Source: Natronomonas aquatica (lineage in GTDB: Archaea; Halobacteriota; Halobacteria; Halobacteriales; Haloarculaceae). Taken from it: 64,000 nt of DNA. The position numbers and the translations under genes are program-made. The stretch is from the NCBI RefSeq assembly GCF_024449025.1, contig NZ_JAHLKM010000001.1, positions 186,001-250,000 of the forward strand, written 5' to 3'. Below are positions 1 through 64,000 of the stretch, piece after piece (within the stretch, counting starts at the first letter, position 1; each line of letters opens with the position of its first letter). The notes under the pieces are model-generated. The model was not told the origin of the DNA. It did not search any database and saw only the letters and a list, made by a program, of their open reading frames with translations.

Positions 1-111
1 GAGCGGCTCCAGCCCCATCTCGAAGTCCTCGATTGGCAGTTGACGCCAGTCGTCGGTGACGACGACGGCGAACTCCTCTTCCTCCGTCGATCCGTTCGGG
101 TCCGGAGTCAT
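1..111 (-). CDS. N-terminal fragment, probable D-2-hydroxyacid dehydrogenase
   Basis: Only the first 37 codons lie in the window; the gene runs off the left edge. The peptide starts with a short acidic stretch and then reads AVVVTDDWRQLPIEDFE. This resembles the first beta strand of the substrate domain of CtBP/SerA-type hydroxyacid dehydrogenases and resembles the opening of the complete family member at 13999-14970 (ILVTDQIYGELDIERE). It follows the HpcH/HpaI aldolase on the same strand after about 78 nt, so it is probably the third gene of a leftward operon with that aldolase and a Gfo/Idh dehydrogenase. The family call rests on a short match and could be wrong. Confidence 0.45.
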   Translation of the reverse strand, partial: MTPDPNGSTEEEEFAVVVTDDWRQLPIEDFEMGLEPL

Positions 112-189
112 AGATACCCGTGTTCGGTCTCACAAATATACTTTGCTACGGGGGACCGAACCGGAGCAGCCGGCCCGAAAGCGGTGGGG

Positions 190-963
190 CTACTCGTACT
201 GTCGGATCCGATCGCCGAAGGCGTGCCGAACGGCGCCGAGTTCGTCGCCGACCAGGAGCATCCGGTAGCCGGCCTCGACGGCCGCTTCGATCGCGTCGGG
301 GTCCATCCCGACGGCCCGTCCGTACGGGACGCCGGCGGCGTCGGCGGTCTCCCGGTAGGTTTCGATCGCGTCCTGAACCGCCGGATCGTCGGGCATCGCC
401 CCCATCGACACCGACAGGTCCTGATGGCCGAGGAGGACGAACCCGAGTTCGGGAACCGAGAGGATCTCATCGAGATTCTCGATCGCGGTGTGGTTCTCGA
501 TGTTCACGCCGACCGATACGGACCGGTCTTCCCGACGTCGGTAGTCGGCCGAGATGTCCTCGCCCCAGTAGTTGGCGCGACCGATACCCACGCCCCGTTC
601 GCCCGGCCCGTCGTCGTAGTCGAACCGTGAGGCTTTCACCACCCGCTTGACCTCCGAGGCGGTTTCGACGCGCGGGACGACGACGTTGCGGACGCCCGCA
701 TCGAGCACCTTCCGGACGACGGCCGGCTCGCTCGATGTGACCCGGACGACGAGTTCGGTCCCGCCGACCGCCGCCGCACGGACGAGGTCCTCCATCGCGG
801 TGCTGTCGGTCGGGCTGATCCCGCTGTGTTCGAGATCGAGCCAGACGAAATCGAGCCCGACCCGACCGTAGGTCTCGACGATCGTCGGCGAACAGGTTAT
901 TGCGCCCGGCCCGAGCTGGGGAACGCCGGCTTCGAGTCCGTCCTGAAACGTGTTGTCTGTCAT
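190..963 (-). CDS. HpcH/HpaI family aldolase
   Basis: 257 residues, the usual length for class II (metal-dependent) 2-keto-3-deoxy acid aldolases of the HpcH/HpaI family. These cleave 2-keto-3-deoxy sugar acids to pyruvate and an aldehyde. Visible family marks are D43-L-E-H46 near the first loop, R74 in VVRV, the VVVPRVETASEV segment at 94-105, the metal-ligand glutamate E156 in NIENH and the second ligand D182 in HQDLS. The gene starts 16 nt after the stop of the Gfo/Idh oxidoreductase, so the two are co-transcribed. A second family member lies at 15538-16296. Substrate is unknown; the neighbourhood of dehydratases suggests a sugar acid. Confidence 0.88.
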   Translation of the reverse strand: MTDNTFQDGLEAGVPQLGPGAITCSPTIVETYGRVGLDFVWLDLEHSGISPTDSTAMEDLVRAAAVGGTELVVRVTSSEPAVVRKVLDAGVRNVVVPRVETASEVKRVVKASRFDYDDGPGERGVGIGRANYWGEDISADYRRREDRSVSVGVNIENHTAIENLDEILSVPELGFVLLGHQDLSVSMGAMPDDPAVQDAIETYRETADAAGVPYGRAVGMDPDAIEAAVEAGYRMLLVGDELGAVRHAFGDRIRQYE

Positions 964-979
964 GGTTTGATGAGTGTGG

Positions 980-2077
980 TTACCAGGATGTGATTTCGAC
1001 GTCCCGGAGGGGTCGCTCCAGTGGAACCGTCACCTGACCGGAGGTGTAATGGGAGAGATAGAACCCGACGATGATCTCCAGGGACCGCATCGCCTCCCGG
1101 CCCGTGGAGTCGTTCTCCGCCCGTCCCTCGAGGACGTCGACGATGTGCTCGGCCGCGTTCGCGAAGGCGCGCTCGTAGTCGTCGTCCCACGTCCAGGAGC
1201 CCTCGATTCCCTCCAGCGAGCGTTCGACGTGCTCGCCGTCCTCGAGCGCCCAGTAGCGCCACTCGCCGTCGTCGTTGTTCATGTAGAGTTTCCCCTCGGA
1301 GCCGATGAAGTTCAGGTTCATCGAGGAGTCCTCGCGGGGCATCGTACAGTCGACCGTCGCGAAGGTGCCGTCGTCCATGACGACGAACCCGCCGCCGCCG
1401 GAGTCGTCGACGTCGGTGTCCGCCTCCAGGGCGTCGACGGCCTCGTTCTCGCCGGTGATGTAGCCGCTGATGCGCTCGGCGCGAGCGTCGAGCAGGTACA
1501 CCAGCGTATCAAGCAGGTGCGTCGAGTTCCGGAGCAGTTCCATCCGGAACTGGGTGCTCACCGAGTGGACCTCCCCGAGGATGTTCTCCTCGTGGACCAG
1601 TTCGCGGAGCTGTCGGAGCTTGTCGGTAAAGCGGAACGAGTGGTTCACGAGCAGTTCGATCCCTTCCCGATCGCAGGTGTCGATCATCGCTTCGGCGTCG
1701 CCGACGGCCGAGGCGACCGGCTTTTCACACCAGATCAGGTCGGGGGACGACGCCGATTCCGCGGTATCGATGACGTGATCGGCGTGGAGAAAGGAGGGAG
1801 TACACACCGAGACGACGTCGAGGTCCTCCGCCGAGAGCATCGCCTCGTGGCCGACGTACTGCCGGGAGTCGGGGATTTCCCACGCCTCGCCGAAGCGGGC
1901 CAGTTTCTCCTCGTCGATGTCGGCGATCGCCACCAGTTCGATACCGTCGGCGGCGTCGTAGCCGCCGGCGTGGCTCGCCTCGATCTTCTCCGAGCCGATC
2001 TGTTCCTCGTCGTGCATGCCGAGAAGACCCATCCCGGCGACGCCTCCGGTTCCGATGATGCCTGCTTTGTAAGTCAT
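980..2077 (-). CDS. Gfo/Idh/MocA family NAD(P)-dependent oxidoreductase
   Basis: 365 residues from the chosen ATG; the open frame extends 54 codons upstream, but the Rossmann fold begins immediately after this start. N-terminal GIIGTGGVAG (6-15) is the nucleotide-binding loop. VCTPS (91-95) and the EKP signature (118-120) are the family marks, followed by the C-terminal alpha/beta dehydrogenase domain. Family members oxidise sugars, inositols or sugar acids. First gene of a leftward operon with an aldolase and a hydroxyacid dehydrogenase, divergent from the TRAP transporter genes, which suggests it supplies an oxidised sugar intermediate for dehydration and aldol cleavage. The substrate cannot be read from sequence. 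Confidence 0.88.
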   Translation of the reverse strand: MTYKAGIIGTGGVAGMGLLGMHDEEQIGSEKIEASHAGGYDAADGIELVAIADIDEEKLARFGEAWEIPDSRQYVGHEAMLSAEDLDVVSVCTPSFLHADHVIDTAESASSPDLIWCEKPVASAVGDAEAMIDTCDREGIELLVNHSFRFTDKLRQLRELVHEENILGEVHSVSTQFRMELLRNSTHLLDTLVYLLDARAERISGYITGENEAVDALEADTDVDDSGGGGFVVMDDGTFATVDCTMPREDSSMNLNFIGSEGKLYMNNDDGEWRYWALEDGEHVERSLEGIEGSWTWDDDYERAFANAAEHIVDVLEGRAENDSTGREAMRSLEIIVGFYLSHYTSGQVTVPLERPLRDVEITSW

Positions 2078-2310
2078 GGTTAGATTGGCGCGTATCGTCG
2101 AAACGACCGACCCACGGCGGGCCGTGATCGGCGCACCGTGACCGGTCCGTATCGCGACGCGTACGCGGCCCGATTCACCCTGGAGCGGTTTTAAGTTACT
2201 GGTCAATGGAGGAGCGCGCACGAGCGGAAAACCAGTCAAAAACCGCGTACAACAGAGGGGGTGTCGAATATATCCCGCATATTGTTAATGGAAATATATC
2301 AAAAACAGGC

Positions 2311-2326
2311 AGATAGGTCACTATCT
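2311..2326. repeat. Inverted repeat upstream of dctP (candidate operator)
   Basis: AGATAG-gtca-CTATCT, perfect 6-bp arms with a 4-bp spacer, about 20 bp upstream of the TATA-like box of dctP. Around it the divergent intergenic region is A+T-rich and holds near-direct repeats GAATATATC and GAAATATATC. A regulator site is inferred, not shown. Confidence 0.35.
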
Positions 2327-2344
2327 ATCAAACAGCATGGAAAA

Positions 2345-2352
2345 TTATATTA
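2345..2352 (+). promoter_or_regulatory. TATA-like box for dctP
   Basis: TTATATTA about 26 nt before the chosen ATG, in A+T-rich sequence. The spacing fits a leaderless or nearly leaderless archaeal transcript. Confidence 0.5.
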
Positions 2353-2377
2353 ATTGGGAGTCGCATACCTCGGTCGT

Positions 2378-3574
2378 ATGCCAGATCGTAGTACACGACG
2401 GCGAACCTTTCTGAAAGTAGCAGGAGCCGCAGGAGCGGCGAGCGTCCTTGCCGGCTGTACCGGCGGTAACGGTAACGGTGGCAACGGTAACGGTAACGGC
2501 AACGGCGGCAACGGTAACGGCAACGGCGGCAACGGTAACGGTAACGGCAACGGCGGCGGTGGACAGGAGGCCGTCGAGAACGTCGAAGACCTCCCGGAAC
2601 TGGAGATGACGTGGCACCACCTCGGTACCCCCGACCCCACACTCCACAACCACCGGCAGGCACTGACGTTCAAGAACTACATGGAGCAGAAATCCGGCGG
2701 GCGATTCACCGTCAACATCGCCCCCGCCGGGGAGCTCGCGGGCGACGTCGAATCGATCGAGCAGGCCCAGGCCGGCGCGATCGAGATCGTCGCCGGGATC
2801 GCCGAGGGGCACGTCGCCCCGTTCCTCCCGGACATCAACACGATGGCGATACCGTACGCGTACCCGAGCGTCGACGTCGCGAACTACGTGTGGGACAACA
2901 CCGAGTTCGGGATCGAGTTCCGGAATCACATGGAAGAGCAGATGGACGTCGTCCCGGTCGGCTGGTACGACAACGGCGGCTTCCGACACTACAGCGCCAA
3001 CGAGCCGCTGGAGGGGCCGGACTCCCTCGAAGGGCTCACCATCCGGAACATGGACATCGAGGCCCACATGGAGATCACCCGCCAGCTCGGCGCCACCCCC
3101 GAGCCGATCGACTGGACGGAGCTCTATCAGGCCCTCGATACGGGCGTCGTCGACGGCCAGGAGAACGCGATCCCGACGATCATCCTGGCTAACCTCCAGG
3201 AAGTCCAGGACTACATCATGAAGGACGGCCACGTGTTCTCGATCAACTTCGCGCTGGCCTCCGGTCAGTGGTACAACGACCTCCACCCGGCCTACCAGAC
3301 GATGGTCAACGAGGCCGCCCAGCTCGGTTCGATGCACTCCCGGATGGTCAACCGCATCCAGCGCGTCCAGCTCGAGAACACCTTCCGCAACGAGTACGAC
3401 ATCCAGATCTACGAGCCGTCGGCCAGCGAGATGGAGACGTTCAGAGAGCGGACCCAGGAACCCGTCACGCAGATCATCGAGGAGGAGGTCGACGACACCT
3501 CCTGGATCGGGATGCAGGAGGAGTCCATCACAGAGGCAGTCGAGCAGGTGGGATACAACCCCGAACTCCAGTAA
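2378..3574 (+). CDS. dctP: TRAP transporter solute-binding lipoprotein (DctP family)
   Basis: 398 residues. The twin-arginine signal RRRTFLK (7-13) is followed by a hydrophobic stretch and a lipobox ending at C27, so the protein is exported folded and lipid-anchored outside the cell. Next comes a Gly/Asn-only linker of about 35 residues, encoded by near-perfect 6-nt units. The binding domain has DctP features such as the EIARQLG-like and IDWTELYQALDTGVVDGQEN region (about 229-260), typical of carboxylate-binding TRAP proteins. The ATG was chosen because it directly precedes the Tat motif; an in-frame TTG at 2354 is less likely. dctQ and dctM follow. The ligand is probably an organic or sugar acid; its identity is unknown. 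Confidence 0.92.
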   Translation: MPDRSTRRRTFLKVAGAAGAASVLAGCTGGNGNGGNGNGNGNGGNGNGNGGNGNGNGNGGGGQEAVENVEDLPELEMTWHHLGTPDPTLHNHRQALTFKNYMEQKSGGRFTVNIAPAGELAGDVESIEQAQAGAIEIVAGIAEGHVAPFLPDINTMAIPYAYPSVDVANYVWDNTEFGIEFRNHMEEQMDVVPVGWYDNGGFRHYSANEPLEGPDSLEGLTIRNMDIEAHMEITRQLGATPEPIDWTELYQALDTGVVDGQENAIPTIILANLQEVQDYIMKDGHVFSINFALASGQWYNDLHPAYQTMVNEAAQLGSMHSRMVNRIQRVQLENTFRNEYDIQIYEPSASEMETFRERTQEPVTQIIEEEVDDTSWIGMQEESITEAVEQVGYNPELQ

Positions 3575-3649
3575 CGGCTGGATAGATCGTAGCCCACCGA
3601 AATATAATCATATTTGTATGATGTACGAATACACCCGACAGACAGAGCT

Positions 3650-4321
3650 ATGTTAGCCATTTCCGCAACCACCGCAAAGTATATCGATCGAGCTCTCGCA
3701 CCGATAGGTAACGCCGCGCGTACGGTGTTCGACCGTTTCGATTACGTCTTCGAACGCTGGTTCAAGGCGATGGACCTGCTCGCGCGAGGGCTCTGGGCGA
3801 TCGCGATGGCGCTGATGATCATACTCGTGTTGACGATCGCGGGACAGGTCGTGTCCCGATACGTGTTCAATTGGGTCCCTCCGTGGGGAGGTGAGCTCGG
3901 CCGGACGCTTGCGATCTGGATGTCGCTTTTGCTTTTGCCCCCACTGGTGTGGACCGATAGAAACCTCCAAGTCGAGTTCGTCATCGAGAAGCTCTCGGTG
4001 CGGATGCGGCGGCGCATCCGGACGCTCCAGTTGCTTCTCATCACCGCGTTCGGGGCCGTGTACACCTACTACGGATGGGCGTACGCGACGACGGCAGGGT
4101 TCCGATCCGTGTCGACGTCGCTACACCGCATATTCGAGCCGATATTCGGCAGCGGATTCGACCTCGACATGTTCTATATATACCTGATCCTGCCGCTCAG
4201 CGGCGTGTTATTCGTGATAATGTGCATCTCAAAGCTCGTTCAGATCAACTACAACCCAACCCAGCTCGAAGAGGACTATAGTGAACGGTACGGCGCCGTG
4301 GAGATCGAGGAGGAAGACTAA
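3650..4321 (+). CDS. dctQ: TRAP transporter small permease subunit (DctQ family)
   Basis: 223 residues with four hydrophobic segments (about 45-68, 84-102, 125-145 and 172-192) and the DctQ-like signature WGGELGRTLAIW before the second helix. The small subunit pairs with DctM in the membrane. An upstream in-frame TTG at 3614 would add 12 polar residues; the ATG is preferred. About 75 nt separate it from dctP, and dctM begins one base after its stop, indicating one transcript and coupled translation. The C-terminal tail is acidic (EIEEED), as usual in haloarchaea. Confidence 0.88.
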   Translation: MLAISATTAKYIDRALAPIGNAARTVFDRFDYVFERWFKAMDLLARGLWAIAMALMIILVLTIAGQVVSRYVFNWVPPWGGELGRTLAIWMSLLLLPPLVWTDRNLQVEFVIEKLSVRMRRRIRTLQLLLITAFGAVYTYYGWAYATTAGFRSVSTSLHRIFEPIFGSGFDLDMFYIYLILPLSGVLFVIMCISKLVQINYNPTQLEEDYSERYGAVEIEEED

Positions 4322-4322
4322 T

Positions 4323-5621
4323 ATGGTGTCCACAATGGCCACAGCAGGGATACTCGCGGCCCTGCTTTTGGTGTTCATCTTCTCCCGCGTGGAGATCGGG
4401 TTCGCGATCGGGATGATCGGATTCCTGTTCCTGGTATTCGTCGATCAGAATCTGACGATCGGTATCTCCCGCGCGTACGGCGGCCTGGACAAGTTCGTAC
4501 TGCTTGCGATTCCGTTCTTCCTCTTGGCGGGTGAACTGGTCAACAAATCCGGCATCACCGACCGCCTCATCCGGACGGCGAACGTGACTGTCGGCCGGTT
4601 CCGGGGCGGGCTCGCACAGGGGAACATCGTCGCCAGCCTGCTGTTCTCGGGACTGACGGGCGCGGCCGTCGCCGACGTGGCCGCGCTCGGGTCGATCTTC
4701 GTCCCGGCAATGGCCGACGAAGGGTACGACCGGGACTTCAGCGCGGCCGTCACCGCAGCGTCCTCGCTGGTCGGCCCGATCATCCCCCCGAGCATCATTA
4801 TCGTCATCTACGGTGCGGTGACACAGACGTCGATCGGTGGGATGTTCGCGGCGGCGGTCGTTCCCGGCATCCTGCTGAGCCTGTCGCTCATGGTTCTCGT
4901 CGCGATCATGGCGGTGCGGTACGACCTCCCCCGGTACGAGGTCGAGGTCGACCGGAAGGAGTACCCGATGTTGCTCGGCCACTCGCTCCTAGCGATGACC
5001 ATGCCGGCAATCATCCTGATCGGGATCACAGGCGGATACATGACGCCAACGGAAGCGGCAGCGGCCGCCTCGGGATACGCGTTCTTCCTCGGTGTCGTCG
5101 TCTATCGGTCGTTGAGCCTCAACGGGATGTATCTAGCGCTCAGAGAGGCGATGGAGCGGTCGGCACAGCTGTACATCATCATCGGATTCGCCAGCATCCT
5201 CACGTGGGTGCTCGCCCGTTCGGGGGTCACCGACACGCTCATCGGTGCGATCCAGGGGCTGGGTCTGGGTCCGCTCGGGTTCATGCTCGTCATCTCGCTT
5301 CTGCTCTTGTTCGTCGGGACCTGGCTCGAGATCGGCGCCGCGGCGATCATGCTGGGGCCGACGATCGCCGAGATGTCATCGACGCTCGGGATCCACCCCT
5401 TCCAGTTCGGGATCATGTTCATCGTGACGTTGAATTTCGGGCTGATCACCCCGCCGGTCGGCATCTGTCTGTTCGCCGCCTCCAGCGTCTCGGAGGTCCC
5501 GGTCTGGCCGATCGCAAAGCAGATCGTCCCGTTCTTCATCGTCGACATCATCGTACTGTTGCTGTTGATCAACATCCCGGAACTGACGCTTTGGTTCCCG
5601 CGGGCGACCGGCTTCATCTGA
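4323..5621 (+). CDS. dctM: TRAP transporter large permease subunit (DctM family)
   Basis: 432 residues, almost entirely hydrophobic with about 12 transmembrane stretches. It has DctM-typical segments: FFLLAGELVNKSGIT near 70-85, SLVGPIIPPSII near 155 and NFGLITPPVGICLF near 375. This is the ion-coupled transport subunit of the TRAP system. The ATG one base after the dctQ stop was chosen; the open frame reaches further back into dctQ but without hydrophobic sequence. Tandem T-runs follow the stop after about 20 nt and probably end the dctPQM transcript. Confidence 0.93.
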   Translation: MVSTMATAGILAALLLVFIFSRVEIGFAIGMIGFLFLVFVDQNLTIGISRAYGGLDKFVLLAIPFFLLAGELVNKSGITDRLIRTANVTVGRFRGGLAQGNIVASLLFSGLTGAAVADVAALGSIFVPAMADEGYDRDFSAAVTAASSLVGPIIPPSIIIVIYGAVTQTSIGGMFAAAVVPGILLSLSLMVLVAIMAVRYDLPRYEVEVDRKEYPMLLGHSLLAMTMPAIILIGITGGYMTPTEAAAAASGYAFFLGVVVYRSLSLNGMYLALREAMERSAQLYIIIGFASILTWVLARSGVTDTLIGAIQGLGLGPLGFMLVISLLLLFVGTWLEIGAAAIMLGPTIAEMSSTLGIHPFQFGIMFIVTLNFGLITPPVGICLFAASSVSEVPVWPIAKQIVPFFIVDIIVLLLLINIPELTLWFPRATGFI

Positions 5622-5640
5622 TCTGACCGGTCCGTCCCCC

Positions 5641-5662
5641 TTTTTTCGCGGTTCGATTTTTT
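5641..5662 (+). terminator. Oligo-T terminator after dctPQM
   Basis: Two six-T runs (5641-5646 and 5657-5662) separated by ten bases, just after the palindrome GACCGGTC and about 20 nt after the dctM stop. Archaeal RNA polymerase stops at such T-runs. The next gene starts about 150 nt later. Confidence 0.6.
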
Positions 5663-5815
5663 CACGAGAACGGCCGATCCGTCGCGGACCCGACCGACCA
5701 AAAGCAGCCGGACCGTGGCCACCCCGGCCGTGTCGCCGTCGGACGATGAGCCCCGCCCCCACGGGAGGGTACCGGGGATCGAAACGAACACAAACCCTCC
5801 TCACCAACCGGCGGT

Positions 5816-7216
5816 ATGGTAACACAGGACGCGACGCCGGGTACGTACGACTTCCTCACCGACCTGCTCGACGACGAGCAGCTCGCACTCGAAGAGAGCG
5901 TCCGCGAACAGTTCGCCGCCGACGCCAGCCCCCACGAGGACCACCTCCCCGAGGTCGTCGTCTGGCCCCACACGACGGCGGAGGTCTCGGCGATCCTCGA
6001 GGCGGCCCACGAGCGCGAGATTCCGGTGACGCCCTGGAGCGGGGGCACCGGGGTCGAGGGGAACGCGATCCCGACCGAGGGCGGGATCGTGCTGAACACC
6101 TACGAGATGGAGTCGATCTCGGTTCGGCCGGACGACCTGCAGGCGGTCGTCGGCCCCGGCGTCGTCTACGACGATTTGAACGAACACCTCGCCCGGTACG
6201 GGCTCCGGTTCGCGCCGGGGATCTCCTCGGGCGATGCGGCGACGATCGGCGGGATGATCGCGACCAACGCCAGCGGGATCAACGCGGTCGGGTACGGGGA
6301 GACCCGCGATCACGTCCTGCGGCTGGAGGTCGTCCTCCCGGACGGGCGGACGATCGAGTGCGGTCGCGACGTGATCAAGACCTCCGCGGGCTACAGCCTC
6401 AAGGACCTCTTCGTCGGCAGCGAGGGGACCCTCGGGGTCGTCACCGGGGCGACGCTGTCGCTTTCCGGGATCCCCGAACGGAAGCGGGCGGCGCTCGTCA
6501 CGTTCCCGACGCCACAGGAGGCAAGCAGCGCGGTCTCGGAGATCATCCGGTTCGGGCTCGAACCCGGCGCGATGGAGTTCATCGACAAGCAGTCGGTCGA
6601 ACTCGTCAACGACTACCGCGGAGAGGAGGTGTTCCCGGTCGAGCCGCTTTTGATAATCGAACTGCACGGCAACAACAGCGGGATCGACGAGGACGTCGAG
6701 TTCGTAAAGGAGATCTGTGAGGACAACGGCGCCAACGAGTGGCTCAGCCGCTCCGGCGAGGAGATGGAGGATATCTGGAGCGCCAGAGACGACGCCCTCT
6801 CGGCGTCGCGGGCGTACCGGGAGAACTACCAACCCGCGTTCATCGGCGACGTCGTCGTCCCGATCTCGAAGTACCCGGAGATCGTCGAGGCGGTCGGACG
6901 CGTCGCCGACGACGTGGGCGTGTTCACGCCGATGGTGGGCCACGCGGGCGACGGGAACCTCCATTATCTCCCGATCGTCGACCCCGACGAGGAGGGGGCG
7001 ATGGAGCGCGCGAACGAGGTCAACGAGCGGGTCGTCGAGACCGCGATCGGGATGGGCGGGACTGCGACCGGCGAACACGGCGTCGGCATCGGCAAACGGA
7101 AGTTCATGTCCACAGAGCACGCCGAAGCCGTCGACGTCATGGCCGATATCAAGGAAGCGATCGACCCGACCGGCATCATGAACCCCGGGAAGGTGCTGCC
7201 CGACCGCGAGGGATAG
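5816..7216 (+). CDS. FAD-binding oxidoreductase, GlcD / D-lactate dehydrogenase type
   Basis: 466 residues, the standard size for this family. The N-terminal PCMH-type FAD domain carries PWSGGTGVEG (73-82) and ATIGGMIATNASG. The C-terminal domain carries GHAGDGNLH (375-383), GEHGVG (419-424) and the terminal NPGK. Relatives oxidise D-lactate, glycolate or other 2-hydroxy acids with an external electron acceptor. Coming after the TRAP transporter and among sugar-acid enzymes, it may oxidise glycolate or lactate arising from the aldolase step or imported by the transporter. No iron-sulfur partner gene is adjacent. Confidence 0.88.
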   Translation: MVTQDATPGTYDFLTDLLDDEQLALEESVREQFAADASPHEDHLPEVVVWPHTTAEVSAILEAAHEREIPVTPWSGGTGVEGNAIPTEGGIVLNTYEMESISVRPDDLQAVVGPGVVYDDLNEHLARYGLRFAPGISSGDAATIGGMIATNASGINAVGYGETRDHVLRLEVVLPDGRTIECGRDVIKTSAGYSLKDLFVGSEGTLGVVTGATLSLSGIPERKRAALVTFPTPQEASSAVSEIIRFGLEPGAMEFIDKQSVELVNDYRGEEVFPVEPLLIIELHGNNSGIDEDVEFVKEICEDNGANEWLSRSGEEMEDIWSARDDALSASRAYRENYQPAFIGDVVVPISKYPEIVEAVGRVADDVGVFTPMVGHAGDGNLHYLPIVDPDEEGAMERANEVNERVVETAIGMGGTATGEHGVGIGKRKFMSTEHAEAVDVMADIKEAIDPTGIMNPGKVLPDREG

Positions 7217-7237
7217 CGCTCCGTCTATCCGAACCGG

Positions 7238-8347
7238 TCACTCGACGCCGTACTCGCTTTTGATCCGGTCGGGAATCTCGACGCCGAGCCCCGGCTCGGT
7301 CGGGAGTTCGATCCGACACTCCTCGTCGAGTTCGGGCGGCGAGACGAAAAGCGACTCGTACAGCGGGTAGTCGGTGACGTCGTACTCGATCCACCGGCAG
7401 GCGGGCGAGGAGAGGACGAGATGGATCGTCGCGGCGAGGCCGACGCCCGTCGTGTAGCTGTGGGGGGTGACGACCGTCTCGAACGCTTCGCCGAGGGCAC
7501 AGATCTTCTGTGTCTCGGTGATCCCGCCACAGCGCATGGCGTCCGGCATCGCGTAGTCGATCGCCCCCTCCCGGAACAACTCGAGAAAGCCCCACTTCGT
7601 GTACTCGTTTTCGCCGGTCGCGATCGGCACCGAAAGCGCCTCGCGGAGTTCGGCGTGTCCCTCGACGTCGTACGGCGAGAGCGGCTCCTCGTACCAGTAG
7701 ACGTCCTCCTCGGCGAGCATCCGCCCGACGCGGCGGGCCTCGGGCGGTTCGTACCCGCAGTTCATATCCACCATCAGTTCGGCGTCGCCGATGGCGTCCT
7801 GGATCGCCCGCACGCGCTCGCGGTCGGCCTCAAGGCCGCGACCCAGGTGCGTCTTGACCGCCGTGAACCCCTCCTCGACGTATCCGGCGGCCGTCTCCGC
7901 CATCGCGTCCGGATCGTCCCAAAAGAGGTCCGAGGCGTAGGCCCGCGGTCGCCGATCGCCGTGCGCGTTGCCGCCGAGCAGTCGGTACACCGGCTCGTCG
8001 TGGTGTTTCCCGAGGAGGTCCCACAGCGCGAGGTCGACGCCGCTGGCCGCGGAGATGCCCGGTCCTTTCTGGTCCCAGTAGGTGTTTTTCGTCACCATCT
8101 CGGCCCAGATCGACTCGATGTCGCGGGGGTCCATCCCGAGGAGCTTCGGGCGGTACTTCTCCTCGATGACGGTTTCGATGATCGACGCGTTGGGGCCGTA
8201 CCCCTCGCCGATACCGGTCAGCCCGGTGTCGGTCTCGACGACCACGAGCGCGGCCGGCCGAGTCGAGGACGACCGCCCGCGGGAGATCCCGCTTGCTTCC
8301 TCGAATTCGACCCGGAACTTCTCGACGGAGACGTCAGTAATCTCCAT
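7238..8347 (-). CDS. Enolase-superfamily (mandelate racemase/muconate lactonizing) enzyme
   Basis: 369 residues. Barrel-domain residues expected of a sugar-acid dehydratase or lactone-forming enzyme are present: K165-T-H167 at the end of strand two, metal ligands D194 (VDMN), E220 (YEE) and E246 (TGE), and the general base H296 in TPHSY. The ATG at MEITDV was chosen because a minus-strand TTTTATT box lies about 25 nt upstream, indicating a leaderless start. It converges on the FAD oxidoreductase. One of three superfamily members of this type within 7 kb. Substrate unknown. Confidence 0.87.
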   Translation of the reverse strand: MEITDVSVEKFRVEFEEASGISRGRSSSTRPAALVVVETDTGLTGIGEGYGPNASIIETVIEEKYRPKLLGMDPRDIESIWAEMVTKNTYWDQKGPGISAASGVDLALWDLLGKHHDEPVYRLLGGNAHGDRRPRAYASDLFWDDPDAMAETAAGYVEEGFTAVKTHLGRGLEADRERVRAIQDAIGDAELMVDMNCGYEPPEARRVGRMLAEEDVYWYEEPLSPYDVEGHAELREALSVPIATGENEYTKWGFLELFREGAIDYAMPDAMRCGGITETQKICALGEAFETVVTPHSYTTGVGLAATIHLVLSSPACRWIEYDVTDYPLYESLFVSPPELDEECRIELPTEPGLGVEIPDRIKSEYGVE

Positions 8348-8371
8348 GGGATCGGGTACATCCGACCGAGG

Positions 8372-8378
8372 AATAAAA
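8372..8378 (-). promoter_or_regulatory. TATA-like box for the 7238-8347 gene
   Basis: TTTTATT on the minus strand, 25 nt from the ATG, consistent with leaderless transcription. Confidence 0.45.
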
Positions 8379-8537
8379 CGTCGGGTCACGGCACGGGCGG
8401 GCGAGGTAGCCCAAGCGAACCGACGGGGTGTCCCTCACGGTTCCGCCGATCGAACGACGGACCGACCCCGTCGATGTAAGTCTCATTTTTTGCCGGTTGA
8501 AGCCGTATATCGGTGAGACTCGCGCACGTTAGGAATA

Positions 8538-8546
8538 GATATATAT
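8538..8546 (+). promoter_or_regulatory. TATA-like box for the solute-binding lipoprotein quartet
   Basis: GATATATAT followed by GTTT, about 25 nt before the ATG at 8569. It supports this start rather than the earlier in-frame ATG at 8545, which lies inside the predicted transcription start zone. Confidence 0.5.
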
Positions 8547-8568
8547 GTTTTTGAAACAATTATACCGT

Positions 8569-9585
8569 ATGACCTACCTCACGAGACGGGACGCCCTCAA
8601 GGCGACAGCTGCGTCCGTAACCGTCTCTATGGCGGGATGTCTTGCGAGGGGCTCCGGACAGGACCTCTCGAGCGTCGAGGAGTGGCCGCCGGACCGGAAC
8701 GCGAGCGAGATCGAGCTGTGGACCTGGCAGCGGTACTGGGGCGATCAGGCGATGGGCTTCAAACACGCCGAGGACCTCGAGGGGTTCGACCGGATAGTCG
8801 TTCCCTCGTTCGAGCAGGAACGGCGGTTGCGGGACGGCGAAGCCCCCGACGTGGTCCATCTCTTCTCGCGACAGTTCGCGAACGCGATGGAGGAAGGGCT
8901 GCTCCAGCCGCTCCCGACCGACGTGATGCCGGTGTGGCCCCCGGAGGTTCCGCTTCGCGGACAGGAGCTATCGTTTTACGGTCAGGACGGCGATTTTTAC
9001 GGCTACCCGCAGGCGCCGGTAGCGATGTCGCTCGCGTACCACTTCGATGTGCTCTCGGAGGCGACCGACTGGTCGTTGCTCTGGGACGAAGCCCACGAGG
9101 GGCGCGTCTCGATGCCGGCCGATCCGGTGTTGCTCGGACAGATCGGCGCCCTCTACACCGGACAGGACCCCTTCGATCCCGAGGATCCGGATGCGGTCCG
9201 GGAGGCGCTGCTCGAACAGGAGCCAATCGTCGATAACTACTGGACACACTGGTTCGACGCCTGGACGAAGTTCGAACAGGGCGAACTCGACGTCGGCGTG
9301 TTGCCCCACCCGCGGATGTGTCTCTGTTCGCAGGACTACACGCCGATCCGGTACGGGAACCCCGGTGGACGCATCTACGCACAGAGTACGCTCGCAGTGC
9401 CGGCCGACGCCGCGAACCCGTATCTGGCCGCCGAGTTTCTCAACTGGTCCGCCAACCTCAAGGTCGGGACGGAGACGGGATGGTTCGCCGACGAGTGGGA
9501 CCTCTATTCGGATCGGCCGGTCTCGGGCGAAGCCCGCGAGACCTACCGGTCGGTCGCCGCCGACCTGGGAATCGAAGAAGCGTGA
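8569..9585 (+). CDS. Extracellular solute-binding lipoprotein (ABC type), orphan
   Basis: 338 residues. RRDALK (6-11), a hydrophobic stretch and the lipobox cysteine C24 show a Tat-exported lipoprotein. The rest has the architecture of family 1 extracellular solute-binding proteins: ELWTWQRYWG early, a DGDFYGYPQ loop, and a C-terminal region ending in a GWFADEWDLY stretch. No permease or ATPase gene lies nearby, unlike normal ABC operons. Its stop overlaps the GTG start of a DsbA-like lipoprotein by four bases (GTGA), so it is translationally coupled to thiol-redox genes. It may bind a ligand for signalling or for the adjacent membrane protein rather than for ABC uptake; this is speculation. 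Confidence 0.78.
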   Translation: MTYLTRRDALKATAASVTVSMAGCLARGSGQDLSSVEEWPPDRNASEIELWTWQRYWGDQAMGFKHAEDLEGFDRIVVPSFEQERRLRDGEAPDVVHLFSRQFANAMEEGLLQPLPTDVMPVWPPEVPLRGQELSFYGQDGDFYGYPQAPVAMSLAYHFDVLSEATDWSLLWDEAHEGRVSMPADPVLLGQIGALYTGQDPFDPEDPDAVREALLEQEPIVDNYWTHWFDAWTKFEQGELDVGVLPHPRMCLCSQDYTPIRYGNPGGRIYAQSTLAVPADAANPYLAAEFLNWSANLKVGTETGWFADEWDLYSDRPVSGEARETYRSVAADLGIEEA

Positions 9586-10280
9586 TCGGGCGACGAACGT
9601 TTGTGGCGTCGGCGCTGGCGGCCGGCACCGCGGTCGGTACCGCCGGCTGTCTCGGCGACGACGACGGCGGCGACGACGACGGCGGCGACGACGACGGCGG
9701 CAACGACGGCGCCGCGACGGCCGACCACCCCGCCCTCGACACGCCCGCGGAGCCGCCGCGTCTCGGGCCGCCGATCGAGGAGGCCGAGGGGATCGTCGTC
9801 GCTTTCGACGACCCCTCCTGCTCGTCGTGTGCGACGTTCGCGGCCGAGACGTTCCCGCAGTTGCGCGACGGTCCGGTCGAGGCCGGCCGGGTCACCTACC
9901 TGGCCCGCGCGGTCCCGTGGGTCGAACCCGCCTGGAGCCGGCTGGCGATAAACGCGCTGTATGCCGTCCACGAGGCCGAACCGTCGGCGTTCTGGCAACT
10001 GAAAAGCCGGTTCTACGAGGAACAGTCCGGACTGGACGAGGGGTCAATCAGAGAGTGGATCGCGACCGAGGCGGAATCGCTGCCGGTGGAACCGGAGTCG
10101 GTCCTGACGGCGGTCGACGAGGGACGGTACGACGACCGAATCGAGGCGACCGAATCGACCGCCGAGGACAGCGAGGTCTCGGTCGTCCCCTCGTTCGTCC
10201 TGTTCGAGGGCGGCGAGTACGTCACGCAGGTCGTCGGGCCACAGCCGTACGACGTCTTCGAGGGGGCGCTCGATCTATGA
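9582..10280 (+). CDS. DsbA-like thiol-disulfide oxidoreductase lipoprotein
   Basis: 232 residues from a GTG that overlaps the previous stop. RRTFVAS (4-10) and the lipobox C23 mark a Tat lipoprotein. An Asp/Gly repeat linker (about 25-45) is followed by a thioredoxin fold of the DsbA/Thioredoxin_4 type: C80-S-S-C83 in DDPSCSSC, a helical insertion, then SVVPSF near the C-terminus as the cis-proline loop and FEGGEYV as the last strand. It probably makes or exchanges disulfides in exported proteins. It overlaps a 20-codon ORF (ATGA), which in turn overlaps a CxxC membrane protein; the latter is a candidate redox partner. Confidence 0.85.
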   Translation: MIGRRTFVASALAAGTAVGTAGCLGDDDGGDDDGGDDDGGNDGAATADHPALDTPAEPPRLGPPIEEAEGIVVAFDDPSCSSCATFAAETFPQLRDGPVEAGRVTYLARAVPWVEPAWSRLAINALYAVHEAEPSAFWQLKSRFYEEQSGLDEGSIREWIATEAESLPVEPESVLTAVDEGRYDDRIEATESTAEDSEVSVVPSFVLFEGGEYVTQVVGPQPYDVFEGALDL

Positions 10281-10339
10281 GTTCCGGCAAAACGACCTTC
10301 GGAGGGCGGACACCGGCCCGACGGGAGGGTATCCGATGA
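10277..10339 (+). CDS. 20-codon ORF wedged between two ATGA overlaps
   Basis: Reads MSSGKTTFGGRTPARREGIR then stop. The ATG overlaps the stop of the DsbA-like gene (ATGA) and its TGA overlaps the ATG of the membrane-protein gene (ATGA). The product is basic and polar, unlike the acidic neighbours, and shows no domain. It may be a true small protein or simply a ribosome bridge that passes translation from the upstream to the downstream gene. Nothing in the sequence proves expression. Confidence 0.45.
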   Translation: MSSGKTTFGGRTPARREGIR

Positions 10340-10920
10340 ACGTCCGGCGTTCGATCGACCGGTGGATGCCGACCACGACGACCGACTGGTACCGGATCGC
10401 CGGGGAGATCCGAAGCGTCCTGTCGACGCCCGGCTCGCTTCTTTTCGCCCTCGCGGTCGCGGCGGTGTCGCTTGCGCTTTTCGTCCTCCCGGAGAACGCG
10501 CGGCTCGTACTCGATGTGGTGGTGTTCGGGAACGCCGACCTAGCGACCCGGCTTCGGGTGCTGTCGGCGCTTTTCCCCTTCGTCGGCGGGACGGTCGATC
10601 CGGCGACCGACACGCTACTCGTGCTTTTGGCCGGGCTGACCGGCGTGACAGTGAGTTCGATCGTGGGCCGTCTCAGACAGCGGGGGATCGGCGGGGAGGT
10701 CGGGACGGGCTCGCTCGGCGTCCTGCTGGTGACCGCCACCGGCGGGTGTGCGGCCTGCGGCTCGGTAGTACTCGCCGTGCTCGGCGTCGGGGCGGCCGGA
10801 ACGCTGGCGATCCTCCCGTTCGGCGGGCTCGAGATCCAGGTCCTGTCGATGCTTCTGTTGCTCGTTTCGCTCCACCGGCTGGCCGCCCCCGATCAGTGTC
10901 TCGTTCCGACGGGGGGATAG
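10336..10920 (+). CDS. Membrane protein with intramembrane CxxC, function unknown
   Basis: 194 residues with about five hydrophobic segments (about 33-51, 75-88, 93-110, 126-158 split in two, 166-182). C138-A-A-C141 lies in GGCAACG at the start of a hydrophobic helix; a third cysteine, C188, is near the C-terminus. I do not recognise a named family. The CxxC position in a membrane helix recalls thiol-transfer proteins such as DsbB/VKOR or CcdA in principle, but no other family mark is seen. As the last member of the overlapped set with a DsbA-like protein, it is a candidate re-oxidase or electron carrier for that protein. Confidence 0.72.
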   Translation: MNVRRSIDRWMPTTTTDWYRIAGEIRSVLSTPGSLLFALAVAAVSLALFVLPENARLVLDVVVFGNADLATRLRVLSALFPFVGGTVDPATDTLLVLLAGLTGVTVSSIVGRLRQRGIGGEVGTGSLGVLLVTATGGCAACGSVVLAVLGVGAAGTLAILPFGGLEIQVLSMLLLLVSLHRLAAPDQCLVPTGG

Positions 10921-10953
10921 CACCCTCGAGAACGGCAAGGGAAAAACCGTCGG

Positions 10954-12129
10954 CTACCGTTTGTCCATCGCCCGCGATTCCCAGTCCCGCTCGAAGAGGT
11001 TGATCGTGTGGACCCGATCCTCGGTGTACTCGTGTTCCTCGACGACGTCCATATTGAGTTCGATGCCGTAGCCGGGGCCCTCGGGCATCTGAACGAAGCC
11101 GTCCTCGACCTCGAGGGGATCGACGAGCAGGTCCTCGACCCAGTCGGCGTCGTAGGTCTGGAACATCTCCTGGATCCTGAAGTTCGGGATCGAGGTACAG
11201 AAGTGCGAGTAGATCGCGCCCGCGACCGGCCCCTGCGGGTTGTGCGGTGCGATGTCGACGTGGTCGGCCTCCGCGAGGCCGGCGATCTTCTTGCCCTCGG
11301 TGATCCCGCCGGTGTTCATCAGGTCGGGCTGGAGGATGTCGACGTCGGTCCGGGTGACCAGCTCGTAGAACTCGTGTTTGGTCATGTGGCGCTCGCCCGT
11401 GGCGACCGGGATGGGCGATTTGTCGGCCACTTCCCGCAGGCTGTTGATCGAGTCCGGCGGGCAGGGCTCCTCGAACCAGGTCGGATCGAACTCGTCGAGT
11501 TTCCGCGCGATGTCGACCGCCTGCCCGGCCGTAAAGCGGCCGTGACACTCGATGAGGAGATCGACGTCCGGGCCGACCGCCTCCCGGACCGCCCGGACGA
11601 TCTCGACGGAGTGGTTGACGTCCTTCTTCGGGACGGACTGCCAGGCCGTCCCGAAGGGATCGAACTTCATCGCGTCGTAGCCGTCGTCGACGACCTGTTC
11701 GGCGGCCTCCGCGAAGCCCTCGGGTTCGCCGCCGGTGTCCGTATACCAGCCGTTGGCGTACGCCCGGAGCTCGTCACCGTGGACGGACCCACCGAGCAGT
11801 TCGTAGACCGGCTTATCGAGCAGTTTCCCCTTGATGTCCCAGCAGGCGATGTCGATCGCCGAGCAGACGGTGGTGTTGACGACGTTCTTCGAGAACCACT
11901 CGTCGCGGTACATCTCCAGCCAGATCGCCTCGGTATCGAACGGATCCTTCCCGATGAAGAAATCCGACATCTCGTCGATCGCCGCGGCGATCGTCCGGGG
12001 TTTGTCGTGTGTCGTCGCCTCGGCGATACCCGTCACGCCCGCGTCCGTATGGAGGCGGACGAAGACCCACGGCTTCCAGGGATTGGCGACGAGGTACGTC
12101 TCTACGTCGGTGATTTGTACGTCCGACAT
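10954..12129 (-). CDS. Enolase-superfamily sugar-acid dehydratase (galactonate dehydratase-like)
   Basis: 391 residues. Metal ligands E194 (IECHG), E220 (FEEP) and E246 (TGERH), K155 in MKFDP, H196 and H296 in APHNPQGPV match the D-galactonate/gluconate dehydratase branch of the mandelate racemase group. That branch makes a 2-keto-3-deoxy acid. A minus-strand TTTAATTT box lies 23-30 nt upstream of the ATG, indicating a leaderless start. Converges on the CxxC membrane protein with 33 nt between stops. Residue pattern supports acid-sugar dehydration better than racemisation, but the actual substrate needs testing. Confidence 0.86.
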   Translation of the reverse strand: MSDVQITDVETYLVANPWKPWVFVRLHTDAGVTGIAEATTHDKPRTIAAAIDEMSDFFIGKDPFDTEAIWLEMYRDEWFSKNVVNTTVCSAIDIACWDIKGKLLDKPVYELLGGSVHGDELRAYANGWYTDTGGEPEGFAEAAEQVVDDGYDAMKFDPFGTAWQSVPKKDVNHSVEIVRAVREAVGPDVDLLIECHGRFTAGQAVDIARKLDEFDPTWFEEPCPPDSINSLREVADKSPIPVATGERHMTKHEFYELVTRTDVDILQPDLMNTGGITEGKKIAGLAEADHVDIAPHNPQGPVAGAIYSHFCTSIPNFRIQEMFQTYDADWVEDLLVDPLEVEDGFVQMPEGPGYGIELNMDVVEEHEYTEDRVHTINLFERDWESRAMDKR

Positions 12130-12151
12130 GGCTAGTCACCTCCCGACGGAG

Positions 12152-12159
12152 AAATTAAA
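12152..12159 (-). promoter_or_regulatory. TATA-like box for the galactonate-dehydratase-like gene
   Basis: TTTAATTT on the minus strand, 23-30 nt from the ATG. Confidence 0.45.
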
Positions 12160-12240
12160 GCCACCGATCCGTACCGGGAGTGACACCACATCTCAAGGCC
12201 GCTCGACGGAGGAACGGCTACCGAACTGCCCCGATCCGTG

Positions 12241-12630
12241 TCAGGCGTCGTCGTCGAAGGCGGGCCGGCCGTCGTCCTCGGTCGGCGGCGCGCCGACGAC
12301 GAGCCAGACGTGTTCGCCGTCGTCGGTGTCGTTGAGGATCTGGCGCGGCGTCTCCGGCGGTACCCGGACGGCGGTCCCCTCGGCGACGTCGCTGGTCTCC
12401 CCGTCAGCGCCGACTTTCATCCGGCCGGGACCCTCGAGAACGTAGTAGAACTCCTCCTGTTCGGTCTGTCGGTGAAAGCTCATCTCGTCGCCGGGCGAGA
12501 GAAACCACACCTTCGGGCGCATCTCCTCACAGCCGAGTTCCGAAACGAGATCGACGTGGGGCGTCCCCGAGACGCTGGACGGTTTCCGTTCGGCCTCCTC
12601 GACCGCGAGCATACTGTAGTCGTCGGACAT
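12241..12630 (-). CDS. Cupin-domain protein
   Basis: 129 residues forming one cupin barrel. The first motif is SFHRQTEQEEFYYVLEG (about 58-74), with the histidine and glutamates that usually bind metal. The second is around GTAVRVPPETPRQILN. The ATG at MSDDYS is preferred because a minus-strand TTTATTT box lies 24 nt upstream. Such small cupins may be isomerases, sensor-like proteins or oxygenases; in sugar-acid clusters they can be epimerases or regulators. Divergent from the next enolase-superfamily gene, whose start is about 95 nt away. Confidence 0.8.
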   Translation of the reverse strand: MSDDYSMLAVEEAERKPSSVSGTPHVDLVSELGCEEMRPKVWFLSPGDEMSFHRQTEQEEFYYVLEGPGRMKVGADGETSDVAEGTAVRVPPETPRQILNDTDDGEHVWLVVGAPPTEDDGRPAFDDDA

Positions 12631-12653
12631 GCGTACGAACAGTACCGACATCG

Positions 12654-12660
12654 AAATAAA
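12654..12660 (-). promoter_or_regulatory. TATA-like box for the cupin gene
   Basis: TTTATTT on the minus strand, 24 nt from the ATG. Confidence 0.4.
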
Positions 12661-12694
12661 TCCCGAGGCTGTCGACGCGTTCTCGAAGATTTCG

Positions 12695-12703
12695 TTTTAT
12701 ATA
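12695..12703 (+). promoter_or_regulatory. TATA box for the 12725-13900 gene
   Basis: TTTTATATA, a classic haloarchaeal box, 22-30 nt before the ATG; it implies a leaderless mRNA and decides the start over the upstream in-frame ATG at 12629. Confidence 0.6.
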
Positions 12704-12724
12704 CGTGGCCCGCATCGGCCCGGT

Positions 12725-13900
12725 ATGGGTCCGACGATCACCCGAATCGAGAGTACCGAATTCGCCTACCCGCTGGAGGACGTCGGCACCAGCGAGACGG
12801 GGTTCAACCTCGTCTACGAGCCGGGGGCGACCACCGATCGGAAGCTCTTTGCGCTCCGGATCGAGACCGACGCCGGCGTCACCGGCGAGTACGTCGGCGG
12901 GAACTCGCCGGCCGCGGCACAGCTGAACCTCCTCGGTGACTACCTGGTCGGCCGGGACGCGCTGGACAGAGAGCGCCACTGGAGCGAGATGAAGCGTGCG
13001 CTCCGCAAATACGACCGGATGGGTATCGGCCCCGTCGACATCGCGCTGTGGGATCTCGCGGGCAAACACCACGACGCGGCGATCCACGAGTTGCTCGGCA
13101 CCTACCGCGATCGGATCCCGGCGTACGCCTCGACGTATCACGGCGACGACAACGGCGGGCTCGACTCGGGGGAGGCGTTCGCCGACTTCGCCGAGGAGTG
13201 TCTCGAGATGGGCTACACCGGCTTTAAGATCCACGGCTGGGGCGGCAGCGACGAGGCCCGCGACATCGACCGGGAGGTCGAGACCGTCCACGCGGTCGGC
13301 GAGCGGGTCGGCGACGAGATGGACCTGATGCTCGATCCCGCCTGCGAGTACGAGACGTTCGGCGACGCGCTGACCGTCGGGAAGGCCTGCGACGAGCAGG
13401 ACTTCTACTGGTACGAGGACCCCTACCGCGACGGCGGGATCTCCCAGCACGGCCACAAACGTCTGGGCCAGCACCTCGAGACGCCGCTGTTACAGACCGA
13501 ACACGTCCGGGGGCTGGAACCCCACACCGACTTCGTCGCGAACGGGGCGACCGACTTCGTGCGCGCGGATCCCGAGTACGACGGCGGCATCACCGGCGCG
13601 ATCAAGATCGCCCGCGTCGCCGAAGGGTTCGGTCTGGACGTGGAGTACCACGCCCCGGGACCGGCCCAGCGGCACTGTGTGGCCGCGACCCGGAACACCA
13701 ACTACTACGAGTTGGCGCTCGTCCACCCGGAGTGTCCCAATCCCATCCCGCCGGTGTACGAGGGCGACTACTCGGATTACATCGACACGATCGACGACGA
13801 CGGGTGCATCGAGGTGCCGGACGGCCCCGGCCTCGGCGTCGAGTACGACTGGGATTACATCGAGTCGAACGCGACGGGCAGCGTCCACACCTACGAGTGA
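12725..13900 (+). CDS. Enolase-superfamily sugar-acid enzyme
   Basis: 391 residues. Barrel residues include K168-I-H170 in FKIHGWG, D204 (MLDPAC), E231 (YED), E259 (TEH) and H309 (EYHA). This set is typical of acid-sugar dehydratases of the mandelate racemase group. The N-terminal capping domain precedes it. It differs clearly from the two other superfamily members at 7238 and 10954, so the three are not recent duplicates and probably act on different substrates or stereoisomers. Start fixed by a TATA box at leaderless spacing. Followed by a hydroxyacid dehydrogenase on the same strand. Confidence 0.86.
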   Translation: MGPTITRIESTEFAYPLEDVGTSETGFNLVYEPGATTDRKLFALRIETDAGVTGEYVGGNSPAAAQLNLLGDYLVGRDALDRERHWSEMKRALRKYDRMGIGPVDIALWDLAGKHHDAAIHELLGTYRDRIPAYASTYHGDDNGGLDSGEAFADFAEECLEMGYTGFKIHGWGGSDEARDIDREVETVHAVGERVGDEMDLMLDPACEYETFGDALTVGKACDEQDFYWYEDPYRDGGISQHGHKRLGQHLETPLLQTEHVRGLEPHTDFVANGATDFVRADPEYDGGITGAIKIARVAEGFGLDVEYHAPGPAQRHCVAATRNTNYYELALVHPECPNPIPPVYEGDYSDYIDTIDDDGCIEVPDGPGLGVEYDWDYIESNATGSVHTYE

Positions 13901-13966
13901 CCGGTCGGCAGCGGTCGATCGAACGCGACGGCTGATCGCCGCGGGACGAGACCCGACTACACAACC

Positions 13967-13972
13967 TTTTTT
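13967..13972 (+). promoter_or_regulatory. T6 element before the hydroxyacid dehydrogenase
   Basis: CCTTTTTTGG ends 26 nt before the ATG at 13999 and 72 nt after the previous stop. It could serve both as the upstream gene's terminator and as the core promoter element. Same arrangement at 24396 and 52039. Confidence 0.35.
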
Positions 13973-13998
13973 GGACGCTCAATCGAACCTACACACCG

Positions 13999-14970
13999 AT
14001 GGAAAAAACGATACTGGTAACGGACCAAATATACGGAGAACTCGACATCGAACGCGAGATAACGTCCGAGGCGGGGATCGAACTGGTCGAACGGCAGCTC
14101 GAATCGGCCGAGGCGGTCAGCGAGGCCATCGAGGAGACCGGCGCCGACGCCCTCGCGTTGACCTTCGCGGATATCTCGCGGTCGGTCCTGGAGCGGGCCG
14201 ACGGCCTCGAAGCGGTCGGTCGGTACGGTATCGGGGTCGACACCATCGACGTTCCGGCGGCGACGGAGAACGGGACGGTCGTGTTGAACGTTCCGGACTA
14301 CGCAATCGACGAGGTGTCGACCCACGCGTTCGCGTTGCTTTTGGCGTGTGTTCGCTCGGTCACGGCCTACGACAGGGACATAAAGGAGGGTGGCTGGGAT
14401 TGGGAGATCGGCGCGCCGATCCCCCGGCTCTCCGAGAGCACGCTCGGGCTGGCCGGCTTCGGGAAGATCCCCCGCCGGGTCGCCGAGAAGGCTGCCGGGT
14501 TCGGCCTCGAGGTGCTCGCCCAGGACCCCTACATCGACGCCGATGAGATGGAAGCACAGGGCGTCGAGAAGGTCGGTTTCGGGGAGCTGCTCGATCGATC
14601 CGACTTCGTCTCGGTCCATACCCCGCTCACCGAAGAGACCGAAGGGATGTTCGGCTCGTCCGAGTTCGAACGGATGAAAGACTCCGCGATCCTCGTCAAT
14701 ACCTCTCGGGGAGCGGTCGTCGACGTGCCGGCGCTGAACGCGGCCCTAGAGGCCGGCGAGATCGCCGGGGCCGGCCTCGACGTGCTCCCGGAGGAGCCGC
14801 CGGCCGACGACGAGCCGATCGTCGATCGGGAGGACGTTATCATGACACCCCACGCGGCGTGGTACTCGGAGCCGTCGATAGTCGAACTCCGGAAGACCCT
14901 CTTTTCTGACCTGGTCGGGATCCTCCAGGGGGAGGAACCGACGAACCCGGTCAACCCGGACGTCCTGTAG
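13999..14970 (+). CDS. D-2-hydroxyacid dehydrogenase (CtBP/SerA-like)
   Basis: 323 residues. Catalytic triad R237 (NTSRGAVVD), E266 (DVLPEEPP) and H285 (TPHAAW) is complete. The cofactor loop reads G153-F-G155-K-I-P158, so the usual third glycine of GxGxxG is proline. D177 after the second strand predicts preference for NAD over NADP. The family interconverts 2-keto and D-2-hydroxy acids. The left-edge fragment at 1-111 looks like a relative. Position between an acid-sugar dehydratase and an aldolase suggests reduction or oxidation of a short hydroxy or keto acid; substrate not known. Confidence 0.88.
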   Translation: MEKTILVTDQIYGELDIEREITSEAGIELVERQLESAEAVSEAIEETGADALALTFADISRSVLERADGLEAVGRYGIGVDTIDVPAATENGTVVLNVPDYAIDEVSTHAFALLLACVRSVTAYDRDIKEGGWDWEIGAPIPRLSESTLGLAGFGKIPRRVAEKAAGFGLEVLAQDPYIDADEMEAQGVEKVGFGELLDRSDFVSVHTPLTEETEGMFGSSEFERMKDSAILVNTSRGAVVDVPALNAALEAGEIAGAGLDVLPEEPPADDEPIVDREDVIMTPHAAWYSEPSIVELRKTLFSDLVGILQGEEPTNPVNPDVL

Positions 14971-15011
14971 ACGTCGTAAAAGTAATTTACCTCCGTCACG
15001 CCGGGGTAAGT

Positions 15012-15455
15012 ATGGACAGATATCTAGTCGTCGCGGACGACTCGGACGCGGCACGGGAACTCGGCTCCCACGCCGTCGAACTCGCCGAAGCGTTCGGTAT
15101 CGAACTCGTCTTCGCACGCTTCGTCGATCGGGACAACTATCAGACACGGCTGCAGGAAGCGGCGAGCCTCGGGCGAAACATCGAATCGATCGAGGCGGCC
15201 GAACGACACGCCGAAGAGATCGCCGAGGAGTTCGCCGCCGAGGTGGTCGGCGACCGCGACGTCTCGTACCGATCGGCCGGCATCGTCGACGCGATGCCGG
15301 AAGTGATCTCGGAGTTCGCCCACGAGGAGGAGTGCGATCAGGTGTTTATCGCCGGCAAGCAACGCTCGCCGACGGGGAAGGCGATCTTCGGGGACCGCGC
15401 ACAGCACGTGATACTCAACTTCGACGGGTTCGTGACGGTGAACAAAACGGACTGA
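15012..15455 (+). CDS. Universal stress protein, UspA family
   Basis: 147 residues, one Usp domain. YLVVADDSDAARELG at the start is the first strand with the conserved aspartate, and the C-terminal region has IAGKQRSPTGKAIFGDRAQHVILN, which fits the G-2x-G-9x-G-S/T-like ATP-binding loop in relaxed form. Lies about 40 nt after the hydroxyacid dehydrogenase and 80 nt before an aldolase on the same strand, so it may be part of the sugar-acid transcript. Its role in this context is unclear; many haloarchaea place Usp proteins next to transport and catabolic genes. Confidence 0.83.
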   Translation: MDRYLVVADDSDAARELGSHAVELAEAFGIELVFARFVDRDNYQTRLQEAASLGRNIESIEAAERHAEEIAEEFAAEVVGDRDVSYRSAGIVDAMPEVISEFAHEEECDQVFIAGKQRSPTGKAIFGDRAQHVILNFDGFVTVNKTD

Positions 15456-15507
15456 CCGCCCCCGAGGTCGGGACGGGACGCGGCGCTCGTCGGGGCCGGA
15501 CGCAACG

Positions 15508-15515
15508 TTTATTTT
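15508..15515 (+). promoter_or_regulatory. TATA-like box for the second aldolase gene
   Basis: TTTATTTT, 23-30 nt before the ATG at 15538; leaderless spacing. Confidence 0.5.
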
Positions 15516-15537
15516 CTCGGGTTCGGATACCACGACG

Positions 15538-16296
15538 ATGGAATCGAACACGCTTCGACAGCGACTGCAGGACGGCGAAACGACGATCGGAACTTTCCAG
15601 ATCATCGACTCCCCGATGGTCGCGGAAATCGCCGGGATCGCGGGGATGGACTTCGTGATCATCGACCAGGAACACGGGCCGCTGACGGCCGAAACGTCGC
15701 TTTCGCTGTGTGCCGCCGCCGAACGGGGTGGCGCCAGCCCGATCGTACGCGTCCGAAAGAGCAGCGAACCTGAGATCCAGCGCGCGCTCGATATCGGCGC
15801 GGGCGGCGTCCAGATCCCCCAGATCGAAACGCGGGCCGACGCGGAGGACGCGGCGGCGGCGGCGCGGTTTGATCCGATCGGCGAGCGGGGGCTCTCGCGG
15901 TACGTTCGGGCCGGCGACTACGTCGGCGGCGACGACTACACCGACCGCCAAAACGAGGAGACGACGGTGATCGTCCACATCGAGGGTGAGGAGGGCGTCG
16001 AGAACGTCGGGGAGATCGCTGACGTCGAGGGGATCGACGTGCTGTTTCTCGGCCCGTATGACCTCTCACAGTCGCTCGGGATCCCGGGACAGGTCCGGGA
16101 CCCCCGCGTCGAAGCGAAGATGGAGGAGGTCTGTGAACGCGTCGAGGGGACGGACACGATCGTGGGGACGTACGCGGATACGCCGGAGATGGCCGAACAG
16201 TGGATCCGCGCCGGCGCCCAGTACGTCGCCCTCTACGTCGACTGTGCGATCCTCCACGACGCGATGGGCGATCTCGTCGACGCCGTCGATCCGTGA
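15538..16296 (+). CDS. HpcH/HpaI family aldolase
   Basis: 252 residues. D43-Q-E-H46 in the first loop, R71 in VRVR, VQIPQIETRADA at 91-102, metal ligand E149 in VHIEG and D175 in GPYDLSQSLG give all marks of metal-dependent 2-keto-3-deoxy acid aldolases, and the last motif is closer to the family norm than in the paralog at 190-963. Products would be pyruvate and a small aldehyde. A TATA-like box at leaderless spacing fixes the start. It converges on the UxaA operon (stop to stop 170 nt), whose dehydratase activity could supply the aldolase substrate. Confidence 0.88.
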   Translation: MESNTLRQRLQDGETTIGTFQIIDSPMVAEIAGIAGMDFVIIDQEHGPLTAETSLSLCAAAERGGASPIVRVRKSSEPEIQRALDIGAGGVQIPQIETRADAEDAAAAARFDPIGERGLSRYVRAGDYVGGDDYTDRQNEETTVIVHIEGEEGVENVGEIADVEGIDVLFLGPYDLSQSLGIPGQVRDPRVEAKMEEVCERVEGTDTIVGTYADTPEMAEQWIRAGAQYVALYVDCAILHDAMGDLVDAVDP

Positions 16297-16466
16297 GCCG
16301 GTGGGGACCCGACCGAACGGGAACCGGGACGATCGATACCGGGGCGTCCGCCTGTAACGACGCCTCGAAGGAATTTTCTGTTCACACACTGGGGCCTCAG
16401 TCGAGCCGCCGGTCGAAAGCATAAGCGGGAAGCGAAAAACGAAAACCGAGCGTCCTCGCGACCGGA

Positions 16467-17573
16467 CTACATCGAGGGGCCGATCCGGTCGATCGCGAAC
16501 GTCGTCAGACCGTGGCGCTCGGGAGCCGAATCCTCCCCGGCCACGATCCCTTCGACCGTCCGACGGAGGGTGCCGGACGGATCGGTCGCGGCGTCGACGT
16601 CGATGTCTTCGGGGAGCGCCGCCGCCGTCTCCGAGTCGCCGGTTACCTTCACGACCGGGACGACAGGGTGACCCGCGGGGACGCCGTCGGCGGTGAGATG
16701 GATGACGATCCCCGCTCCGGCGCTGGCGAGCGCCGTCGTCGCGGAGGCGAACTCGGAGGGGGCATCGACGAGCGCCACACCGGAGTCGTGGGTCGCCCGC
16801 GCGCCGTACTCGAGGAGATCCTGAACCTGGTGGTCGCCCCACGCCCCGGTAGCCTCGGCAAACGAAATCTCCTCGGCGCGTCGGCGGACTCGACCGACCT
16901 TGGCCGGTTCCTCGAGGTTCCGATCGAGGAGTCGCTCGGCGTCCGCCCGGGCCGCCGGCTCGACGGCCTCGAGTGCGGCATCCGGATCCGCGAGCATCGG
17001 CTCGTTGCCGGCGGCGACGACCCGCCCGCCGGCGTCGATGACCTCGTCGACGAACGCCGCTACCCGGGGGGCGGCCGTCGAGACGGTCGAATCCGCGAGA
17101 TCGCTCGCGACGATCCCGACGGTCAGATCGCCGAGGTCGGTCGGCTGTGTCGATTGCGACGCCGCCTCGACTAGCTCTTCGGCCATCTCGACACCGCGTT
17201 CGAGACACGCGTCGGTGCCGCCGACGCCCTGGATCGACAGCTCGCGAACCGGACGGCCGTTCCCGGCGATCGTCTCCGCCAGCGAGTCGCTTTGGACCTC
17301 CTCACACCCCAGCCCGACGACGACCGACCCCGCGACGTTCGGGTTGGCAGCGAGGTTCGCGAGCGTCCGCTCGGTTCGCTCGTTGTCGGAGCCGAGTTGC
17401 GCACACCCGTGGTCGTGGGGGGCGCTGACCGCGGTCCCGACCTGGTCGGCGATCCGGTCGGCGATCTGGTGTGAGCAGATCACCGACGGCAACACGAGGA
17501 CGTGGTTCCGAACGCCGATCTGACCGTCGGATCGCCGGTAGCCGCTGGTCGTCGCGGGTTCGCTTCGGCTCAC
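16467..17573 (-). CDS. UxaA-type dehydratase, large-subunit paralog 1 (cysteine-bearing)
   Basis: 368 residues from a GTG whose bases overlap the stop of the small subunit gene (GTGA). GYRRSDGQIGVRNH (11-24) is the start of the UxaA C-terminal domain. It keeps the three cysteines of the family's first half: C33 (VIC), C57 (HGC) and C90 (GLGCE). It lacks the CGGSD motif and the segment normally reading PxPGNxxGGLTTIEEKSLG; that stretch reads ASDLADSTVS and a diverged Lys/Arg-rich region. Last gene of a three-gene operon. The family dehydrates altronate, galactarate or related acids, or releases sulfite from sulfolactate. This paralog alone looks inactive; it may complete the site of paralog 2. 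Confidence 0.78.
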   Translation of the reverse strand: MSRSEPATTSGYRRSDGQIGVRNHVLVLPSVICSHQIADRIADQVGTAVSAPHDHGCAQLGSDNERTERTLANLAANPNVAGSVVVGLGCEEVQSDSLAETIAGNGRPVRELSIQGVGGTDACLERGVEMAEELVEAASQSTQPTDLGDLTVGIVASDLADSTVSTAAPRVAAFVDEVIDAGGRVVAAGNEPMLADPDAALEAVEPAARADAERLLDRNLEEPAKVGRVRRRAEEISFAEATGAWGDHQVQDLLEYGARATHDSGVALVDAPSEFASATTALASAGAGIVIHLTADGVPAGHPVVPVVKVTGDSETAAALPEDIDVDAATDPSGTLRRTVEGIVAGEDSAPERHGLTTFAIDRIGPSM

Positions 17574-17878
17574 GACTCCGCCACCCCCTCCTCGGCGAGG
17601 TCGCCACGACCGCGGGTACTCTCGCAGTTGTGGGTGTGTACCCACTCGCCGGGGGCGATCGACCCGCTCGCGCGACCGATAACCTCGCCGTACTTGACGA
17701 CCTCGTCGCCGTCGGCGATGGGCTCGAGGGCGACCTTGTGGCCGAACGGGACCGACTCGACAGCCGTCGTGTCGCCGTCGATGGGGTCTTGGGCCTCCAG
17801 ATCCTGCAGGGCGGTCGCGACGTTGTCGTCGGCGTGTAACACCAAGCCGACCCCGTCGCCGAGCACTTCGCCCTTCAT
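17570..17878 (-). CDS. UxaA-type dehydratase small subunit (SAF domain)
   Basis: 102 residues, one SAF domain as in the N-terminal part of UxaA/GarD or in SuyA. VLHADDNVATAL (13-24) has the conserved histidine and DNVA. FGHKVALEPIADGDEVVKYGEVIG and the terminal GEWVHTHN follow the family pattern. Stop and start overlap the genes on both sides by four bases (ATGA with the upstream gene, GTGA with the downstream one). In split enzymes the SAF subunit binds the large subunit to build the active site. Here it sits between two different large-subunit paralogs, which suggests a three-part complex. Confidence 0.85.
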   Translation of the reverse strand: MKGEVLGDGVGLVLHADDNVATALQDLEAQDPIDGDTTAVESVPFGHKVALEPIADGDEVVKYGEVIGRASGSIAPGEWVHTHNCESTRGRGDLAEEGVAES

Positions 17879-19065
17879 CCGCGGATCCCCTCGGCTGCGA
17901 GCTCGTTGGGCTGGAGTTCGTTGATCGCGAACTCCTCGAGCCGGCGGTGTTCGGCCGCGGTTCGGCGGCCGTCGGCGACCGCGGCCATCGTCTCGTAGAC
18001 CCGTCCGCCGACCTCGCTCATCGAGTCGCCCTCGACGATCGTGCTGGCGTTTACGTCCATGTTCGATGCCATCCGGTCCCAGGTTCGGGGATTGCCGGTC
18101 ACCTTGATCACGGGCGCGATCGGGTTGCCGGTGGTGCTGCCCCGCCCGGTGGTAAAGGCGATTATCTGGGCGCCGCCGGCGACTTTTCCGACAACGCTTT
18201 CGACGTCGTATCCGGGCGTATCCATCAACACGAGCCCTCCACCGACCGGGAGCGGCTCGGCGTAATCGACCATCCCCTCGACGGGGGTCGTCCCACCCTT
18301 GACGATCGCGCCGAGGCTCTTTTCCTCGATGGTGGTGAGCCCGCCCTCCTGGTTTCCGGGCGTCGGCTGGGCACCGCGCAGATCGACGCCCATCAGCTCC
18401 GCCTGGGCCTCGCGCTGGTCGACGCGGTTCAACAGGCGCTCTCTGGTTTCCTCGTCGGTACAGCGGTCAGCGAGAATGTGTTCCGCGCCGATGAACTCCG
18501 GCGTCTCGCTGAAACAGGCCGTGCCGCCCGCCTCGATCAGCCGGTCACAGGCCTCGCCGACGGCCGGGTTCGCGGCGATCCCGCTGGTCGCGTCGCTGCC
18601 GCCGCATTCGACGCCGAAGACGATCTCGGAGGCGTCCGCCTCCTCGCGGCGGACGTCCTCGCTGTCCCTCCGGAACGCCGTGGCTGTCTCGCGGCCCTGC
18701 TCGATCGCCGGGCCCGTGCCGCCGACGGAACGCACCGAGAGCGTCTCGACCGGGATCCCCGATTTCGAGACCTCGTCGGCGATCGCGTCGGCGTCGATCG
18801 ACTCGGTCCCGAGTTCGAGCACGATGGCCGCCGCAACGTTGGGGTTCTTGCCGACGCCGGCGAGAACCTGCTCGGTCTGTTCGCGGGCTCGATCAGGCTG
18901 GGAGGTTCCCATCTGGTGTGGCGTCGCCCGGACGCCGTCCCCGGCCGTCTCGGCGATCCGTTCGGCGATACTACTGACGGCGACGGACGTCGGGAGTACG
19001 GCGACGTGGTTCCGTACCCCGATCCGTCCGTCTGGCCGACGGTATCCGGTGAATGTGAATGTCAC
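17875..19065 (-). CDS. UxaA-type dehydratase, large-subunit paralog 2 (CGGSD-bearing)
   Basis: 396 residues from GTG (reads TFTFTGYRRPDGRIGVRN); the open frame continues upstream into the enolase region without family similarity. It keeps C154-G-G-S-D158, the SETPE motif, PTPGNQEGG, TTIEEKSLG, KGGTTPVEG, MDTPGYD and TTGRGSTTGN of the UxaA/GarD large domain. All three upstream cysteines are replaced: A29, T54 and T86 stand where paralog 1 has C33, C57 and C90. First gene of the operon; its stop overlaps the SAF-subunit start (ATGA). Likely product: a hydro-lyase for an aldonate or aldarate, working together with the other two subunits. Confidence 0.82.
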   Translation of the reverse strand: MTFTFTGYRRPDGRIGVRNHVAVLPTSVAVSSIAERIAETAGDGVRATPHQMGTSQPDRAREQTEQVLAGVGKNPNVAAAIVLELGTESIDADAIADEVSKSGIPVETLSVRSVGGTGPAIEQGRETATAFRRDSEDVRREEADASEIVFGVECGGSDATSGIAANPAVGEACDRLIEAGGTACFSETPEFIGAEHILADRCTDEETRERLLNRVDQREAQAELMGVDLRGAQPTPGNQEGGLTTIEEKSLGAIVKGGTTPVEGMVDYAEPLPVGGGLVLMDTPGYDVESVVGKVAGGAQIIAFTTGRGSTTGNPIAPVIKVTGNPRTWDRMASNMDVNASTIVEGDSMSEVGGRVYETMAAVADGRRTAAEHRRLEEFAINELQPNELAAEGIRG

Positions 19066-19276
19066 GGTGATTCGTTTCGTTTCCTGAAGCTTTACCCTTT
19101 CGACAGGGATGGTCCGGGCTCGAGGCGGTTCACGTGGTTTCGGGGGCGCGGACGCGACGTTGGCCTGCAGGCAGTTCGCTGCGATTCGGTACGGCAGCCG
19201 AGGGCCGGTCGATTCCACGGACGCCGAACGATGGGAGAGCAGACCATTTAACAGACCACTGCCCGAGGGAACTCCC

Positions 19277-20545
19277 ATGACGACGATCGAAGCGATCGAC
19301 GCCTGGGAAGTGCTGGACTCACGCGGGAACCCGACAGTCCGGGCCCGGGTCCACACGCCGGACGGGTCGGGAACGTTCACCGTCCCCGCCGGAGCGAGCA
19401 CGGGAAGCCACGAGGCGGTCGAGGTCCGCGACGGGGGCGACCGGTTCGGTGGGCTGGGTGTCACCGAGGCGGTCGAGGCGGTCGAGGCGGAACTCGAACC
19501 GGCCGTCGTCGGCCGGAACGTGACCGAGCAGGCGGCGATCGACGAGGCGTTACTCGAAGCCGACGGGACCGAGGACCTCTCGCGGCTCGGCGCGAACGCC
19601 GTCCTCGGGGTGTCGGGCGCCGTCGCCCGCACCGCGGCCGCGGTTCGCGACGAACCGCTTTACACATACCTCGCACCGGAGGAGCCGGGGGCGATCCCGC
19701 GACCGATGGTGAATATACTGAGCGGCGGCCTCCACGCCCACGGGGGCGTCGAGATCCAGGATTTTCTCGTCGTTCCGAGGGGTGCAGACACCTACGAGGA
19801 GGCGATCGAGACCGTCTGGACCGTCCGGCGGGCCGTCAGAGACCGGATCGAGGAACGCGGCGTCAGGCCGCTCGTCGCCGACGAGGGGGGGTTCTCGCCG
19901 CCGATGGAGGGGATCGAGGAGGCCTTCGAGTTGCTCCGGGCGGGGATCCTCGATGCAGGGTTCGAGCCGGCGACCGACGACGTCGCCTTCGCGGTCGACG
20001 TGGCGGCGACGCACTTCTACGACGAGGACGCCGAACGGTACCGCCTCGAGACCGACGGCGTCTCGCTCGACCGGGAGGGGATGATCGACCGGGTCCTCGG
20101 GTGGACCGAGAGCTATCCGATCGTCTCGATCGAGGACCCGCTCTTCGAGGACGACTGGGCGGGATGGCGAAAGCTCGCCGGTCGGCTGGACGGCGTCCAG
20201 TTGCTCGGCGACGACTTCCTCGTGACCGACCGCGACCGGCTCGGCCGGGCGATCGAGTCCGGCGCGGCGAGCGCGGTACTCGTCAAGATGAACCAGGCGG
20301 GGACGATCACCCGGACGCTCGGGGTCATAGAGCGGGCCCAGGAAGCCGGGCTGTCGCCGGTCGTCTCCGCCCGCTCCGGCGAGACGTGTGATTCGACGAT
20401 GGCCGATCTGGCGGTCGCCCGCGGCGCCGGCCAGCTGAAGGTCGGCTCGCTGGCCCGCTCGGAACGGCTCGTGAAGTACAACCGGCTGTTCGAGATCGCC
20501 GACGAACTGGGACCGACGCTACCGAACGCGTCGGATCCGGTTTAA
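19277..20545 (+). CDS. Divergent enolase (phosphopyruvate hydratase family) paralog
   Basis: 422 residues. True enolase architecture: WEVLDSRGNPT (10-20), GASTGSHE (39-46), ANAVLGVSGA, H153 in SGGLH, E203 in ADEGGF, metal ligands near D241, E286 (IEDP) and D312 (GDD), catalytic K337 (VKMNQAGT). But the residue matching yeast E168 is D162 (IQDF, normally QEF) and the histidine of the SHRSGE motif is A365 (SARSGET). In haloarchaea the housekeeping enolase normally lies with ribosomal-protein genes; this copy sits beside a UxaA operon. It may have altered activity on a sugar-acid-derived substrate, or be a tolerant isozyme. The ATG was chosen at MTTIEAIDAW; the upstream extension is not enolase-like. 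Confidence 0.85.
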   Translation: MTTIEAIDAWEVLDSRGNPTVRARVHTPDGSGTFTVPAGASTGSHEAVEVRDGGDRFGGLGVTEAVEAVEAELEPAVVGRNVTEQAAIDEALLEADGTEDLSRLGANAVLGVSGAVARTAAAVRDEPLYTYLAPEEPGAIPRPMVNILSGGLHAHGGVEIQDFLVVPRGADTYEEAIETVWTVRRAVRDRIEERGVRPLVADEGGFSPPMEGIEEAFELLRAGILDAGFEPATDDVAFAVDVAATHFYDEDAERYRLETDGVSLDREGMIDRVLGWTESYPIVSIEDPLFEDDWAGWRKLAGRLDGVQLLGDDFLVTDRDRLGRAIESGAASAVLVKMNQAGTITRTLGVIERAQEAGLSPVVSARSGETCDSTMADLAVARGAGQLKVGSLARSERLVKYNRLFEIADELGPTLPNASDPV

Positions 20546-20558
20546 AAAGGCGCGGCCG

Positions 20559-21863
20559 TCACGGCGAAAGCCGTTGCCGGTCGCGCGGGAACAACACCGC
20601 CTCGCGGATGTTGTCCAACTCGAGCATCGTCATGAGCAGTCGCTCGCCGCCGATGGCCCAGCCGGCGTGGGGCGGCATCCCGTATCTGAAGATCTTCGTG
20701 TAGTACTCGAAGGCCTCGGGGTCGAGTCCTTGCGCCTCGAAACCCTCGATGAGCTGCTCGCGGCGGTGTTCGCGCTGACCGCCCGAGACCAGTTCCATCC
20801 GGGGGTGCATCAGATCGAAGCCCGTCGAGAGCGTCTCGTCGTCGTCGTGATCCATGATGTAGAAGGGCTTGATGTCGGCGGGCCAGTCGGTGATGAAGTA
20901 GTGGCCGCCGACGTCGTCGCCGAGGGCCTTCTCGCCCTCGGTCGGCAGGTCGTCGCCCCACACGAGCTGTTCGTCGAGTGCGCCGGTCGCGTTGATCCGT
21001 TCGATCGCCTCCTCGTAGGTGAGCCGCGGGAACGGGGTCTCCGGAACCGAGAAGTCCTCGGCGAGATCCAGCGCCCCGAGTTCCTCGGTGCAGTTCTCGG
21101 CGACGCCCTCGTAGGCGGCGACGACGACCGACTCACAGACGTCCATCGCCTCGTGGTGATCACAGAAGGCCCCCTCGAAGTCGATCGAGGTCGCCTCGTT
21201 GAGGTGCCGGGGCGTGTTGTGCTCCTCGGCGCGGAAGATCGGGCCGATCTCGAAGACGCGCTCGACGTTCGAGCCCGCCACGAGCTGTTTGAAAAGCTGG
21301 GGGCTCTGGTTCATGAATGCCTCCCGCCCGAAGTAGGTGATCGGGAACAGTTCCGTCCCGCCCTCGGTGCCGGTCGCAACGATCTTCGGGGTGTTGATCT
21401 CGGTCGCGTCGACCGCCCGGAACGCCTCCCGGGCCGCCCGTTGCATCTCGCTTCGGATCTCGAAGATCGCCTGGCCGGCCTCCCGGCGGAGATCGAGGGT
21501 CCGGTTGTCGAGCCGCGTCGGGAGTTCGGCCTCGACCTTCCCGGTCGGATCCAGAGGGAGTTCGGTGTCGGCGGCCGAGAGCACCTCGACCGAATCGGGG
21601 GTGACCTCCACACCCGTCGGGGCCCGGGGCTCCTCTTCGACCGCCCCGGTCACCGAAACGACGGATTCCCGGGGCGCGTCGAGGCCGGTCTCGACGAGCT
21701 CGTCGTCCATCTCCTCTTTCTCGAATTTGATCTGGATACGCCCGGTCTTATCGCGCAGGATGAGGAAGGCGATGCCACCGAGATCGCGGATCTCGTGGAC
21801 CCAGCCGGCGACGGTGACCGTCTCGTCCGGCGTCGCGTCTGCCGTGTACGTTCGATCGTCCAT
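20559..21863 (-). CDS. aspS: Aspartyl-tRNA synthetase
   Basis: 434 residues, normal archaeal size. N-terminal OB-fold anticodon domain ([26 protein letters not shown]), then the class II catalytic core with the motif 2 loop [12 protein letters not shown] and motif 3 around GWAIGGERL at the C-terminus. Archaeal AspRS may be discriminating or charge tRNA-Asn as well; this cannot be settled here without the known anticodon-binding residues. Minus-strand GTTTAAG box about 24 nt upstream supports the ATG. Converges on the enolase gene, with 13 nt between stops. Confidence 0.96.
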
Positions 21864-21935
21864 ACGTTCGATTCTCGGCGGGCAGACTTAAACGCGGGGA
21901 AACACGGCGGGGAAACAGGGAGGAGGGAAAGCGGC

Positions 21936-22514
21936 CTACCCCGACACGAACTCGATCGCCGAACGCGGTTCGACCTCCCCGAAGAGCCACCCGGCGTGAT
22001 CGAGGGCGTACTCGCGGTGGTCCTCCTCGATCGCCCCGACGGCGTCCTCGGCGAGTATCGGCCGGTAATCCCGCAAGCCGGCCGAGCCGGCGGTATGGAG
22101 GACACAGACGTTCGCCAGCGTTCCACAGATCACGAGATCACGGATGCCGTGGCTCTCGAGGTATCCCTCGAGTTCGGTCCGGTAGAAAGCGTCGTAGGTG
22201 TGTTTGACGACGACGAGCTCCGACTCGCGGGGCCTGAGTTCCTCGATTAGTTCGGCCTCCCACGAGCCCTCGAGGACGTGTTCGCCCCACCGATCGAACT
22301 CGTCGTAGTAGTGGGCGTCCTCGAACTGTTCGGGCGGGTGGACGTCGCGGGTGAAGACGACCGACGCGCCGGCCGCGCGGGCGTCCTCGAGGAGGTCGGC
22401 GCACGGTTCGATCGCAGCCTCGCTCTCGGGGGCGTACAGCGAGCCGTCGGGGTGACAGAAGCCGTTCTGCATGTCGACGACCACGACCGCGGTCTCGTCC
22501 GGATCGAGGTTCAT
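21936..22514 (-). CDS. Isochorismatase-family hydrolase (nicotinamidase-like)
   Basis: 192 residues. The cysteine hydrolase triad is complete: D14 (VVVDMQNGF), K104 (VVKHTYDAF) and C137 (GTLANVCV), with the cis-peptide before the cysteine loop. HPDGSLY after the first motif matches nicotinamidase-type members. It probably hydrolyses an amide such as nicotinamide; ureidoacrylate-type activity is possible. The ATG sits directly before NLDPDETAVVVVD; a much longer open frame upstream is a shadow of the opposite-strand gene. Divergent from the surface protein gene, 96 nt apart. Confidence 0.86.
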   Translation of the reverse strand: MNLDPDETAVVVVDMQNGFCHPDGSLYAPESEAAIEPCADLLEDARAAGASVVFTRDVHPPEQFEDAHYYDEFDRWGEHVLEGSWEAELIEELRPRESELVVVKHTYDAFYRTELEGYLESHGIRDLVICGTLANVCVLHTAGSAGLRDYRPILAEDAVGAIEEDHREYALDHAGWLFGEVEPRSAIEFVSG

Positions 22515-22610
22515 ACCGACCGGTTCGGTCGTGATCGGCAAACCGTTTGCGCCGGTGGGACGGCGACCGGCTGCCGTATCCTTTTGTCGATGCAGCCCCG
22601 ACAGGGAGTA

Positions 22611-24047
22611 ATGACTCGACGGCCCGCCGCGGTGCTGGCGCTCGCCGTCGTCCTCGCGCTGGCCGGCTGTACCGTCGGCTATCAGCCCTCCGGCGCAGCC
22701 GGCCCCTCGCCGACCGACGACGTCTCGCTGGGCTACTACGACGGCTACCGGTACAACGAGTCTATCGATATCGACGCCGAGGACGGGCTCTCGGCCGACG
22801 AGACGGAAGCCGTCGTCTCGCGGGCGATGGCCCGGATACAGCTGTTGCGCGGGCTCCGGTTCGAGACGGACGTCGACGTCGAAATCGTGGACAAAGAGAC
22901 GTTCCGCGAGGAGTACGGCGACGTCTGGACGGAACCCACGGAGGACCGACGGCGGCTCGATAACGTCCAACACGAGGCGCTGTTTCTCGTCGGCCCCGAC
23001 GAGGACGTCGTCGACGTCCGCCGGAACAACCGCGGCGGGGTCGTCCTCGGCTTCTACCAGCCGAATGAAAAGCGGCTCGTGATCGTCAGCCGAAACGACC
23101 CGGCGACGCTGGACGACGAACTGACGCTGGCCCACGAGCTGGTACACGTCCTCCAGGACCAGCACTTCGGGCTCTCGGCCGAGGGCTCGACGCTCGATTC
23201 GATCAACGCAAACAGCGGGCTGATCGAGGGCGACGCCACCGTCGTCGAGCAGGCTTACGAGCGAAACTGCGAGACCGGCGCCTGGGAGTGCATCGAGGTC
23301 GACACCGCGACCGGCGGGCTCCCCGAGGACTTCCACTGGGGCGTGTACTTCCTCGGATTTTTCCCCTACGCGGAGGGGCCGAGCTTCGTCGAGTACCACC
23401 GCGACCGCGGCGGATGGACGACCGTCGATTCGATCCACGGCGACCCCCCAACCGCCAGCGCCGAACTCATCCACCCCGAAACATACCGGCAGGACGCCTA
23501 CGGGGAGGCGACCGTCGAGGACCGAAACGCTCCGGCGTGGGAGCGGGTCACCGTCGAGGACGGACCCGACGCGGCGACGGTCGGCGAGGCCGGCCTCGCG
23601 ACGATGTTCGCCTACACCGCCTACGCCGGCGACTCGCCGGGCGTCGTCGACCGCGACGCCTTCCGCAACCAGGGCCCCGACGGGCTCGATTCCGAACAGC
23701 CCTACAGCTACGACGTCGAGTACGCCGAAGGCTGGTACGCCGACCGGCTACATGCCTACGAGCGCGGCAACGAGACGGCCTACGTCTGGAACGTGACGTT
23801 CGTCGACGAAGCGAACGCGACGGCCTTCGCCGAGGGGTACGGAGCGGTGGCCGCACACTGGGACGGAAAGCGACGGGCCCTCGAGGGCGGGACCGTCTGG
23901 ACGTTCGACGGGGTCGGAACTCCTTTCGAGGGCGCCGTCCGGATCGAACGGGACGAAAACGCTGTCACGATCGTCAAAGCACCGACCGCAGCCGACCTCG
24001 GTGACGTCTACGCGCCGGCGGACGTCGACCCGATCGCGGCGGATTGA
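22611..24047 (+). CDS. Hvo_1808-like surface lipoprotein with HExxH motif
   Basis: 478 residues. MTRRPAAVLALAVVLALAGC gives a Sec-type signal with lipobox C20. In the middle H175-E-L-V-H179 in LAHELVHVLQDQHF, followed by L-I-E207-G-D-A about 28 residues later, looks like a gluzincin-type zinc site (HExxH plus distant Glu). The rest contains GFYQPNEKRLVIVS before the motif and a second half with YADRLHAYE and PTAADLG near the end. A TTTT tract 25 nt before this ATG supports it over an in-frame ATG seven codons earlier. Likely a cell-surface metalloprotease or a binding relative; activity not shown. Confidence 0.8.
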   Translation: MTRRPAAVLALAVVLALAGCTVGYQPSGAAGPSPTDDVSLGYYDGYRYNESIDIDAEDGLSADETEAVVSRAMARIQLLRGLRFETDVDVEIVDKETFREEYGDVWTEPTEDRRRLDNVQHEALFLVGPDEDVVDVRRNNRGGVVLGFYQPNEKRLVIVSRNDPATLDDELTLAHELVHVLQDQHFGLSAEGSTLDSINANSGLIEGDATVVEQAYERNCETGAWECIEVDTATGGLPEDFHWGVYFLGFFPYAEGPSFVEYHRDRGGWTTVDSIHGDPPTASAELIHPETYRQDAYGEATVEDRNAPAWERVTVEDGPDAATVGEAGLATMFAYTAYAGDSPGVVDRDAFRNQGPDGLDSEQPYSYDVEYAEGWYADRLHAYERGNETAYVWNVTFVDEANATAFAEGYGAVAAHWDGKRRALEGGTVWTFDGVGTPFEGAVRIERDENAVTIVKAPTAADLGDVYAPADVDPIAAD

Positions 24048-24104
24048 CGCCGGCCGGACACGATAGCGTCGTGTTCTTTAGGCTCCGTCGCCTACGGCTC
24101 GTCG

Positions 24105-24353
24105 ATGGCAAACATCACCCTCTATGAACTTCCCGGCTGTCCGTACTGTGCGAAGGTAATCGACAAGCTGGACGAACTCGGCCTCGAGTACGACAGCATC
24201 GAGGTGCCGCGATCGCACGGCGAACGGACCGAAGTGAAGGAAGTAAGCGGCCAGACGGGCGTGCCCGTCATCATCGACGAGGACCACAGCGTCGACGGCA
24301 TGCCCGAGTCGGACGACATCGTCGAGTACCTCGAGGAGACCTACGGGAGCTAG
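24105..24353 (+). CDS. Glutaredoxin-like protein
   Basis: 82 residues, a complete glutaredoxin fold. C12-P-Y-C15 in PGCPYC is the redox centre, TGVPVI holds the cis-proline and the C-terminal DGMPESDDI replaces the usual GG-D loop. Cytosolic, no signal. It probably reduces disulfides or handles a thiol such as gamma-glutamylcysteine used by haloarchaea. Same strand as the next hydrolase-family gene, separated by 71 nt that contain a T6 element. Confidence 0.9.
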   Translation: MANITLYELPGCPYCAKVIDKLDELGLEYDSIEVPRSHGERTEVKEVSGQTGVPVIIDEDHSVDGMPESDDIVEYLEETYGS

Positions 24354-24395
24354 TCCGGCCCCGTCGGTCCCCGTTCCAGCCCGGTCCCGGCAGAC

Positions 24396-24401
24396 TTTTT
24401 T
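24396..24401 (+). promoter_or_regulatory. T6 element between glutaredoxin and FAH-family genes
   Basis: ACTTTTTTGC ends 23 nt before the next ATG and starts 42 nt after the glutaredoxin stop. It may end one transcript and position the next. Confidence 0.35.
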
Positions 24402-24424
24402 GCTCCCCCGTCACCCTACACGCC

Positions 24425-25171
24425 ATGCGCTACGTTCGGTTCCGCGATCCGGCGGGGACGGTCAGAAGAGGCATATACGGGGACAGCCGGCTCGAAGCGG
24501 CGGGGCGAAGCTACGATATCGACGATCCCGAAATCGAGTTGCTCGCACCCTGTGAGCCCTCGAAGATCGTGTGTGTGGGGTTCAACTATCCGGCCCACGC
24601 GGACGAGGTCGACGAGGAGATCCCCGAGCGGCCGTCGCTTTTCTTCAAGACCCCGAACGCGGTCGCCCCCCACGGCGCGACGATCGAGCTGTTGCCGCGA
24701 AAAGAGGAGATCACCTACGAGGGGGAGCTGGCGGTCGTGATCGGCGAACAGTGCCGGAACGTCGATGCGGCCGACGCCGAGAACGTCGTCCACGGATACA
24801 CCTGCATGAACGACGTCACGAACCGCGACGACGCCGACCTCGAACGGAACTGGGTGCGGACCGAGGCCTTCGACGGCAGCGCGCCGCTGGGACCGGCGGT
24901 CGCGACCCCCGAGGAGGTGCCCGAGGACGCCTCGATCGAGCTGTTTTTGAACGGCGAGCGGAGACAGGCCGCCTCGATCGACGAGCTGGCGTTTTCCGTC
25001 CCCGAACTGATCGAGGAGATCACGGCCTATCTCACGCTCGAACCCGGCGACGTGATCGCGACCGGAACGCCGTCGGGAACCGGGGAGCTCTCCGGTGGCG
25101 ATACGGTCGAGATCGAAATCGAGGGGATCGGGACCCTCGAACACGGCGTCAGTTCGCCGGACGGTGAGTGA
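24425..25171 (+). CDS. Fumarylacetoacetate hydrolase family protein
   Basis: 248 residues. Core FAH fold: KIVCVGFNYPAHADE, FFKTPNAV, the metal-binding YEGELAVVIG with its glutamates, YTCMNDVTNRD, and GTPSGTGEL near the C-terminus. Family members hydrolyse or hydrate acylpyruvates, 2-hydroxyhepta-diene-dioates or oxaloacetate and bind Mg. The short N-terminal domain (about 55 residues) is typical of the bacterial/archaeal acylpyruvase-like group. Converges on hemL, which ends 40 nt away. Its substrate cannot be assigned. Confidence 0.9.
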   Translation: MRYVRFRDPAGTVRRGIYGDSRLEAAGRSYDIDDPEIELLAPCEPSKIVCVGFNYPAHADEVDEEIPERPSLFFKTPNAVAPHGATIELLPRKEEITYEGELAVVIGEQCRNVDAADAENVVHGYTCMNDVTNRDDADLERNWVRTEAFDGSAPLGPAVATPEEVPEDASIELFLNGERRQAASIDELAFSVPELIEEITAYLTLEPGDVIATGTPSGTGELSGGDTVEIEIEGIGTLEHGVSSPDGE

Positions 25172-25210
25172 GGAGAGGGACGTTCGTTCCCTCGATCACA
25201 GGAAGGAAAA

Positions 25211-26551
25211 TCAAAGCGCTTCCTTGTAGGCCTCCAGCGTCTCCTCGACGTCGGCCTCGGTGTGGCCGTAGGAGACGAAGTTCGACTCGAACTGGTTCTG
25301 TGAGACCAAGATTCCCTGTTCGCGCATCGCGGGCCGGAACAGCCGCGCGTACCGGTCGGTCTCGGCGCGGTAGATATCGGTCCCCCGCTTGGGACAGCCC
25401 CCGTAGCGGTCGCAGTCCGGATCCTGCCGGCAGCCGTTCCGACAGGACTCCCCCTGCGGCTCCCCGTCGCACCGCGTGAAGACGAGCTTGAAAAACGAAT
25501 CCGAACCGACGACGGTGTACTCGGGGGCGTAGTCGGCGACGATCTCCGAAAGCCCCTCACGGAGCTGTCGCCCCAGCCCGTTGACGTGCTCGTAGACGTC
25601 GTTTTCGGCACAGAACCTCAGCGTCTCGAGGCCGGCGGCCATCGTCACCGGATTCCCGGAGAAGGTCCCGGCCTGGAAGACGTCGCCGGACGGCGTGAAC
25701 TGCTCGATATACTCGGTCTTGCCGCCGATCGCGCCGACCGGGAAGCCGCCGCCGATGATCTTGCCGAAGGTCGTGAGGTCGGGGTCGACGTCGAACTCGC
25801 TTTGAGCACAGCCCAGCCCGCCGACGCGGAACCCGGTGATGACCTCATCGAAGATCAAAAGCGAGCCGTGCTCATCACAGAGGTTCCGAAGCATCCCGTG
25901 GTAGCCGTCGACCGGATAGACGATGCCCATGTTCGCCTGGACCGGTTCGACGAGGACGGCGGCGATGTCCTCGCCGTGTTTCTCGAAAGCGGCCTCGGCG
26001 GCCTCGGGGTCGTTGAACGGGACCGGAACGGTGTTTTCCGCGAAGGCCTGCGGGACGCCCGGGCTCGACGGTTCCGTCCCGTCGGCGTCGCCCTCGACGA
26101 GCGTCGACTCCTGGGCGCCGTGGTAGCCGCCCTGCATGATGACGATCTTGTCCCGACCGGTGACCGCCCGCGCGAGCCGGCAGGCCGACACCGTCGCCTC
26201 CGTCCCGCTGTTGACAAACCGGATCATCTCCACCCCAGGGACGTGCCGGCAGACGAACTCGGCGTGTTCGACCTCGATTTCGCTGGGCATCCCGTACATC
26301 GGCCCTTCGGCGGCCCGAGATTGGATCGCCGCCTGCAGTTTCTCCGGCATGTCGTGGCCCAAAAGCAGGGGGCCGAGCCCCTGGATCCAATCGATGTACC
26401 GGTTGCCGTCGGCGTCGACGACGTGGCCGCCGTCGCCGTGATCGACGAAGATCGGGTACGGCTGGGGAGCCGCCCGGACCGACGAGTTGACGCCGCCGGG
26501 CATGACCGAAAGCGCCCGATCGTACAGCGACCGTGAGGCTTCGTGGTTCAT
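25211..26551 (-). CDS. hemL: Glutamate-1-semialdehyde 2,1-aminomutase
   Basis: 446 residues. PLP enzyme of C5-route tetrapyrrole synthesis. N-terminal [20 protein letters not shown] is diagnostic; K264 in [14 protein letters not shown] binds PLP; NSGTEA and DEVITGFR are present. After residue 360 an insertion carries C370, C374, C380 and C386 ([15 protein letters not shown]) that bacterial HemL lacks to my knowledge; four spaced cysteines could bind a metal. The ATG at MNHEAS is chosen, since the upstream extension is not HemL-like. hemB lies 2.9 kb away on the same strand, separated by amt. Confidence 0.95.
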
Positions 26552-26736
26552 GTCCGACCGTATTCTCCCTGACGGGAAAGGCGTTATCGTCCGTCGTGGA
26601 GGATCGATCGGCGGGGGATGGTACGTTCGCATTGTTTTAGGACAGAGTATCGGACAGACAGTGAGTGTTCGGGCAGTCGATGGACATTATTGCGCCGTTC
26701 GGCCGATTTTTGATAACGAAAGACCGAGACGTATTC

Positions 26737-26754
26737 GCCGCGAGCGCTCGCGGC
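26737..26754. repeat. 18-bp perfect palindrome
   Basis: GCCGCGAGCGCTCGCGGC, identical on both strands, in the gap upstream of hemL. May be an operator for a dimeric regulator; chance is possible in GC-rich DNA. Confidence 0.4.
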
Positions 26755-26813
26755 TATCGGCACAGCACCGCAGAAAGCGAACCGGAACGGCTGGCAACCG
26801 TCGGTTCCTCCGT

Positions 26814-26833
26814 GGGGGTCCCCCCGGACCCCC
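26814..26833 (-). terminator. GC hairpin, possible terminator of amt-lrp
   Basis: GGGGGTCC-cccc-GGACCCCC, 8-bp arms with a 4-base loop, about 107 nt beyond the lrp stop. It lacks a following T-run, so termination is only a suggestion. Confidence 0.3.
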
Positions 26834-26939
26834 GTCATGTTTCTTCCGAAACGGTGGTCGGCCCGTCGGGCCGAGGCCGGGATAGTAAAAACGTATCCGC
26901 CACCCCGAAACGTTCGAGGGCCATCCCCACCCGTCCGTC

Positions 26940-27386
26940 TCACCCGTCGACGATCGGCGAGCCGCCTTCGAGTTGCACCGATCGAACGCGGTCGGTCTCG
27001 ACACGACGGATGTCGGTGTCGTCGTGGAGGCCACAGAGACAGCTCGTCATCGCCGCCTCGGTGCCGAACTTCCCGACCGCGAACACGGTGTCTGTGTCGC
27101 TCATCTGATAGACCGTGACGAACGACGGCTGCTCGCGGAGCCGGGCGGTTACCTCGTCGATCGTGCCGAGTTCGACCACGAGCCGGAAGATCACCGTCTC
27201 GTAGCCGAACTGGCTGTAGTCGATCGTCGCGGCGTATCCCTCGATCGTCCCGCGTTCCTCCAGCGCCGCCAGGCGTTTCTGGACGGCCGTCGGCGCCGCG
27301 TCGGTCGCCGCCGCGAGATCGCGGACGTCGGCGCGACCGTTTCGGCACAGCGCCGCGACGAGCTGTTCGTCCAGCGACTTCGTCAT
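26940..27386 (-). CDS. Lrp/AsnC family transcriptional regulator
   Basis: 148 residues from ATG; an in-frame GTG two codons earlier lies just after the amt stop. The N-terminal winged helix (LDEQLVAALCRNGRADVRDLAAATDAAPTAVQKRLAALEERGTI, about 5-50) is followed by an AsnC/RAM-type effector domain with VVELGTIDEVTARL and TDTVFAVGKFG. It starts within 9 nt of the ammonium transporter stop, so it is co-transcribed and may sense an amino acid such as glutamine or glutamate to control nitrogen genes, as Lrp-type proteins do in haloarchaea. Ligand is inferred. Confidence 0.85.
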   Translation of the reverse strand: MTKSLDEQLVAALCRNGRADVRDLAAATDAAPTAVQKRLAALEERGTIEGYAATIDYSQFGYETVIFRLVVELGTIDEVTARLREQPSFVTVYQMSDTDTVFAVGKFGTEAAMTSCLCGLHDDTDIRRVETDRVRSVQLEGGSPIVDG

Positions 27387-27394
27387 CGACACGG

Positions 27395-29098
27395 TCAGAC
27401 CGCGTCGGGACCGACCTCGCCGGTCCGGATTTGGTAAGCCTCCTCGACCGGGAGGACGAACACCTTACCGTCACCGGGTTCGCCGGTCTTTGCGGCGTCG
27501 CTTATCGCCTCGGCGACGTCCGCCGCGGGGATGTCGTTGACGACACACTCGACTTTGACCTTCTGATGGAGGTCGACGCTGTACTCCTCGCCGCGCCACT
27601 GGCCGGTCTTTGCGGGCTGGGATCCCCGCCCGGAGACGTTCGTGACCGTAAGCGAGGGCGCGCCGATCTCCGCGAGCCCCTCCTTGACGTCCGAGAGCTG
27701 GTCCGGGCGGATGAAGGCCATGACCAGTTTGATATCGTCTTCGGGCTGACCGCCGTCGGTCCGGATGCGGTCGTCGGACGGCTCCGTGTAGCCGCCGTCG
27801 GTCCGGATGACGTCCTCGGAGGCTTCCGGGCCGCCGTCGGTCGCCAGCGAGTCGCGACCACCGAACTCGGGGTAGGTGTCGACGCCGTGTTCGGAGACAT
27901 CGAGGCCGTCCTGCTCGTGTTCGGGGGAGACGCGGGCCTGTCCAATGGCCTTGAACACGTACCAGACGATGGCGGTCGCAGTGATCGTCCACCCGCCGAT
28001 GATAACGACGCCGACCAACTGAGCGATGAACTGGGTGGCGATCGAATCGACGGTGCCGGGCAGCGCGACGAACGGCATCAGGAGCGCACCGAGTACGCCC
28101 GCGCTACCGTGAACGGGAAAGACCGCACAGACGTCGTCGATCTTGAGCTGGTTCGAAACGAAGCTGAAAACGATCGGCAACTGTGCGCCCGCAAGGATGC
28201 CGACGACGAACGCGCCCCACCAGGTGGTCGTGTTCGGGATCGCCGTGATCGCGGCCAGTCCGGCGAGCATCCCGTTGGCGGTGTAGAGGGTGTCGACCTT
28301 GCCGGATCTGAAAAGCGAGACGGCGGCGGAGCCGACCGCGCCCATGCCCATGGCGACCGTCGTGGTCATTGCGACCTGACCGAGCGTGTTCGCACCGGCG
28401 CCGCCGGTGTCGAAGGCACCCGCAGTACCGACGTTGAACCCGTACCAGCCGAAGCAGAGCATGAGCGTTCCCAGCACCGCGAACGTCATCGAGTGGCCGG
28501 GGATGATGTTCACCGAGCCGTCGCCGTCGTACCGATCCATCCGCGGTCCTAGGATGGCCGCGGCGGTGAGTCCGGCGATTCCGCCCATACCGTGGACGAT
28601 CATCCCGCCGGCGAAGTCAGCGAACGGGGCGCCGACGAGCTGTTCGACGAGCCCGGTTTCGGGTGCCGCCCAGGTGAACGCCGTAATCATCGGGTAGATC
28701 ACGGCCGCCAGAAGGAACGTGTAGGCGATGTACGCACGGAGCTTCGCGCGTCCGGCGACGGCCCCCGAGACGATCGTCGCCGCAGTCATCGCGAAGACAG
28801 CCCCGTACAACCAGCCGACGTACCCGCCCGCGCCGGCAGCCGGCGAAAAGCCGGCGCCGCTCATCAGACTCTCGAATCCGGTGCCGATGACGAAAAACAC
28901 CGTGACACCGACCGACCACGTCAGCATGTTCTTCGTCAGCTGGTTCGCGACGTTCTTCGAGCGCACCTGCCCCGCTTCCAGCATCGCGAAGCCGGCGTGC
29001 ATGAAGAAAATGAGGAACGTCACCGTCAGGATCCACGTTTCGTTGATCGCGGCCTCCATCGCTTCGGCGCTGGCCTGCATCGGGATCGCCTCGATCAT
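27395..29098 (-). CDS. amt: Ammonium transporter fused to a P-II (GlnK) domain
   Basis: 567 residues. Residues 1-385 are an Amt channel with about 11 membrane segments, D161 near the selectivity site (PFADFAGG), and twin histidines H169 (VHGMGG) and H330 (PVHGSAG). A linker (about 390-455) has two similar units reading IRTDGG. From 456 on there is a full P-II fold: [12 protein letters not shown], the T-loop with RGEEYSVDL (Y506 at the uridylylation-like site), and [20 protein letters not shown]. Normally GlnK is a separate protein that plugs Amt; here it is tethered. GAGGTGG a few nt before the ATG may bind the ribosome. Lrp follows in the operon. Confidence 0.93.
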
Positions 29099-29161
29099 CT
29101 TTCCACCTCGGTTACACTACCGCAAGTATTTTCATGAACGTCCATACTTTCGAGTTTTTCC

Positions 29162-29175
29162 GCTACGTTCGTAGC
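29162..29175. repeat. Inverted repeat in the amt leader
   Basis: GCTACG-tt-CGTAGC, just downstream of the position expected for the amt transcription start. Could be an operator or a leader hairpin. Confidence 0.35.
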
Positions 29176-29207
29176 TTGCATTACGTGATATCCTCATGGA
29201 ACAGACC

Positions 29208-29215
29208 TATATAAA
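29208..29215 (-). promoter_or_regulatory. TATA box for amt
   Basis: TTTATATA on the minus strand, about 110 nt from the ATG, implying an untranslated leader of roughly 85 nt. This is unusual here, as most starts in the window look leaderless. Confidence 0.5.
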
Positions 29216-29294
29216 TCTTGGAGTTTACATTGGCGTTTTTCTTACTTCCTAAGTGAACGACCGTCTGATATAGGGGATAATAATAGCAATATAA

Positions 29295-29309
29295 GGACGT
29301 AAACCGTCC
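29295..29309. repeat. Short inverted repeat upstream of amt
   Basis: GGACG-taaac-CGTCC, 80-95 bp upstream of the amt TATA box. Confidence 0.3.
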
Positions 29310-29313
29310 GGAA

Positions 29314-29335
29314 ATAGACAGACTATACAGTCTAT
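29314..29335. repeat. Palindromic element upstream of amt
   Basis: ATAGAC and GTCTAT at the ends with AGACT/AGTCT nested inside; alternative pairings are possible. Candidate regulator site. Confidence 0.3.
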
Positions 29336-29429
29336 TCTTGGACGTTTGTTACCCCAGAACGGAGCATTCCCGACCGTTCGGCCGGGAGTTCGGCTCGCGC
29401 GCGGTCGACGGTCGGCGATCGGAGCCGAA

Positions 29430-30410
29430 CTAGAGCCTGTCGGCGATGTCCTCGGCGAAGTACGTCAAGATTAGATCCGCACCGGCCCGTTTGATCGACA
29501 GAAGCGACTCGTAGGCGGCCTCCTCGAGCGAGAGCCACCCGTTCCCGGCGGCAGCCTGCAGCATCGCGTACTCCCCGGAGACGTTGTAGGCGGCGATCGG
29601 GTGATCGAACTCCGCCCGAAGCGTCGAGACGATATCGAGATACGCCAGGGCAGGTTTGACGATCAACACGTCGGCGCCCTGCTCGACGTCGAGGCGGACC
29701 TCCCGGACCGCCTCCCGGGCGTTGGCGGGATCCATCTGGTAGTGGCGGCGGTCGCCGAACGCCGGCGCCCCGTCGGCAGCGTCGCGGAAAGGCCCATAAA
29801 AGGCCGAATTGTACTTCGCCGCGTAGGACATGATCGATCGGTCCTCGTAGCCGGCCCCGTCGAGGGCGTCCCGGATCGCGCCGACCATCCCGTCTATCAT
29901 GCCCGAGGGGGCGAGCATGTCGGCCCCGGCGTCGGCGTGGGAGACGGCGATCCGCCGAAGTCGATCCAGCGTCGCGTCGTTGCGGACGGTCAGCTCCGGA
30001 TCCGTCGCCGCGTTCTCCTCGACGATCCCACAGTGGCCGTGGTCGGTGTACTCACAGAGACAGACGTCGGTCGCGACGTAGACGTCCGTCTCGGCAGTGA
30101 TCCGGCGGACCGCCCGCTGGACGGCGCCGTCCTCGGCCCATGCACGGCTCCCCTCGGCGTCCTTCGACTCGGGGATCCCGAACACCATCACGGCCTCGAC
30201 GCCGGTGTCGGTGATCTCGCGGACGCGGGCGACGCTTTCCTCGACCGGTACGCGTTCGTGGCGAGGCATCGATTCGATTTCGGCCCGTTCGTCGGCGGTC
30301 GCGTCGATGAAGATCGGCGCGATGAGATCGTCCGCACGCACGTCGGTCTCGCTGACCAGCCCGCGGACGCCGTCGGTTCGGAGGCGTCTGGGGCGCTCGG
30401 TGAGATCCAT
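29430..30410 (-). CDS. hemB: Porphobilinogen synthase (delta-aminolevulinate dehydratase)
   Basis: 326 residues. Zinc-type active site with C117, C119 and C127 (DVCLCEYTDHGHC), Schiff-base lysines K199 (SYAAKYNSAFYGP) and K252 (IVKPALAYLD), and the MIDGMV, YQMDPAN motifs. Joins two aminolevulinates in tetrapyrrole synthesis, giving heme and cobalamin precursors; the window also codes for a B12-dependent glutamate mutase. The stop lies about 330 nt from the amt start on the same strand, so hemB transcription could run toward amt. Divergent from the MGMT-like gene. Confidence 0.96.
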   Translation of the reverse strand: MDLTERPRRLRTDGVRGLVSETDVRADDLIAPIFIDATADERAEIESMPRHERVPVEESVARVREITDTGVEAVMVFGIPESKDAEGSRAWAEDGAVQRAVRRITAETDVYVATDVCLCEYTDHGHCGIVEENAATDPELTVRNDATLDRLRRIAVSHADAGADMLAPSGMIDGMVGAIRDALDGAGYEDRSIMSYAAKYNSAFYGPFRDAADGAPAFGDRRHYQMDPANAREAVREVRLDVEQGADVLIVKPALAYLDIVSTLRAEFDHPIAAYNVSGEYAMLQAAAGNGWLSLEEAAYESLLSIKRAGADLILTYFAEDIADRL

Positions 30411-30528
30411 ACCGGACGTGAGACATCGTCGCCAAAAGACCCGTCGCTGTCGATCCGCCCATGTTATTGACCCACACGAACGGCAGGGGATGCCGTATCT
30501 TCAAGCCGCCGCCCGCCGAAGGACCGGC

Positions 30529-30996
30529 ATGAACGCCCAGCCCGAAGCGGGGATCTACGCCCGCGAGTCGTCGTATCTGGAGCGGTACGTCCAGTTCGGT
30601 GCCGCCGGCGGTCGCGTCCTGTCGGTTTCGTTCCCAGAGACGGCCGACCCGGAGGCGGGGACGGACCACCCACTCCTGGACCGGATGGACGCGTACCTCG
30701 AAGGAACGGCAGAGGACTTCGAGGACGTCGACGTCGCGATGACGATGCCGACCGACCGCCGGGAGATCCTTGAAACCCTCCGGACCGTCCCGTACGGCGA
30801 AGAGATCACCGTCGAGGCGCTCACGCGGATGACGGCCGGTCTCGACCCCGAGACGGAGGCCGATCGCCGCCTGGTTCGGACGGCGCTCTCGGAGAACTCC
30901 GCGCCGCTTTTCATTCCCGACCACCGGGTCACCGACGGACCGAGCGCCGCGCCGCCGTCCGTCGAGGTCCGGCTCCGGTCCATCGAGGGGCTCTGA
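30529..30996 (+). CDS. MGMT-like (alkyltransferase-like) protein lacking the acceptor cysteine
   Basis: 155 residues. The C-terminal half resembles the DNA-binding domain of O6-methylguanine methyltransferases: LETLRTVPYGEEITVEALTRMTAG matches the helix-turn-helix segment and PLFIPDHRVTDG aligns with the PCHRV motif. The methyl-accepting cysteine is D131, so it cannot act as a suicide alkyltransferase. Bacterial/fungal alkyltransferase-like proteins have tryptophan here and flag lesions for repair. The glycine-tyrosine-x-x-glycine stretch after the motif is also lost, so even lesion binding is uncertain. Start chosen at the ATG preceding NAQPEAG. Confidence 0.75.
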   Translation: MNAQPEAGIYARESSYLERYVQFGAAGGRVLSVSFPETADPEAGTDHPLLDRMDAYLEGTAEDFEDVDVAMTMPTDRREILETLRTVPYGEEITVEALTRMTAGLDPETEADRRLVRTALSENSAPLFIPDHRVTDGPSAAPPSVEVRLRSIEGL

Positions 30997-31014
30997 GGCC
31001 GGGACGGGACGGCG

Positions 31015-32106
31015 CTATCGACCTCCTAGCGCGAACTCGACCACGTAGCCGAGGAACTCCTCGGTGTCGGCGACGTTGTGGTTCGTCTCGGAGAGGAACC
31101 GGACGTTCCCGACCGCCATGACGTTCCCGTCCTCGACCGCGACGGGGTAGGTGTCGGCGGACCCGCCGTCGGAGAGTTCCGTCGTCCCCGGCGTCCGGAG
31201 GAGTACCGTCGCGTCCTCCGACTCGACGCGGGTCGCGGTCGGGAGAACGACGCGGTCGAGTTCCAGTTCCGAGGCCGCCGCGGTCGGTTCCGCGAACACG
31301 TGCCGGTACGTGGCGTCGTGGTCGGCCGTATCGTAGAGATAGCGGTTCCCGAAGACGATACCGTACTCGCCCGCGACCGTCCGCATGTCGGTCTGGACCG
31401 TCTGCAGGGACGTCCCGAGTACGGCCCTCGCGACCTCGATACGGTCGGGGCTCCCGAGGAGGATCAGCCGGCCGCCGTCGTCGGTGAACTCCCTGATCGC
31501 CTCTACCTCTTCCTCGTCGAACCCGGAGCGGGGTGCGACGAGGACGTACGCGTCGGCGTCGGCCAGCGCATCCTCGAGGTCCTCGGCGTCGCTATCGGCG
31601 TCGGGGCCGCCGTTCCGGAAGCGAACCTTGTGGCCGGCCGTCGTCGTCGCGGCGACGAACGGTCTGATGTCGGCCTGTTCGAACGCTCCCGTCTGCTCTA
31701 TCAGGACCGTGCGTCGATCGGCGCCGCCGCCGACGGTGAGGTTCGACGGGACGGTCACGTCCCCCTCGGCGGCGGTTCGATCGACACGGACGTCGTTCAC
31801 GAACGGGTCCGGCGGCTCGGTAGGATCGGGGGCATCCTCGATCGATTGTGTCGTCGGGCCCGGGGGAACGACGGCGCCGGCGATCGCCGCGACGGCGAGA
31901 ACGCCGAACACGATCACGACACCGACGACGAGACGACTGCGCACGTCGGGAGCCGTATCGTCGGGTCCGTCCGTGGGTTCGTCGGCACCGTCCGGGGGGC
32001 CCGGTTCGGCGGGAGTCCCCGTTCCGGCGTTCCGGTCGCGATCGATCGCCGTAGCGTCCGAGGGTTCCGCTTCGTCGGCGGTGTCCTCCGGCGGCCCGTC
32101 ACTCAT
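31015..32106 (-). CDS. Membrane-anchored DUF4350-like protein
   Basis: 363 residues. A Pro/Asp/Glu-rich cytosolic N-terminus (about 1-50) is followed by one membrane helix (VVGVVIVFGVLAVAAIAGAV) and an extracytoplasmic alpha/beta domain with VLIEQTGAFEQADIRPFVAA, ADAYVLVAPRSGFDEEEVEAIREFTDDGGRLILLG and a C-terminal GNVRFL. The layout fits DUF4350/GATase-like putative sugar- or peptide-binding domains; function unknown. Its ATG overlaps the end of the sppA-like gene by eight bases (ATGAGTGA), so the two are coupled. Confidence 0.72.
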   Translation of the reverse strand: MSDGPPEDTADEAEPSDATAIDRDRNAGTGTPAEPGPPDGADEPTDGPDDTAPDVRSRLVVGVVIVFGVLAVAAIAGAVVPPGPTTQSIEDAPDPTEPPDPFVNDVRVDRTAAEGDVTVPSNLTVGGGADRRTVLIEQTGAFEQADIRPFVAATTTAGHKVRFRNGGPDADSDAEDLEDALADADAYVLVAPRSGFDEEEVEAIREFTDDGGRLILLGSPDRIEVARAVLGTSLQTVQTDMRTVAGEYGIVFGNRYLYDTADHDATYRHVFAEPTAAASELELDRVVLPTATRVESEDATVLLRTPGTTELSDGGSADTYPVAVEDGNVMAVGNVRFLSETNHNVADTEEFLGYVVEFALGGR

Positions 32107-33112
32107 CGGTCTCACCCCCCGCCGACCGCCCGTCGGTTCCGTCGGTCGTCGGCTCCGGCTTCGACTCGTCGCGGACCGCCGTATCCGCCGGTACCGCGTA
32201 TTCCGCGGGGATCGCGAGGTAGTTCCCCGCCCCCGTGCCCGGCGTTCCCTGTCCCGTGAGATACGACGGCGAGACGAGCTCTTTGTCGGGCGTGTCGGCG
32301 GCGACGTAGTTGGCCTGGGCGACGAACCGGACGGTGCCCTCACCCCGCAGGACGGTGACGGCGTACTCCTCGAGCCCGGCCAGCTCGGCGGCCCTCGTGA
32401 TCGCGCGCTTTCGCCCGCCGATCCGGTCGACGAGCCCGAGTTCGTTCGCCCGCGTCCCCGTATAGGAGTTCGCCTCCGTGAGTTCGCTCTGTGCGAGTTC
32501 GAGTTCCTCGCCGCGGTGTTCGTAGATGGCGTTCGCGAAGGCGTTGCCGATCTCCGCCCGCTGGTAGGCGAACTCCCGGGTGTCGTCCGGGGCGGCCTTC
32601 GAGGGTCCGGTCGTCAGGATGATGTCGTTCGGTTCGACGTCCGGCGGCATCGGGACGATAACGCCGACGCTCCCGACGCTGGAGGCCGGCTTCGCGTATA
32701 TCTCGTCGCTCGGGGCGGCGGCGTAGTACGCCCCGGACAGCGCGCCGGCGTCGACGGCCGCGACGACGGGCATCTCCTCTGCGGTCCGGCTGACGCTGAG
32801 ATAGAGCTCCTCGCTGGCCGCCGCGCTTCCCCCGCCGCTGTTCAAAAGCAGGACGACCGCCTCGATGTCGGGATCGTCTCGCGCCCGCGAGAGCTGTGCG
32901 GTTATCCGCTGTTCGTTCGGGCCGTCGATCGTGCCAGCCACCGGGACGACAGCGACCTCTGTGGGTTCCGAGGGGGCGGCGAAGAACACGACAGGGGCGA
33001 GAGACAGCCCGACGACGAGCGCGACGACGACGACGAGTACGTACGACCGAGCGAGACGGCGGAGAAACGCGTCGGCGGTGTCGACGGCGCCGACAAGTCG
33101 GTTGGAAGCCAT
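32099..33112 (-). CDS. sppA: S49 family peptidase (SppA-like signal peptide peptidase)
   Basis: 337 residues with one N-terminal membrane helix (about 25-46) that places the catalytic domain outside. NSGGGSAAASEELY (91-104) and the nucleophile S126 in GALSGAYYAA followed by SSVGSVGVI give the S49 core; K172 in TTGPSKAAPDD matches the general-base lysine. The C-terminal 60 residues are polar and acidic. It probably degrades signal peptides or other membrane peptides. First gene of a two-gene operon with the DUF4350-like protein. Confidence 0.88.
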   Translation of the reverse strand: MASNRLVGAVDTADAFLRRLARSYVLVVVVALVVGLSLAPVVFFAAPSEPTEVAVVPVAGTIDGPNEQRITAQLSRARDDPDIEAVVLLLNSGGGSAAASEELYLSVSRTAEEMPVVAAVDAGALSGAYYAAAPSDEIYAKPASSVGSVGVIVPMPPDVEPNDIILTTGPSKAAPDDTREFAYQRAEIGNAFANAIYEHRGEELELAQSELTEANSYTGTRANELGLVDRIGGRKRAITRAAELAGLEEYAVTVLRGEGTVRFVAQANYVAADTPDKELVSPSYLTGQGTPGTGAGNYLAIPAEYAVPADTAVRDESKPEPTTDGTDGRSAGGETDE

Positions 33113-33201
33113 ATGACACCACGTATCATTCGCCGATCCTCAAATAACGACCGGATGCGGCCCGTATTGTGACGAGGAGGGAGACGAGTGACCGAGAGAC
33201 G

Positions 33202-34593
33202 CTATCGGTCGTCGGTAGCAGGGTCAGGGGCAATCGGCCGGCCCTCCGGGCGGTGACGGAGACACGACGACCGATGGCCGTTTCCGTGGTCCGTCCACCC
33301 CGGAACGGTCGTCTCACACGGGGTCACGATCACCGAGGCGAGTCGTTCGGCGGCGGCCTCGGTGTCCCCCTCGAGGAGTTCCCCGATGGCGTCCCCGAGC
33401 GCCCGTTCCGCCGTCGGATCCGACAGCCGCCTCGGGAGATCGAACTCGTCTCTGATCCGTTCTGCGACCGACACCGCCCCCTCGGCTACGGGATCGCCCT
33501 CCTCGGGCGCCGCGTCGGTCGCGGCGCGGTCCCGGAGGGATTCGATATCGATCGCCCCGGAGACGACCAGTTCCCGGAAATCGAGCAGCCGTCGCCAGAC
33601 GGGCTGTTCGAGATCGATCCCCTCGGGCTGGATGACCCGGTGACACCGCGTGTGGAAGCGACACCCGTCGGGCGGATCCGCGGGGTCCGGAACGGCGCCC
33701 GACAGCTCGATCCGCTCGCGCTCGGCACGCGGGTCCGGGGTCGGGACGGACGACAGAAGCGCCTCGGTGTAGGGGTGTTGCGGCTCGGCGAAGATCTCCT
33801 CGACGGGACCGACTTCGACGAGTTCACCGAGATACATCACCGCGACCCGATCGCAGATACGCTCGATGACGGACATGTCGTGGCTGATAAAGAGCAACGA
33901 CAGCCCGAACGTCGCCTGGAGCTCCTCGATCAACGAGAGGACCTCCGCCTGCACCGACATATCGAGCGCCGAGACCGGCTCGTCGGCGATGACGAGATCG
34001 GGGTTCAACACGAGCGCCCGCGCGAGCGCGACCCGCTGTTTCTGGCCGCCGGAGAACTCGTGGGGGTACCGGTCGTAATCCGTCGCGGAGAGCCCGACCC
34101 GTTCTAAGAGGTTCTCGACGATGCCCCGGCGCCGTCGCCCGTCGGTCATCCCGTGGACGGAAAGTAACTCGGCGACGGCGCTGCCGACGGTCATCCGCGG
34201 ATCGAAACTCGAGGCCGGGTCCTGAAAGATCATCTGGACGTCCCGGCGGAAGGCTTTCAGCTCGGCCCGATCGAACCGGGTGACGTCGTTCGGGTGGGTC
34301 CCGTCGTCGTTCCGTTCGGCACGCCCGCGGCCGTCGCCGTTGAAGATCACCTCGCCCCCGGTCGGCTCATCGAGGCGGACGATCGACCTCGCGGCCGTCG
34401 ATTTCCCACAGCCCGACTCGCCGACCAGCCCGAGCGTTTCGCCGGGGTATATTTCGAAGCTGATCCCGTCGACGGCCCTCGTCGTCCCGACCCGTCTGGA
34501 GAGAAAGCCCTCCTCGATCGGGTAGTGCTTTTCGAGGTCCCGGACCGAGAGCAACGGTTCGCCGGATCCGGCCGGACCGCCGCGTTCAGTCAT
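33202..34593 (-). CDS. dppF: Peptide ABC transporter ATP-binding protein (DppF/OppF type)
   Basis: 463 residues. Walker A GESGCGKST, Q-loop IFQDP, signature SGGQKQR and Walker B LVIADEP are all present, followed by the oligopeptide-type C-terminal region GCRFHTRC. Beyond it come about 130 more residues, acidic and without a known fold, so the protein is longer than the usual 320-330. The ATG is taken at MTERGG, eight bases inside the end of dppD. Last gene of dppABCDF. Confidence 0.92.
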   Translation of the reverse strand: MTERGGPAGSGEPLLSVRDLEKHYPIEEGFLSRRVGTTRAVDGISFEIYPGETLGLVGESGCGKSTAARSIVRLDEPTGGEVIFNGDGRGRAERNDDGTHPNDVTRFDRAELKAFRRDVQMIFQDPASSFDPRMTVGSAVAELLSVHGMTDGRRRRGIVENLLERVGLSATDYDRYPHEFSGGQKQRVALARALVLNPDLVIADEPVSALDMSVQAEVLSLIEELQATFGLSLLFISHDMSVIERICDRVAVMYLGELVEVGPVEEIFAEPQHPYTEALLSSVPTPDPRAERERIELSGAVPDPADPPDGCRFHTRCHRVIQPEGIDLEQPVWRRLLDFRELVVSGAIDIESLRDRAATDAAPEEGDPVAEGAVSVAERIRDEFDLPRRLSDPTAERALGDAIGELLEGDTEAAAERLASVIVTPCETTVPGWTDHGNGHRSSCLRHRPEGRPIAPDPATDDR

Positions 34594-35686
34594 CGGTGGA
34601 TCGCGCCTCCTCGTCGGCGTCGTCCGAGGACACCCCGGTCGGGCCCTCGGGGCTGACGACCGAACTGTCCCGCCCCTCCCGGTAGAACACACACGACACG
34701 GAGTGGCCGGGCTCGATCTCGGTTTCGAGGGGCTGGCCGTCCCGGTGACACGCGTCGATCGCGTGCGGACAGCGGGGGGCGAACCGACAGCCGTCGGGCG
34801 GCGCCGTCGGCTCCGGCAGCGATCCCCCGATCCCGCTGATCTCGTTGCCCCGCCCCGGCAGACACTCCAAAAGCGCCCGGGTGTAGGGGTGGCCGGGACG
34901 CTCGAAGATATCCAGGACGGTTCCCCGCTCCATCACCTTCCCGGCGTACAGCACCACGATCCGGTCGGCGATCTCGGCGACGACACCCAGATCGTGCGTG
35001 ACGAAAAGCACCGCCATGTCGAACTCCGTTTTGAGTTCCTCGAAGAGATCGAGAATCTGTGCCTGCACCGTCACGTCGAGGGCGGTGGTCGGCTCGTCGG
35101 CCACGAGCAGGTCCGGATCGCCGACGAGCGCCATCGCGATCATGATCCGCTGTTTCTGGCCGCCGGAGAACTCGTGGGGGTAATCGTCGAACCGAGAGCT
35201 GGCGTTGGCGATCCCGACCCGATCGAGGAGGTCGATCGCCCGCGCTCTGGCCGCCGCCTCGGGGACGTCCTCGTGGACCCGGATCGCCTCGACGAGCTGC
35301 CAGCCGACCGTATAACAGTGGTTCAACGCGTTCTGGGGGTTCTGGAAGACGTGGGCGATCTCGTGGCCCCGGATCGATCGGATCGTCGCCTCGTCGGCCG
35401 AGAGGAGGTCCTGCCCTTTGAACCGAACCGTCCCCTCGATTCGTCCCGGCGGCGACTGTACGAGCCGGGTGATCGACTCGACGGCGACGGTCTTGCCCGA
35501 CCCGGACTCGCCGACGAGACAGACGGTCTCGCCCGCCCGGACGGTGACGTCGATCCCGTCGACGGCGACGAGCGTTCCCGAATCGGTGCCGAAGGTCGTC
35601 CGGAGCCCCTCGATCTCGAGCAACGGCTCGTCGTTTCGCGTTTCGGTTTCGGCGTCCGGTGTCGGATCGCGGTCGTGTTCGCTCAT
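34586..35686 (-). CDS. dppD: Peptide ABC transporter ATP-binding protein (DppD/OppD type)
   Basis: 366 residues. Walker A GESGSGKT, VFQNPQNALN, SGGQKQR and Walker B LLVADEP, then the C-terminal GCRFAPRCPHAIDACH with cysteines that in Dpp/Opp ATPases can hold an iron-sulfur cluster. It powers uptake with DppF at the inner face of the membrane. The start overlaps the dppC stop (ATGA). Acidic, unstructured ends at both termini. Confidence 0.94.
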   Translation of the reverse strand: MSEHDRDPTPDAETETRNDEPLLEIEGLRTTFGTDSGTLVAVDGIDVTVRAGETVCLVGESGSGKTVAVESITRLVQSPPGRIEGTVRFKGQDLLSADEATIRSIRGHEIAHVFQNPQNALNHCYTVGWQLVEAIRVHEDVPEAAARARAIDLLDRVGIANASSRFDDYPHEFSGGQKQRIMIAMALVGDPDLLVADEPTTALDVTVQAQILDLFEELKTEFDMAVLFVTHDLGVVAEIADRIVVLYAGKVMERGTVLDIFERPGHPYTRALLECLPGRGNEISGIGGSLPEPTAPPDGCRFAPRCPHAIDACHRDGQPLETEIEPGHSVSCVFYREGRDSSVVSPEGPTGVSSDDADEEARSTDD

Positions 35687-36879
35687 CGTTCGGTCTCGGC
35701 CTCCGTCTGTGGATCCAGCGCATCGAGCAGCGCGTCGCCGAGGAAATTGAACGCCAGGATCGTGAGAAACAGCACGATCCCCGGCGCGAGGACGATCCAC
35801 GGGGCGAACGCGAGATCGCTCCGGCCCGCGGAGATGAGCTGTCCCCACGAGGGCAGCTCCGAGTCACCCAACTCGAGGAAGGCGAGCTGTGCCTCCGCGA
35901 GCAGAAAGCCCGGAACGAGCAGCGTGAGTTGGGTGATGATACTGCTGGCGGTGTTGGGCACGACGTGGCGCCGGACGACGCGGTAGGTGCCCGCGCCGCT
36001 GAGCCGGCTGGCGTCGATGTAGGCCGCCTCGGCGACCGACAGCGACTTGCTGCGGACGTACCGGGCGGTCCCGCCCCAGGCGAAAAGCGAGAAGACGAAA
36101 ATGAACATCCCCAGTCCGGCGCCGTAGATATAGAGGATCAAAAGGAACATCAGAAGTGTCGGGAACGACAGCACGATGTCGACGAACCGCATCAGGAGTT
36201 CGTCGACCCAGCCGCCGGCGTAGGCGCTTGCCGTCCCCACGGACACGCCGATAGCGGCGACGATCGTCGTCGTGATGAAAGCGATCTGGGTGCTGATCGT
36301 CATCCCGTAGACGATCGTCCTGAAGACGCCCTTCCCGCCGCGGGTGGTCCCCAGCGGGTACTGCCAGGTGCCGTAACACCGCCCGCCGCGTACCTCCCCG
36401 AGACACTGGGCGACGTTCGCCGCATCGATCGAGAGGAACACCGGTGGCTGGTGACCGGCGAGGACGTCCTGCTGGGGCGCGTTCAAAACGAGCGGTCCGA
36501 GAAGGCCGCCGACGAAGACGACGAGGAGCCACCCGAGGCTGACGACCGCCGGCCGGTTCCGCTTGAATTCCCGCCAGTAGTACCGCGTCATCCGGGGGTG
36601 TTGATACAGCGGCAAGACGAGATAGAAACAGAACAGAAGCAGCGTGAAGACGAACATGAAGTCGATACCCGACCAGTCGGCCTCGAGCCCGACGGCCCCG
36701 AAGGTGGCCTCCCGTTCGCCGACGAACCGCCAGTCGTAGGCGAACAGCGCGACGAGCGGGAGCGTCGTCGCGATCATCCCGAGGGAGTTGACCGAGAGAT
36801 CGCGGCGTCTCGTGCCGGCGAGTTCGGTCCAGTCGACCTCGTCGAACCGGTCCGGTTTGTCCGTTTTTTCCGTTGCCAT
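35683..36879 (-). CDS. dppC: Peptide ABC transporter permease (DppC/OppC type)
   Basis: 398 residues, longer than usual because two membrane helices near 35-50 and 73-92 and a long loop with two cysteines (NVAQCLGEVRGGRC) precede the core. The C-terminal 230 residues carry the typical inner-membrane component with six helices and the EAA loop EAAYIDASRLSGAGTYRVV that docks on DppD/DppF. Starts a few bases after dppB ends. Confidence 0.92.
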   Translation of the reverse strand: MATEKTDKPDRFDEVDWTELAGTRRRDLSVNSLGMIATTLPLVALFAYDWRFVGEREATFGAVGLEADWSGIDFMFVFTLLLFCFYLVLPLYQHPRMTRYYWREFKRNRPAVVSLGWLLVVFVGGLLGPLVLNAPQQDVLAGHQPPVFLSIDAANVAQCLGEVRGGRCYGTWQYPLGTTRGGKGVFRTIVYGMTISTQIAFITTTIVAAIGVSVGTASAYAGGWVDELLMRFVDIVLSFPTLLMFLLILYIYGAGLGMFIFVFSLFAWGGTARYVRSKSLSVAEAAYIDASRLSGAGTYRVVRRHVVPNTASSIITQLTLLVPGFLLAEAQLAFLELGDSELPSWGQLISAGRSDLAFAPWIVLAPGIVLFLTILAFNFLGDALLDALDPQTEAETER

Positions 36880-36884
36880 CGTTG

Positions 36885-37859
36885 TTATCTGTCGTCGTAG
36901 CTGATCCGCGGATCCAGTACGGTGAAGACGATGTCCTCGAGGAGGTTCCCGATCACCGCGATGAACGTAAATATCAGTGTCGAACCCAAAACGAGGTTGG
37001 TGTCCTGTGCGACGAGGGCGTCGAACGTCAGCCGGCCGAGCCCCGGGATGCCGAAGACGACTTCCACCAGAAGCGAGGAGCCGAGGAAGATCGCGAGCAG
37101 TTGCCCGACGAGCGTCGTCGAAAGCGGCACCAGCGTCGGCCGCATGACGTGGTAGGCGTAGGCCCGAAGCGGCGAGACGCCCTTCGCTTTGGCCGTCTTC
37201 ATGAAGTCGGCGTTCCGGAACTCCGCGGACTCGTTTCTGGAGACACGCATGATCGCCCCGATCGAGCCGGTGACGAGAACGAACACCGGTATCGCGAGCT
37301 GTCTGACGTTTTCGAGGCTGAAGACCGCGACGTCCGTGTTGTAGACGACCGGGATCCAATCGAGCCAGACGCCGAACAGCAAAAGCAGGATGATCCCGAA
37401 AAAGAAGTTCGGGATCGCATAGCCGAAGAAGGCAAAGCCCGTCGCCAGATGGTCCTTCCAGCTGTACATGTTGGCCGCCGAGTACACCCCCACGAGCGGC
37501 CCGATCAGCATCGTCAGGATCGTCCACGGGACCGAGTACTGTGCGGTGTAATACAGCCCCTCCGAGAGCGCCTCCGTCACCGGCTGGCTGCGGTGTTCCG
37601 ACCACCCCCATTCGAGGGTGTAGACGCCGGTGAGGAAATCGAGATATCTGACGTGGAGCGGTTCATCGAGGCCGCGAAGCTCCCGTTCCCGCTCGACCGC
37701 CTCTTGGGGGTCACCGCCCTCGAGAGCCGCCTGGGTCGCGGCCTCCTGGATCGCCGGGTTCGGTGCCGCCGCCATCAACACGAACGTGATGGTAACGATG
37801 ACAAGCGAGACGACGGCGGCCCAGACGATCCGTGCGGCGACGTACCGTGGCAGTCCCAT
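36885..37859 (-). CDS. dppB: Peptide ABC transporter permease (DppB/OppB type)
   Basis: 324 residues. N-terminal helix YVAARIVWAAVVSLVIVTITFVLM style opening of DppB, then five more helices. The EAA-like loop reads DFMKTAKAKGVSPLRAYAYHVM, and the last helices contain EVVFGIPGLGRLTFDAL, a DppB hallmark. Forms the pore with DppC. It follows dppA by about 40 nt and precedes dppC by 5 nt. Confidence 0.94.
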   Translation of the reverse strand: MGLPRYVAARIVWAAVVSLVIVTITFVLMAAAPNPAIQEAATQAALEGGDPQEAVERERELRGLDEPLHVRYLDFLTGVYTLEWGWSEHRSQPVTEALSEGLYYTAQYSVPWTILTMLIGPLVGVYSAANMYSWKDHLATGFAFFGYAIPNFFFGIILLLLFGVWLDWIPVVYNTDVAVFSLENVRQLAIPVFVLVTGSIGAIMRVSRNESAEFRNADFMKTAKAKGVSPLRAYAYHVMRPTLVPLSTTLVGQLLAIFLGSSLLVEVVFGIPGLGRLTFDALVAQDTNLVLGSTLIFTFIAVIGNLLEDIVFTVLDPRISYDDR

Positions 37860-37899
37860 GCTGTCGTCAGCTCCGGAGATGGCGGTTCGGTCTCACGTT

Positions 37900-39798
37900 T
37901 CAGTCCTCGAGATACCAGCCGGCGAAGTCCCAGCCGTTCGAGAAGTCCTCAGTCGGTCCCCGGAGATCAGCGGTGTAGCCGGTGATACTGTCGCTGAACA
38001 GGAGCATGACGTAAGGCTGTTCGGACGCGAGGTTGATGAAGATTTCCTCGAAGGCCGTCGCCAACTCGTCTTCGGTTCTCGCCCGGCCCGCCTGCCGGAA
38101 CAGCTCCTCGGCGTCGAACTCGGGGTAGTACCCGACCGGGTTGTACCGGGCGTCGGGGCCGTCGAAGAAAAACCGGTTCGTCAGCGGGTTCAGCGGGTAG
38201 GTGTTCAACCCGAAGACGAGGGACATATCCCACGCCTCGTTCGAGGTGACCGACCGCGGTCCGGGGTTGTTCGGCGTCGGGGCGTCCCACTCGACGGTCT
38301 CGCCGTCGATCGTGTCGGTTCCGCCCTCCGGTTCGGCCGTCCAGAAGTCACGGTCGAACCGAACGCCGTCGATCGCTTCGATCTCGACCTCGATGCCGAG
38401 GTTCCGGTTCAGTTCCTCGGCGACGAACTCCGCGACGAGCTGTGAGGTCTCCGAACCGGTGCTGTAGTAGAGATCGAGGACGGTCTGCTCGTTCTCCGGC
38501 GTGACGAGGGCGTCGCCATCGAAGCCGTAGTCGAACTCCGATTGCTCGAAGGCCGCTTCCGCACGCTCGCGGGCGGGGTCGGGGCCGTAGAGATCGCCCG
38601 TCCCGAACGTCGAGATCGCCTCGTCGCCGGGATAGAACTCCGAGAACCGCGGCTGCCAGGTGAAATGCGGCTGGGCGAGCCCCCGGTAGACGCCCCCGAT
38701 GAGCTCTTCTTTGTTGATCGCACACGCGATCGCCTGCCGGAACTCGGTGATCCGAAAGAGGTTCCCGGGGCCGGCGTTCCAGCCGTTGTCCCGCATGTTG
38801 ACCGAGAGGATCTGATTGAACGGCTGGGGGACCTGGAACACGTTGATGTCCGAGTTCGATTCGAAGTCCTCGAAGCGCTCGGGCGGGATCGACGCCGAAT
38901 CCGCCTCGCCGGTTTCGAGCGCGCCGAGCCGGGAGGCCTGCTCCTCGACGACGTCGATCGTCGCCTCCTCGAAGTACGGCGCGTTCCCGAACAGGTCGGG
39001 CCCCGCCTCGATCTCCCGGAGGTAGTACTCGTCGTTGCGCGTGTAGCTCGTGCCCGCCCCGCGCTCCCACTCCTCGAGGGTGTAGGGACCGAGGTTCCCG
39101 GTGAACTCCAACTCCAGAAGCTCCTCGTCCTGCTGGAGTCCCTCGGTGTCTTCGGCCTCGACGTACGGTTCGAGCAGTCCTTTCGGGATCGGAAACAAAA
39201 GCGGGTCGAAGCTCTCGGGCCACAGCAGCCGCGGCTGCTGGAGTTCGGCCTGAAACTCGAGGTCGCCGGTCCGCTCGACGGTGACGCCCGCCCAGTTCGC
39301 GGCGCTGGCCGTGTTGGCCCAGTCGCTCTGGTGGAGTTCCTCGATCAGGTAGACGAACGATTCGGCGTCGACCGAACCGTAGGGGTCGCTGAACGTGAGG
39401 CCCTCCCGGATCTCGAACACCCAGACCTCGCCCTCGTCGGTGGTCATGTCGTACAGGAGAGGGAAGTACTCCCGGTTCGAATCGAAGGTGTACCCCTGAT
39501 CCAGGGCCCGCCCGATCGCCGTTCCGGCCCCGGACTCGGTGTTGTACAGCGGGTTGAGCGTCGTGAACGACGCCCCCGTGACGGTGTCGTAGGACCCGCT
39601 CACCGACGGGAGTTCGTCGGTTTCCTCGGGGATCCCCTGTTCTCCGGAGGTATCGGTTCCGCCGCCGCTGCCGCCGTTTCCGTTCCCGTCGCCGCTGCTC
39701 CCACAGCCGGCCAGCGACGTCGCGGTTCCGACACCGAGCGCCGAAAGGAGCTGTCGCCGGGAGAGACCGCGGCGGCCGTCGAAGGTCGTTTCGTTCAT
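37900..39798 (-). CDS. dppA: Peptide ABC transporter substrate-binding lipoprotein (DppA family)
   Basis: 632 residues. Tat signal RRQLLSALG (14-22) with lipobox C32, then a Gly/Asn/Ser linker (about 33-50) and an SBP family 5 domain: TTLNPLYNT early, EGLTFSDPYG (the usual DGVKFHDG position), NAGPGNLFRITEFRQAIACAINKEEL, and the C-terminal PYVMLLF. It binds oligopeptides or similar solutes outside the cell and feeds DppBC. First gene of the operon. The ATG is taken just before NETTFDGRRG. Confidence 0.92.
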   Translation of the reverse strand: MNETTFDGRRGLSRRQLLSALGVGTATSLAGCGSSGDGNGNGGSGGGTDTSGEQGIPEETDELPSVSGSYDTVTGASFTTLNPLYNTESGAGTAIGRALDQGYTFDSNREYFPLLYDMTTDEGEVWVFEIREGLTFSDPYGSVDAESFVYLIEELHQSDWANTASAANWAGVTVERTGDLEFQAELQQPRLLWPESFDPLLFPIPKGLLEPYVEAEDTEGLQQDEELLELEFTGNLGPYTLEEWERGAGTSYTRNDEYYLREIEAGPDLFGNAPYFEEATIDVVEEQASRLGALETGEADSASIPPERFEDFESNSDINVFQVPQPFNQILSVNMRDNGWNAGPGNLFRITEFRQAIACAINKEELIGGVYRGLAQPHFTWQPRFSEFYPGDEAISTFGTGDLYGPDPARERAEAAFEQSEFDYGFDGDALVTPENEQTVLDLYYSTGSETSQLVAEFVAEELNRNLGIEVEIEAIDGVRFDRDFWTAEPEGGTDTIDGETVEWDAPTPNNPGPRSVTSNEAWDMSLVFGLNTYPLNPLTNRFFFDGPDARYNPVGYYPEFDAEELFRQAGRARTEDELATAFEEIFINLASEQPYVMLLFSDSITGYTADLRGPTEDFSNGWDFAGWYLED

Positions 39799-39901
39799 CG
39801 ATGTCTCGCTGTGGCACCTCCTACCACACGAGGGATTGAAAAAGTGTGTCCCTCCGGCAACCGCGACGGCGTCCGGCGGGGGTGACTCCGCCATCGGCGT
39901 A

Positions 39902-41071
39902 TCAGTCGTTCGACGCGGCCCGGGCCGGTTCCAGAAGCTCCTCGCGGTGTTCGTCGAAAAGCGGCGCCCGCCCGCCGGGAGCTGGGTTCGTTTCGGACAT
40001 CTTGATCGGCGACCCCGCGATCGTGACGGGTCGATCCGCACCGGGCTGTTCGACTTCAACGAGCATGTTCCGTGCGTTCGGGTGTTCATCCGCGAAAACG
40101 TCCGCCGTATCGTGGACGGGGGCGCTCGGCACCGTCCCTTCGAGTTCGTCGACGATCGCCCCGACGGACCGCTCGCGGGTCCAGGCGGCGATCTCGCCGC
40201 GGATCACGCTTCGGTTTTCGAGTCGGTCGTCGATAGACTCGTACTCGGCGGCGAGGTCGGGACGGTCCATCGCGGCACACAGCGCCCGCCAGTGTCTGTC
40301 GTTGAACGCGGCGATCACGACGTGGCCGTCGGCGGCCTCGAAAGCGTTGTAGGGGAACAACGTCGGATGGGCGTTTCCCCGCCGTGTCGGCGACTCTCCG
40401 GCATACGAATACTGATAGATCGACCGCTCGCACAGCGAGATCATGGCGTCGTACATTCCGGTGTCGACGAGCTGTCCCTCGCCGGTCCGTTCGCGGTGGT
40501 GGATCGCGGCCAGAATGCCCGCACAGTTCAGCGCCGCCGTAAAGAGGTCACCGACGCCGGGACCGACCTTCGTCGGCGGGCCGTCGGACGGTCCCGTGAT
40601 CTCCATGACGCCGCCGAGCGCCTGGGCGATCAGATCGAACGACGGCTGGCCCTGACGCGGGCTCTCGCCGGTCCGGGGGTCGCCGAACCCACGGATCGAG
40701 CTGTAGATCAACTCGGGGTTGTGCTCGGCCAGCGTCTCGTAGCCGAGATCGAACTTCTCCATCGTTCCGGCGCGGTAGTTTTCCACGAGAACGTCCGCAC
40801 GCTCGGCGAGCGAGAGGAAATCGCCCCGGTCGTCGTCCTCGTGGAGATCGAGGGCGATAGAACGCTTACCGCGGTTGACGCTCTGGAAGTATCCACCGTA
40901 AGGTTCGGCGTCGGGATCCTCCGCGAAGGGCGGGTTGGGACGGATCAGATCCCCGCCCGGACGCTCGATCTTTACCACGTCCGCACCCATGTCCGCGAGC
41001 AGCATCGTACAGTACGGGCCGGCCAACACCTGTGTCAGATCGAGGACGCGAAGGTCATCGAGCGCACCCAT
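39902..41071 (-). CDS. mct: CaiB/BaiF CoA-transferase, probable succinyl-CoA:mesaconate CoA-transferase
   Basis: 389 residues of the class III CoA-transferase family. VLDLTQVLAGPYCTMLLADMGADVVKIE at the start is characteristic; D175 in VGDLFTAALN is the catalytic aspartate that carries the CoA-bound intermediate. It lies divergent from glutamate mutase and methylaspartate ammonia-lyase genes, so its probable role is transfer of CoA from succinyl-CoA to mesaconate in the methylaspartate cycle. Specificity comes from context; the family is broad. Leaderless start suggested by a TATA box 25-30 nt upstream. Confidence 0.85.
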   Translation of the reverse strand: MGALDDLRVLDLTQVLAGPYCTMLLADMGADVVKIERPGGDLIRPNPPFAEDPDAEPYGGYFQSVNRGKRSIALDLHEDDDRGDFLSLAERADVLVENYRAGTMEKFDLGYETLAEHNPELIYSSIRGFGDPRTGESPRQGQPSFDLIAQALGGVMEITGPSDGPPTKVGPGVGDLFTAALNCAGILAAIHHRERTGEGQLVDTGMYDAMISLCERSIYQYSYAGESPTRRGNAHPTLFPYNAFEAADGHVVIAAFNDRHWRALCAAMDRPDLAAEYESIDDRLENRSVIRGEIAAWTRERSVGAIVDELEGTVPSAPVHDTADVFADEHPNARNMLVEVEQPGADRPVTIAGSPIKMSETNPAPGGRAPLFDEHREELLEPARAASND

Positions 41072-41095
41072 ATCCTCGTTTGCCGTCCGGTGGGG

Positions 41096-41101
41096 TATAA
41101 A
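41096..41101 (-). promoter_or_regulatory. TATA box for mct
   Basis: TTTATA on the minus strand, 25-30 nt from the ATG, in an A+T-rich 162-bp divergent region shared with glmS; an 8-bp palindrome GATTAATC lies at 41127-41134. Confidence 0.55.
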
Positions 41102-41197
41102 GTTCACTAATTATAATTTAGAATGTGATTAATCGACACACTGGGGTGACGCGTATATTAGAGTGTTTAAAGAATATTATCATTATAGATCATTAGG

Positions 41198-41204
41198 TTT
41201 ATTG
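41198..41204 (+). promoter_or_regulatory. TATA-like box for glmS-glmE-mal
   Basis: TTTATTG about 30 nt before the glmS ATG. Confidence 0.45.
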
Positions 41205-41233
41205 CACACCCAGCCATCGAATCCGGTACCGAC

Positions 41234-41674
41234 ATGGCGACGACAGTCATCCTCGGCGTGATCGGTTCCGACGCCCACGTCGTCGGGATCACGATCCTGG
41301 AACGGGCACTCGAGACAGCCGGCTTCGACGTCGTTAACCTGGGCGTACAGACGTCCCAGGAAGGGTTCGTCGAAGCAGCAGACGCACACGACGCCGAGGC
41401 AGTACTGGTGTCGTCGCTGTACGGCCACGCCGAACAGGACTGCCGTGGCTTCCACCGGAAGATCACGGCCGCCGGGCTGGACGTTACGACATACATCGGC
41501 GGCAACCTCTCGGTCGGACAGAACGACTTCGAGGAGACGCGAGAGACGTTCCGCGAGATGGGGTTCGATCGCGTCTTCGATTCCGAAGCCGGCCCGGAGG
41601 CGGCCATCACCGCCCTCAAGCGCGACCTCGGGATGCGAGAGGCGGAAGCCGAGCGGACTGCGATAAGCACCTGA
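41234..41674 (+). CDS. glmS: Methylaspartate (glutamate) mutase subunit S
   Basis: 146 residues, a free B12-binding domain. D13-A-H15-V-V-G18 is the DxHxxG motif whose histidine replaces the dimethylbenzimidazole ligand of cobalt; SSLYGH and GGNLSVG complete the fold. With subunit E it converts glutamate to 3-methylaspartate using adenosylcobalamin, the entry step of the methylaspartate cycle. First gene of a rightward operon; glmE begins 22 nt downstream. Confidence 0.95.
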   Translation: MATTVILGVIGSDAHVVGITILERALETAGFDVVNLGVQTSQEGFVEAADAHDAEAVLVSSLYGHAEQDCRGFHRKITAAGLDVTTYIGGNLSVGQNDFEETRETFREMGFDRVFDSEAGPEAAITALKRDLGMREAEAERTAIST

Positions 41675-41696
41675 GAGGACGGACACCGAGCATACG

Positions 41697-43130
41697 ATGG
41701 TTCGCGACGAACGACTCACCGACGATCAGTTGCATCGCATCGACGAACGCGTCCGGTCGGCCTGGCCCACGGGTGCGGCGATCGACTTCGAAGACGCGAT
41801 CGAGTACCACGAGACGCTCCCCGACCACAAACGGTTCGCGACGGTACTGGAATCGGCGGACAGGCCGTTACTGCAGCCCCGTGCCGGGGTTCCGAGGCTC
41901 GAAGAGCAGATCGACCTGCTGGAGCACCTCCGGACGGCTGGGGGGGCGGATCTCCTCCCGACGACGATCGATTCCTACACCCGGGACAACGAGTACGGGA
42001 AGGCCGAAGACGGGCTGGTCGAGGCCCGCGAGACCGGCGAGAATACGCTCAACGGATTCCCGGCGGTCAACCACGGCGTCGACGGCTGTCGAGAGCTGAT
42101 CGAGGCCGTCGACGCGCCCGTGGAAGTCCGCCACGGAACCCCGGACGCTCGGCTGCTGGCGGCGATCACCTTCGCCGGCGGGTTCGAAAGCTTCGAGGGA
42201 GGGCCGATCTCGTATAACATTCCCTACACCAAAGAGCACGACTTGGCCGAGACGATCGAACACTGGCAGTACGTCGATCGGCTGGCCGGGGCCTACACCG
42301 AACGCGGCGTTACGATCAACCGCGAGCCCTTCGGCCCGCTGACCGGAACGCTCGTGCCGCCGTGTATCGCGATCGCGATCATGGTGATCGAGGGGATGCT
42401 CGCAGCCACGCAGGGCGTCCGCTCGATCACGCTCGGCTACGGGCAGGTCGGTAACATCGTCCAAGACGTCGCGGCGCTACATGCGTTGCGGGCGCTGGGC
42501 GAGGAGTATCTCCACGATGCGGTCTCGGTTACGACCGTCTTCCACGAGTGGATGGGGGGGTTTCCACCGGACGAAGCCCGCGCCAACGGGGTGATCGGGC
42601 TCGGCGCGATGACCGCCGCCGTCGCCAACCCCGATAAGGTCATCACCAAATCACCCCAGGAGTTCGAGGGCGTCCCGACCAAGGAGGCGAACGCCGCCGG
42701 ACTGCGCACGACACGACAGCTAATCAACATGGTTATCGAACAGGACATTCGGATCGAGGGTGTCGACCGCGAATTGAACCTGATACAGAAAGCCAGCCGG
42801 GAGCTGATCGAGAGAGTGCTCTCGCTCGGCGACGGCGACGTGGCCCGGGGTACGCTTGCAGCCTTCGAGACGGGCGAACTCGACGTTCCGTTTTCTCCCT
42901 CCGACAGCGCGAAAGGCGACGTGCTCCCGGCCCGCGACGACGACGGTCGGGTCCGGATCTTCGAGTTCGCCGACCTCGCGCTCTCGGAGGAGGTCAAGGA
43001 GATCCACCGCAACCGACTGGACTCGCGCGCACGGACCGAAGGGCGCGAACAGACGTTCCGGATGGTTGCCGACGACGTCGACGCGATCAGCGACGGAATG
43101 CTCATCGGACGCCCGGCGGGGGGACGATAG
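41697..43130 (+). CDS. glmE: Methylaspartate (glutamate) mutase subunit E
   Basis: 477 residues, the TIM-barrel catalytic subunit. Typical stretches are LLQPRAGVPRLEEQIDLLEHL, PTTIDSYTRDNEYGKAE, NGFPAVNHG, VEVRHGTPDARLLAAITFAGGFESFEGGPISYNIPYTKE and LGYGQVGNIVQDVAAL. It holds the substrate and the upper face of adenosylcobalamin and pairs with subunit S. Its stop codon TAG is directly followed by the ATG of the ammonia-lyase gene, which indicates tight coupling. Confidence 0.96.
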   Translation: MVRDERLTDDQLHRIDERVRSAWPTGAAIDFEDAIEYHETLPDHKRFATVLESADRPLLQPRAGVPRLEEQIDLLEHLRTAGGADLLPTTIDSYTRDNEYGKAEDGLVEARETGENTLNGFPAVNHGVDGCRELIEAVDAPVEVRHGTPDARLLAAITFAGGFESFEGGPISYNIPYTKEHDLAETIEHWQYVDRLAGAYTERGVTINREPFGPLTGTLVPPCIAIAIMVIEGMLAATQGVRSITLGYGQVGNIVQDVAALHALRALGEEYLHDAVSVTTVFHEWMGGFPPDEARANGVIGLGAMTAAVANPDKVITKSPQEFEGVPTKEANAAGLRTTRQLINMVIEQDIRIEGVDRELNLIQKASRELIERVLSLGDGDVARGTLAAFETGELDVPFSPSDSAKGDVLPARDDDGRVRIFEFADLALSEEVKEIHRNRLDSRARTEGREQTFRMVADDVDAISDGMLIGRPAGGR

Positions 43131-44426
43131 ATGCAGCCGAGTTCCGATCTCGAAATCGAAGCGGTTCGGGCGGTTCCGACGGTCGCCGGCTTTTTTTTCG
43201 ACGACCAGCGGGCGATCAAGGCCGGCGCCGAGGCCGATGGCGCCACATACCGCGGCGAACCGACGACCGAGGGGTTCGATCGGATCCGCGAGGCCGGCGA
43301 AGCGCTGTCGGTCGAGATCGAACTCTCCGATGGCACGACTGCCACGGGCGATTGTGCCGCGGTCCAGTACTCGGGTGCCGGCGGGCGGGATCCGCTGTTT
43401 CGGGCCGAACGCTACCGTCCGGTCGTCGAAGACCGCATCGCCGGGACGCTCGTCGGGCGCGATCCGGCCGACTTCGGGATGTTGGTCGACGAAACCGGGG
43501 CACTACCCGGCGAACGAAGCGGCGGCGGTCAGCTTCACACCGCGGTCCGGTACGGCGTCTCCCAGGCGTTGCTCGAGGCCGCGGCGACGGCGCGGCGGAC
43601 GACGAAAACGGACGTGATAGCCGACACCGTCGGGAGCGAACCCGCGACCGAACCGGTCCCGGTTTTCGGCCAGTCGGGCGACGAGCGACGGGCCAACGCC
43701 GAGAAGATGCTGCTGAAGCGTGTCGACGTGCTTCCACACGGCCTGTTCAACAGCGTCCGGAAGGTCGGGAAGGACGGCGAACGACTGCTCGAGTATCTCT
43801 CGTGGCTCTCGAACCGGGCCGGAGAACTCGGCGACGAGGACTACTCGCCGCGGTTTCACATCGACGTCTACGGCATCCTCGGGAAGGTCTTCGGGCCGCC
43901 GTACGACAGCCCCGACGTCATCGAGTACTTCCGGGCGCTCCGTTCGGCCGCCGATCCGTATCCGTTGCAGATCGAAGGGCCGATGGACGCCGGCGGTCGC
44001 AAGGCCCAGATCGCCCGGATGTGCGAACTCAGAGACGGCCTGGCGGACGCGGGCCTCGACGTCGATCTCGTCGCCGACGAGTGGTGTAACACCCTCGAGG
44101 ACGTCCGGGCGTTCGTCGACGCCGGCGCCGCCGACGTCATCCAGGTCAAAACGCCGGACATCGGCGGGATCCAGCGATCGGCGGCGGCCGTCCAGTACTG
44201 CGAGGGCACGGAGACTCGGGCGTATCTCGGCGGCACCTGCAACGAAACCGACCTCTCCGCGCGCGTCTGCGCTCACGTCGCGCTCGCGACCGACGCCGCA
44301 CAGGTTCTGGCGAAACCCGGGATGGGGTTCGACGAGGGCTACATGATCGTCGAAAACGAGATGCGGCGGACGATCGCCAGACGAACCCGGACCGTACGGC
44401 GCCCGGGGGTGGCCGGTGACGCCTGA
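43131..44426 (+). CDS. mal: Methylaspartate ammonia-lyase
   Basis: 431 residues, enolase superfamily. Metal ligands D245 (FHIDVYG), E282 (QIEGPMD) and D316 (VADEWCN), general bases H203 (LPHGLFN) and K340 (IQVKTPDIGG), plus the QSGDERRANAEKMLLKRVDVLPHG segment match the known enzyme. It removes ammonia from 3-methylaspartate to give mesaconate. Encoded directly after glmE with no gap. A 198-nt stretch without a gene separates it from the hydratase. Confidence 0.96.
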   Translation: MQPSSDLEIEAVRAVPTVAGFFFDDQRAIKAGAEADGATYRGEPTTEGFDRIREAGEALSVEIELSDGTTATGDCAAVQYSGAGGRDPLFRAERYRPVVEDRIAGTLVGRDPADFGMLVDETGALPGERSGGGQLHTAVRYGVSQALLEAAATARRTTKTDVIADTVGSEPATEPVPVFGQSGDERRANAEKMLLKRVDVLPHGLFNSVRKVGKDGERLLEYLSWLSNRAGELGDEDYSPRFHIDVYGILGKVFGPPYDSPDVIEYFRALRSAADPYPLQIEGPMDAGGRKAQIARMCELRDGLADAGLDVDLVADEWCNTLEDVRAFVDAGAADVIQVKTPDIGGIQRSAAAVQYCEGTETRAYLGGTCNETDLSARVCAHVALATDAAQVLAKPGMGFDEGYMIVENEMRRTIARRTRTVRRPGVAGDA

Positions 44427-44624
44427 TCCTATCCGGTCTACGGAGACCGACCGGCGGACCGAAAACACATCCGCCTTCGTTGTCCAATCGAACGGCTCGA
44501 TGCACATGCGAAGACGGACAACAATACCCGACGGTGCCGGGGCGGATCGATCGCCTTCGGGTCGAAGCGAAGCGACCGGACCGTCCGGAGACCGGGCGAT
44601 GATGTCCGAACGGAGTGGAACGCG

Positions 44625-45701
44625 ATGACAGACTGGACCGATCCCGAGACGTTCGCCGCGGCGCTCGAAGCCGTCACGACGAAACAGAAGGGCAACCACT
44701 TCGAAGAGTTCACCGAGGGGGAAACGATCGAACACGCTCCGGGGCTCGGACTCTCCCGGCACGCCAGCGAACTGTGGGCGGGCCAAACGCTCAATCACGA
44801 TCCGATGTACTGGCGGACCGACGCGGCCAGAGCGCGGGGCTTCGAGGAACCGCCGGTCCACCCCGATTACCTCCTCGCGGCGGTCATGGGGCCGAGCGTG
44901 GAGGACCTCTCGGAGAAAGGCGGATACTTCCTCGGTCGGGACGACGTCGTCGTTCACGATAACGCGGTCTATCCCGGGACGGACATCCGGGTCGAATCGA
45001 CCGTCGAGAGCAAAGCGGCTTCGAGTTCACGCCCGGACTACGGCATCGTCACCTGGAGGACCCGCGGGATCGACACCGGGAGTGGCGACGTCCTCGTCTC
45101 CTACGAGCGGACCAACATGGTTCCCCGACGGGAACCGCTCGAAACCGACGGCGGCGGAACGGACGGATCGAGCTCGGAAGCCGACGGAACGCACACCGAC
45201 CGAGAGGGATCGCTCCCGGTGGAGTTCCTCACCCCCGAGGGACCGTACTTCGAGGATTTCGCGGCCGCGCTGGCGACGGCCGGGGCGGACGCGGCCGTCG
45301 CATACCGGCACGAGCGGGGCCGGACGATGGACGATCCACTCGTTTCGGGACTCCCGCTGTCGACGCTGAACACCGCCCGCCAGCACCACAACCGAGACGC
45401 GATGGCCGACTCGCCGTCGGGCGAGATCGTCGCCTACGGCGACGTGACCCGATCCGTCGCGCTCGGACACGCCCGCTCGGACGAGGCGACCTATCGGGAG
45501 CTCGAATACGGCGAGGAGACGTTCCACGATTTCGTCACGCTCGGGGACACCGTCTACGGGTTCACGCGCGTCCTCGAAGTCGACGGCGACGCCGGCCCCG
45601 GCGGCGTGGGTCGGGTCAAATTCGAGCACATCGCGTTCAACCAACGCGAGAAACCGGTTTACTCCGGCACGCGGGCGGCGCTGATCGAACGCAGGGGCTG
45701 A
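44625..45701 (+). CDS. mch: MaoC-family hydratase, probable mesaconyl-CoA hydratase
   Basis: 358 residues made of two hot-dog (MaoC-like) domains: the first with FTEGETIEHAPG and NHDPMYWRTDAARARGFEEPPVHPDYLL, the second with YGDVTRSVALGHARSDEATYRELE and DTVYGFTRVLEV. Double MaoC proteins of this type hydrate mesaconyl-CoA to beta-methylmalyl-CoA. The place after glmS-glmE-mal supports this role. A Thr/Asp/Ser-rich insert (about 170-195) joins the halves. The lyase that would finish the cycle is not in the window. Confidence 0.87.
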   Translation: MTDWTDPETFAAALEAVTTKQKGNHFEEFTEGETIEHAPGLGLSRHASELWAGQTLNHDPMYWRTDAARARGFEEPPVHPDYLLAAVMGPSVEDLSEKGGYFLGRDDVVVHDNAVYPGTDIRVESTVESKAASSSRPDYGIVTWRTRGIDTGSGDVLVSYERTNMVPRREPLETDGGGTDGSSSEADGTHTDREGSLPVEFLTPEGPYFEDFAAALATAGADAAVAYRHERGRTMDDPLVSGLPLSTLNTARQHHNRDAMADSPSGEIVAYGDVTRSVALGHARSDEATYRELEYGEETFHDFVTLGDTVYGFTRVLEVDGDAGPGGVGRVKFEHIAFNQREKPVYSGTRAALIERRG

Positions 45702-45829
45702 CCCGGCGCTGGCCCGGCAGCGCCGCAGCCGACGGATCGACCACGAACCGAACGTCAGAAACTCCGGGGAACGTCCCGCACGGCGCGTCGACTCGGCCGT
45801 CCGTTCCGGACCGCACCGGTCGTGGCTGC

Positions 45830-46261
45830 TCCGAAGCCGCCTGGCGGAGGCGTTCGTAGACCGACCACGAGGAGTCACCGCCCGGTGGTTCGAACGTTCC
45901 GCCGTCCAGTTCGACGCCCGAGCCGGTCTCGACCCGGCCGACGCGTTCGGCGGCCGTGCCGCGGCCGGAGAGCGCCGAGAAGGCCGCCCTCGGTCGCATC
46001 GTGCATCGCCGTCACCTCGCCGGCCGCGGCGGCGAGGAGGGCGTCCCGAAACGGCGACGTCGGCGAGAACGATCCCGACCGCGAACTCGCCGGCCCGCTC
46101 GAACCCCAACTCGGGCAACACCGACACCGGATCCGTCGCCGTCACGACCGCCCGGCCGCCGACCGAGACGACGCCGAAATCGACCCCGTGTGTCGGCCCC
46201 AGCGGTACGTCGTCCCGATCGGCTCCTCGAAGAACGCCCGCGGGATCTTGCCGGTTCCCAT
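45830..46261 (-). pseudogene. AIR-synthase-like (HypE/PurM fold) pseudogene with internal deletions
   Basis: Four fragments in order on the minus strand fit one gene of the AIR synthase-related family. Fragment 1 starts MGTGKIPRAFFEE. Fragment 2, in another frame, reads DRDDVPLGPTHGVDFGVV then VTATDPVSVLPELGFERAG up to LADVAVSG. Fragment 3 reads EVTAMHDATEGGLLGAL. Fragment 4 reads ERVGRVETGSGVELDGG and SSWSVYERLRQAA. Frame changes at each joint and roughly the middle half of a normal ~330-residue protein is absent. It lies downstream of phaB on the same strand. Family members bind ATP-like substrates; this copy cannot be functional. Confidence 0.8.
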
Positions 46262-46337
46262 CGTCGGACGGTTCGGGCGCTGGGTTGTCAATCTGCCGCC
46301 GGGCGACGCCGGTTCCGTCGTCCGCCCGTGGGGGTAG

Positions 46338-47081
46338 CTACCACTCCATGCCGCCGTTGACACCGAGTACCTGCCCGGTCATGTAGCTCGAATCCCGGCT
46401 CGCGAGGAACCGGACGATGCCGGCGACGTCCTCGACCTGTGCGAACCGATCGAGGGGTATCCGTTCGAGGATGTTCTCCTGGACGCGGTCGGGAACATCG
46501 GCGAGCATGTCGGTCTCGACGAAACCGGGAGCGACGCAGTTGGCCGTCGACCCTTCGCTTGCGATCTCCAGGGCGATCGTCCGGGTGAAACCGAACAGCC
46601 CGGATTTCGTCGTCGCGTAGTTGGCCTGCCCGTAGTTTCCCTCCTGGCCGACGACGCTGGAGATGTTGATGAGCCGACCCTCGTCGGCCGACTGGATGTC
46701 GTCGTAACAGGCCTTCGTGCAGTTGAACACTCCGCCGAGGTTGACGTCGATCACCCGTTCCCACTCGTCTCTCGACATGTTATCGAACTTCGTGTCGGCG
46801 GTGATCCCCGCGTTGTTGACGAGCACGTCGACCCCACCGAACTCCTCCTCGATAGCCCCGTACATCGACTGGACCTCCCCGTAGTCCGAGACGTCGGCCC
46901 GGGCCAGCACCGCCTGCCCGGGTCCCGACTCGATCTCGTCGCGGACCTCGCGGGCGGCGGCCTCGGATGAGCGGTAGTTCACGACCACGTCCGCGCCGTG
47001 ATCGGCTAACTCGAGGGCGATCCCGCGACCGATCCCTCTCGAGGCGCCGGTCACAAGACAGGTTCGATCGTCAAGCATCAT
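46338..47081 (-). CDS. phaB: Beta-ketoacyl reductase, PhaB-type acetoacetyl-CoA reductase
   Basis: 247 residues, short-chain dehydrogenase. Cofactor loop TGASRGIGRGIA, NNAGITADTKF, catalytic Ser/Tyr/Lys in NISSVVGQEGNYGQANYATTKSG, and the C-terminal YMTGQVLGVNGGMEW typical of PhaB/FabG proteins of haloarchaea. It would reduce acetoacetyl-CoA with NADPH to 3-hydroxybutyryl-CoA for polyester storage, or serve fatty acid metabolism. Two ATG codons in tandem at the start; the first is taken. A perfect inverted repeat and the gene for a small regulator lie just upstream, pointing to local control. Confidence 0.87.
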   Translation of the reverse strand: MMLDDRTCLVTGASRGIGRGIALELADHGADVVVNYRSSEAAAREVRDEIESGPGQAVLARADVSDYGEVQSMYGAIEEEFGGVDVLVNNAGITADTKFDNMSRDEWERVIDVNLGGVFNCTKACYDDIQSADEGRLINISSVVGQEGNYGQANYATTKSGLFGFTRTIALEIASEGSTANCVAPGFVETDMLADVPDRVQENILERIPLDRFAQVEDVAGIVRFLASRDSSYMTGQVLGVNGGMEW

Positions 47082-47083
47082 AG

Positions 47084-47113
47084 ACAGTATGAACACCATG
47101 TTTGTCATACTGT
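47084..47113. promoter_or_regulatory. Perfect 9-bp inverted repeat between phaB and regulator (operator)
   Basis: ACAGTATGA, 12-bp spacer, TCATACTGT; half-site centres are 21 bp, two helical turns, apart. The repeat begins two bases before the phaB start and reaches its TATA-like box, so a bound protein would block phaB. The likely ligand is the product of the divergent regulator gene. Confidence 0.6.
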
Positions 47114-47114
47114 A

Positions 47115-47122
47115 TCATAAAA
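47115..47122 (-). promoter_or_regulatory. TATA-like box for phaB
   Basis: TTTTATGA on the minus strand, 34-41 nt from the first ATG, abutting the inverted repeat. Confidence 0.4.
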
Positions 47123-47167
47123 CTGGTCTGCGTCGCCGTTCGGCCGTCGAGTACGGACGGGGGAGGG

Positions 47168-47175
47168 TTTATTTT
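47168..47175 (+). promoter_or_regulatory. TATA-like box for the small regulator
   Basis: TTTATTTT, 23-30 nt before the ATG at 47198; leaderless spacing supports this start over the upstream TTG at 47102. Confidence 0.5.
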
Positions 47176-47197
47176 CTCCCCGATCGATGCATTCAGT

Positions 47198-47551
47198 ATG
47201 TATGATCCCGAGTCGACGACGTTCGTCCAGCGGATCGTTCTCTGCTGTGTGATCGATCTCGCCGAGGACGACCGGACACCGGTCGATTCGGCCGCGATCA
47301 GGGAGACCGCACGGCGGCTCCTCGAGAACACCGAGAGCGCACCCATCGGGAGCGTCTCGGAGGCCGACGTGACCCGTGCGCTCAACGGCCTCGTCGGCGC
47401 GGAACTGCTCGAGGAGCACCGCTCCGATAACCGGTCGCCGGTCGGGAAAGGTCGCCCGACGTACAGACTCGGCGTCGATCCCGACGACCTCCGTGAAAAG
47501 CTCCATGAGGACGAGGAGATGGCGGCGCTTCTGAACTATAGTAGTCGGTAG
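47198..47551 (+). CDS. Small winged-helix transcriptional regulator, possibly shortened by a MITE
   Basis: 117 residues. QRIVLCCVIDLAEDDRTPVDSAAIRETARRLLEN followed by VSEADVTRALNGLVGAELLEEHRSDNRSPVGKGRPTYRLG forms a winged helix with a basic wing, similar to haloarchaeal PadR-like or MarR-like small regulators. The C-terminal codons tat agt agt cgg tag are the beginning of the left terminal inverted repeat of a 114-bp element, which therefore supplies the stop codon. The ancestral protein may have been longer. Divergent from phaB across a strong inverted repeat, so PhaB control is the likely task. Confidence 0.75.
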   Translation: MYDPESTTFVQRIVLCCVIDLAEDDRTPVDSAAIRETARRLLENTESAPIGSVSEADVTRALNGLVGAELLEEHRSDNRSPVGKGRPTYRLGVDPDDLREKLHEDEEMAALLNYSSR

Positions 47552-47649
47552 AAGTCAGTGCAGATCCACTCGCGAGTGTCCGGCCAGCGTGGCTGTCGCT
47601 GGCCATCCGGCTGTGAGTGGTGTGTAAACAGTTCTACTGACTACTATAG
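47536..47649. mobile_element. MITE-like element, 114 bp with 18-bp terminal inverted repeats
   Basis: Left end CTATAGTAGTCGGTAGAA and right end TTCTACTGACTACTATAG are inverted copies with one mismatch. Inside are a 12-bp palindrome CACTCGCGAGTG (47567-47578), a GGCCAGCG/CGCTGGCC pair (47582-47604) and CCACTC/GAGTGG pairing, so the whole element can fold. It has no ORF of its own. Size and structure fit a miniature inverted-repeat transposable element; no target duplication is evident. It lies between a regulator and a phosphohexomutase gene. Confidence 0.65.
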
Positions 47650-47693
47650 CCCGCGTCCGAAGTGTTTTCCCCGCCCCCGGACGACCGGACGGC

Positions 47694-49064
47694 ATGGACA
47701 TCGAATTCGGTACCGACGGCTGGCGGACGACGACGGAGTCGTTCACCGGGGCGCGGATCCGCGCCGTCGGGCAGGCCGTCGTCGATCACCTGCGGGCGGC
47801 GGGTGAAGACGCGCCCGTCGCCGTCGGTTACGATCCCCGGGCTGGATCGCGTTCGGCCGCCGAGGAACTCTGTCGCGTGCTCTGTGCCGGGGGATTCGAC
47901 GCGATCGTCCCGCCGCGTGACACGCCGACACCGATCGTCGCCTGGACGGTCACCGATCGGGACCTGGCCGGTGCGCTGCAGGTGACCGCGAGCCACAACC
48001 CACCGACCGACAACGGCATCAAGTTCATCCCCGCCGACGGGGCGCCCGCGCTCCCCGACGTGACCGACCGGCTGGCCGCCGAACTGAAGCCGCCGGAACC
48101 GCTCGCCGAACCCGAGTGGGGCAGCGTCGAGGAGACCGATCTCATCGAACCGTACATCGAGCACGCGCTGGCGTTCGTCGACGCCGACCTCGAAGGGCGG
48201 ACAATCGCCTACGACGGCATGCACGGCAGCGGCCGCGGCGTGACGAACCGGCTTCTCGCCCGCGCCGGCGCGGATGTTGAGGCCCGCCGCGAAGACGCCG
48301 ATCCCGAGTTCGGCGGAACCGCCCCGGAGCCGACCCCCGAGCACCTCGTCGACCTCGCTCAGATGGTCGAAAACGACGGGGCGGAACTGGGGATCGCCAA
48401 CGACGGCGACGCCGACCGGATCGCCGTCGTCACGCCGGATCGCGGCGTCGTCGACCCGAACTGGCTGTTCGCGGCGCTGTACGACTACTGTCTCGGGACC
48501 GACGACGGCGACGCCGTCCGCACCGTCTCGACGACGTTTCTCATCGATCGGATCGCCGAGGCCCACGGACAGGCGGTCCACGAGACGCCGGTCGGGTTCA
48601 AGTGGGTCGCCGACGCGATGAAAGAACACGACGCGCTCCTCGGTGGCGAGGAGTCGGGTGGGTTCGGGATCGGTGGACACCTCCGGAACAAGGACGGCGT
48701 CCTCCTCGCGCTCGCCGTGGCGGCCGCCCACAGCGAGGAACCGCTGGACGACCGGCTGGACCGGATCCGCGAGGAGTACGGCGACATCGTCCAGGACCGC
48801 CGGAGCGTCGACTGTCCCGACGACCGGAAGGCGGCCGTCCTCGAGGGGCTGGCGGCCGATCTACCCGAAACCGTCGCCGGGACCGAAGTCGAACGGGTCG
48901 GGCGCGACGACGGCTTCAAGTTGCTTTTGGACGACGGCTCTTGGCTGCTCGTCCGGCCGAGCGGGACGGAGCCGAAACTCCGGATCTACGCCGAGGCCGA
49001 GACACGCGAGCGGCTCGCGGAACTGCTGGCGGCCGGCGAGGCGCTCGTCGAACCGCTTTTGTGA
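47694..49064 (+). CDS. Phosphohexomutase (phosphoglucomutase/phosphomannomutase/GlmM family)
   Basis: 456 residues with all four family domains: phosphoserine loop TASHNPPTDNG, metal loop NDGDADRIAV, sugar-binding GGEESGGF, and phosphate-binding RPSGTEPKLR near the C-terminus. Isomerises hexose 1- and 6-phosphates. Which sugar (glucose, mannose or glucosamine) cannot be read reliably from these motifs, and haloarchaea have several paralogs. Starts 45 nt after a MITE-like element, which may carry or interrupt its promoter. Confidence 0.92.
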   Translation: MDIEFGTDGWRTTTESFTGARIRAVGQAVVDHLRAAGEDAPVAVGYDPRAGSRSAAEELCRVLCAGGFDAIVPPRDTPTPIVAWTVTDRDLAGALQVTASHNPPTDNGIKFIPADGAPALPDVTDRLAAELKPPEPLAEPEWGSVEETDLIEPYIEHALAFVDADLEGRTIAYDGMHGSGRGVTNRLLARAGADVEARREDADPEFGGTAPEPTPEHLVDLAQMVENDGAELGIANDGDADRIAVVTPDRGVVDPNWLFAALYDYCLGTDDGDAVRTVSTTFLIDRIAEAHGQAVHETPVGFKWVADAMKEHDALLGGEESGGFGIGGHLRNKDGVLLALAVAAAHSEEPLDDRLDRIREEYGDIVQDRRSVDCPDDRKAAVLEGLAADLPETVAGTEVERVGRDDGFKLLLDDGSWLLVRPSGTEPKLRIYAEAETRERLAELLAAGEALVEPLL

Positions 49065-49149
49065 CGCTTCCCCGGCTCCGCACAAATGTAAGGTATCCGA
49101 CCAAAACCAGTTTGTTCCGTGAGCCAGTAGGTACTTGGAGACCAGTTCG

Positions 49150-49758
49150 ATGACGCTCACAGACGATCCCGACCTCGTCGCGCTCCAGCCGGATCAATCG
49201 TTCTTCGAGACGCTCTATACGGTATCGCCGCTCGTGATCGTCGGCACGCGTGAGGCGGACGGGACGGCGGATCTGGCGCCCAAGCACATGGCTATGCCGA
49301 TCGGGTGGTCGGATCACTTCGGGTTCGTCTGTACCCCCGAACACGGGACCTACCGGAACGTCGAACGGACGGGCGTGTTCACCGTCAGCTATCCCCGACC
49401 CGGGGACGTCCTCGAGGCCAGCCTCGCGGCGGCCCCAAGGGATAGCGAGGGCTCGAAGCCCTCCCTCACCGGGATCGAAACGGTCGAGGCCGACGCCGTC
49501 GACGCGCCCGCGATCGTCGACGCCTACGGCGTACTGGAGTGTAAACTCGACCGTATCGTCGAGGGCTTCGGCGAGGCCGGGCTCGTCACCGGCGATATCG
49601 TCGGTAAGCACGTCCACACCGACGCCTACCGGAGCGACGACGCCGAACCGGAGGCGCTGCTCCGGCGGGCGCCGTTGCTTGCACACCTCTATCCCGACCG
49701 GTTCGCCGAGGTGAGCGAAGCGCGGGCGTTCCCGTTCCCGGAGGGGTTCGAACGATGA
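49150..49758 (+). CDS. Flavin reductase-like domain protein
   Basis: 202 residues of the split-barrel FMN-binding flavin reductase-like family: LYTVSPLVIVGTREADGTADLAPKHMAMPIG at the start, FGFVCTPEHGTYRNVERTGVFTVSYP, then a C-terminal half with YGVLECKLDRIVEGFGEAGLVTGDIVGKHVH. It should bind FMN; the partner or substrate is unknown. An in-frame TTG 15 nt upstream is a less likely start. The stop overlaps the M20 peptidase start (ATGA). Confidence 0.85.
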   Translation: MTLTDDPDLVALQPDQSFFETLYTVSPLVIVGTREADGTADLAPKHMAMPIGWSDHFGFVCTPEHGTYRNVERTGVFTVSYPRPGDVLEASLAAAPRDSEGSKPSLTGIETVEADAVDAPAIVDAYGVLECKLDRIVEGFGEAGLVTGDIVGKHVHTDAYRSDDAEPEALLRRAPLLAHLYPDRFAEVSEARAFPFPEGFER

Positions 49759-50945
49759 CCGCCCCCGAGGAGTCTACCACCGTCGAGGACCGGCTCGGGG
49801 AGTGGGCGGAGACCAACCGGGAGGCGCTGGCGGCGTACCTGCTCGAACTCGTCGAGATCGAGACCCCGACGGAGAACCCCGAGACGTTCGATCGGTTCTT
49901 CGATCGGCTGGCCGACGGTTTCGGGGCGGTCGGCCTCCGAACTGAACGGGTTTCGGGCGAGGAGACGGGCGGGTGGCTGGAGGCCTTCGCGTCCGATCGG
50001 ACGGGAACGGAACCGATCCAGCTCGTGATCGGCCACGCCGATACCGTCTGGCCGCTCGGCACGGCCGAGGAAAACCCCCCGGAGATCAGAGACGACGTCC
50101 TCGAAGGACCCGGCGCCCTCGATATGAAGGGCGGGCTGGCCCAGGCCGTCTTCGCACTCCGGGCGCTGGAGGCGATCTCGGTCGACCCGCCGGTTCCGGT
50201 CCACCTGCTCGTCTCCAGCGACGAGGAGATCGGCAGTCCAGAATCCAAACCGCGGATCGTCGAACTCGCAAAGCGGGCCGACCGGGTGTTCGTCCTCGAA
50301 CCCGCGAGCGGACCGGAGGGAAAGATCAAGACCGCCCGCAAGGCGGTCGGTCACTTCACGGTCACGATCCAGGGAAAAGCCGCCCACGCCGGGCTCGAAC
50401 CCGAAGAGGGTGCCAGCGCGACGGAGGAACTCGGCAACGTCATCCACCGCCTCCACGCCCTCACCGACGTCGAGTCGGGGGTCACGGTGAACGTCGGGGA
50501 AGTAAACGCGGGCCTGCGGTCCAACGTCGTCGCGCCCGAGGCCAGAGCCGAGGTCGACGTTCGCGCCCCAACCGACGAGGCGGCGGAGACCGTCGCAGAG
50601 CGGATCCGATCGCTCGAGGCGGAGACGCCGGGAACCGAACTGGCCGTCGAGGGAGGGTTCGGGCGGCCGCCGATGGAGCCGACGGCGGGCAACCGACGGC
50701 TCTGGGAACGCGTCCAAGAAGTCGGCCGGCGGCTCGGGCTCGAACTCGAGGGGACACAGTCGGGCGGGGCGAGCGACGGCAACGACGCCAGCCAGCACGC
50801 ACCGACCATCGACGGGTTCGGCGCGGTCGGCGACGGGGCCCACCAGTCCTTCGAGCACGTCGATCTCGATGCGCTCACCGACCGGGTCGCGCTTCTCGCC
50901 GCCTGCCTGCTCGAAGAACCGCTCGAGACCGAAACACAGGGGTAA
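49755..50945 (+). CDS. M20 family metallopeptidase (carboxypeptidase G2-like)
   Basis: 396 residues. Dinuclear zinc site: H94-A-D96 (GHADTVWP), D123 (GALDMKGG), E157/E158 (SSDEEIG) and E182 (LEP), with a later histidine in GAHQSFEH. GHADTVWPLG and LDMKGGL are closest to glutamate carboxypeptidase (CPG2) types that release glutamate or hydrolyse N-acyl amino acids. Translationally coupled to the flavin-reductase-like gene and 15 nt from a P-loop gene, which suggests one pathway. Substrate unknown. Confidence 0.88.
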   Translation: MTAPEESTTVEDRLGEWAETNREALAAYLLELVEIETPTENPETFDRFFDRLADGFGAVGLRTERVSGEETGGWLEAFASDRTGTEPIQLVIGHADTVWPLGTAEENPPEIRDDVLEGPGALDMKGGLAQAVFALRALEAISVDPPVPVHLLVSSDEEIGSPESKPRIVELAKRADRVFVLEPASGPEGKIKTARKAVGHFTVTIQGKAAHAGLEPEEGASATEELGNVIHRLHALTDVESGVTVNVGEVNAGLRSNVVAPEARAEVDVRAPTDEAAETVAERIRSLEAETPGTELAVEGGFGRPPMEPTAGNRRLWERVQEVGRRLGLELEGTQSGGASDGNDASQHAPTIDGFGAVGDGAHQSFEHVDLDALTDRVALLAACLLEEPLETETQG

Positions 50946-50960
50946 GAGGTTCCACCACAC

Positions 50961-51965
50961 ATGAAAGCAGACGTCCACACGTCCGTCACACGGATCGCCG
51001 ATCTCGAAGCACGCGCTTACGAAACCGAGCCCCGTCCCCGCGAGGAGTGGGAACGGGGAGACTACGTGCTCGCGCGGGTGACCCGGCGGCCGGACCCCGA
51101 CGTCGGGGTCGAGAACCCGCGGGGACGACGGGTCGAACTGATGGAGGGGGAAACGATCGCCGGCGCCCTGGGAACGCGTCGGGCCACCCGCGAACTGGTC
51201 GGCAGCTGGCGCGACGTCGGTGCGGACGGACGGCTGGAGGTCATGACCGGCGGCGGGGTGCTCGGCCGAGTCACCTCGAGTTCGCCGTTTACCCGGACGC
51301 CGATCGAACTCGAATACGAGGGCCACGTCCTCCCCGACGGAGCCGCCGCCCGCATGGACGAGTACGGACTGACCGCCGAGCCGGTGTCCCACGAGACGCC
51401 GGTCGTTCTCGTCCTCGGGACGAGCATGTCGGCCGGAAAGACGATGAGCGGTCGCGTGGCCGTCCGGGCGCTCGTCGAGAACGGCTACGACGTGGCCGCC
51501 TGCAAACTGACTGGGGCCGGGACCTACGGCGACGTGCTGTCGATGGAGGTCGCGGGCGCGGCGCCGATCTACGATTTCGTCGACGCGGGGCTACCGACGA
51601 CGGTCTGCCCCGAGGAGACGTTCCGGGACTCCGTCGGCCCTGTCGTCGACCGGATGCAGACCGCCGACGTGATCGTCGCCGAGGTCGGCGCAAGCCCCCT
51701 CGAACCGTACAACGGGGCGGCCGCAGTCGAGATGCTCGACGAGCAGGTCGCCTTTACTTTGCTCTGTGCTTCGGACCCCTACGCGGTCGTCGGGATCGAA
51801 GAGGCGTTCGGGACGTCGCCGGACCTTGTGGCGGGGATCGCCACCAACACGGCCGCCGGCGTCGACCTCGTCGAGGAACTGACCGATTGCTCGGCGTTGA
51901 ACCTCCAGGACGAGGCGGCCAAAGCGCCCCTCGAGCGGATGCTCCTCGAGGCACTTTCCGAGTAG
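50961..51965 (+). CDS. P-loop protein, DUF1611/dethiobiotin-synthetase-like fold
   Basis: 334 residues. An N-terminal beta-rich part of about 140 residues is followed by VVLVLGTSMSAGKTMSGR, where G153 to T161 matches the GTDxxxGKT type of P-loop seen in dethiobiotin synthetase, CobQ-like and DUF1611 proteins. IVAEVGASPLEPYNGAAA and LCASDPYAVVGIEEAF follow, consistent with that fold. I do not recognise a characterised family; DUF1611 proteins include an acetyltransferase for D-glutamate, which is only a hint here. Last gene of a three-gene operon with flavin reductase-like and M20 proteins. Confidence 0.7.
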   Translation: MKADVHTSVTRIADLEARAYETEPRPREEWERGDYVLARVTRRPDPDVGVENPRGRRVELMEGETIAGALGTRRATRELVGSWRDVGADGRLEVMTGGGVLGRVTSSSPFTRTPIELEYEGHVLPDGAAARMDEYGLTAEPVSHETPVVLVLGTSMSAGKTMSGRVAVRALVENGYDVAACKLTGAGTYGDVLSMEVAGAAPIYDFVDAGLPTTVCPEETFRDSVGPVVDRMQTADVIVAEVGASPLEPYNGAAAVEMLDEQVAFTLLCASDPYAVVGIEEAFGTSPDLVAGIATNTAAGVDLVEELTDCSALNLQDEAAKAPLERMLLEALSE

Positions 51966-52038
51966 CCGACCCGCCCGACGGGCGAACCACTTTTGCCGAC
52001 GAACGTGGCCGTCCGCCCCCGGCCCGGAAGGACACCGG

Positions 52039-52044
52039 TTTTTT
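52039..52044 (+). promoter_or_regulatory. T6 element before the 52069 gene
   Basis: GGTTTTTTGC ends 24 nt before the ATG at 52069 and starts 73 nt after the P-loop gene stop; may act as terminator and promoter element. Confidence 0.35.
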
Positions 52045-52068
52045 GCGTCCACACGACACAGCGTACGC

Positions 52069-52401
52069 ATGGACGACGATAGCGAGGCGGACTTCGAGCA
52101 CGAGCGGCGAAAGGCGCGGGAACTGTTGGACGACGACTCGATCACGGCGTTCTATCTGGGCGTCGTCCGCGACGGCGAGACCGCCGACACGACGTTCGCC
52201 CAGACGGCCGACGACCCCGAACAGGAGGGCCTGCAGGCGCTTTCGCTGCTCGCAACCCACGTCCGGATCGTCGCCAGCGAGGCCGGCGTCGATCCCGCGA
52301 CGGTCGCCGGCGACGCGGCCACCCTTGCCGGGCAAATGGAGGAACTCACCCCGGGAGAGCTGGCCGAGACCGGGACGGAAGGCGACGAACGCGCCGAGTG
52401 A
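52069..52401 (+). CDS. Hypothetical acidic haloarchaeal protein
   Basis: 110 residues, no signal or membrane segment, pI clearly acidic. Predicted mostly helical with KARELLDDDSITAFYLGVVRDGETADTTF at the start and EQEGLQALSLLATHVRIVASEAGVDPATVAGDAATLAGQ in the middle. I recognise no domain. The start is supported by a T6 tract at leaderless spacing. Neighbours give no functional hint. Confidence 0.72.
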   Translation: MDDDSEADFEHERRKARELLDDDSITAFYLGVVRDGETADTTFAQTADDPEQEGLQALSLLATHVRIVASEAGVDPATVAGDAATLAGQMEELTPGELAETGTEGDERAE

Positions 52402-52509
52402 ATCGAGGGGCGATCCCGACCTCGGCCCCGATCCGGGGCACCGACGGACGGTAGCGACCGTGGGGTCAAAGAGCAGCGGCCTTATCAACGAGCGGCCGAA
52501 GGGCCCGGT

Positions 52510-53238
52510 ATGGAGAGTCTCGAGGCCGAACTCTCGCGAGCGCGGGAGCTGTCCGTGAAGGCGCTCGCCGACGCCATCGAGTCGATCGGCTTCGAGTGCA
52601 CCCGGTGTGGCGGCTGCTGTACGGCCGAGCGGACGGCCGAGGGTGACAGGGAGCCCCACACGGCCACGCTGTTTCCCGACGAAGCCCGGCAGCTACAAGC
52701 GGCCGGCTCGGAAGCCGAGGATCACGGGTGGCGCGACGTCACCCGGCCGATGCCCTACGGGATCGACGGCGGGGACGGGGGAAACGACACAGACGACGAA
52801 AGCGAGGACGACGGCCCCGGCGGGGACGAACCGTCGGGCGAGACCTTCGAGTGGGCGATACAGACCGACCACTGTGGTGACTGCACGTTTTACACTGAAA
52901 CAGGGGACGGGACCGGCGCCTGTACCGTCCACGAAGACCGGCCGCTAGTCTGTCGGACCTACCCGTTCAGCGTCGCCCTGGGCGGGACGAGCCAGCCGAT
53001 GGGCGAGGCCGTCGACCGGGAGGGGCTCGTCCGCGCCCACGAGTGTGAGGGACTGGGACGCGATATCTCCCGGGAAGCCGCCGAGGAGTTGGCCGAAGCG
53101 CTCAAAGAGCGGGCGATCCGGGAACTCGAGGAGGCGATCGCCGTCCGGGACAACTACCGTCCCCGACCCGACGCCGGGGGGATCGTCGTCCACGATTCGG
53201 AGGGGGCGAAACGGCCCGACGGAACCCCCCTAGAGTGA
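52510..53238 (+). CDS. YkgJ family cysteine cluster protein
   Basis: 242 residues. FECTRCGGCC at about 29-38, then HCGDCTFY, GACTVHEDRPLVCRTYPF and a late HECEG give the cysteine set of the YkgJ/Fe-S or zinc-binding family. A long Asp/Gly/Glu-rich insert (about 85-115) separates the first and second clusters. The family has been linked to iron-sulfur or zinc cluster chemistry without a defined reaction. Followed by the TRAM protein after 76 nt. Confidence 0.85.
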   Translation: MESLEAELSRARELSVKALADAIESIGFECTRCGGCCTAERTAEGDREPHTATLFPDEARQLQAAGSEAEDHGWRDVTRPMPYGIDGGDGGNDTDDESEDDGPGGDEPSGETFEWAIQTDHCGDCTFYTETGDGTGACTVHEDRPLVCRTYPFSVALGGTSQPMGEAVDREGLVRAHECEGLGRDISREAAEELAEALKERAIRELEEAIAVRDNYRPRPDAGGIVVHDSEGAKRPDGTPLE

Positions 53239-53314
53239 GCGGGGCCGCGCCGGGAGAAACATCGACAGGCGACACCTTCTATACGCCTCCCCCTCATGTC
53301 CGGAGCGTAGATCT

Positions 53315-53701
53315 ATGGAAATCTCCGAGAAACTCCTGTGTCTGTTCAGCGCCGAGATCGAAGAGCGCGAGGATCGCTACGTCGTCGAGGTACCGCGCCG
53401 CGAGATCGACACCGGCGCCGTCGAAGCGGGCGGGACCTACCGGGTCGCGCTTATAAACGGCGAGGTGGCAGCCCCCGACACCACGGGCACCGATCGGCCC
53501 GCCGAGGAACCGCAACCGCCGGTCGAGGAGGGCGAGATCCGCTACGTCGAGATCGAGGACCTCGGCAAACAGGGCGACGGTATCGCCCGCGTCGAGCGGG
53601 GCTACGTCATCATCGTCCCGGGCGCGGAGGTCGGCGAGCGCGTCAAGATCGAGGTCGCCGAGGTCAAGTCCAACTTCGCCGTCGGCGAGATCCTGGAGTG
53701 A
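53315..53701 (+). CDS. TRAM domain RNA-binding protein
   Basis: 128 residues. The C-terminal half is a TRAM domain: VEIEDLGKQGDGIARVERGYVIIVPGAEVGERVKIEVAEVKSNFAVGEIL, the usual RNA-binding beta barrel. The N-terminal half (about 60 residues) is not recognised. TRAM-only proteins in haloarchaea may act as RNA chaperones. A hairpin begins at its stop codon. Confidence 0.88.
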   Translation: MEISEKLLCLFSAEIEEREDRYVVEVPRREIDTGAVEAGGTYRVALINGEVAAPDTTGTDRPAEEPQPPVEEGEIRYVEIEDLGKQGDGIARVERGYVIIVPGAEVGERVKIEVAEVKSNFAVGEILE

Positions 53702-53725
53702 GCGCCGTTCGGAACGGTAGGCGCT
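53701..53725 (+). terminator. Hairpin at the end of the TRAM gene
   Basis: AGCGCC and GGCGCT form the stem, with GTTC/GAAC complementarity in the loop. It begins on the last base of the stop codon. No T-run follows. Confidence 0.4.
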
Positions 53726-53821
53726 GATTCCTCACGCCGCTCCTGAACAAGTATATAACTATTTTCACCGTTCGCGAGGGGTTCGACCGCGTCCGTTCGG
53801 AAAGCCGTCGCAGTATTGCGG

Positions 53822-53851
53822 TTTTAATCCGGCTTAATCCGGACTGATCGG
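53822..53851. repeat. Phased TTAAtCCGG repeats upstream of the secreted protein gene
   Basis: TTTTAATCCGG, CTTAATCCGG and a weaker ACTGATCGG; the TAA/TGA cores start at 53825, 53835 and 53845, exactly 10 bp apart. They lie about 27-56 bp upstream of the TATA box of the 53913 gene. A similar set is at 56795-56824. Confidence 0.5.
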
Positions 53852-53877
53852 CGTCGATCCGGCGTGACTACTGGTGG

Positions 53878-53884
53878 TTTATAC
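53878..53884 (+). promoter_or_regulatory. TATA box for the secreted protein gene
   Basis: TTTATAC, 29-35 nt before the ATG at 53913; it rules out the upstream in-frame start at 53874. Confidence 0.5.
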
Positions 53885-53912
53885 GTACCCACGGGTCCAA
53901 GCGGGAAGTGTA

Positions 53913-54800
53913 ATGAAACGAGCCAGCCTATTCGTGGCGTTGGTGGTCGTCGTCGGGACGCTTCTCGTCCCGGTGGCGGGCGTCACCGCACAGGAGACCG
54001 AAACCGAGGACGAAGGGATGGCGCCCGGCGAACGGCTCTCGGGCGTCGTCGGCGTCCAGGCGGCCGAAGTCGACGGCGATATCGAACGGAACGCGTTCCG
54101 GATCGGCCTCGAACGCGCAAACGACAACGCGAGCAAGGCGAGCCACATCGCCACGAAGCTCAACGAGTCGGAATCCCGGCTGACCGAACTGAACGAACGG
54201 AAGGCCGAACTCGAAGCACAGCGCGAGAACGGTACCATGAGCGAGGGCCAGTACCGCGCCCGGATGGCCAGACTCGCGACCGAGACCGAGACGGTCAGAG
54301 GGCAGCTCAATCGGAGCAACGCGACCGCCGCCGAACTCCCCGAGGAGACCCTCCGGGAGAACGGCGTCAACACCACCGCGATCCGGACGCTACGCACGAA
54401 CGCGGACGAATTGAGCGGCCCGGAAGTCGCGGAGATCGCCCGTAGCATCGCCGGGAACCGAAGCGGCATGGTCGATCGCGGCCCGCCGGCCGATCGTGGC
54501 GGGGACAGAAACGCCAGCGACGATCGACCCGGTGGTCCCAACGCGGACGGCGAGCGCGGCGAGGAGCGAGCGGGGAACGGCGGCGCATCCGATGAACGAC
54601 CGGGCGACCGCGACGGTGCACCCGACGGGGCGGACGAAGCCCCCTCCAGCGCGAACGAGGAACAGGACGACGAGGAGACGACCGACGACGGGAGGACGGA
54701 CACTGGAAGCGACGGCGGTGACGGGGACGCCGACGCCGACGGCGCCGACAGTACCAGTAGCGGTCCTGACAGCGATGCCGGCGGCAATGCCGGGAACTGA
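53913..54800 (+). CDS. Secreted haloarchaeal protein, function unknown
   Basis: 295 residues. A Sec signal (KRASLFVALVVVVGTLLVPVAGVTAQ) is followed by a helical domain of about 140 residues with heptad-like pattern (SHIATKLNESESRLTELNERKAELEAQ), probably a coiled coil, with several N-glycosylation sequons. The last 110 residues are an Asp/Gly/Arg/Ser-rich tail. No family recognised with confidence. The TATA box at 53878 supports the ATG. Phased repeats upstream are shared with the membrane regulator gene at 55589-56719. Confidence 0.75.
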   Translation: MKRASLFVALVVVVGTLLVPVAGVTAQETETEDEGMAPGERLSGVVGVQAAEVDGDIERNAFRIGLERANDNASKASHIATKLNESESRLTELNERKAELEAQRENGTMSEGQYRARMARLATETETVRGQLNRSNATAAELPEETLRENGVNTTAIRTLRTNADELSGPEVAEIARSIAGNRSGMVDRGPPADRGGDRNASDDRPGGPNADGERGEERAGNGGASDERPGDRDGAPDGADEAPSSANEEQDDEETTDDGRTDTGSDGGDGDADADGADSTSSGPDSDAGGNAGN

Positions 54801-54859
54801 TCCGCAGGGATGTACTGCGATTATATAGAAATCCCCGGAAGACGAGGCTATACCGTACG

Positions 54860-55579
54860 ATGAGGCCGAGTACCCTTCGGATCGTCGGCATCTGTCTCAG
54901 TTTCGCGTTGCTTTCGACGCTGGCGGCCGCGCCGGCCGCAGCCCAAACTGGCGAGGAACGCTTTCTGGTCGAACTCGACGCGGAAGGCGACGCCGACGTG
55001 TCGATGACGTTCACCTACGATCTGGACACCGAGGACGAAGAAGCCGCCTTCGAGGAGCTGCGGGCGAACGAAACCGCACGGACGGCGCTTGCGGATCGTT
55101 TCGGAAGCCGGATGACCGCCGTCGCCGCGGACGCGAGCACGGCGACGGACCGGGAGATGTCGGTCACTGATCCGTCCACCGAGTTCCGACGGGACGGCGG
55201 CGTCGGCGTGATCGAACTGTCGGTCTCGTGGTCGAACCTCGCGGCCGTCGACGGCGATCGGCTGACCGTGACCGAGCCGTTCGCCTCCGGCTTCGAGCCC
55301 GACCGGCCGTTCACCGTCGCGGCGCCGGAGGGATACGGCGTCGCCTCCGCCGAGCCGTCCCCCTCGAGTACCGACGAAACGTCAGCGACGTGGGACCCCG
55401 GGACGGGCCTCGATGGTTTCGAGGTGGTTCTCGAGCCGACCGCCGGGGACGAAACGGATGACGGGTCAGACGACAGGACGGCCGACGACGACACCGCGGA
55501 GGATTCCCCCGGATTCGGCGTCGTAGTCGCCGTCCTCGCTCTCGTGGCCGCCGCGTTCCTGGCGGGCCGTCGGCGCTGA
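54860..55579 (+). CDS. Cell-surface protein with PGF-CTERM-like tail, ectodomain shared with 55589-56719
   Basis: 239 residues. Sec signal, then a beta-rich domain of about 160 residues with EDEEAAFEEL, DREMSVTD, SWSNLAAVDGDRLTV and PEGYGVASAEPSPS. After an Asp/Thr-rich linker the C-terminus is SPGFGVVVAVLALVAAAFLAGRRR-like: PGF, a membrane helix and a basic end, the archaeosortase (PGF-CTERM) pattern. The same domain occurs in the opposite-strand gene that ends only 9 bp away. It may be an anchored, signal-less version of that sensor. Confidence 0.8.
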   Translation: MRPSTLRIVGICLSFALLSTLAAAPAAAQTGEERFLVELDAEGDADVSMTFTYDLDTEDEEAAFEELRANETARTALADRFGSRMTAVAADASTATDREMSVTDPSTEFRRDGGVGVIELSVSWSNLAAVDGDRLTVTEPFASGFEPDRPFTVAAPEGYGVASAEPSPSSTDETSATWDPGTGLDGFEVVLEPTAGDETDDGSDDRTADDDTAEDSPGFGVVVAVLALVAAAFLAGRRR

Positions 55580-55588
55580 TCGGGGCTG

Positions 55589-56719
55589 TTACGTTCCGGT
55601 CTCCGAATCAGAGTCCGAATCCGAGTCCGAGCCGTCCCCGTTTTCCGGCAGCGAGAGGACGTTCTCGCGGCCGAGCCGGAACCCCTCGAGGTCACCGCGC
55701 TCGCGGAGCTTCTTCGTGACCTGACTGGTCTTGGCGTCGGTCCAGCCGAGTTCCTCGGCGATCGTCTGCTGTTTCACCCGACCGCCCTCTGCCTCGATGA
55801 GCTGGAGGACCTGTTCCTCGTTGCTCAACAGTTCCTCGTCGGGCTGTGCCGTCGCGCCGGCGTTGCCGCCGTCGGCCCCGTCGGCTCCGTCGGCCCCGTC
55901 GGCCGTCCCGTCCTCTGCGTCCGGTTCGGTGGTGTCGGCTCGTCCGCCGCGCCGTCGGTAAGCGAGGAACGCGCCCGCCGCGGCGAGCAAGGCGACAACG
56001 AGCACGGCGATCGACGTCCATCCGGGGAGCGAGCCGCCGGTATCGGACGGCTCGCCGTTGTCGGGGGCGTCGTCCGGGGGCGTATCCGTCGACGGCCCGA
56101 GTTCGATGCGGGGCTCGCCGCCGCCGAAATCCAGCGGGCCGTTGTAGACGACCGCGTCCGCCCGCGTCTCGGTCGGCTCCGGGGACGCCCCGATGATGTC
56201 ATAGCCCTCCGGCCAGGAGATCAAAAGCGCCGTCTCGTCGTCGAGGAACAGCCCGCCGATGGCGTCCCCGACCACCAGCCGATCGCCGTCGACGGCCGCG
56301 AAGTTCGACCACCGGAAGCGGTAGGTGAGCACGCCGTACTCCTGTGGGAGCGTTCGGTTCTCGGCCGAGACAGTCATGTCGGTGATCGCCATCTCCCGGC
56401 CCGTCGCGTTCTCGGCCGCGCTCGCGGTCGTGTTCATCCGGTCGTGGAACCGCCCGGCGTAGGGGTCGGGATCGGACTCGACTGCGCTCTGAAGCTCCGC
56501 GAAGGCCTGTTCGTCGTCGTCGGTTTCGAGCCGCGTCCGGTACTCGATCTCCCAGACGGCGTCGCCGTCCTCCTCGATGGTGATCGACATGAGGACGTCG
56601 TCGGTGTCGATGCCCTGCTGGGCGAATCCGGATCCGTCTCCCCCGGATACGCCCGCGGCGGGCGCGACAGCGACGAGAAGGACACAGGCCAGCGACGCGA
56701 CGAGGAAGCTCCGGTTCAC
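55589..56719 (-). CDS. Membrane-bound winged-helix regulator with extracellular sensor domain
   Basis: 376 residues from GTG (reads NRSFLVASLACVLL), a signal-like start. The ectodomain (about 35-215) shares ITIEEDGDAVWEIEY, DDDEQAFAEL, GREMAITD, RWSNFAAVDGDRLVV and PEGYDIIGASPEPT with the neighbouring surface protein. A membrane helix (about 250-272) is followed by a cytosolic winged helix: LLSNEEQVLQLIEAEGGRVKQQTIAEELGWTDAKTSQVTKKLRERGDLEG. A TATA box 23-29 nt upstream decides the GTG. This is a one-component sensor that could bind DNA while embedded in the membrane. Phased repeats lie upstream of its promoter. Confidence 0.85.
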   Translation of the reverse strand: MNRSFLVASLACVLLVAVAPAAGVSGGDGSGFAQQGIDTDDVLMSITIEEDGDAVWEIEYRTRLETDDDEQAFAELQSAVESDPDPYAGRFHDRMNTTASAAENATGREMAITDMTVSAENRTLPQEYGVLTYRFRWSNFAAVDGDRLVVGDAIGGLFLDDETALLISWPEGYDIIGASPEPTETRADAVVYNGPLDFGGGEPRIELGPSTDTPPDDAPDNGEPSDTGGSLPGWTSIAVLVVALLAAAGAFLAYRRRGGRADTTEPDAEDGTADGADGADGADGGNAGATAQPDEELLSNEEQVLQLIEAEGGRVKQQTIAEELGWTDAKTSQVTKKLRERGDLEGFRLGRENVLSLPENGDGSDSDSDSDSETGT

Positions 56720-56741
56720 GGGCGTCGGAACGGGAGGAACG

Positions 56742-56748
56742 TATAAAT
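56742..56748 (-). promoter_or_regulatory. TATA box for the membrane regulator gene
   Basis: ATTTATA on the minus strand, 23-29 nt from the GTG start; leaderless. Confidence 0.55.
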
Positions 56749-56794
56749 GGGTTGTTGCCGACGTCCGCCGGGGGCCATCGGACATCACGACCGC

Positions 56795-56824
56795 TAACCG
56801 GAGTTAAATCGGCTTAATTCGCGG
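56795..56824. repeat. Phased TTAA-type repeats upstream of the membrane regulator
   Basis: CTAACCGG, GTTAAATCGG and CTTAATTCGCGG; the TAA cores start at 56795, 56805 and 56815, exactly 10 bp apart. CGGCTTAAT is identical to a stretch in the array at 53822-53851. The array lies about 47-75 bp upstream of the TATA box of the regulator gene. Confidence 0.5.
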
Positions 56825-56827
56825 ATA

Positions 56828-57016
56828 GGAACGTTTAACGGGGCGAATTCTGATTCACGGCTATCCCCCGTTGAGTGGTTCCCGGATGCGGCCGGAACGG
56901 ACGCGCCCGAGACGAACGCGTCCGGAGCGGCCGATGACGCGGCCGATACGTCCGACGGTAGCGCCGACGACGGCGGGACGGACGCCGACAGCGACGCGGA
57001 CGCCCGAGTCCGGTAG
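56828..57016 (+). pseudogene. Start-less coding remnant with acidic tail
   Basis: From a stop at 56795 to TAG at 57014 one frame is open and reads SPVEWFPDAAGTDAPE followed by an Ala/Asp/Gly/Ser-rich tail ending DADARVR, typical haloarchaeal coding composition. No ATG, GTG or TTG occurs in frame. A T6 run follows the stop. It may be the tail of a gene whose front has been lost; composition alone could also mislead. Confidence 0.35.
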
Positions 57017-57019
57017 CCA

Positions 57020-57025
57020 TTTTTT
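57020..57025 (+). terminator. T6 run after the coding remnant
   Basis: CATTTTTTCCC three bases after the remnant's stop codon; fits an archaeal terminator and supports the remnant having been a gene. Confidence 0.4.
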
Positions 57026-57131
57026 CCCGTTTCCGCCCCGTACCAACCGGGGCCGTCTGTCCGTCCACAGGCGATCGGAAACCGTGAAAACCGACCGACT
57101 GGACGGTGTTGACTGACCGTACCAAACAGCC

Positions 57132-57138
57132 TTTTATG
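57132..57138 (+). promoter_or_regulatory. TATA-like box for the DUF7123-like gene
   Basis: TTTTATG, 22-28 nt before the ATG at 57160; it rejects the more upstream in-frame starts. Confidence 0.5.
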
Positions 57139-57159
57139 ATGGAAGGTCACCCGACAGGT

Positions 57160-57402
57160 ATGAGCGCGACTGCCGCTGGGTCGAGCGCGGATCTCACCGA
57201 CAAACAACGGCGGATCCTCGCGTACCTCCGAGAGAAGGGCCGGACGAAGACCTACTTCAAATCGAGGCTGATCGGCGAGGAGCTCGGCCTCTCGGCCAAG
57301 GAGGTCGGTACGAACATGACGGCCATCTGTGAAGGGGAGTTCGACGTCGACGTCGAGAAGTGGGGGTACTCCTCGGGGACGACCTGGAAAGTCAGCGTCT
57401 AG
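57160..57402 (+). CDS. Small winged-helix-like protein (DUF7123-like)
   Basis: 80 residues. LTDKQRRILAYLREKGRTKTYFKSRLIGEELGLSAKEVGTNMTAI forms a helix-turn-helix and CEGEFDVDVEKWGYSSGTTWKVSV a short beta hairpin, as in a conserved small haloarchaeal protein family. Possibly DNA-binding. Its last four bases overlap the convergent 203-residue regulator gene. The start is set by a TATA-like box at leaderless spacing. Confidence 0.8.
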   Translation: MSATAAGSSADLTDKQRRILAYLREKGRTKTYFKSRLIGEELGLSAKEVGTNMTAICEGEFDVDVEKWGYSSGTTWKVSV

Positions 57403-58010
57403 GGGTCATACCGGACGAACGCGTCGGCCTCGCCGGCGAAGGCGACGGCCGTCTCGCCGAAAGAATCGGCGTACCGGACGACGAGCGTCAAAAGCGTCTC
57501 GGGGCGCCGTAGCTCGTACCCGTCGTCCCGCGAGACGAGCCCGGCGGCCTCGAGTTCGGCGGCGTACTTCGAGACCGTCGACCGGGAGACGTCCGCCGTC
57601 GCGGCGATATCGCTGCCCGGGACCGCCGGGTCCCGCAGCAGGGCGATGAGCATCCGGCGGGGCGTCTCCCGGCGGAGGTATCCGAGCGCGCGCTGCTCGA
57701 AGTCCGAAAAGCGGTCGGCCGGGAAGTAGCGTTTGTACTCGCCGTCCTTCCGGTGTTCGACCGCGCCGTCGCCCTCGAGCCGCCGGAGGTGATGTTGGGT
57801 CTCGCCGGTGCCGAGCTGGAGGTCGTCACGGAGCTTCGAGAAGTGTGCGCCGGGGGTCGCCGCGAGGTAGCCGACGATGGCGTCTCTGACGTCGCTCGTG
57901 TCGTTCCCCGAGAGACGCACAAGGGGCGTCGCCGCGCCGAGGGCCGCAAAGCGTCTAAGCGTCGCACGCTTGCCCTCGTCGATCCCCCCGTCGGGCCCCC
58001 GTTCGGGCAT
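57399..58010 (-). CDS. Transcriptional regulator with two winged-helix domains
   Basis: 203 residues. The first domain (SDVRDAIVGYLAATPGAHFSKLRDDLQLGTGETQHHLRRLEGDGAVEHRKDGEYKRYF) and the second (PRRMLIALLRDPAVPGSDIAATADVSRSTVSKYAAELEAAGLVSR) are both winged helices, a layout common in haloarchaeal ArsR-like regulators. The N-terminus has ATLRRFAALGAATPLVRLSG, weakly hydrophobic. A minus-strand TTTTATT box 22-29 nt upstream supports the ATG. Target genes unknown; the SPFH gene lies upstream on the same strand. Confidence 0.83.
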   Translation of the reverse strand: MPERGPDGGIDEGKRATLRRFAALGAATPLVRLSGNDTSDVRDAIVGYLAATPGAHFSKLRDDLQLGTGETQHHLRRLEGDGAVEHRKDGEYKRYFPADRFSDFEQRALGYLRRETPRRMLIALLRDPAVPGSDIAATADVSRSTVSKYAAELEAAGLVSRDDGYELRRPETLLTLVVRYADSFGETAVAFAGEADAFVRYDP

Positions 58011-58091
58011 GAGTAGCCGTTGGCGAGTGACGAATAAAACAGCTTCGCACCGCCGGCTTGGGGGTATCGGTGTCCCGAAGCCCGATCCGTC

Positions 58092-59246
58092 TCAGTTCGT
58101 CTCGGTCTCGAGGTCCTCGTCGGGTTCGGCCTCCGGGATCTCTTCGTCCATCTCGGCGATGACGTCGTCGGGGTCCTTGATGTCGGCGGGGTCGGCCCCG
58201 GTCTTGATCGCCTCGGCCTCGGCCTCCATCTCCTCGACGTCCATTTCGGCTTCCTGGTCGATCTGACCGAGGATCTCCTCGATGTCGTCGAGCCCGAGCA
58301 GCTCGCGGGTTTCGGCGTCGAACTCCATCGATTCGAGGAGGTCGGCATCGGTCGCGGCGTCGCCGCCGGTGAGGTGCTTGCCGTACCGGCCCAGAAGCGA
58401 GGTCAGCTCCTGCGGGAGGACGAACGTCGTCGACTCGCCCTGCCCGATCTCCTCGAGTGTCTCCATGCCGCGTTCGATGATGGCGCGTTCGCCCATCGAC
58501 TCGGCGGATTTCGCCCGCAGCACCGTCGAGATCGCATCGCCCTGCGCTTCGAGGATCTGGCTCTGTTTCTCCCCCTGTGCGCGGATGATGTTGGACTGTT
58601 TGTCACCCTCGGCTTTCTCGATCGCCGAGCGGCGCTCGCCCTGTGCCTCGAGAATCATCGCCCGCCGCTTCCGCTCGGCGGAGGTCTGCTGTTCCATCGC
58701 CTGCTGGACGTCCTTCGAGGGGTTGACCTCCCGGACTTCGACCGACTCGACGCGGATCCCCCACTCGTCGGTGGGTTCGTCCAGTTCCTTCCGTATCTTC
58801 GCGTTGATCTCTTGGCGTTTGTTCAGCGTGTCGTCCAGTTCCATATCGCCCAGCACGGCCCGCAGCGTCGTCTGGGCGAGGTTCGAGACGGCCTTCTTGT
58901 AGTCGTCGACCTCCAGGAAGGCCTTCTTTGCGTCCATGACCTTGATGTAGACGACGGCGTCGGCCGTCACCGGCGAGTTGTCGCGGGTGATCGCCTCCTG
59001 TCTGGGGACATCCAGCGTCTGGGTCCGCATGTCGAAGGTGTAGGTCTGTGAGACGAACGGCGGGATGAAACTGATCCCCGGCTCGAGCAGGCGGCGGTAC
59101 TCGCCGAAGACCGTCAGTGCCCGTTTCTCGTAGGCGTTGACGATCTCGACGGCCTGATAGACCGCGACGACGGCGATCACGAGCAAGAGCAAAGCGACGA
59201 ACGGGAACACCGCACCGCCAAACTGGAGGGGTACGAACATACTCAT
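58092..59246 (-). CDS. SPFH (stomatin/prohibitin/flotillin) domain protein
   Basis: 384 residues. One N-terminal membrane helix (about 15-35) and the SPFH domain with YEKRALTVFGEYRRLLEPGISFIPPFVSQTYTFDMRTQTLDVPRQEAITRDNSPVTADAVVYIKV are followed by a long coiled coil rich in Arg/Glu/Ala (EQQTSAERKRRAMILEAQGERRSAIEKAEGDKQ) and an acidic tail. Forms ring-shaped assemblies on membranes. The NfeD-like partner that often adjoins such genes is not seen next to it. Divergent neighbours lie on both sides. Confidence 0.93.
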   Translation of the reverse strand: MSMFVPLQFGGAVFPFVALLLLVIAVVAVYQAVEIVNAYEKRALTVFGEYRRLLEPGISFIPPFVSQTYTFDMRTQTLDVPRQEAITRDNSPVTADAVVYIKVMDAKKAFLEVDDYKKAVSNLAQTTLRAVLGDMELDDTLNKRQEINAKIRKELDEPTDEWGIRVESVEVREVNPSKDVQQAMEQQTSAERKRRAMILEAQGERRSAIEKAEGDKQSNIIRAQGEKQSQILEAQGDAISTVLRAKSAESMGERAIIERGMETLEEIGQGESTTFVLPQELTSLLGRYGKHLTGGDAATDADLLESMEFDAETRELLGLDDIEEILGQIDQEAEMDVEEMEAEAEAIKTGADPADIKDPDDVIAEMDEEIPEAEPDEDLETETN

Positions 59247-59306
59247 CGTTAGGCCGAACAGTGCATAAGGGTTCGGCCGATGTCGGGGGAGAATGGGATC
59301 CGCGCG

Positions 59307-60065
59307 TCACTCGAACCCGATCCGAACCGTGTCGCCGGGCGCCAGCCCGAACGCCTCCTCGCCCCGGCCGCGGTTGACCGCACATTCGACGTTGCCGTGG
59401 CTGCCGACGGTCACGACGGGCGTTCCGGGGTCGGCGTGGGCGTAGGAGGGAACGACAGGCCGTCGCTTTCCGTCGATCTCGACCGTCTCGCGACCGTCGA
59501 GGATTCCACCGGGAACGTTCGTGACGACGTTTCCGAAGCCGTCGACCACCAGGACCGTCCCGACCGCCCGATCGGGGTCGATCTCGGGGTCGGGAAAGGC
59601 GAGGTCGACGATCTCCCCGGCCGGCGAGAGCGGATCGAGCTCAGGGAGGCGATCGGGGGCGACGCCGTGAACGCTCGCCGCCGCGGGAGCGAACACGTCC
59701 CGGCCATGGAACGTCGCACTGCGTGGGTTCTCGGCGGCTATCTCGTAGGCTTCGATACCGCCGGCGCCGGCGAGAGCACGCGCCGGCGGACACAGAACAC
59801 CGTTGTCGGGCCCGACGAGGACGTGCTCGCCGGCGCGGACGACGAGCGCCGAACGGTCGGTGCCGACGCCGGGGTCGACGACGACGAGGTGGACGGCCGG
59901 GGGGAACTCCGGGAGGACCTGGGTCAACCAGAAGGCCGCCGCGGTGACGTCCTGTCGGGGGAAATCGTGGGCGATATCGACGAGACGAACGTCACAGCGG
60001 CGGAGGATCGCGCCCTTCATCGCGGCGGGATACGGTGTCCCGAAGTCGGACGCGAGCGTGATCAT
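59307..60065 (-). CDS. SAM hydroxide adenosyltransferase (DUF62/chlorinase-fluorinase fold)
   Basis: 252 residues. N-terminal ITLASDFGTPYPAAMKGAI, then HLVVVDPGVGTDRSALVV, VGPDNGVL, FHGRDVFAPAAA and the C-terminal VDGFGNVVTN and SHGNVECAVNRG give the family fold. Family enzymes of archaea split S-adenosylmethionine with hydroxide into adenosine and methionine. The start ATG overlaps the stop of the NMN adenylyltransferase gene (ATGA), so both are made together. Possible link: both enzymes handle adenosine nucleotides. Confidence 0.9.
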   Translation of the reverse strand: MITLASDFGTPYPAAMKGAILRRCDVRLVDIAHDFPRQDVTAAAFWLTQVLPEFPPAVHLVVVDPGVGTDRSALVVRAGEHVLVGPDNGVLCPPARALAGAGGIEAYEIAAENPRSATFHGRDVFAPAAASVHGVAPDRLPELDPLSPAGEIVDLAFPDPEIDPDRAVGTVLVVDGFGNVVTNVPGGILDGRETVEIDGKRRPVVPSYAHADPGTPVVTVGSHGNVECAVNRGRGEEAFGLAPGDTVRIGFE

Positions 60066-60604
60066 CGTGAGGGAGTCTCGGGGGCCCCCTCGTCGTTGGC
60101 GTCCGTCGACGTGATCCGTTGGATCCGCTGGACCCCCTCGATCTCGTCGATGACCTCGACGACGGCCTCGGGGACGAGCGACTCCCAGTCGCCGTCGGCG
60201 GCCATCCGCTCGCGGACCTCGGTGCCCTCGAACTCCTCGCGGTGGTACATCGGGGACTGTCTGACCTCGATACCGGCCTCCTCGAAGAGCCGGACGACGA
60301 GAGGGTTGTTCGAGAAGGCGACGTCGAACCGCGGGCTCATCGACTGGACGTGGCTGACCCACACCGAGTTGCGGTTCAGGTCCTCGATCGGCACCGCGTA
60401 GGTCGTCATCTCGAACTCCGCGAGTGCCTTCGTTATCATCATGATCCGTTCGCCGGCGGTGAAGGGGTTCCGGACGGTGTGTGATTGGTCTGCGCTCCCG
60501 ATCCCGACGACGAGTTCGTCGATCTCCTCGCGGATCCGGTCGACCATCGCGTGGTGCCCCTCGTGGTACGGCTGGAACCGCCCGATGTAGAACCCCCGCG
60601 TCAT
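60062..60604 (-). CDS. nadM: Nicotinamide-nucleotide adenylyltransferase
   Basis: 180 residues, archaeal NMNAT. GRFQPYHEGHHAMV (8-21) holds the nucleotidyltransferase HxGH motif in the form H-E-G-H, SADQSHTVRNPFTAGERIMMI follows, and NPLVVRLFEEAG and REEFEGTEVRERM continue the family pattern. Makes NAD from NMN and ATP. A TTTATC box about 24 nt upstream supports the ATG. The C-terminal tail (20 residues) is polar. Confidence 0.95.
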   Translation of the reverse strand: MTRGFYIGRFQPYHEGHHAMVDRIREEIDELVVGIGSADQSHTVRNPFTAGERIMMITKALAEFEMTTYAVPIEDLNRNSVWVSHVQSMSPRFDVAFSNNPLVVRLFEEAGIEVRQSPMYHREEFEGTEVRERMAADGDWESLVPEAVVEVIDEIEGVQRIQRITSTDANDEGAPETPSR

Positions 60605-60774
60605 ACGGGGCGATGCGAGTTGTGCGTTGATAAACCCGGCGGGTCGACTGCGGCGGTGCGAACGTGACCGATCGGGACGTCGCAGTCGTGCGGTTTCGGG
60701 GTGTTCCCTCGGCTGTCACGGGGAGAAAGTATATCAGTTGACGACCCGTCAATAACAGTACTAGCAACGTTTCT

Positions 60775-62976
60775 ATGAGCGACGAAAAAGACCCAAGAGA
60801 GGCCGAGGACGCCGACGAGCGTCGTGGGCCACGGCAGCATCCGTCGGGGAACGCCGACGGAACCGAACCCGAGGAAGGGGCGGGGGACGGCCGCGAGGAC
60901 GGCCCGGAGCGGGCCGGAGGCGACCGGAGCAACGGGGAGACTCCCAACAACTCCCAGCCGAACCGGCCGACCGAGTCCGAACGTACCGGAGCGGAAGAAC
61001 AGCTCGGGGAGGACGAGGAACTCCTCGATGGCTCCGATCTCGGCAGCGAGGTTCACGTCAACAGCGACGTCGAGATCAACGAGGAGGAGGAAGACACCCT
61101 CCTCGGCGGGCTTCAGATCGACTCCAGCGCCGACATCCAGGTTCCGGATCGGCTCGTCGATCAGGTCATCGGACAGGACCACGCCCGCGACATCGTCCTG
61201 AAGGCGGCCAAACAGCGCCGCCACGTGATGATGATCGGCTCGCCCGGGACGGGCAAATCGATGCTCGCGAAGGCGATGAGCCAGCTGCTCCCGAAGGAGG
61301 AACTGCAGGACGTCCTCGTCTATCACAACCCCGACGACGGCAACGAACCGAAGGTCCGGACGGTGCCGGCCGGGAAGGGCGAACAGATCGTTGACGCTCA
61401 CAAGGAGGAAGCCCGCAAGCGAAACCAGATGCGGAGCTTTTTGATGTGGATCATCATCGCCGTCGTCTTCGGCTACGCGATCCTCATCGCCCAGCAGCTC
61501 CTTTTGGGCATTATCGCCGCGGGGATCATCTACCTCGCGTTCAAGTACATGAGCCGCGGCTCCGATTCGATGATCCCGAACCTGCTGGTCAACAACGCCG
61601 ACCAGCAGGTCGCCCCCTTCGAGGACGCCACCGGCGCACACGCCGGCGCCTTGCTCGGCGACGTCCGCCACGACCCCTTCCAGTCCGGCGGCATGGAGAC
61701 GCCCTCTCACGACCGCGTCGAGGCCGGCGGGATCCACAAGGCCAACAAGGGCGTGCTCTTCGTCGACGAGATCAACACCCTCGACATCCGCTCCCAGCAG
61801 AAGCTGATGACCGCGATCCAGGAGGGCGAGTTCTCGATCACCGGCCAGAGCGAGCGCTCCTCGGGCGCGATGGTCCAGACCGAACCCGTCCCGACGGACT
61901 TCGTGATGGTGGCCGCCGGGAACCTCGACGCGATGGAGAACATGCATCCAGCACTCCGTTCCCGTATCAAGGGGTACGGCTACGAGGTCTACATGGACGA
62001 CACCATCGAGGACTCCCCGGAGATGCGCCGCAAGTACGCCCGCTTCGTCGCCCAAGAGGTCGCAAACGACGGCCGGCTGCCACCGTTTACCGACGAGGCG
62101 ATCGAGGAGATCATCCTCGAGGCTCGCCGCCGGGCGGGACGGAAGGGACACCTGACGCTGAAATTCCGGGACCTGGGCGGGCTCGTCCGGGTCTCGGGCG
62201 ACATCGCCCGCGCGGAGGGACGGGAACACACCCGGCGGGATGACGTCCTCGAGGCGAAAGCGCGGTCCCGATCGATCGAACAGCAGCTGGCCGACGACTA
62301 CATCGAGCGCCGCAAGGACTACGAGCTCACCGTCAACGAGGGCGACGTCGTCGGCCGCGTCAACGGGCTAGCGGTCATGGGCGAGGACTCGGGAATCGTC
62401 CTCCCCGTCATGGCCGAGGTCGCCCCCAGCCAGGGGCCCGGCGACGTCATCGCCACCGGCCAACTCAAGGAGATGGCCCAGGAGGCAGTCTCGAACGTCT
62501 CGGCGATCATCAAGAAGTTCTCCGACGAGGACATCTCAGAGAAGGACGTCCACATCCAGTTCGTCCAGGCCGGCGAGGGCGGTGTCGACGGCGACTCGGC
62601 CTCGATCACGGTCGCGACAGCCGTCATCTCGGCGCTGGAGAACATCCCGGTCCGACAGGACATGGCGATGACCGGCTCGCTTTCAGTCCGCGGGGACGTC
62701 CTGCCGGTCGGCGGCGTCACCCACAAGATCGAGGCCGCCGCCAAGTCCGGGCTGGATACGGTGATCATCCCGAAGGCCAACGAGCAGGACGTGATGATCG
62801 AAGACGAGTACAAGGACCAAATCGAGATCGTCCCGGTCTCGCACATCTCCGAAGTACTCGACGTGGCGCTGGCGGGTGAGCCTGCTAAGGACTCGCTGAT
62901 CGATCGTCTGAAGAGCATCACCGGCTCCGCTCTCGAACAGCGTGAGGTCGGGACGACCAACCCGAGCCCCCAGTAA
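60775..62976 (+). CDS. lonB: ATP-dependent membrane protease LonB
   Basis: 733 residues. An acidic, Gly/Asn-rich N-terminal extension of about 90 residues precedes the AAA+ domain with Walker A GSPGTGKS (155-162) and Walker B LFVDEIN. Two membrane helices (about 224-259, FLMWIIIAVVFGYAIL and the next) are inserted in it, as in archaeal LonB. The C-terminal protease domain has S608 in GDSAS and K651 in THKIE. Degrades abnormal and regulatory proteins at the membrane. A TATATC element lies about 40 nt before the ATG. Confidence 0.96.
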   Translation: MSDEKDPREAEDADERRGPRQHPSGNADGTEPEEGAGDGREDGPERAGGDRSNGETPNNSQPNRPTESERTGAEEQLGEDEELLDGSDLGSEVHVNSDVEINEEEEDTLLGGLQIDSSADIQVPDRLVDQVIGQDHARDIVLKAAKQRRHVMMIGSPGTGKSMLAKAMSQLLPKEELQDVLVYHNPDDGNEPKVRTVPAGKGEQIVDAHKEEARKRNQMRSFLMWIIIAVVFGYAILIAQQLLLGIIAAGIIYLAFKYMSRGSDSMIPNLLVNNADQQVAPFEDATGAHAGALLGDVRHDPFQSGGMETPSHDRVEAGGIHKANKGVLFVDEINTLDIRSQQKLMTAIQEGEFSITGQSERSSGAMVQTEPVPTDFVMVAAGNLDAMENMHPALRSRIKGYGYEVYMDDTIEDSPEMRRKYARFVAQEVANDGRLPPFTDEAIEEIILEARRRAGRKGHLTLKFRDLGGLVRVSGDIARAEGREHTRRDDVLEAKARSRSIEQQLADDYIERRKDYELTVNEGDVVGRVNGLAVMGEDSGIVLPVMAEVAPSQGPGDVIATGQLKEMAQEAVSNVSAIIKKFSDEDISEKDVHIQFVQAGEGGVDGDSASITVATAVISALENIPVRQDMAMTGSLSVRGDVLPVGGVTHKIEAAAKSGLDTVIIPKANEQDVMIEDEYKDQIEIVPVSHISEVLDVALAGEPAKDSLIDRLKSITGSALEQREVGTTNPSPQ

Positions 62977-62979
62977 CGC

Positions 62980-63822
62980 GTGCCCCGGTGGGTCGCCTTC
63001 GCGGCGCTCACCCTCTCTTTGCTAACGGTACTTCTGTTTTCGGCGCGGCGCTCCGGACAGTTCGTCGAGGACGCCACGGTCGAGCCGCCCCGGCGGTCCG
63101 GTGCCGGCTTTCCCGACGGCGCCGACCACCTCGAGGCGATCGACGCGTCGACTCCGGGCCCGACTTTTGACCCGGAGTCGGGTCCGGGCCCGACTCCGGG
63201 TCCGGATCCAGAATCCACGGTGAACCGTGTTCCGAAGACTGCCTTGCTCGCGAACGTCGCCGTCTCTCACCTTATTTTCGCGGCCGTCCTTTCGGTCGGG
63301 ATCGTCCTCGCCGGGATCCCGCTGTCGACGCTCGGGATCGGTGGAGACGGTTCCGTTCCGGTGGCGATCGGCCTCGGCGTCGCCGTCGGGCTCGCGATCG
63401 CGACCGGGAACGTCCTGCTCGGGGGGATAGCGAACGCCCTCGAGGCCGATCCGAGCGGCCCGCTCCGGGAACTGCTCGCCCCCGATTCGCCCCGGGGGTG
63501 GGCACTGTTGCTGTTCGTCGTGTTGCCGATCATCGCCGGGTTCGAAGAGCTTCTGTTCCGGGGCGTGTTGATCGGCGCCTTCGCCGCCGGCTTCGGGCTC
63601 TCCCCGTGGGCGCTCGCGGTCGGCTCCTCGGTCGTCTTCGGGGCCGGCCACGGCGCACAGGGGTGGATCGGGATCGCCGCGACCGCACTGCTCGGGTTCG
63701 TCCTGGCGGCGGTCTTCGTCCTGACGGGCAGTCTGCTCGTCGTCGTGATCGCCCACTACATCGTCAACGCCGTCGAGTTCGGCCTCATCGAGGGGCTCGG
63801 CTACGAGCCGTTCGGTGGGTGA
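62980..63822 (+). CDS. CPBP family intramembrane glutamic endopeptidase
   Basis: 280 residues from GTG three bases after the LonB stop. A short N-terminal helix is followed by a proline-rich linker with repeated PGP/PES units (TPGPTFDPESGPGPTPGPDPES). Then come about six membrane helices with E189-E190-LLFR194 (the EExxxR motif), a later F-x-x-x-H motif (FGAGHGAQG) and a final NAVEFGLIEG. These are the catalytic marks of CAAX/bacteriocin-processing enzymes. Probably co-transcribed with lonB; both are membrane proteases. Confidence 0.87.
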   Translation: MPRWVAFAALTLSLLTVLLFSARRSGQFVEDATVEPPRRSGAGFPDGADHLEAIDASTPGPTFDPESGPGPTPGPDPESTVNRVPKTALLANVAVSHLIFAAVLSVGIVLAGIPLSTLGIGGDGSVPVAIGLGVAVGLAIATGNVLLGGIANALEADPSGPLRELLAPDSPRGWALLLFVVLPIIAGFEELLFRGVLIGAFAAGFGLSPWALAVGSSVVFGAGHGAQGWIGIAATALLGFVLAAVFVLTGSLLVVVIAHYIVNAVEFGLIEGLGYEPFGG

Positions 63823-63846
63823 CCGGCCCGAGAACAGTGCCGGCGT

Positions 63847-64000
63847 TTACTGGCTGCCGTCCCCGGACTCCGAATCCACGGAGATTCCGGCCTCGAGGAG
63901 CCCATAAAACGGCGCGGCGCCGGTGTCGACCGCCGGTCGGAACTCGTCGGGGACCGCGTGGGCGTTCCCGTAGAACTCCGATTCGGTCTCCGGCGTCAGA
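63847..64000 (-). CDS. C-terminal fragment of an unknown protein
   Basis: The last 50 or so codons of a gene entering from the right edge. The tail reads ETESEFYGNAHAVPDEFRPAVDTG and ends GLLEAGISVDSESGDGSQ. Composition and codon use fit a haloarchaeal gene. Too short to assign. It converges on the CPBP protease gene, with about 25 nt between stops. Confidence 0.6.
   Translation of the reverse strand, partial: LTPETESEFYGNAHAVPDEFRPAVDTGAAPFYGLLEAGISVDSESGDGSQ

Follow-up and report, generated by a model that had tools for sequence, protein, structure and literature searches.

To our knowledge, enolases are treated as a family with a single reaction. The enzyme also belongs to an arm of the serine cycle that consists of hydroxypyruvate reductase, glycerate kinase, enolase and PEP carboxylase. 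Three classes of glycerate kinase have been defined, and one of them, the MOFRL class, makes 2-phosphoglycerate (PMC2063504). In the breakdown of hydroxy acids, the pairs LvaA/LvaC and ACAD10/ACAD11 work in two steps, in which a kinase phosphorylates the hydroxyl and a partner protein then carries out an elimination (PMC11342911). Here we describe an accessory enolase, EnoB, that is consistently accompanied by a kinase of the APH family.

The enolase EnoB and its active-site residues

The window is a 64,000-nucleotide stretch of the Natronomonas aquatica genome (contig NZ_JAHLKM010000001.1, positions 186,001 to 250,000). The EnoB gene and the codons discussed below lie within it at the following positions. 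Yeast residue numbers are our own assignment from a motif alignment, and the canonical comparison set contains 128 enolases (20 haloarchaeal and 108 bacterial).

19277..20545, + strand: EnoB, enolase-family protein of 422 amino acids, ATG at 19277; matches to TIGR01060, PF00113 and PF03952
19733..19735, + strand: codon for H153 (yeast H159), unchanged in 32 of 32 EnoB
19760..19762, + strand: codon for D162 (yeast E168); D in 32 of 32 EnoB, E in 128 of 128 canonical enolases
19877..19879, + strand: codon for A201 (yeast G209, two residues ahead of the general acid E211); A in 32 of 32 EnoB, G in 128 of 128 canonical enolases
19883..19885, + strand: codon for E203 (yeast general acid E211), unchanged in 32 of 32 EnoB
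20285..20287, + strand: codon for K337 (yeast catalytic base K345), unchanged in 32 of 32 EnoB
20369..20371, + strand: codon for A365 (yeast H373); A in 32 of 32 EnoB, H in 128 of 128 canonical enolases
20441..20443, + strand: codon for V389 (yeast T397, following the carboxylate-binding K396); I or V in 32 of 32 EnoB, T, S or A in the canonical set

The protein is recognized over its whole length as an enolase by the NCBIfam eno model TIGR01060 (457.9 bits, cut-off 300), and both Pfam enolase domains, PF03952 and PF00113, are matched. An AlphaFold2 model (pLDDT 87) aligns with Mycobacterium tuberculosis enolase containing 2-PG (7cll) with a TM-score of 0.95 and 47% identity, and a fold search with this model confirmed enolase and revealed nothing beyond it. 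Compared with canonical enolases (TIGR01060, 7cll and yeast ENO1), EnoB has the same fold and the same Mg ligands (D246, E295, D320 and S39 in yeast numbering), and K345, E211, H159, R374, S375 and K396 are likewise intact in the window protein and in all 32 EnoB sequences. The residues unchanged in the window protein, in its own numbering, include H153, E203, K337, D241, E286, D312, R366, S367 and K388. Rereading the ORF thus bore out the sequence-only reading of this DNA, which had reported QDF (D162) and SARSGE (A365) motifs in an enolase that keeps K337, H153, E203 and its metal ligands.

EnoB differs from canonical enolases by E168D, G209A, H373A and T397I/V. E168 and H373 are invariant in the canonical set, and the D168, A209 and A373 of EnoB occur in none of its 128 members, so these residues are not a common variation of ordinary enolases. 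The window protein carries the combination D168/A209/A373/I-V397, which we propose as the EnoB signature. Beyond QDF and SARSGE, it is also altered at A201 (G209A) and by N149S, R10W, E246H and T397V; the changes R10W, N149S, E246H and Q403R are common to the haloarchaeal and the first acidobacterial EnoB. The changed sites sit beside the general acid (A209) or near the departing group. The equivalent of E168 touches 2-PGA in the Chloroflexus aurantiacus enolase (PMC4450660), and the E163A mutant of M. tuberculosis enolase, altered at the 168 position, was reported to be non-functional (PMC10619443).

These changes could mark EnoB as a degraded or non-catalytic enolase that serves the kinase as a scaffold, sensor or regulator. 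Two residues close to the leaving group are altered, and enolases are known to moonlight. However, none of the 32 EnoB departs from the canonical base, general acid or metal, phosphate and carboxylate ligands, and the clade is deep and spans both domains, which makes this explanation improbable. The same strict conservation of the changes, with all catalytic groups intact, speaks against the reduced activity that the sequence-only reading had offered; its other suggestion, a changed activity, is plausible.

The N. aquatica genome is 99% complete and contains three enolase genes, EnoA, EnoB and EnoC, while most of the 391 genomes of the class contain one, and a canonical enolase is nearly universal among them. 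EnoA has the QEF and SHRSGE motifs and lies in the ribosomal-protein cluster at G000:C24, so EnoB, an enolase of the bacterial type, is indeed a second enolase and not the sole one of its genome. Housekeeping haloarchaeal enolases are characterized by a cluster of ribosomal-protein or RNA polymerase genes and by a place in the haloarchaeal eno clade. EnoA has both attributes and EnoB has neither; unlike canonical enolase, it is accessory and patchily distributed, and occurs amid sugar-acid or other catabolic genes outside the core genome. EnoB shares 39% identity with EnoA and 44% with EnoC. Four genomes of one genus in the same family (G069, G178, G257 and G272) each have a second enolase match that, by score, is neither EnoB nor EnoC.

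Distribution of EnoB and its partner kinase

We identified EnoB in 13 of 391 haloarchaeal genomes from eight genera, the window genome included. The other proteins are 63–70% identical to that of the window, and a MAG carries a copy with 77% identity. A first tree grouped the haloarchaeal and acidobacterial EnoB (100/99) away from EnoA. In a second tree of 73 sequences from which the signature columns were removed, 41 EnoB from five phyla fell on one side of one branch (SH-aLRT 99); this tree was made by a quick method and has one very long branch, the copy from an Enterobacter plasmid. EnoB therefore branches apart from the haloarchaeal eno clade, and its 39% identity and separate place in the tree rule out a duplicate of haloarchaeal eno. 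Some of these genomes do hold enolase paralogues, but that EnoB should be functionally meaningless variation in such a duplicate is scarcely credible given this identity and position, and given a signature and kinase partner that are fixed across phyla.

The Enterobacter copy (L248:10271-11542, − strand; Enterobacter chuandaensis plasmid NZ_CP097174.1) is a very divergent EnoB-like protein that is annotated as hypothetical and adjoins the kinase. Its cluster, possibly a biosynthetic one, also encodes an aminotransferase, peptidases of the U32 and M14 families and redox enzymes that contain iron.

The constant partner of EnoB is a kinase for which PF01636 (APH) is the sole Pfam family well above cut-off; the closest NCBIfam model, methylthioribose kinase, is far under its cut-off. 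The Gly loop and the HGDxSPKN and D-E motifs are intact. The nearest solved relatives act on methylthioribose (2olc) and 4-hydroxytryptamine (9eto). The partner kinase shares their fold and kinase motifs but is distinguished by a GGVS loop, an R(V/A)DGKSPxEY tail motif and its constant linkage to EnoB. By Pfam, it has no homology to any of the three glycerate kinase classes (GK I, MOFRL or GK II, and the P-loop GK III).

At each of the 12 further haloarchaeal EnoB loci that were read, the kinase gene is directly upstream on the same strand, and in most of them its stop codon overlaps the EnoB start. The N. aquatica orthologue is also present, at G000:C19:178397-179425, outside the window (7.6 kb to its left and 26 kb from EnoB), and is about 60% identical to the EnoB-linked kinases. 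A search for the kinase across the 391 haloarchaeal genomes returned exactly the 13 with EnoB and no others (Fisher p 1.5e-24, kinship ignored). It is present in four further EnoB genomes, on another contig in two of them, which are MAGs, and every EnoB genome examined holds this kinase family.

The association extends to bacteria. The phylum to which the acidobacterial EnoB carrier belongs was searched in 297 genomes, and seven of them have the kinase; all six kinases with a readable neighbourhood adjoin a QD-type enolase, and the seventh contig ends within the kinase. On bacterial plasmids a QD-type enolase accompanies the kinase in 18 of the 18 loci read, either adjacent or a few kilobases away. 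These loci are from Rhizobium, Pararhizobium, Sinorhizobium, Methylobacterium, Sphingobium, Roseibium, Paracoccus and Azospirillum, and from Cupriavidus, Paraburkholderia, Caballeronia, Rhodococcus, Embleya, Persicobacter and Enterobacter. The kinase proved a far better probe for bacterial EnoB loci than the enolase: when the EnoB of locus L036 was searched against acidobacterial enolases (E<1e-120), the matches were mostly canonical, and the best 29 others checked all had QEF and SHRSGE. Across 41 kinase-EnoB pairs the pairwise distances of the two proteins are correlated (r 0.835; all permutations at or below 0.24). As the counts themselves ignore kinship, the argument for a partnership draws on how widely it occurs among families, on the cases without linkage and on the five phyla. 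On these sequence comparisons EnoB is a subfamily, neither decay nor polymorphism, with conserved changes and a fixed kinase partnership.

Gene surroundings of EnoB

By gene content, the surroundings of EnoB in the window are a sugar-acid catabolic island, in keeping with the setting proposed by the sequence-only reading. The island encodes a TRAP transporter, three MR/MLE-type dehydratases, two HpcH/HpaI aldolases and a GlcD-like oxidase in addition to the following genes. Left of it are FAH-family proteins, a 2,5-dioxovalerate dehydrogenase and a second MOFRL glycerate kinase.

12241..12651, − strand: cupin-domain protein, 73% identical to the cupin just 3' of EnoB in Haladaptatus
13999..14970, + strand: D-2-hydroxyacid dehydrogenase; the same broad family recurs by the kinase-EnoB pair in bacteria
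15538..16296, + strand: HpcH/HpaI aldolase; one also adjoins the pair in two Haladaptatus plasmids
17570..19041, − strand: split dehydratase/lyase pair of the UxaA type, with a SAF domain at 17570-17878 and GD_AH domains at 17875-19041; oriented divergently to EnoB

The sequence-only reading had stressed the UxaA-type pair. However, among the loci examined it lies beside EnoB only in the window genome. Since no such neighbour occurs at the other EnoB loci mapped, the pair is ruled out as the EnoB partner, and its position here is incidental. Together with a gene at 16467-17645 (− strand), the pair (17570-19041, − strand) amounts to two tandem UxaA-family large subunits and one SAF small subunit. 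The product of 16467-17645 has a partial match to the C-terminal domain only and may be a diverged paralogue. The UxaA-type pair is similar in size to SuyAB and also to split UxaA, and one might guess from this that EnoB eliminates sulfite from 2-phospho-3-sulfolactate.

A D-2-hydroxyacid dehydrogenase is encoded in 13 of 25 bacterial kinase-EnoB loci. FAH-family proteins are found in many, some of them close to 2,4-didehydro-3-deoxy-L-rhamnonate hydrolase, and HpaD-like extradiol dioxygenases, cupins and alcohol dehydrogenases also occur. FAH-type enzymes split diketo-deoxy hexonates into pyruvate and glycerate; glycerate also arises when hydroxypyruvate is reduced. Given this chemistry, the gene context suggests a glycerate-like acid as the substrate of the kinase.

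Possible reactions of the kinase and EnoB

We found no description of the kinase-EnoB pair in a search of the open literature, which did not extend to subscription journals. In our view the chances are about even that the two proteins form a two-enzyme unit in which EnoB acts on a 2-phospho acid other than D-2-phosphoglycerate. The kinase would act on a small 2,3-dihydroxy acid, either glycerate or a close relative, and phosphorylate it at the 2-hydroxyl. EnoB would then hold the phosphate, the carboxylate and two Mg ions in the manner of enolase; K337 would remove the C2 proton, and E203 would aid expulsion of the C3 group to give PEP or a PEP homologue. The order of the steps, phosphorylation at C2 and the elimination are all inferred. 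Relative to D-2-phosphoglycerate the substrate might have a larger C3 side, a different leaving group or the opposite hand at C2. The LvaA/LvaC and ACAD10/11 pairs resemble such a unit in that a kinase step precedes elimination by a partner. However, this is an analogy only: in those systems it is the phosphate that leaves, and the kinase works with an acyl-CoA dehydrogenase, which is not homologous to EnoB.

Two considerations suggest that the EnoB substrate is likely to differ from D-2-phosphoglycerate. D168, A209, A373 and I/V397 surround the general acid and the leaving-group side of the active site. In addition, a MOFRL glycerate 2-kinase is encoded in 12 of the 13 EnoB genomes and an enolase is present, so that the pair would be redundant for D-2-phosphoglycerate. 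A previously undescribed step, in which a 2-hydroxy acid different from D-glycerate is first phosphorylated and then dehydrated, can be put forward only tentatively, at somewhat less than an even chance; the acid might be L-glycerate, an aldonate of four to six carbons (C4-C6) or a glycerate substituted at C3. Against a changed substrate stand the intact phosphate-, carboxylate- and metal-binding residues of EnoB, and the non-adjacent kinase of the window genome counts against a two-enzyme unit.

A PEP carboxylase gene is found in five bacterial kinase-EnoB loci from three classes and, with the glycerate-forming context, fits a plain conversion of D-2-phosphoglycerate to PEP. In the Rhizobium clusters LysR, PEP carboxylase, D-2-hydroxyacid dehydrogenase and the kinase form one run with eno nearby, and ppc is also present in the Rhodococcus, Cupriavidus and Pararhizobium clusters. 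These clusters match the serine-cycle arm (hydroxypyruvate reductase-GckA-Eno-Ppc) in gene functions, but have an APH-type kinase instead of the MOFRL enzyme and EnoB as the enolase. In five loci (L233, L238, L243, L245 and L241) PEP carboxylase lies with the kinase and EnoB inside aromatic-type catabolic clusters.

EnoB may thus be a dedicated true enolase, with the APH kinase as a fourth class of glycerate 2-kinase that is not homologous to the other three; D-glycerate from hydroxypyruvate or diketo-acid hydrolysis would be converted to PEP, and the residue changes would tune kinetics, direction or regulation. The substrate-binding residues are as this requires, and EnoC likewise always precedes a glycerate 2-kinase, in its case of the MOFRL type. 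We consider this possible, though we lean against it: the pair would duplicate the MOFRL kinase and the near-universal canonical enolase, it is left unexplained why 32 of 32 EnoB retain the same changes at sites that do not otherwise vary, and the Ala mutant of M. tuberculosis enolase at position 168 is non-functional (PMC10619443).

Sequence models annotate all EnoB genes as glycolytic enolase, a database label that probably hides a separate metabolic step. The EnoB clade with its fixed kinase would represent either a second reaction within the enolase subgroup or an additional, fourth type of glycerate 2-kinase that has a dedicated enolase, and either outcome would correct annotation in many genomes. 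If the substrate is other than D-glycerate, the enolase subgroup would have a second natural reaction, in bacteria and archaea, that is masked by the label phosphopyruvate hydratase. The kinase and EnoB are a small, directly testable unit of two soluble proteins.

The third enolase of the window genome is located as follows.

G000:C19:158381-159595 (L004:6373-7629): EnoC, with a MOFRL glycerate 2-kinase next to it

Like EnoB, EnoC is one of the accessory enolases of haloarchaea and has a kinase as its one-to-one partner, and it is present in seven of the 13 EnoB genomes. It differs in its partner, the MOFRL glycerate 2-kinase, which directly follows it in 13 of 13 loci read (the window genome and L157-L168), and in its residue changes. 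The window-genome protein has a GRSR loop, H159L, F169H, H373E and E377Q, and the signature A38R, T40R, H159L, F169H, H373E and E377Q is found in 14 of 14 sequences. The loop and phosphate-side changes of EnoC exceed those of EnoB. The two enolases occur together in seven of the 391 haloarchaeal genomes against 0.4 expected (Fisher p 1e-8, kinship ignored).
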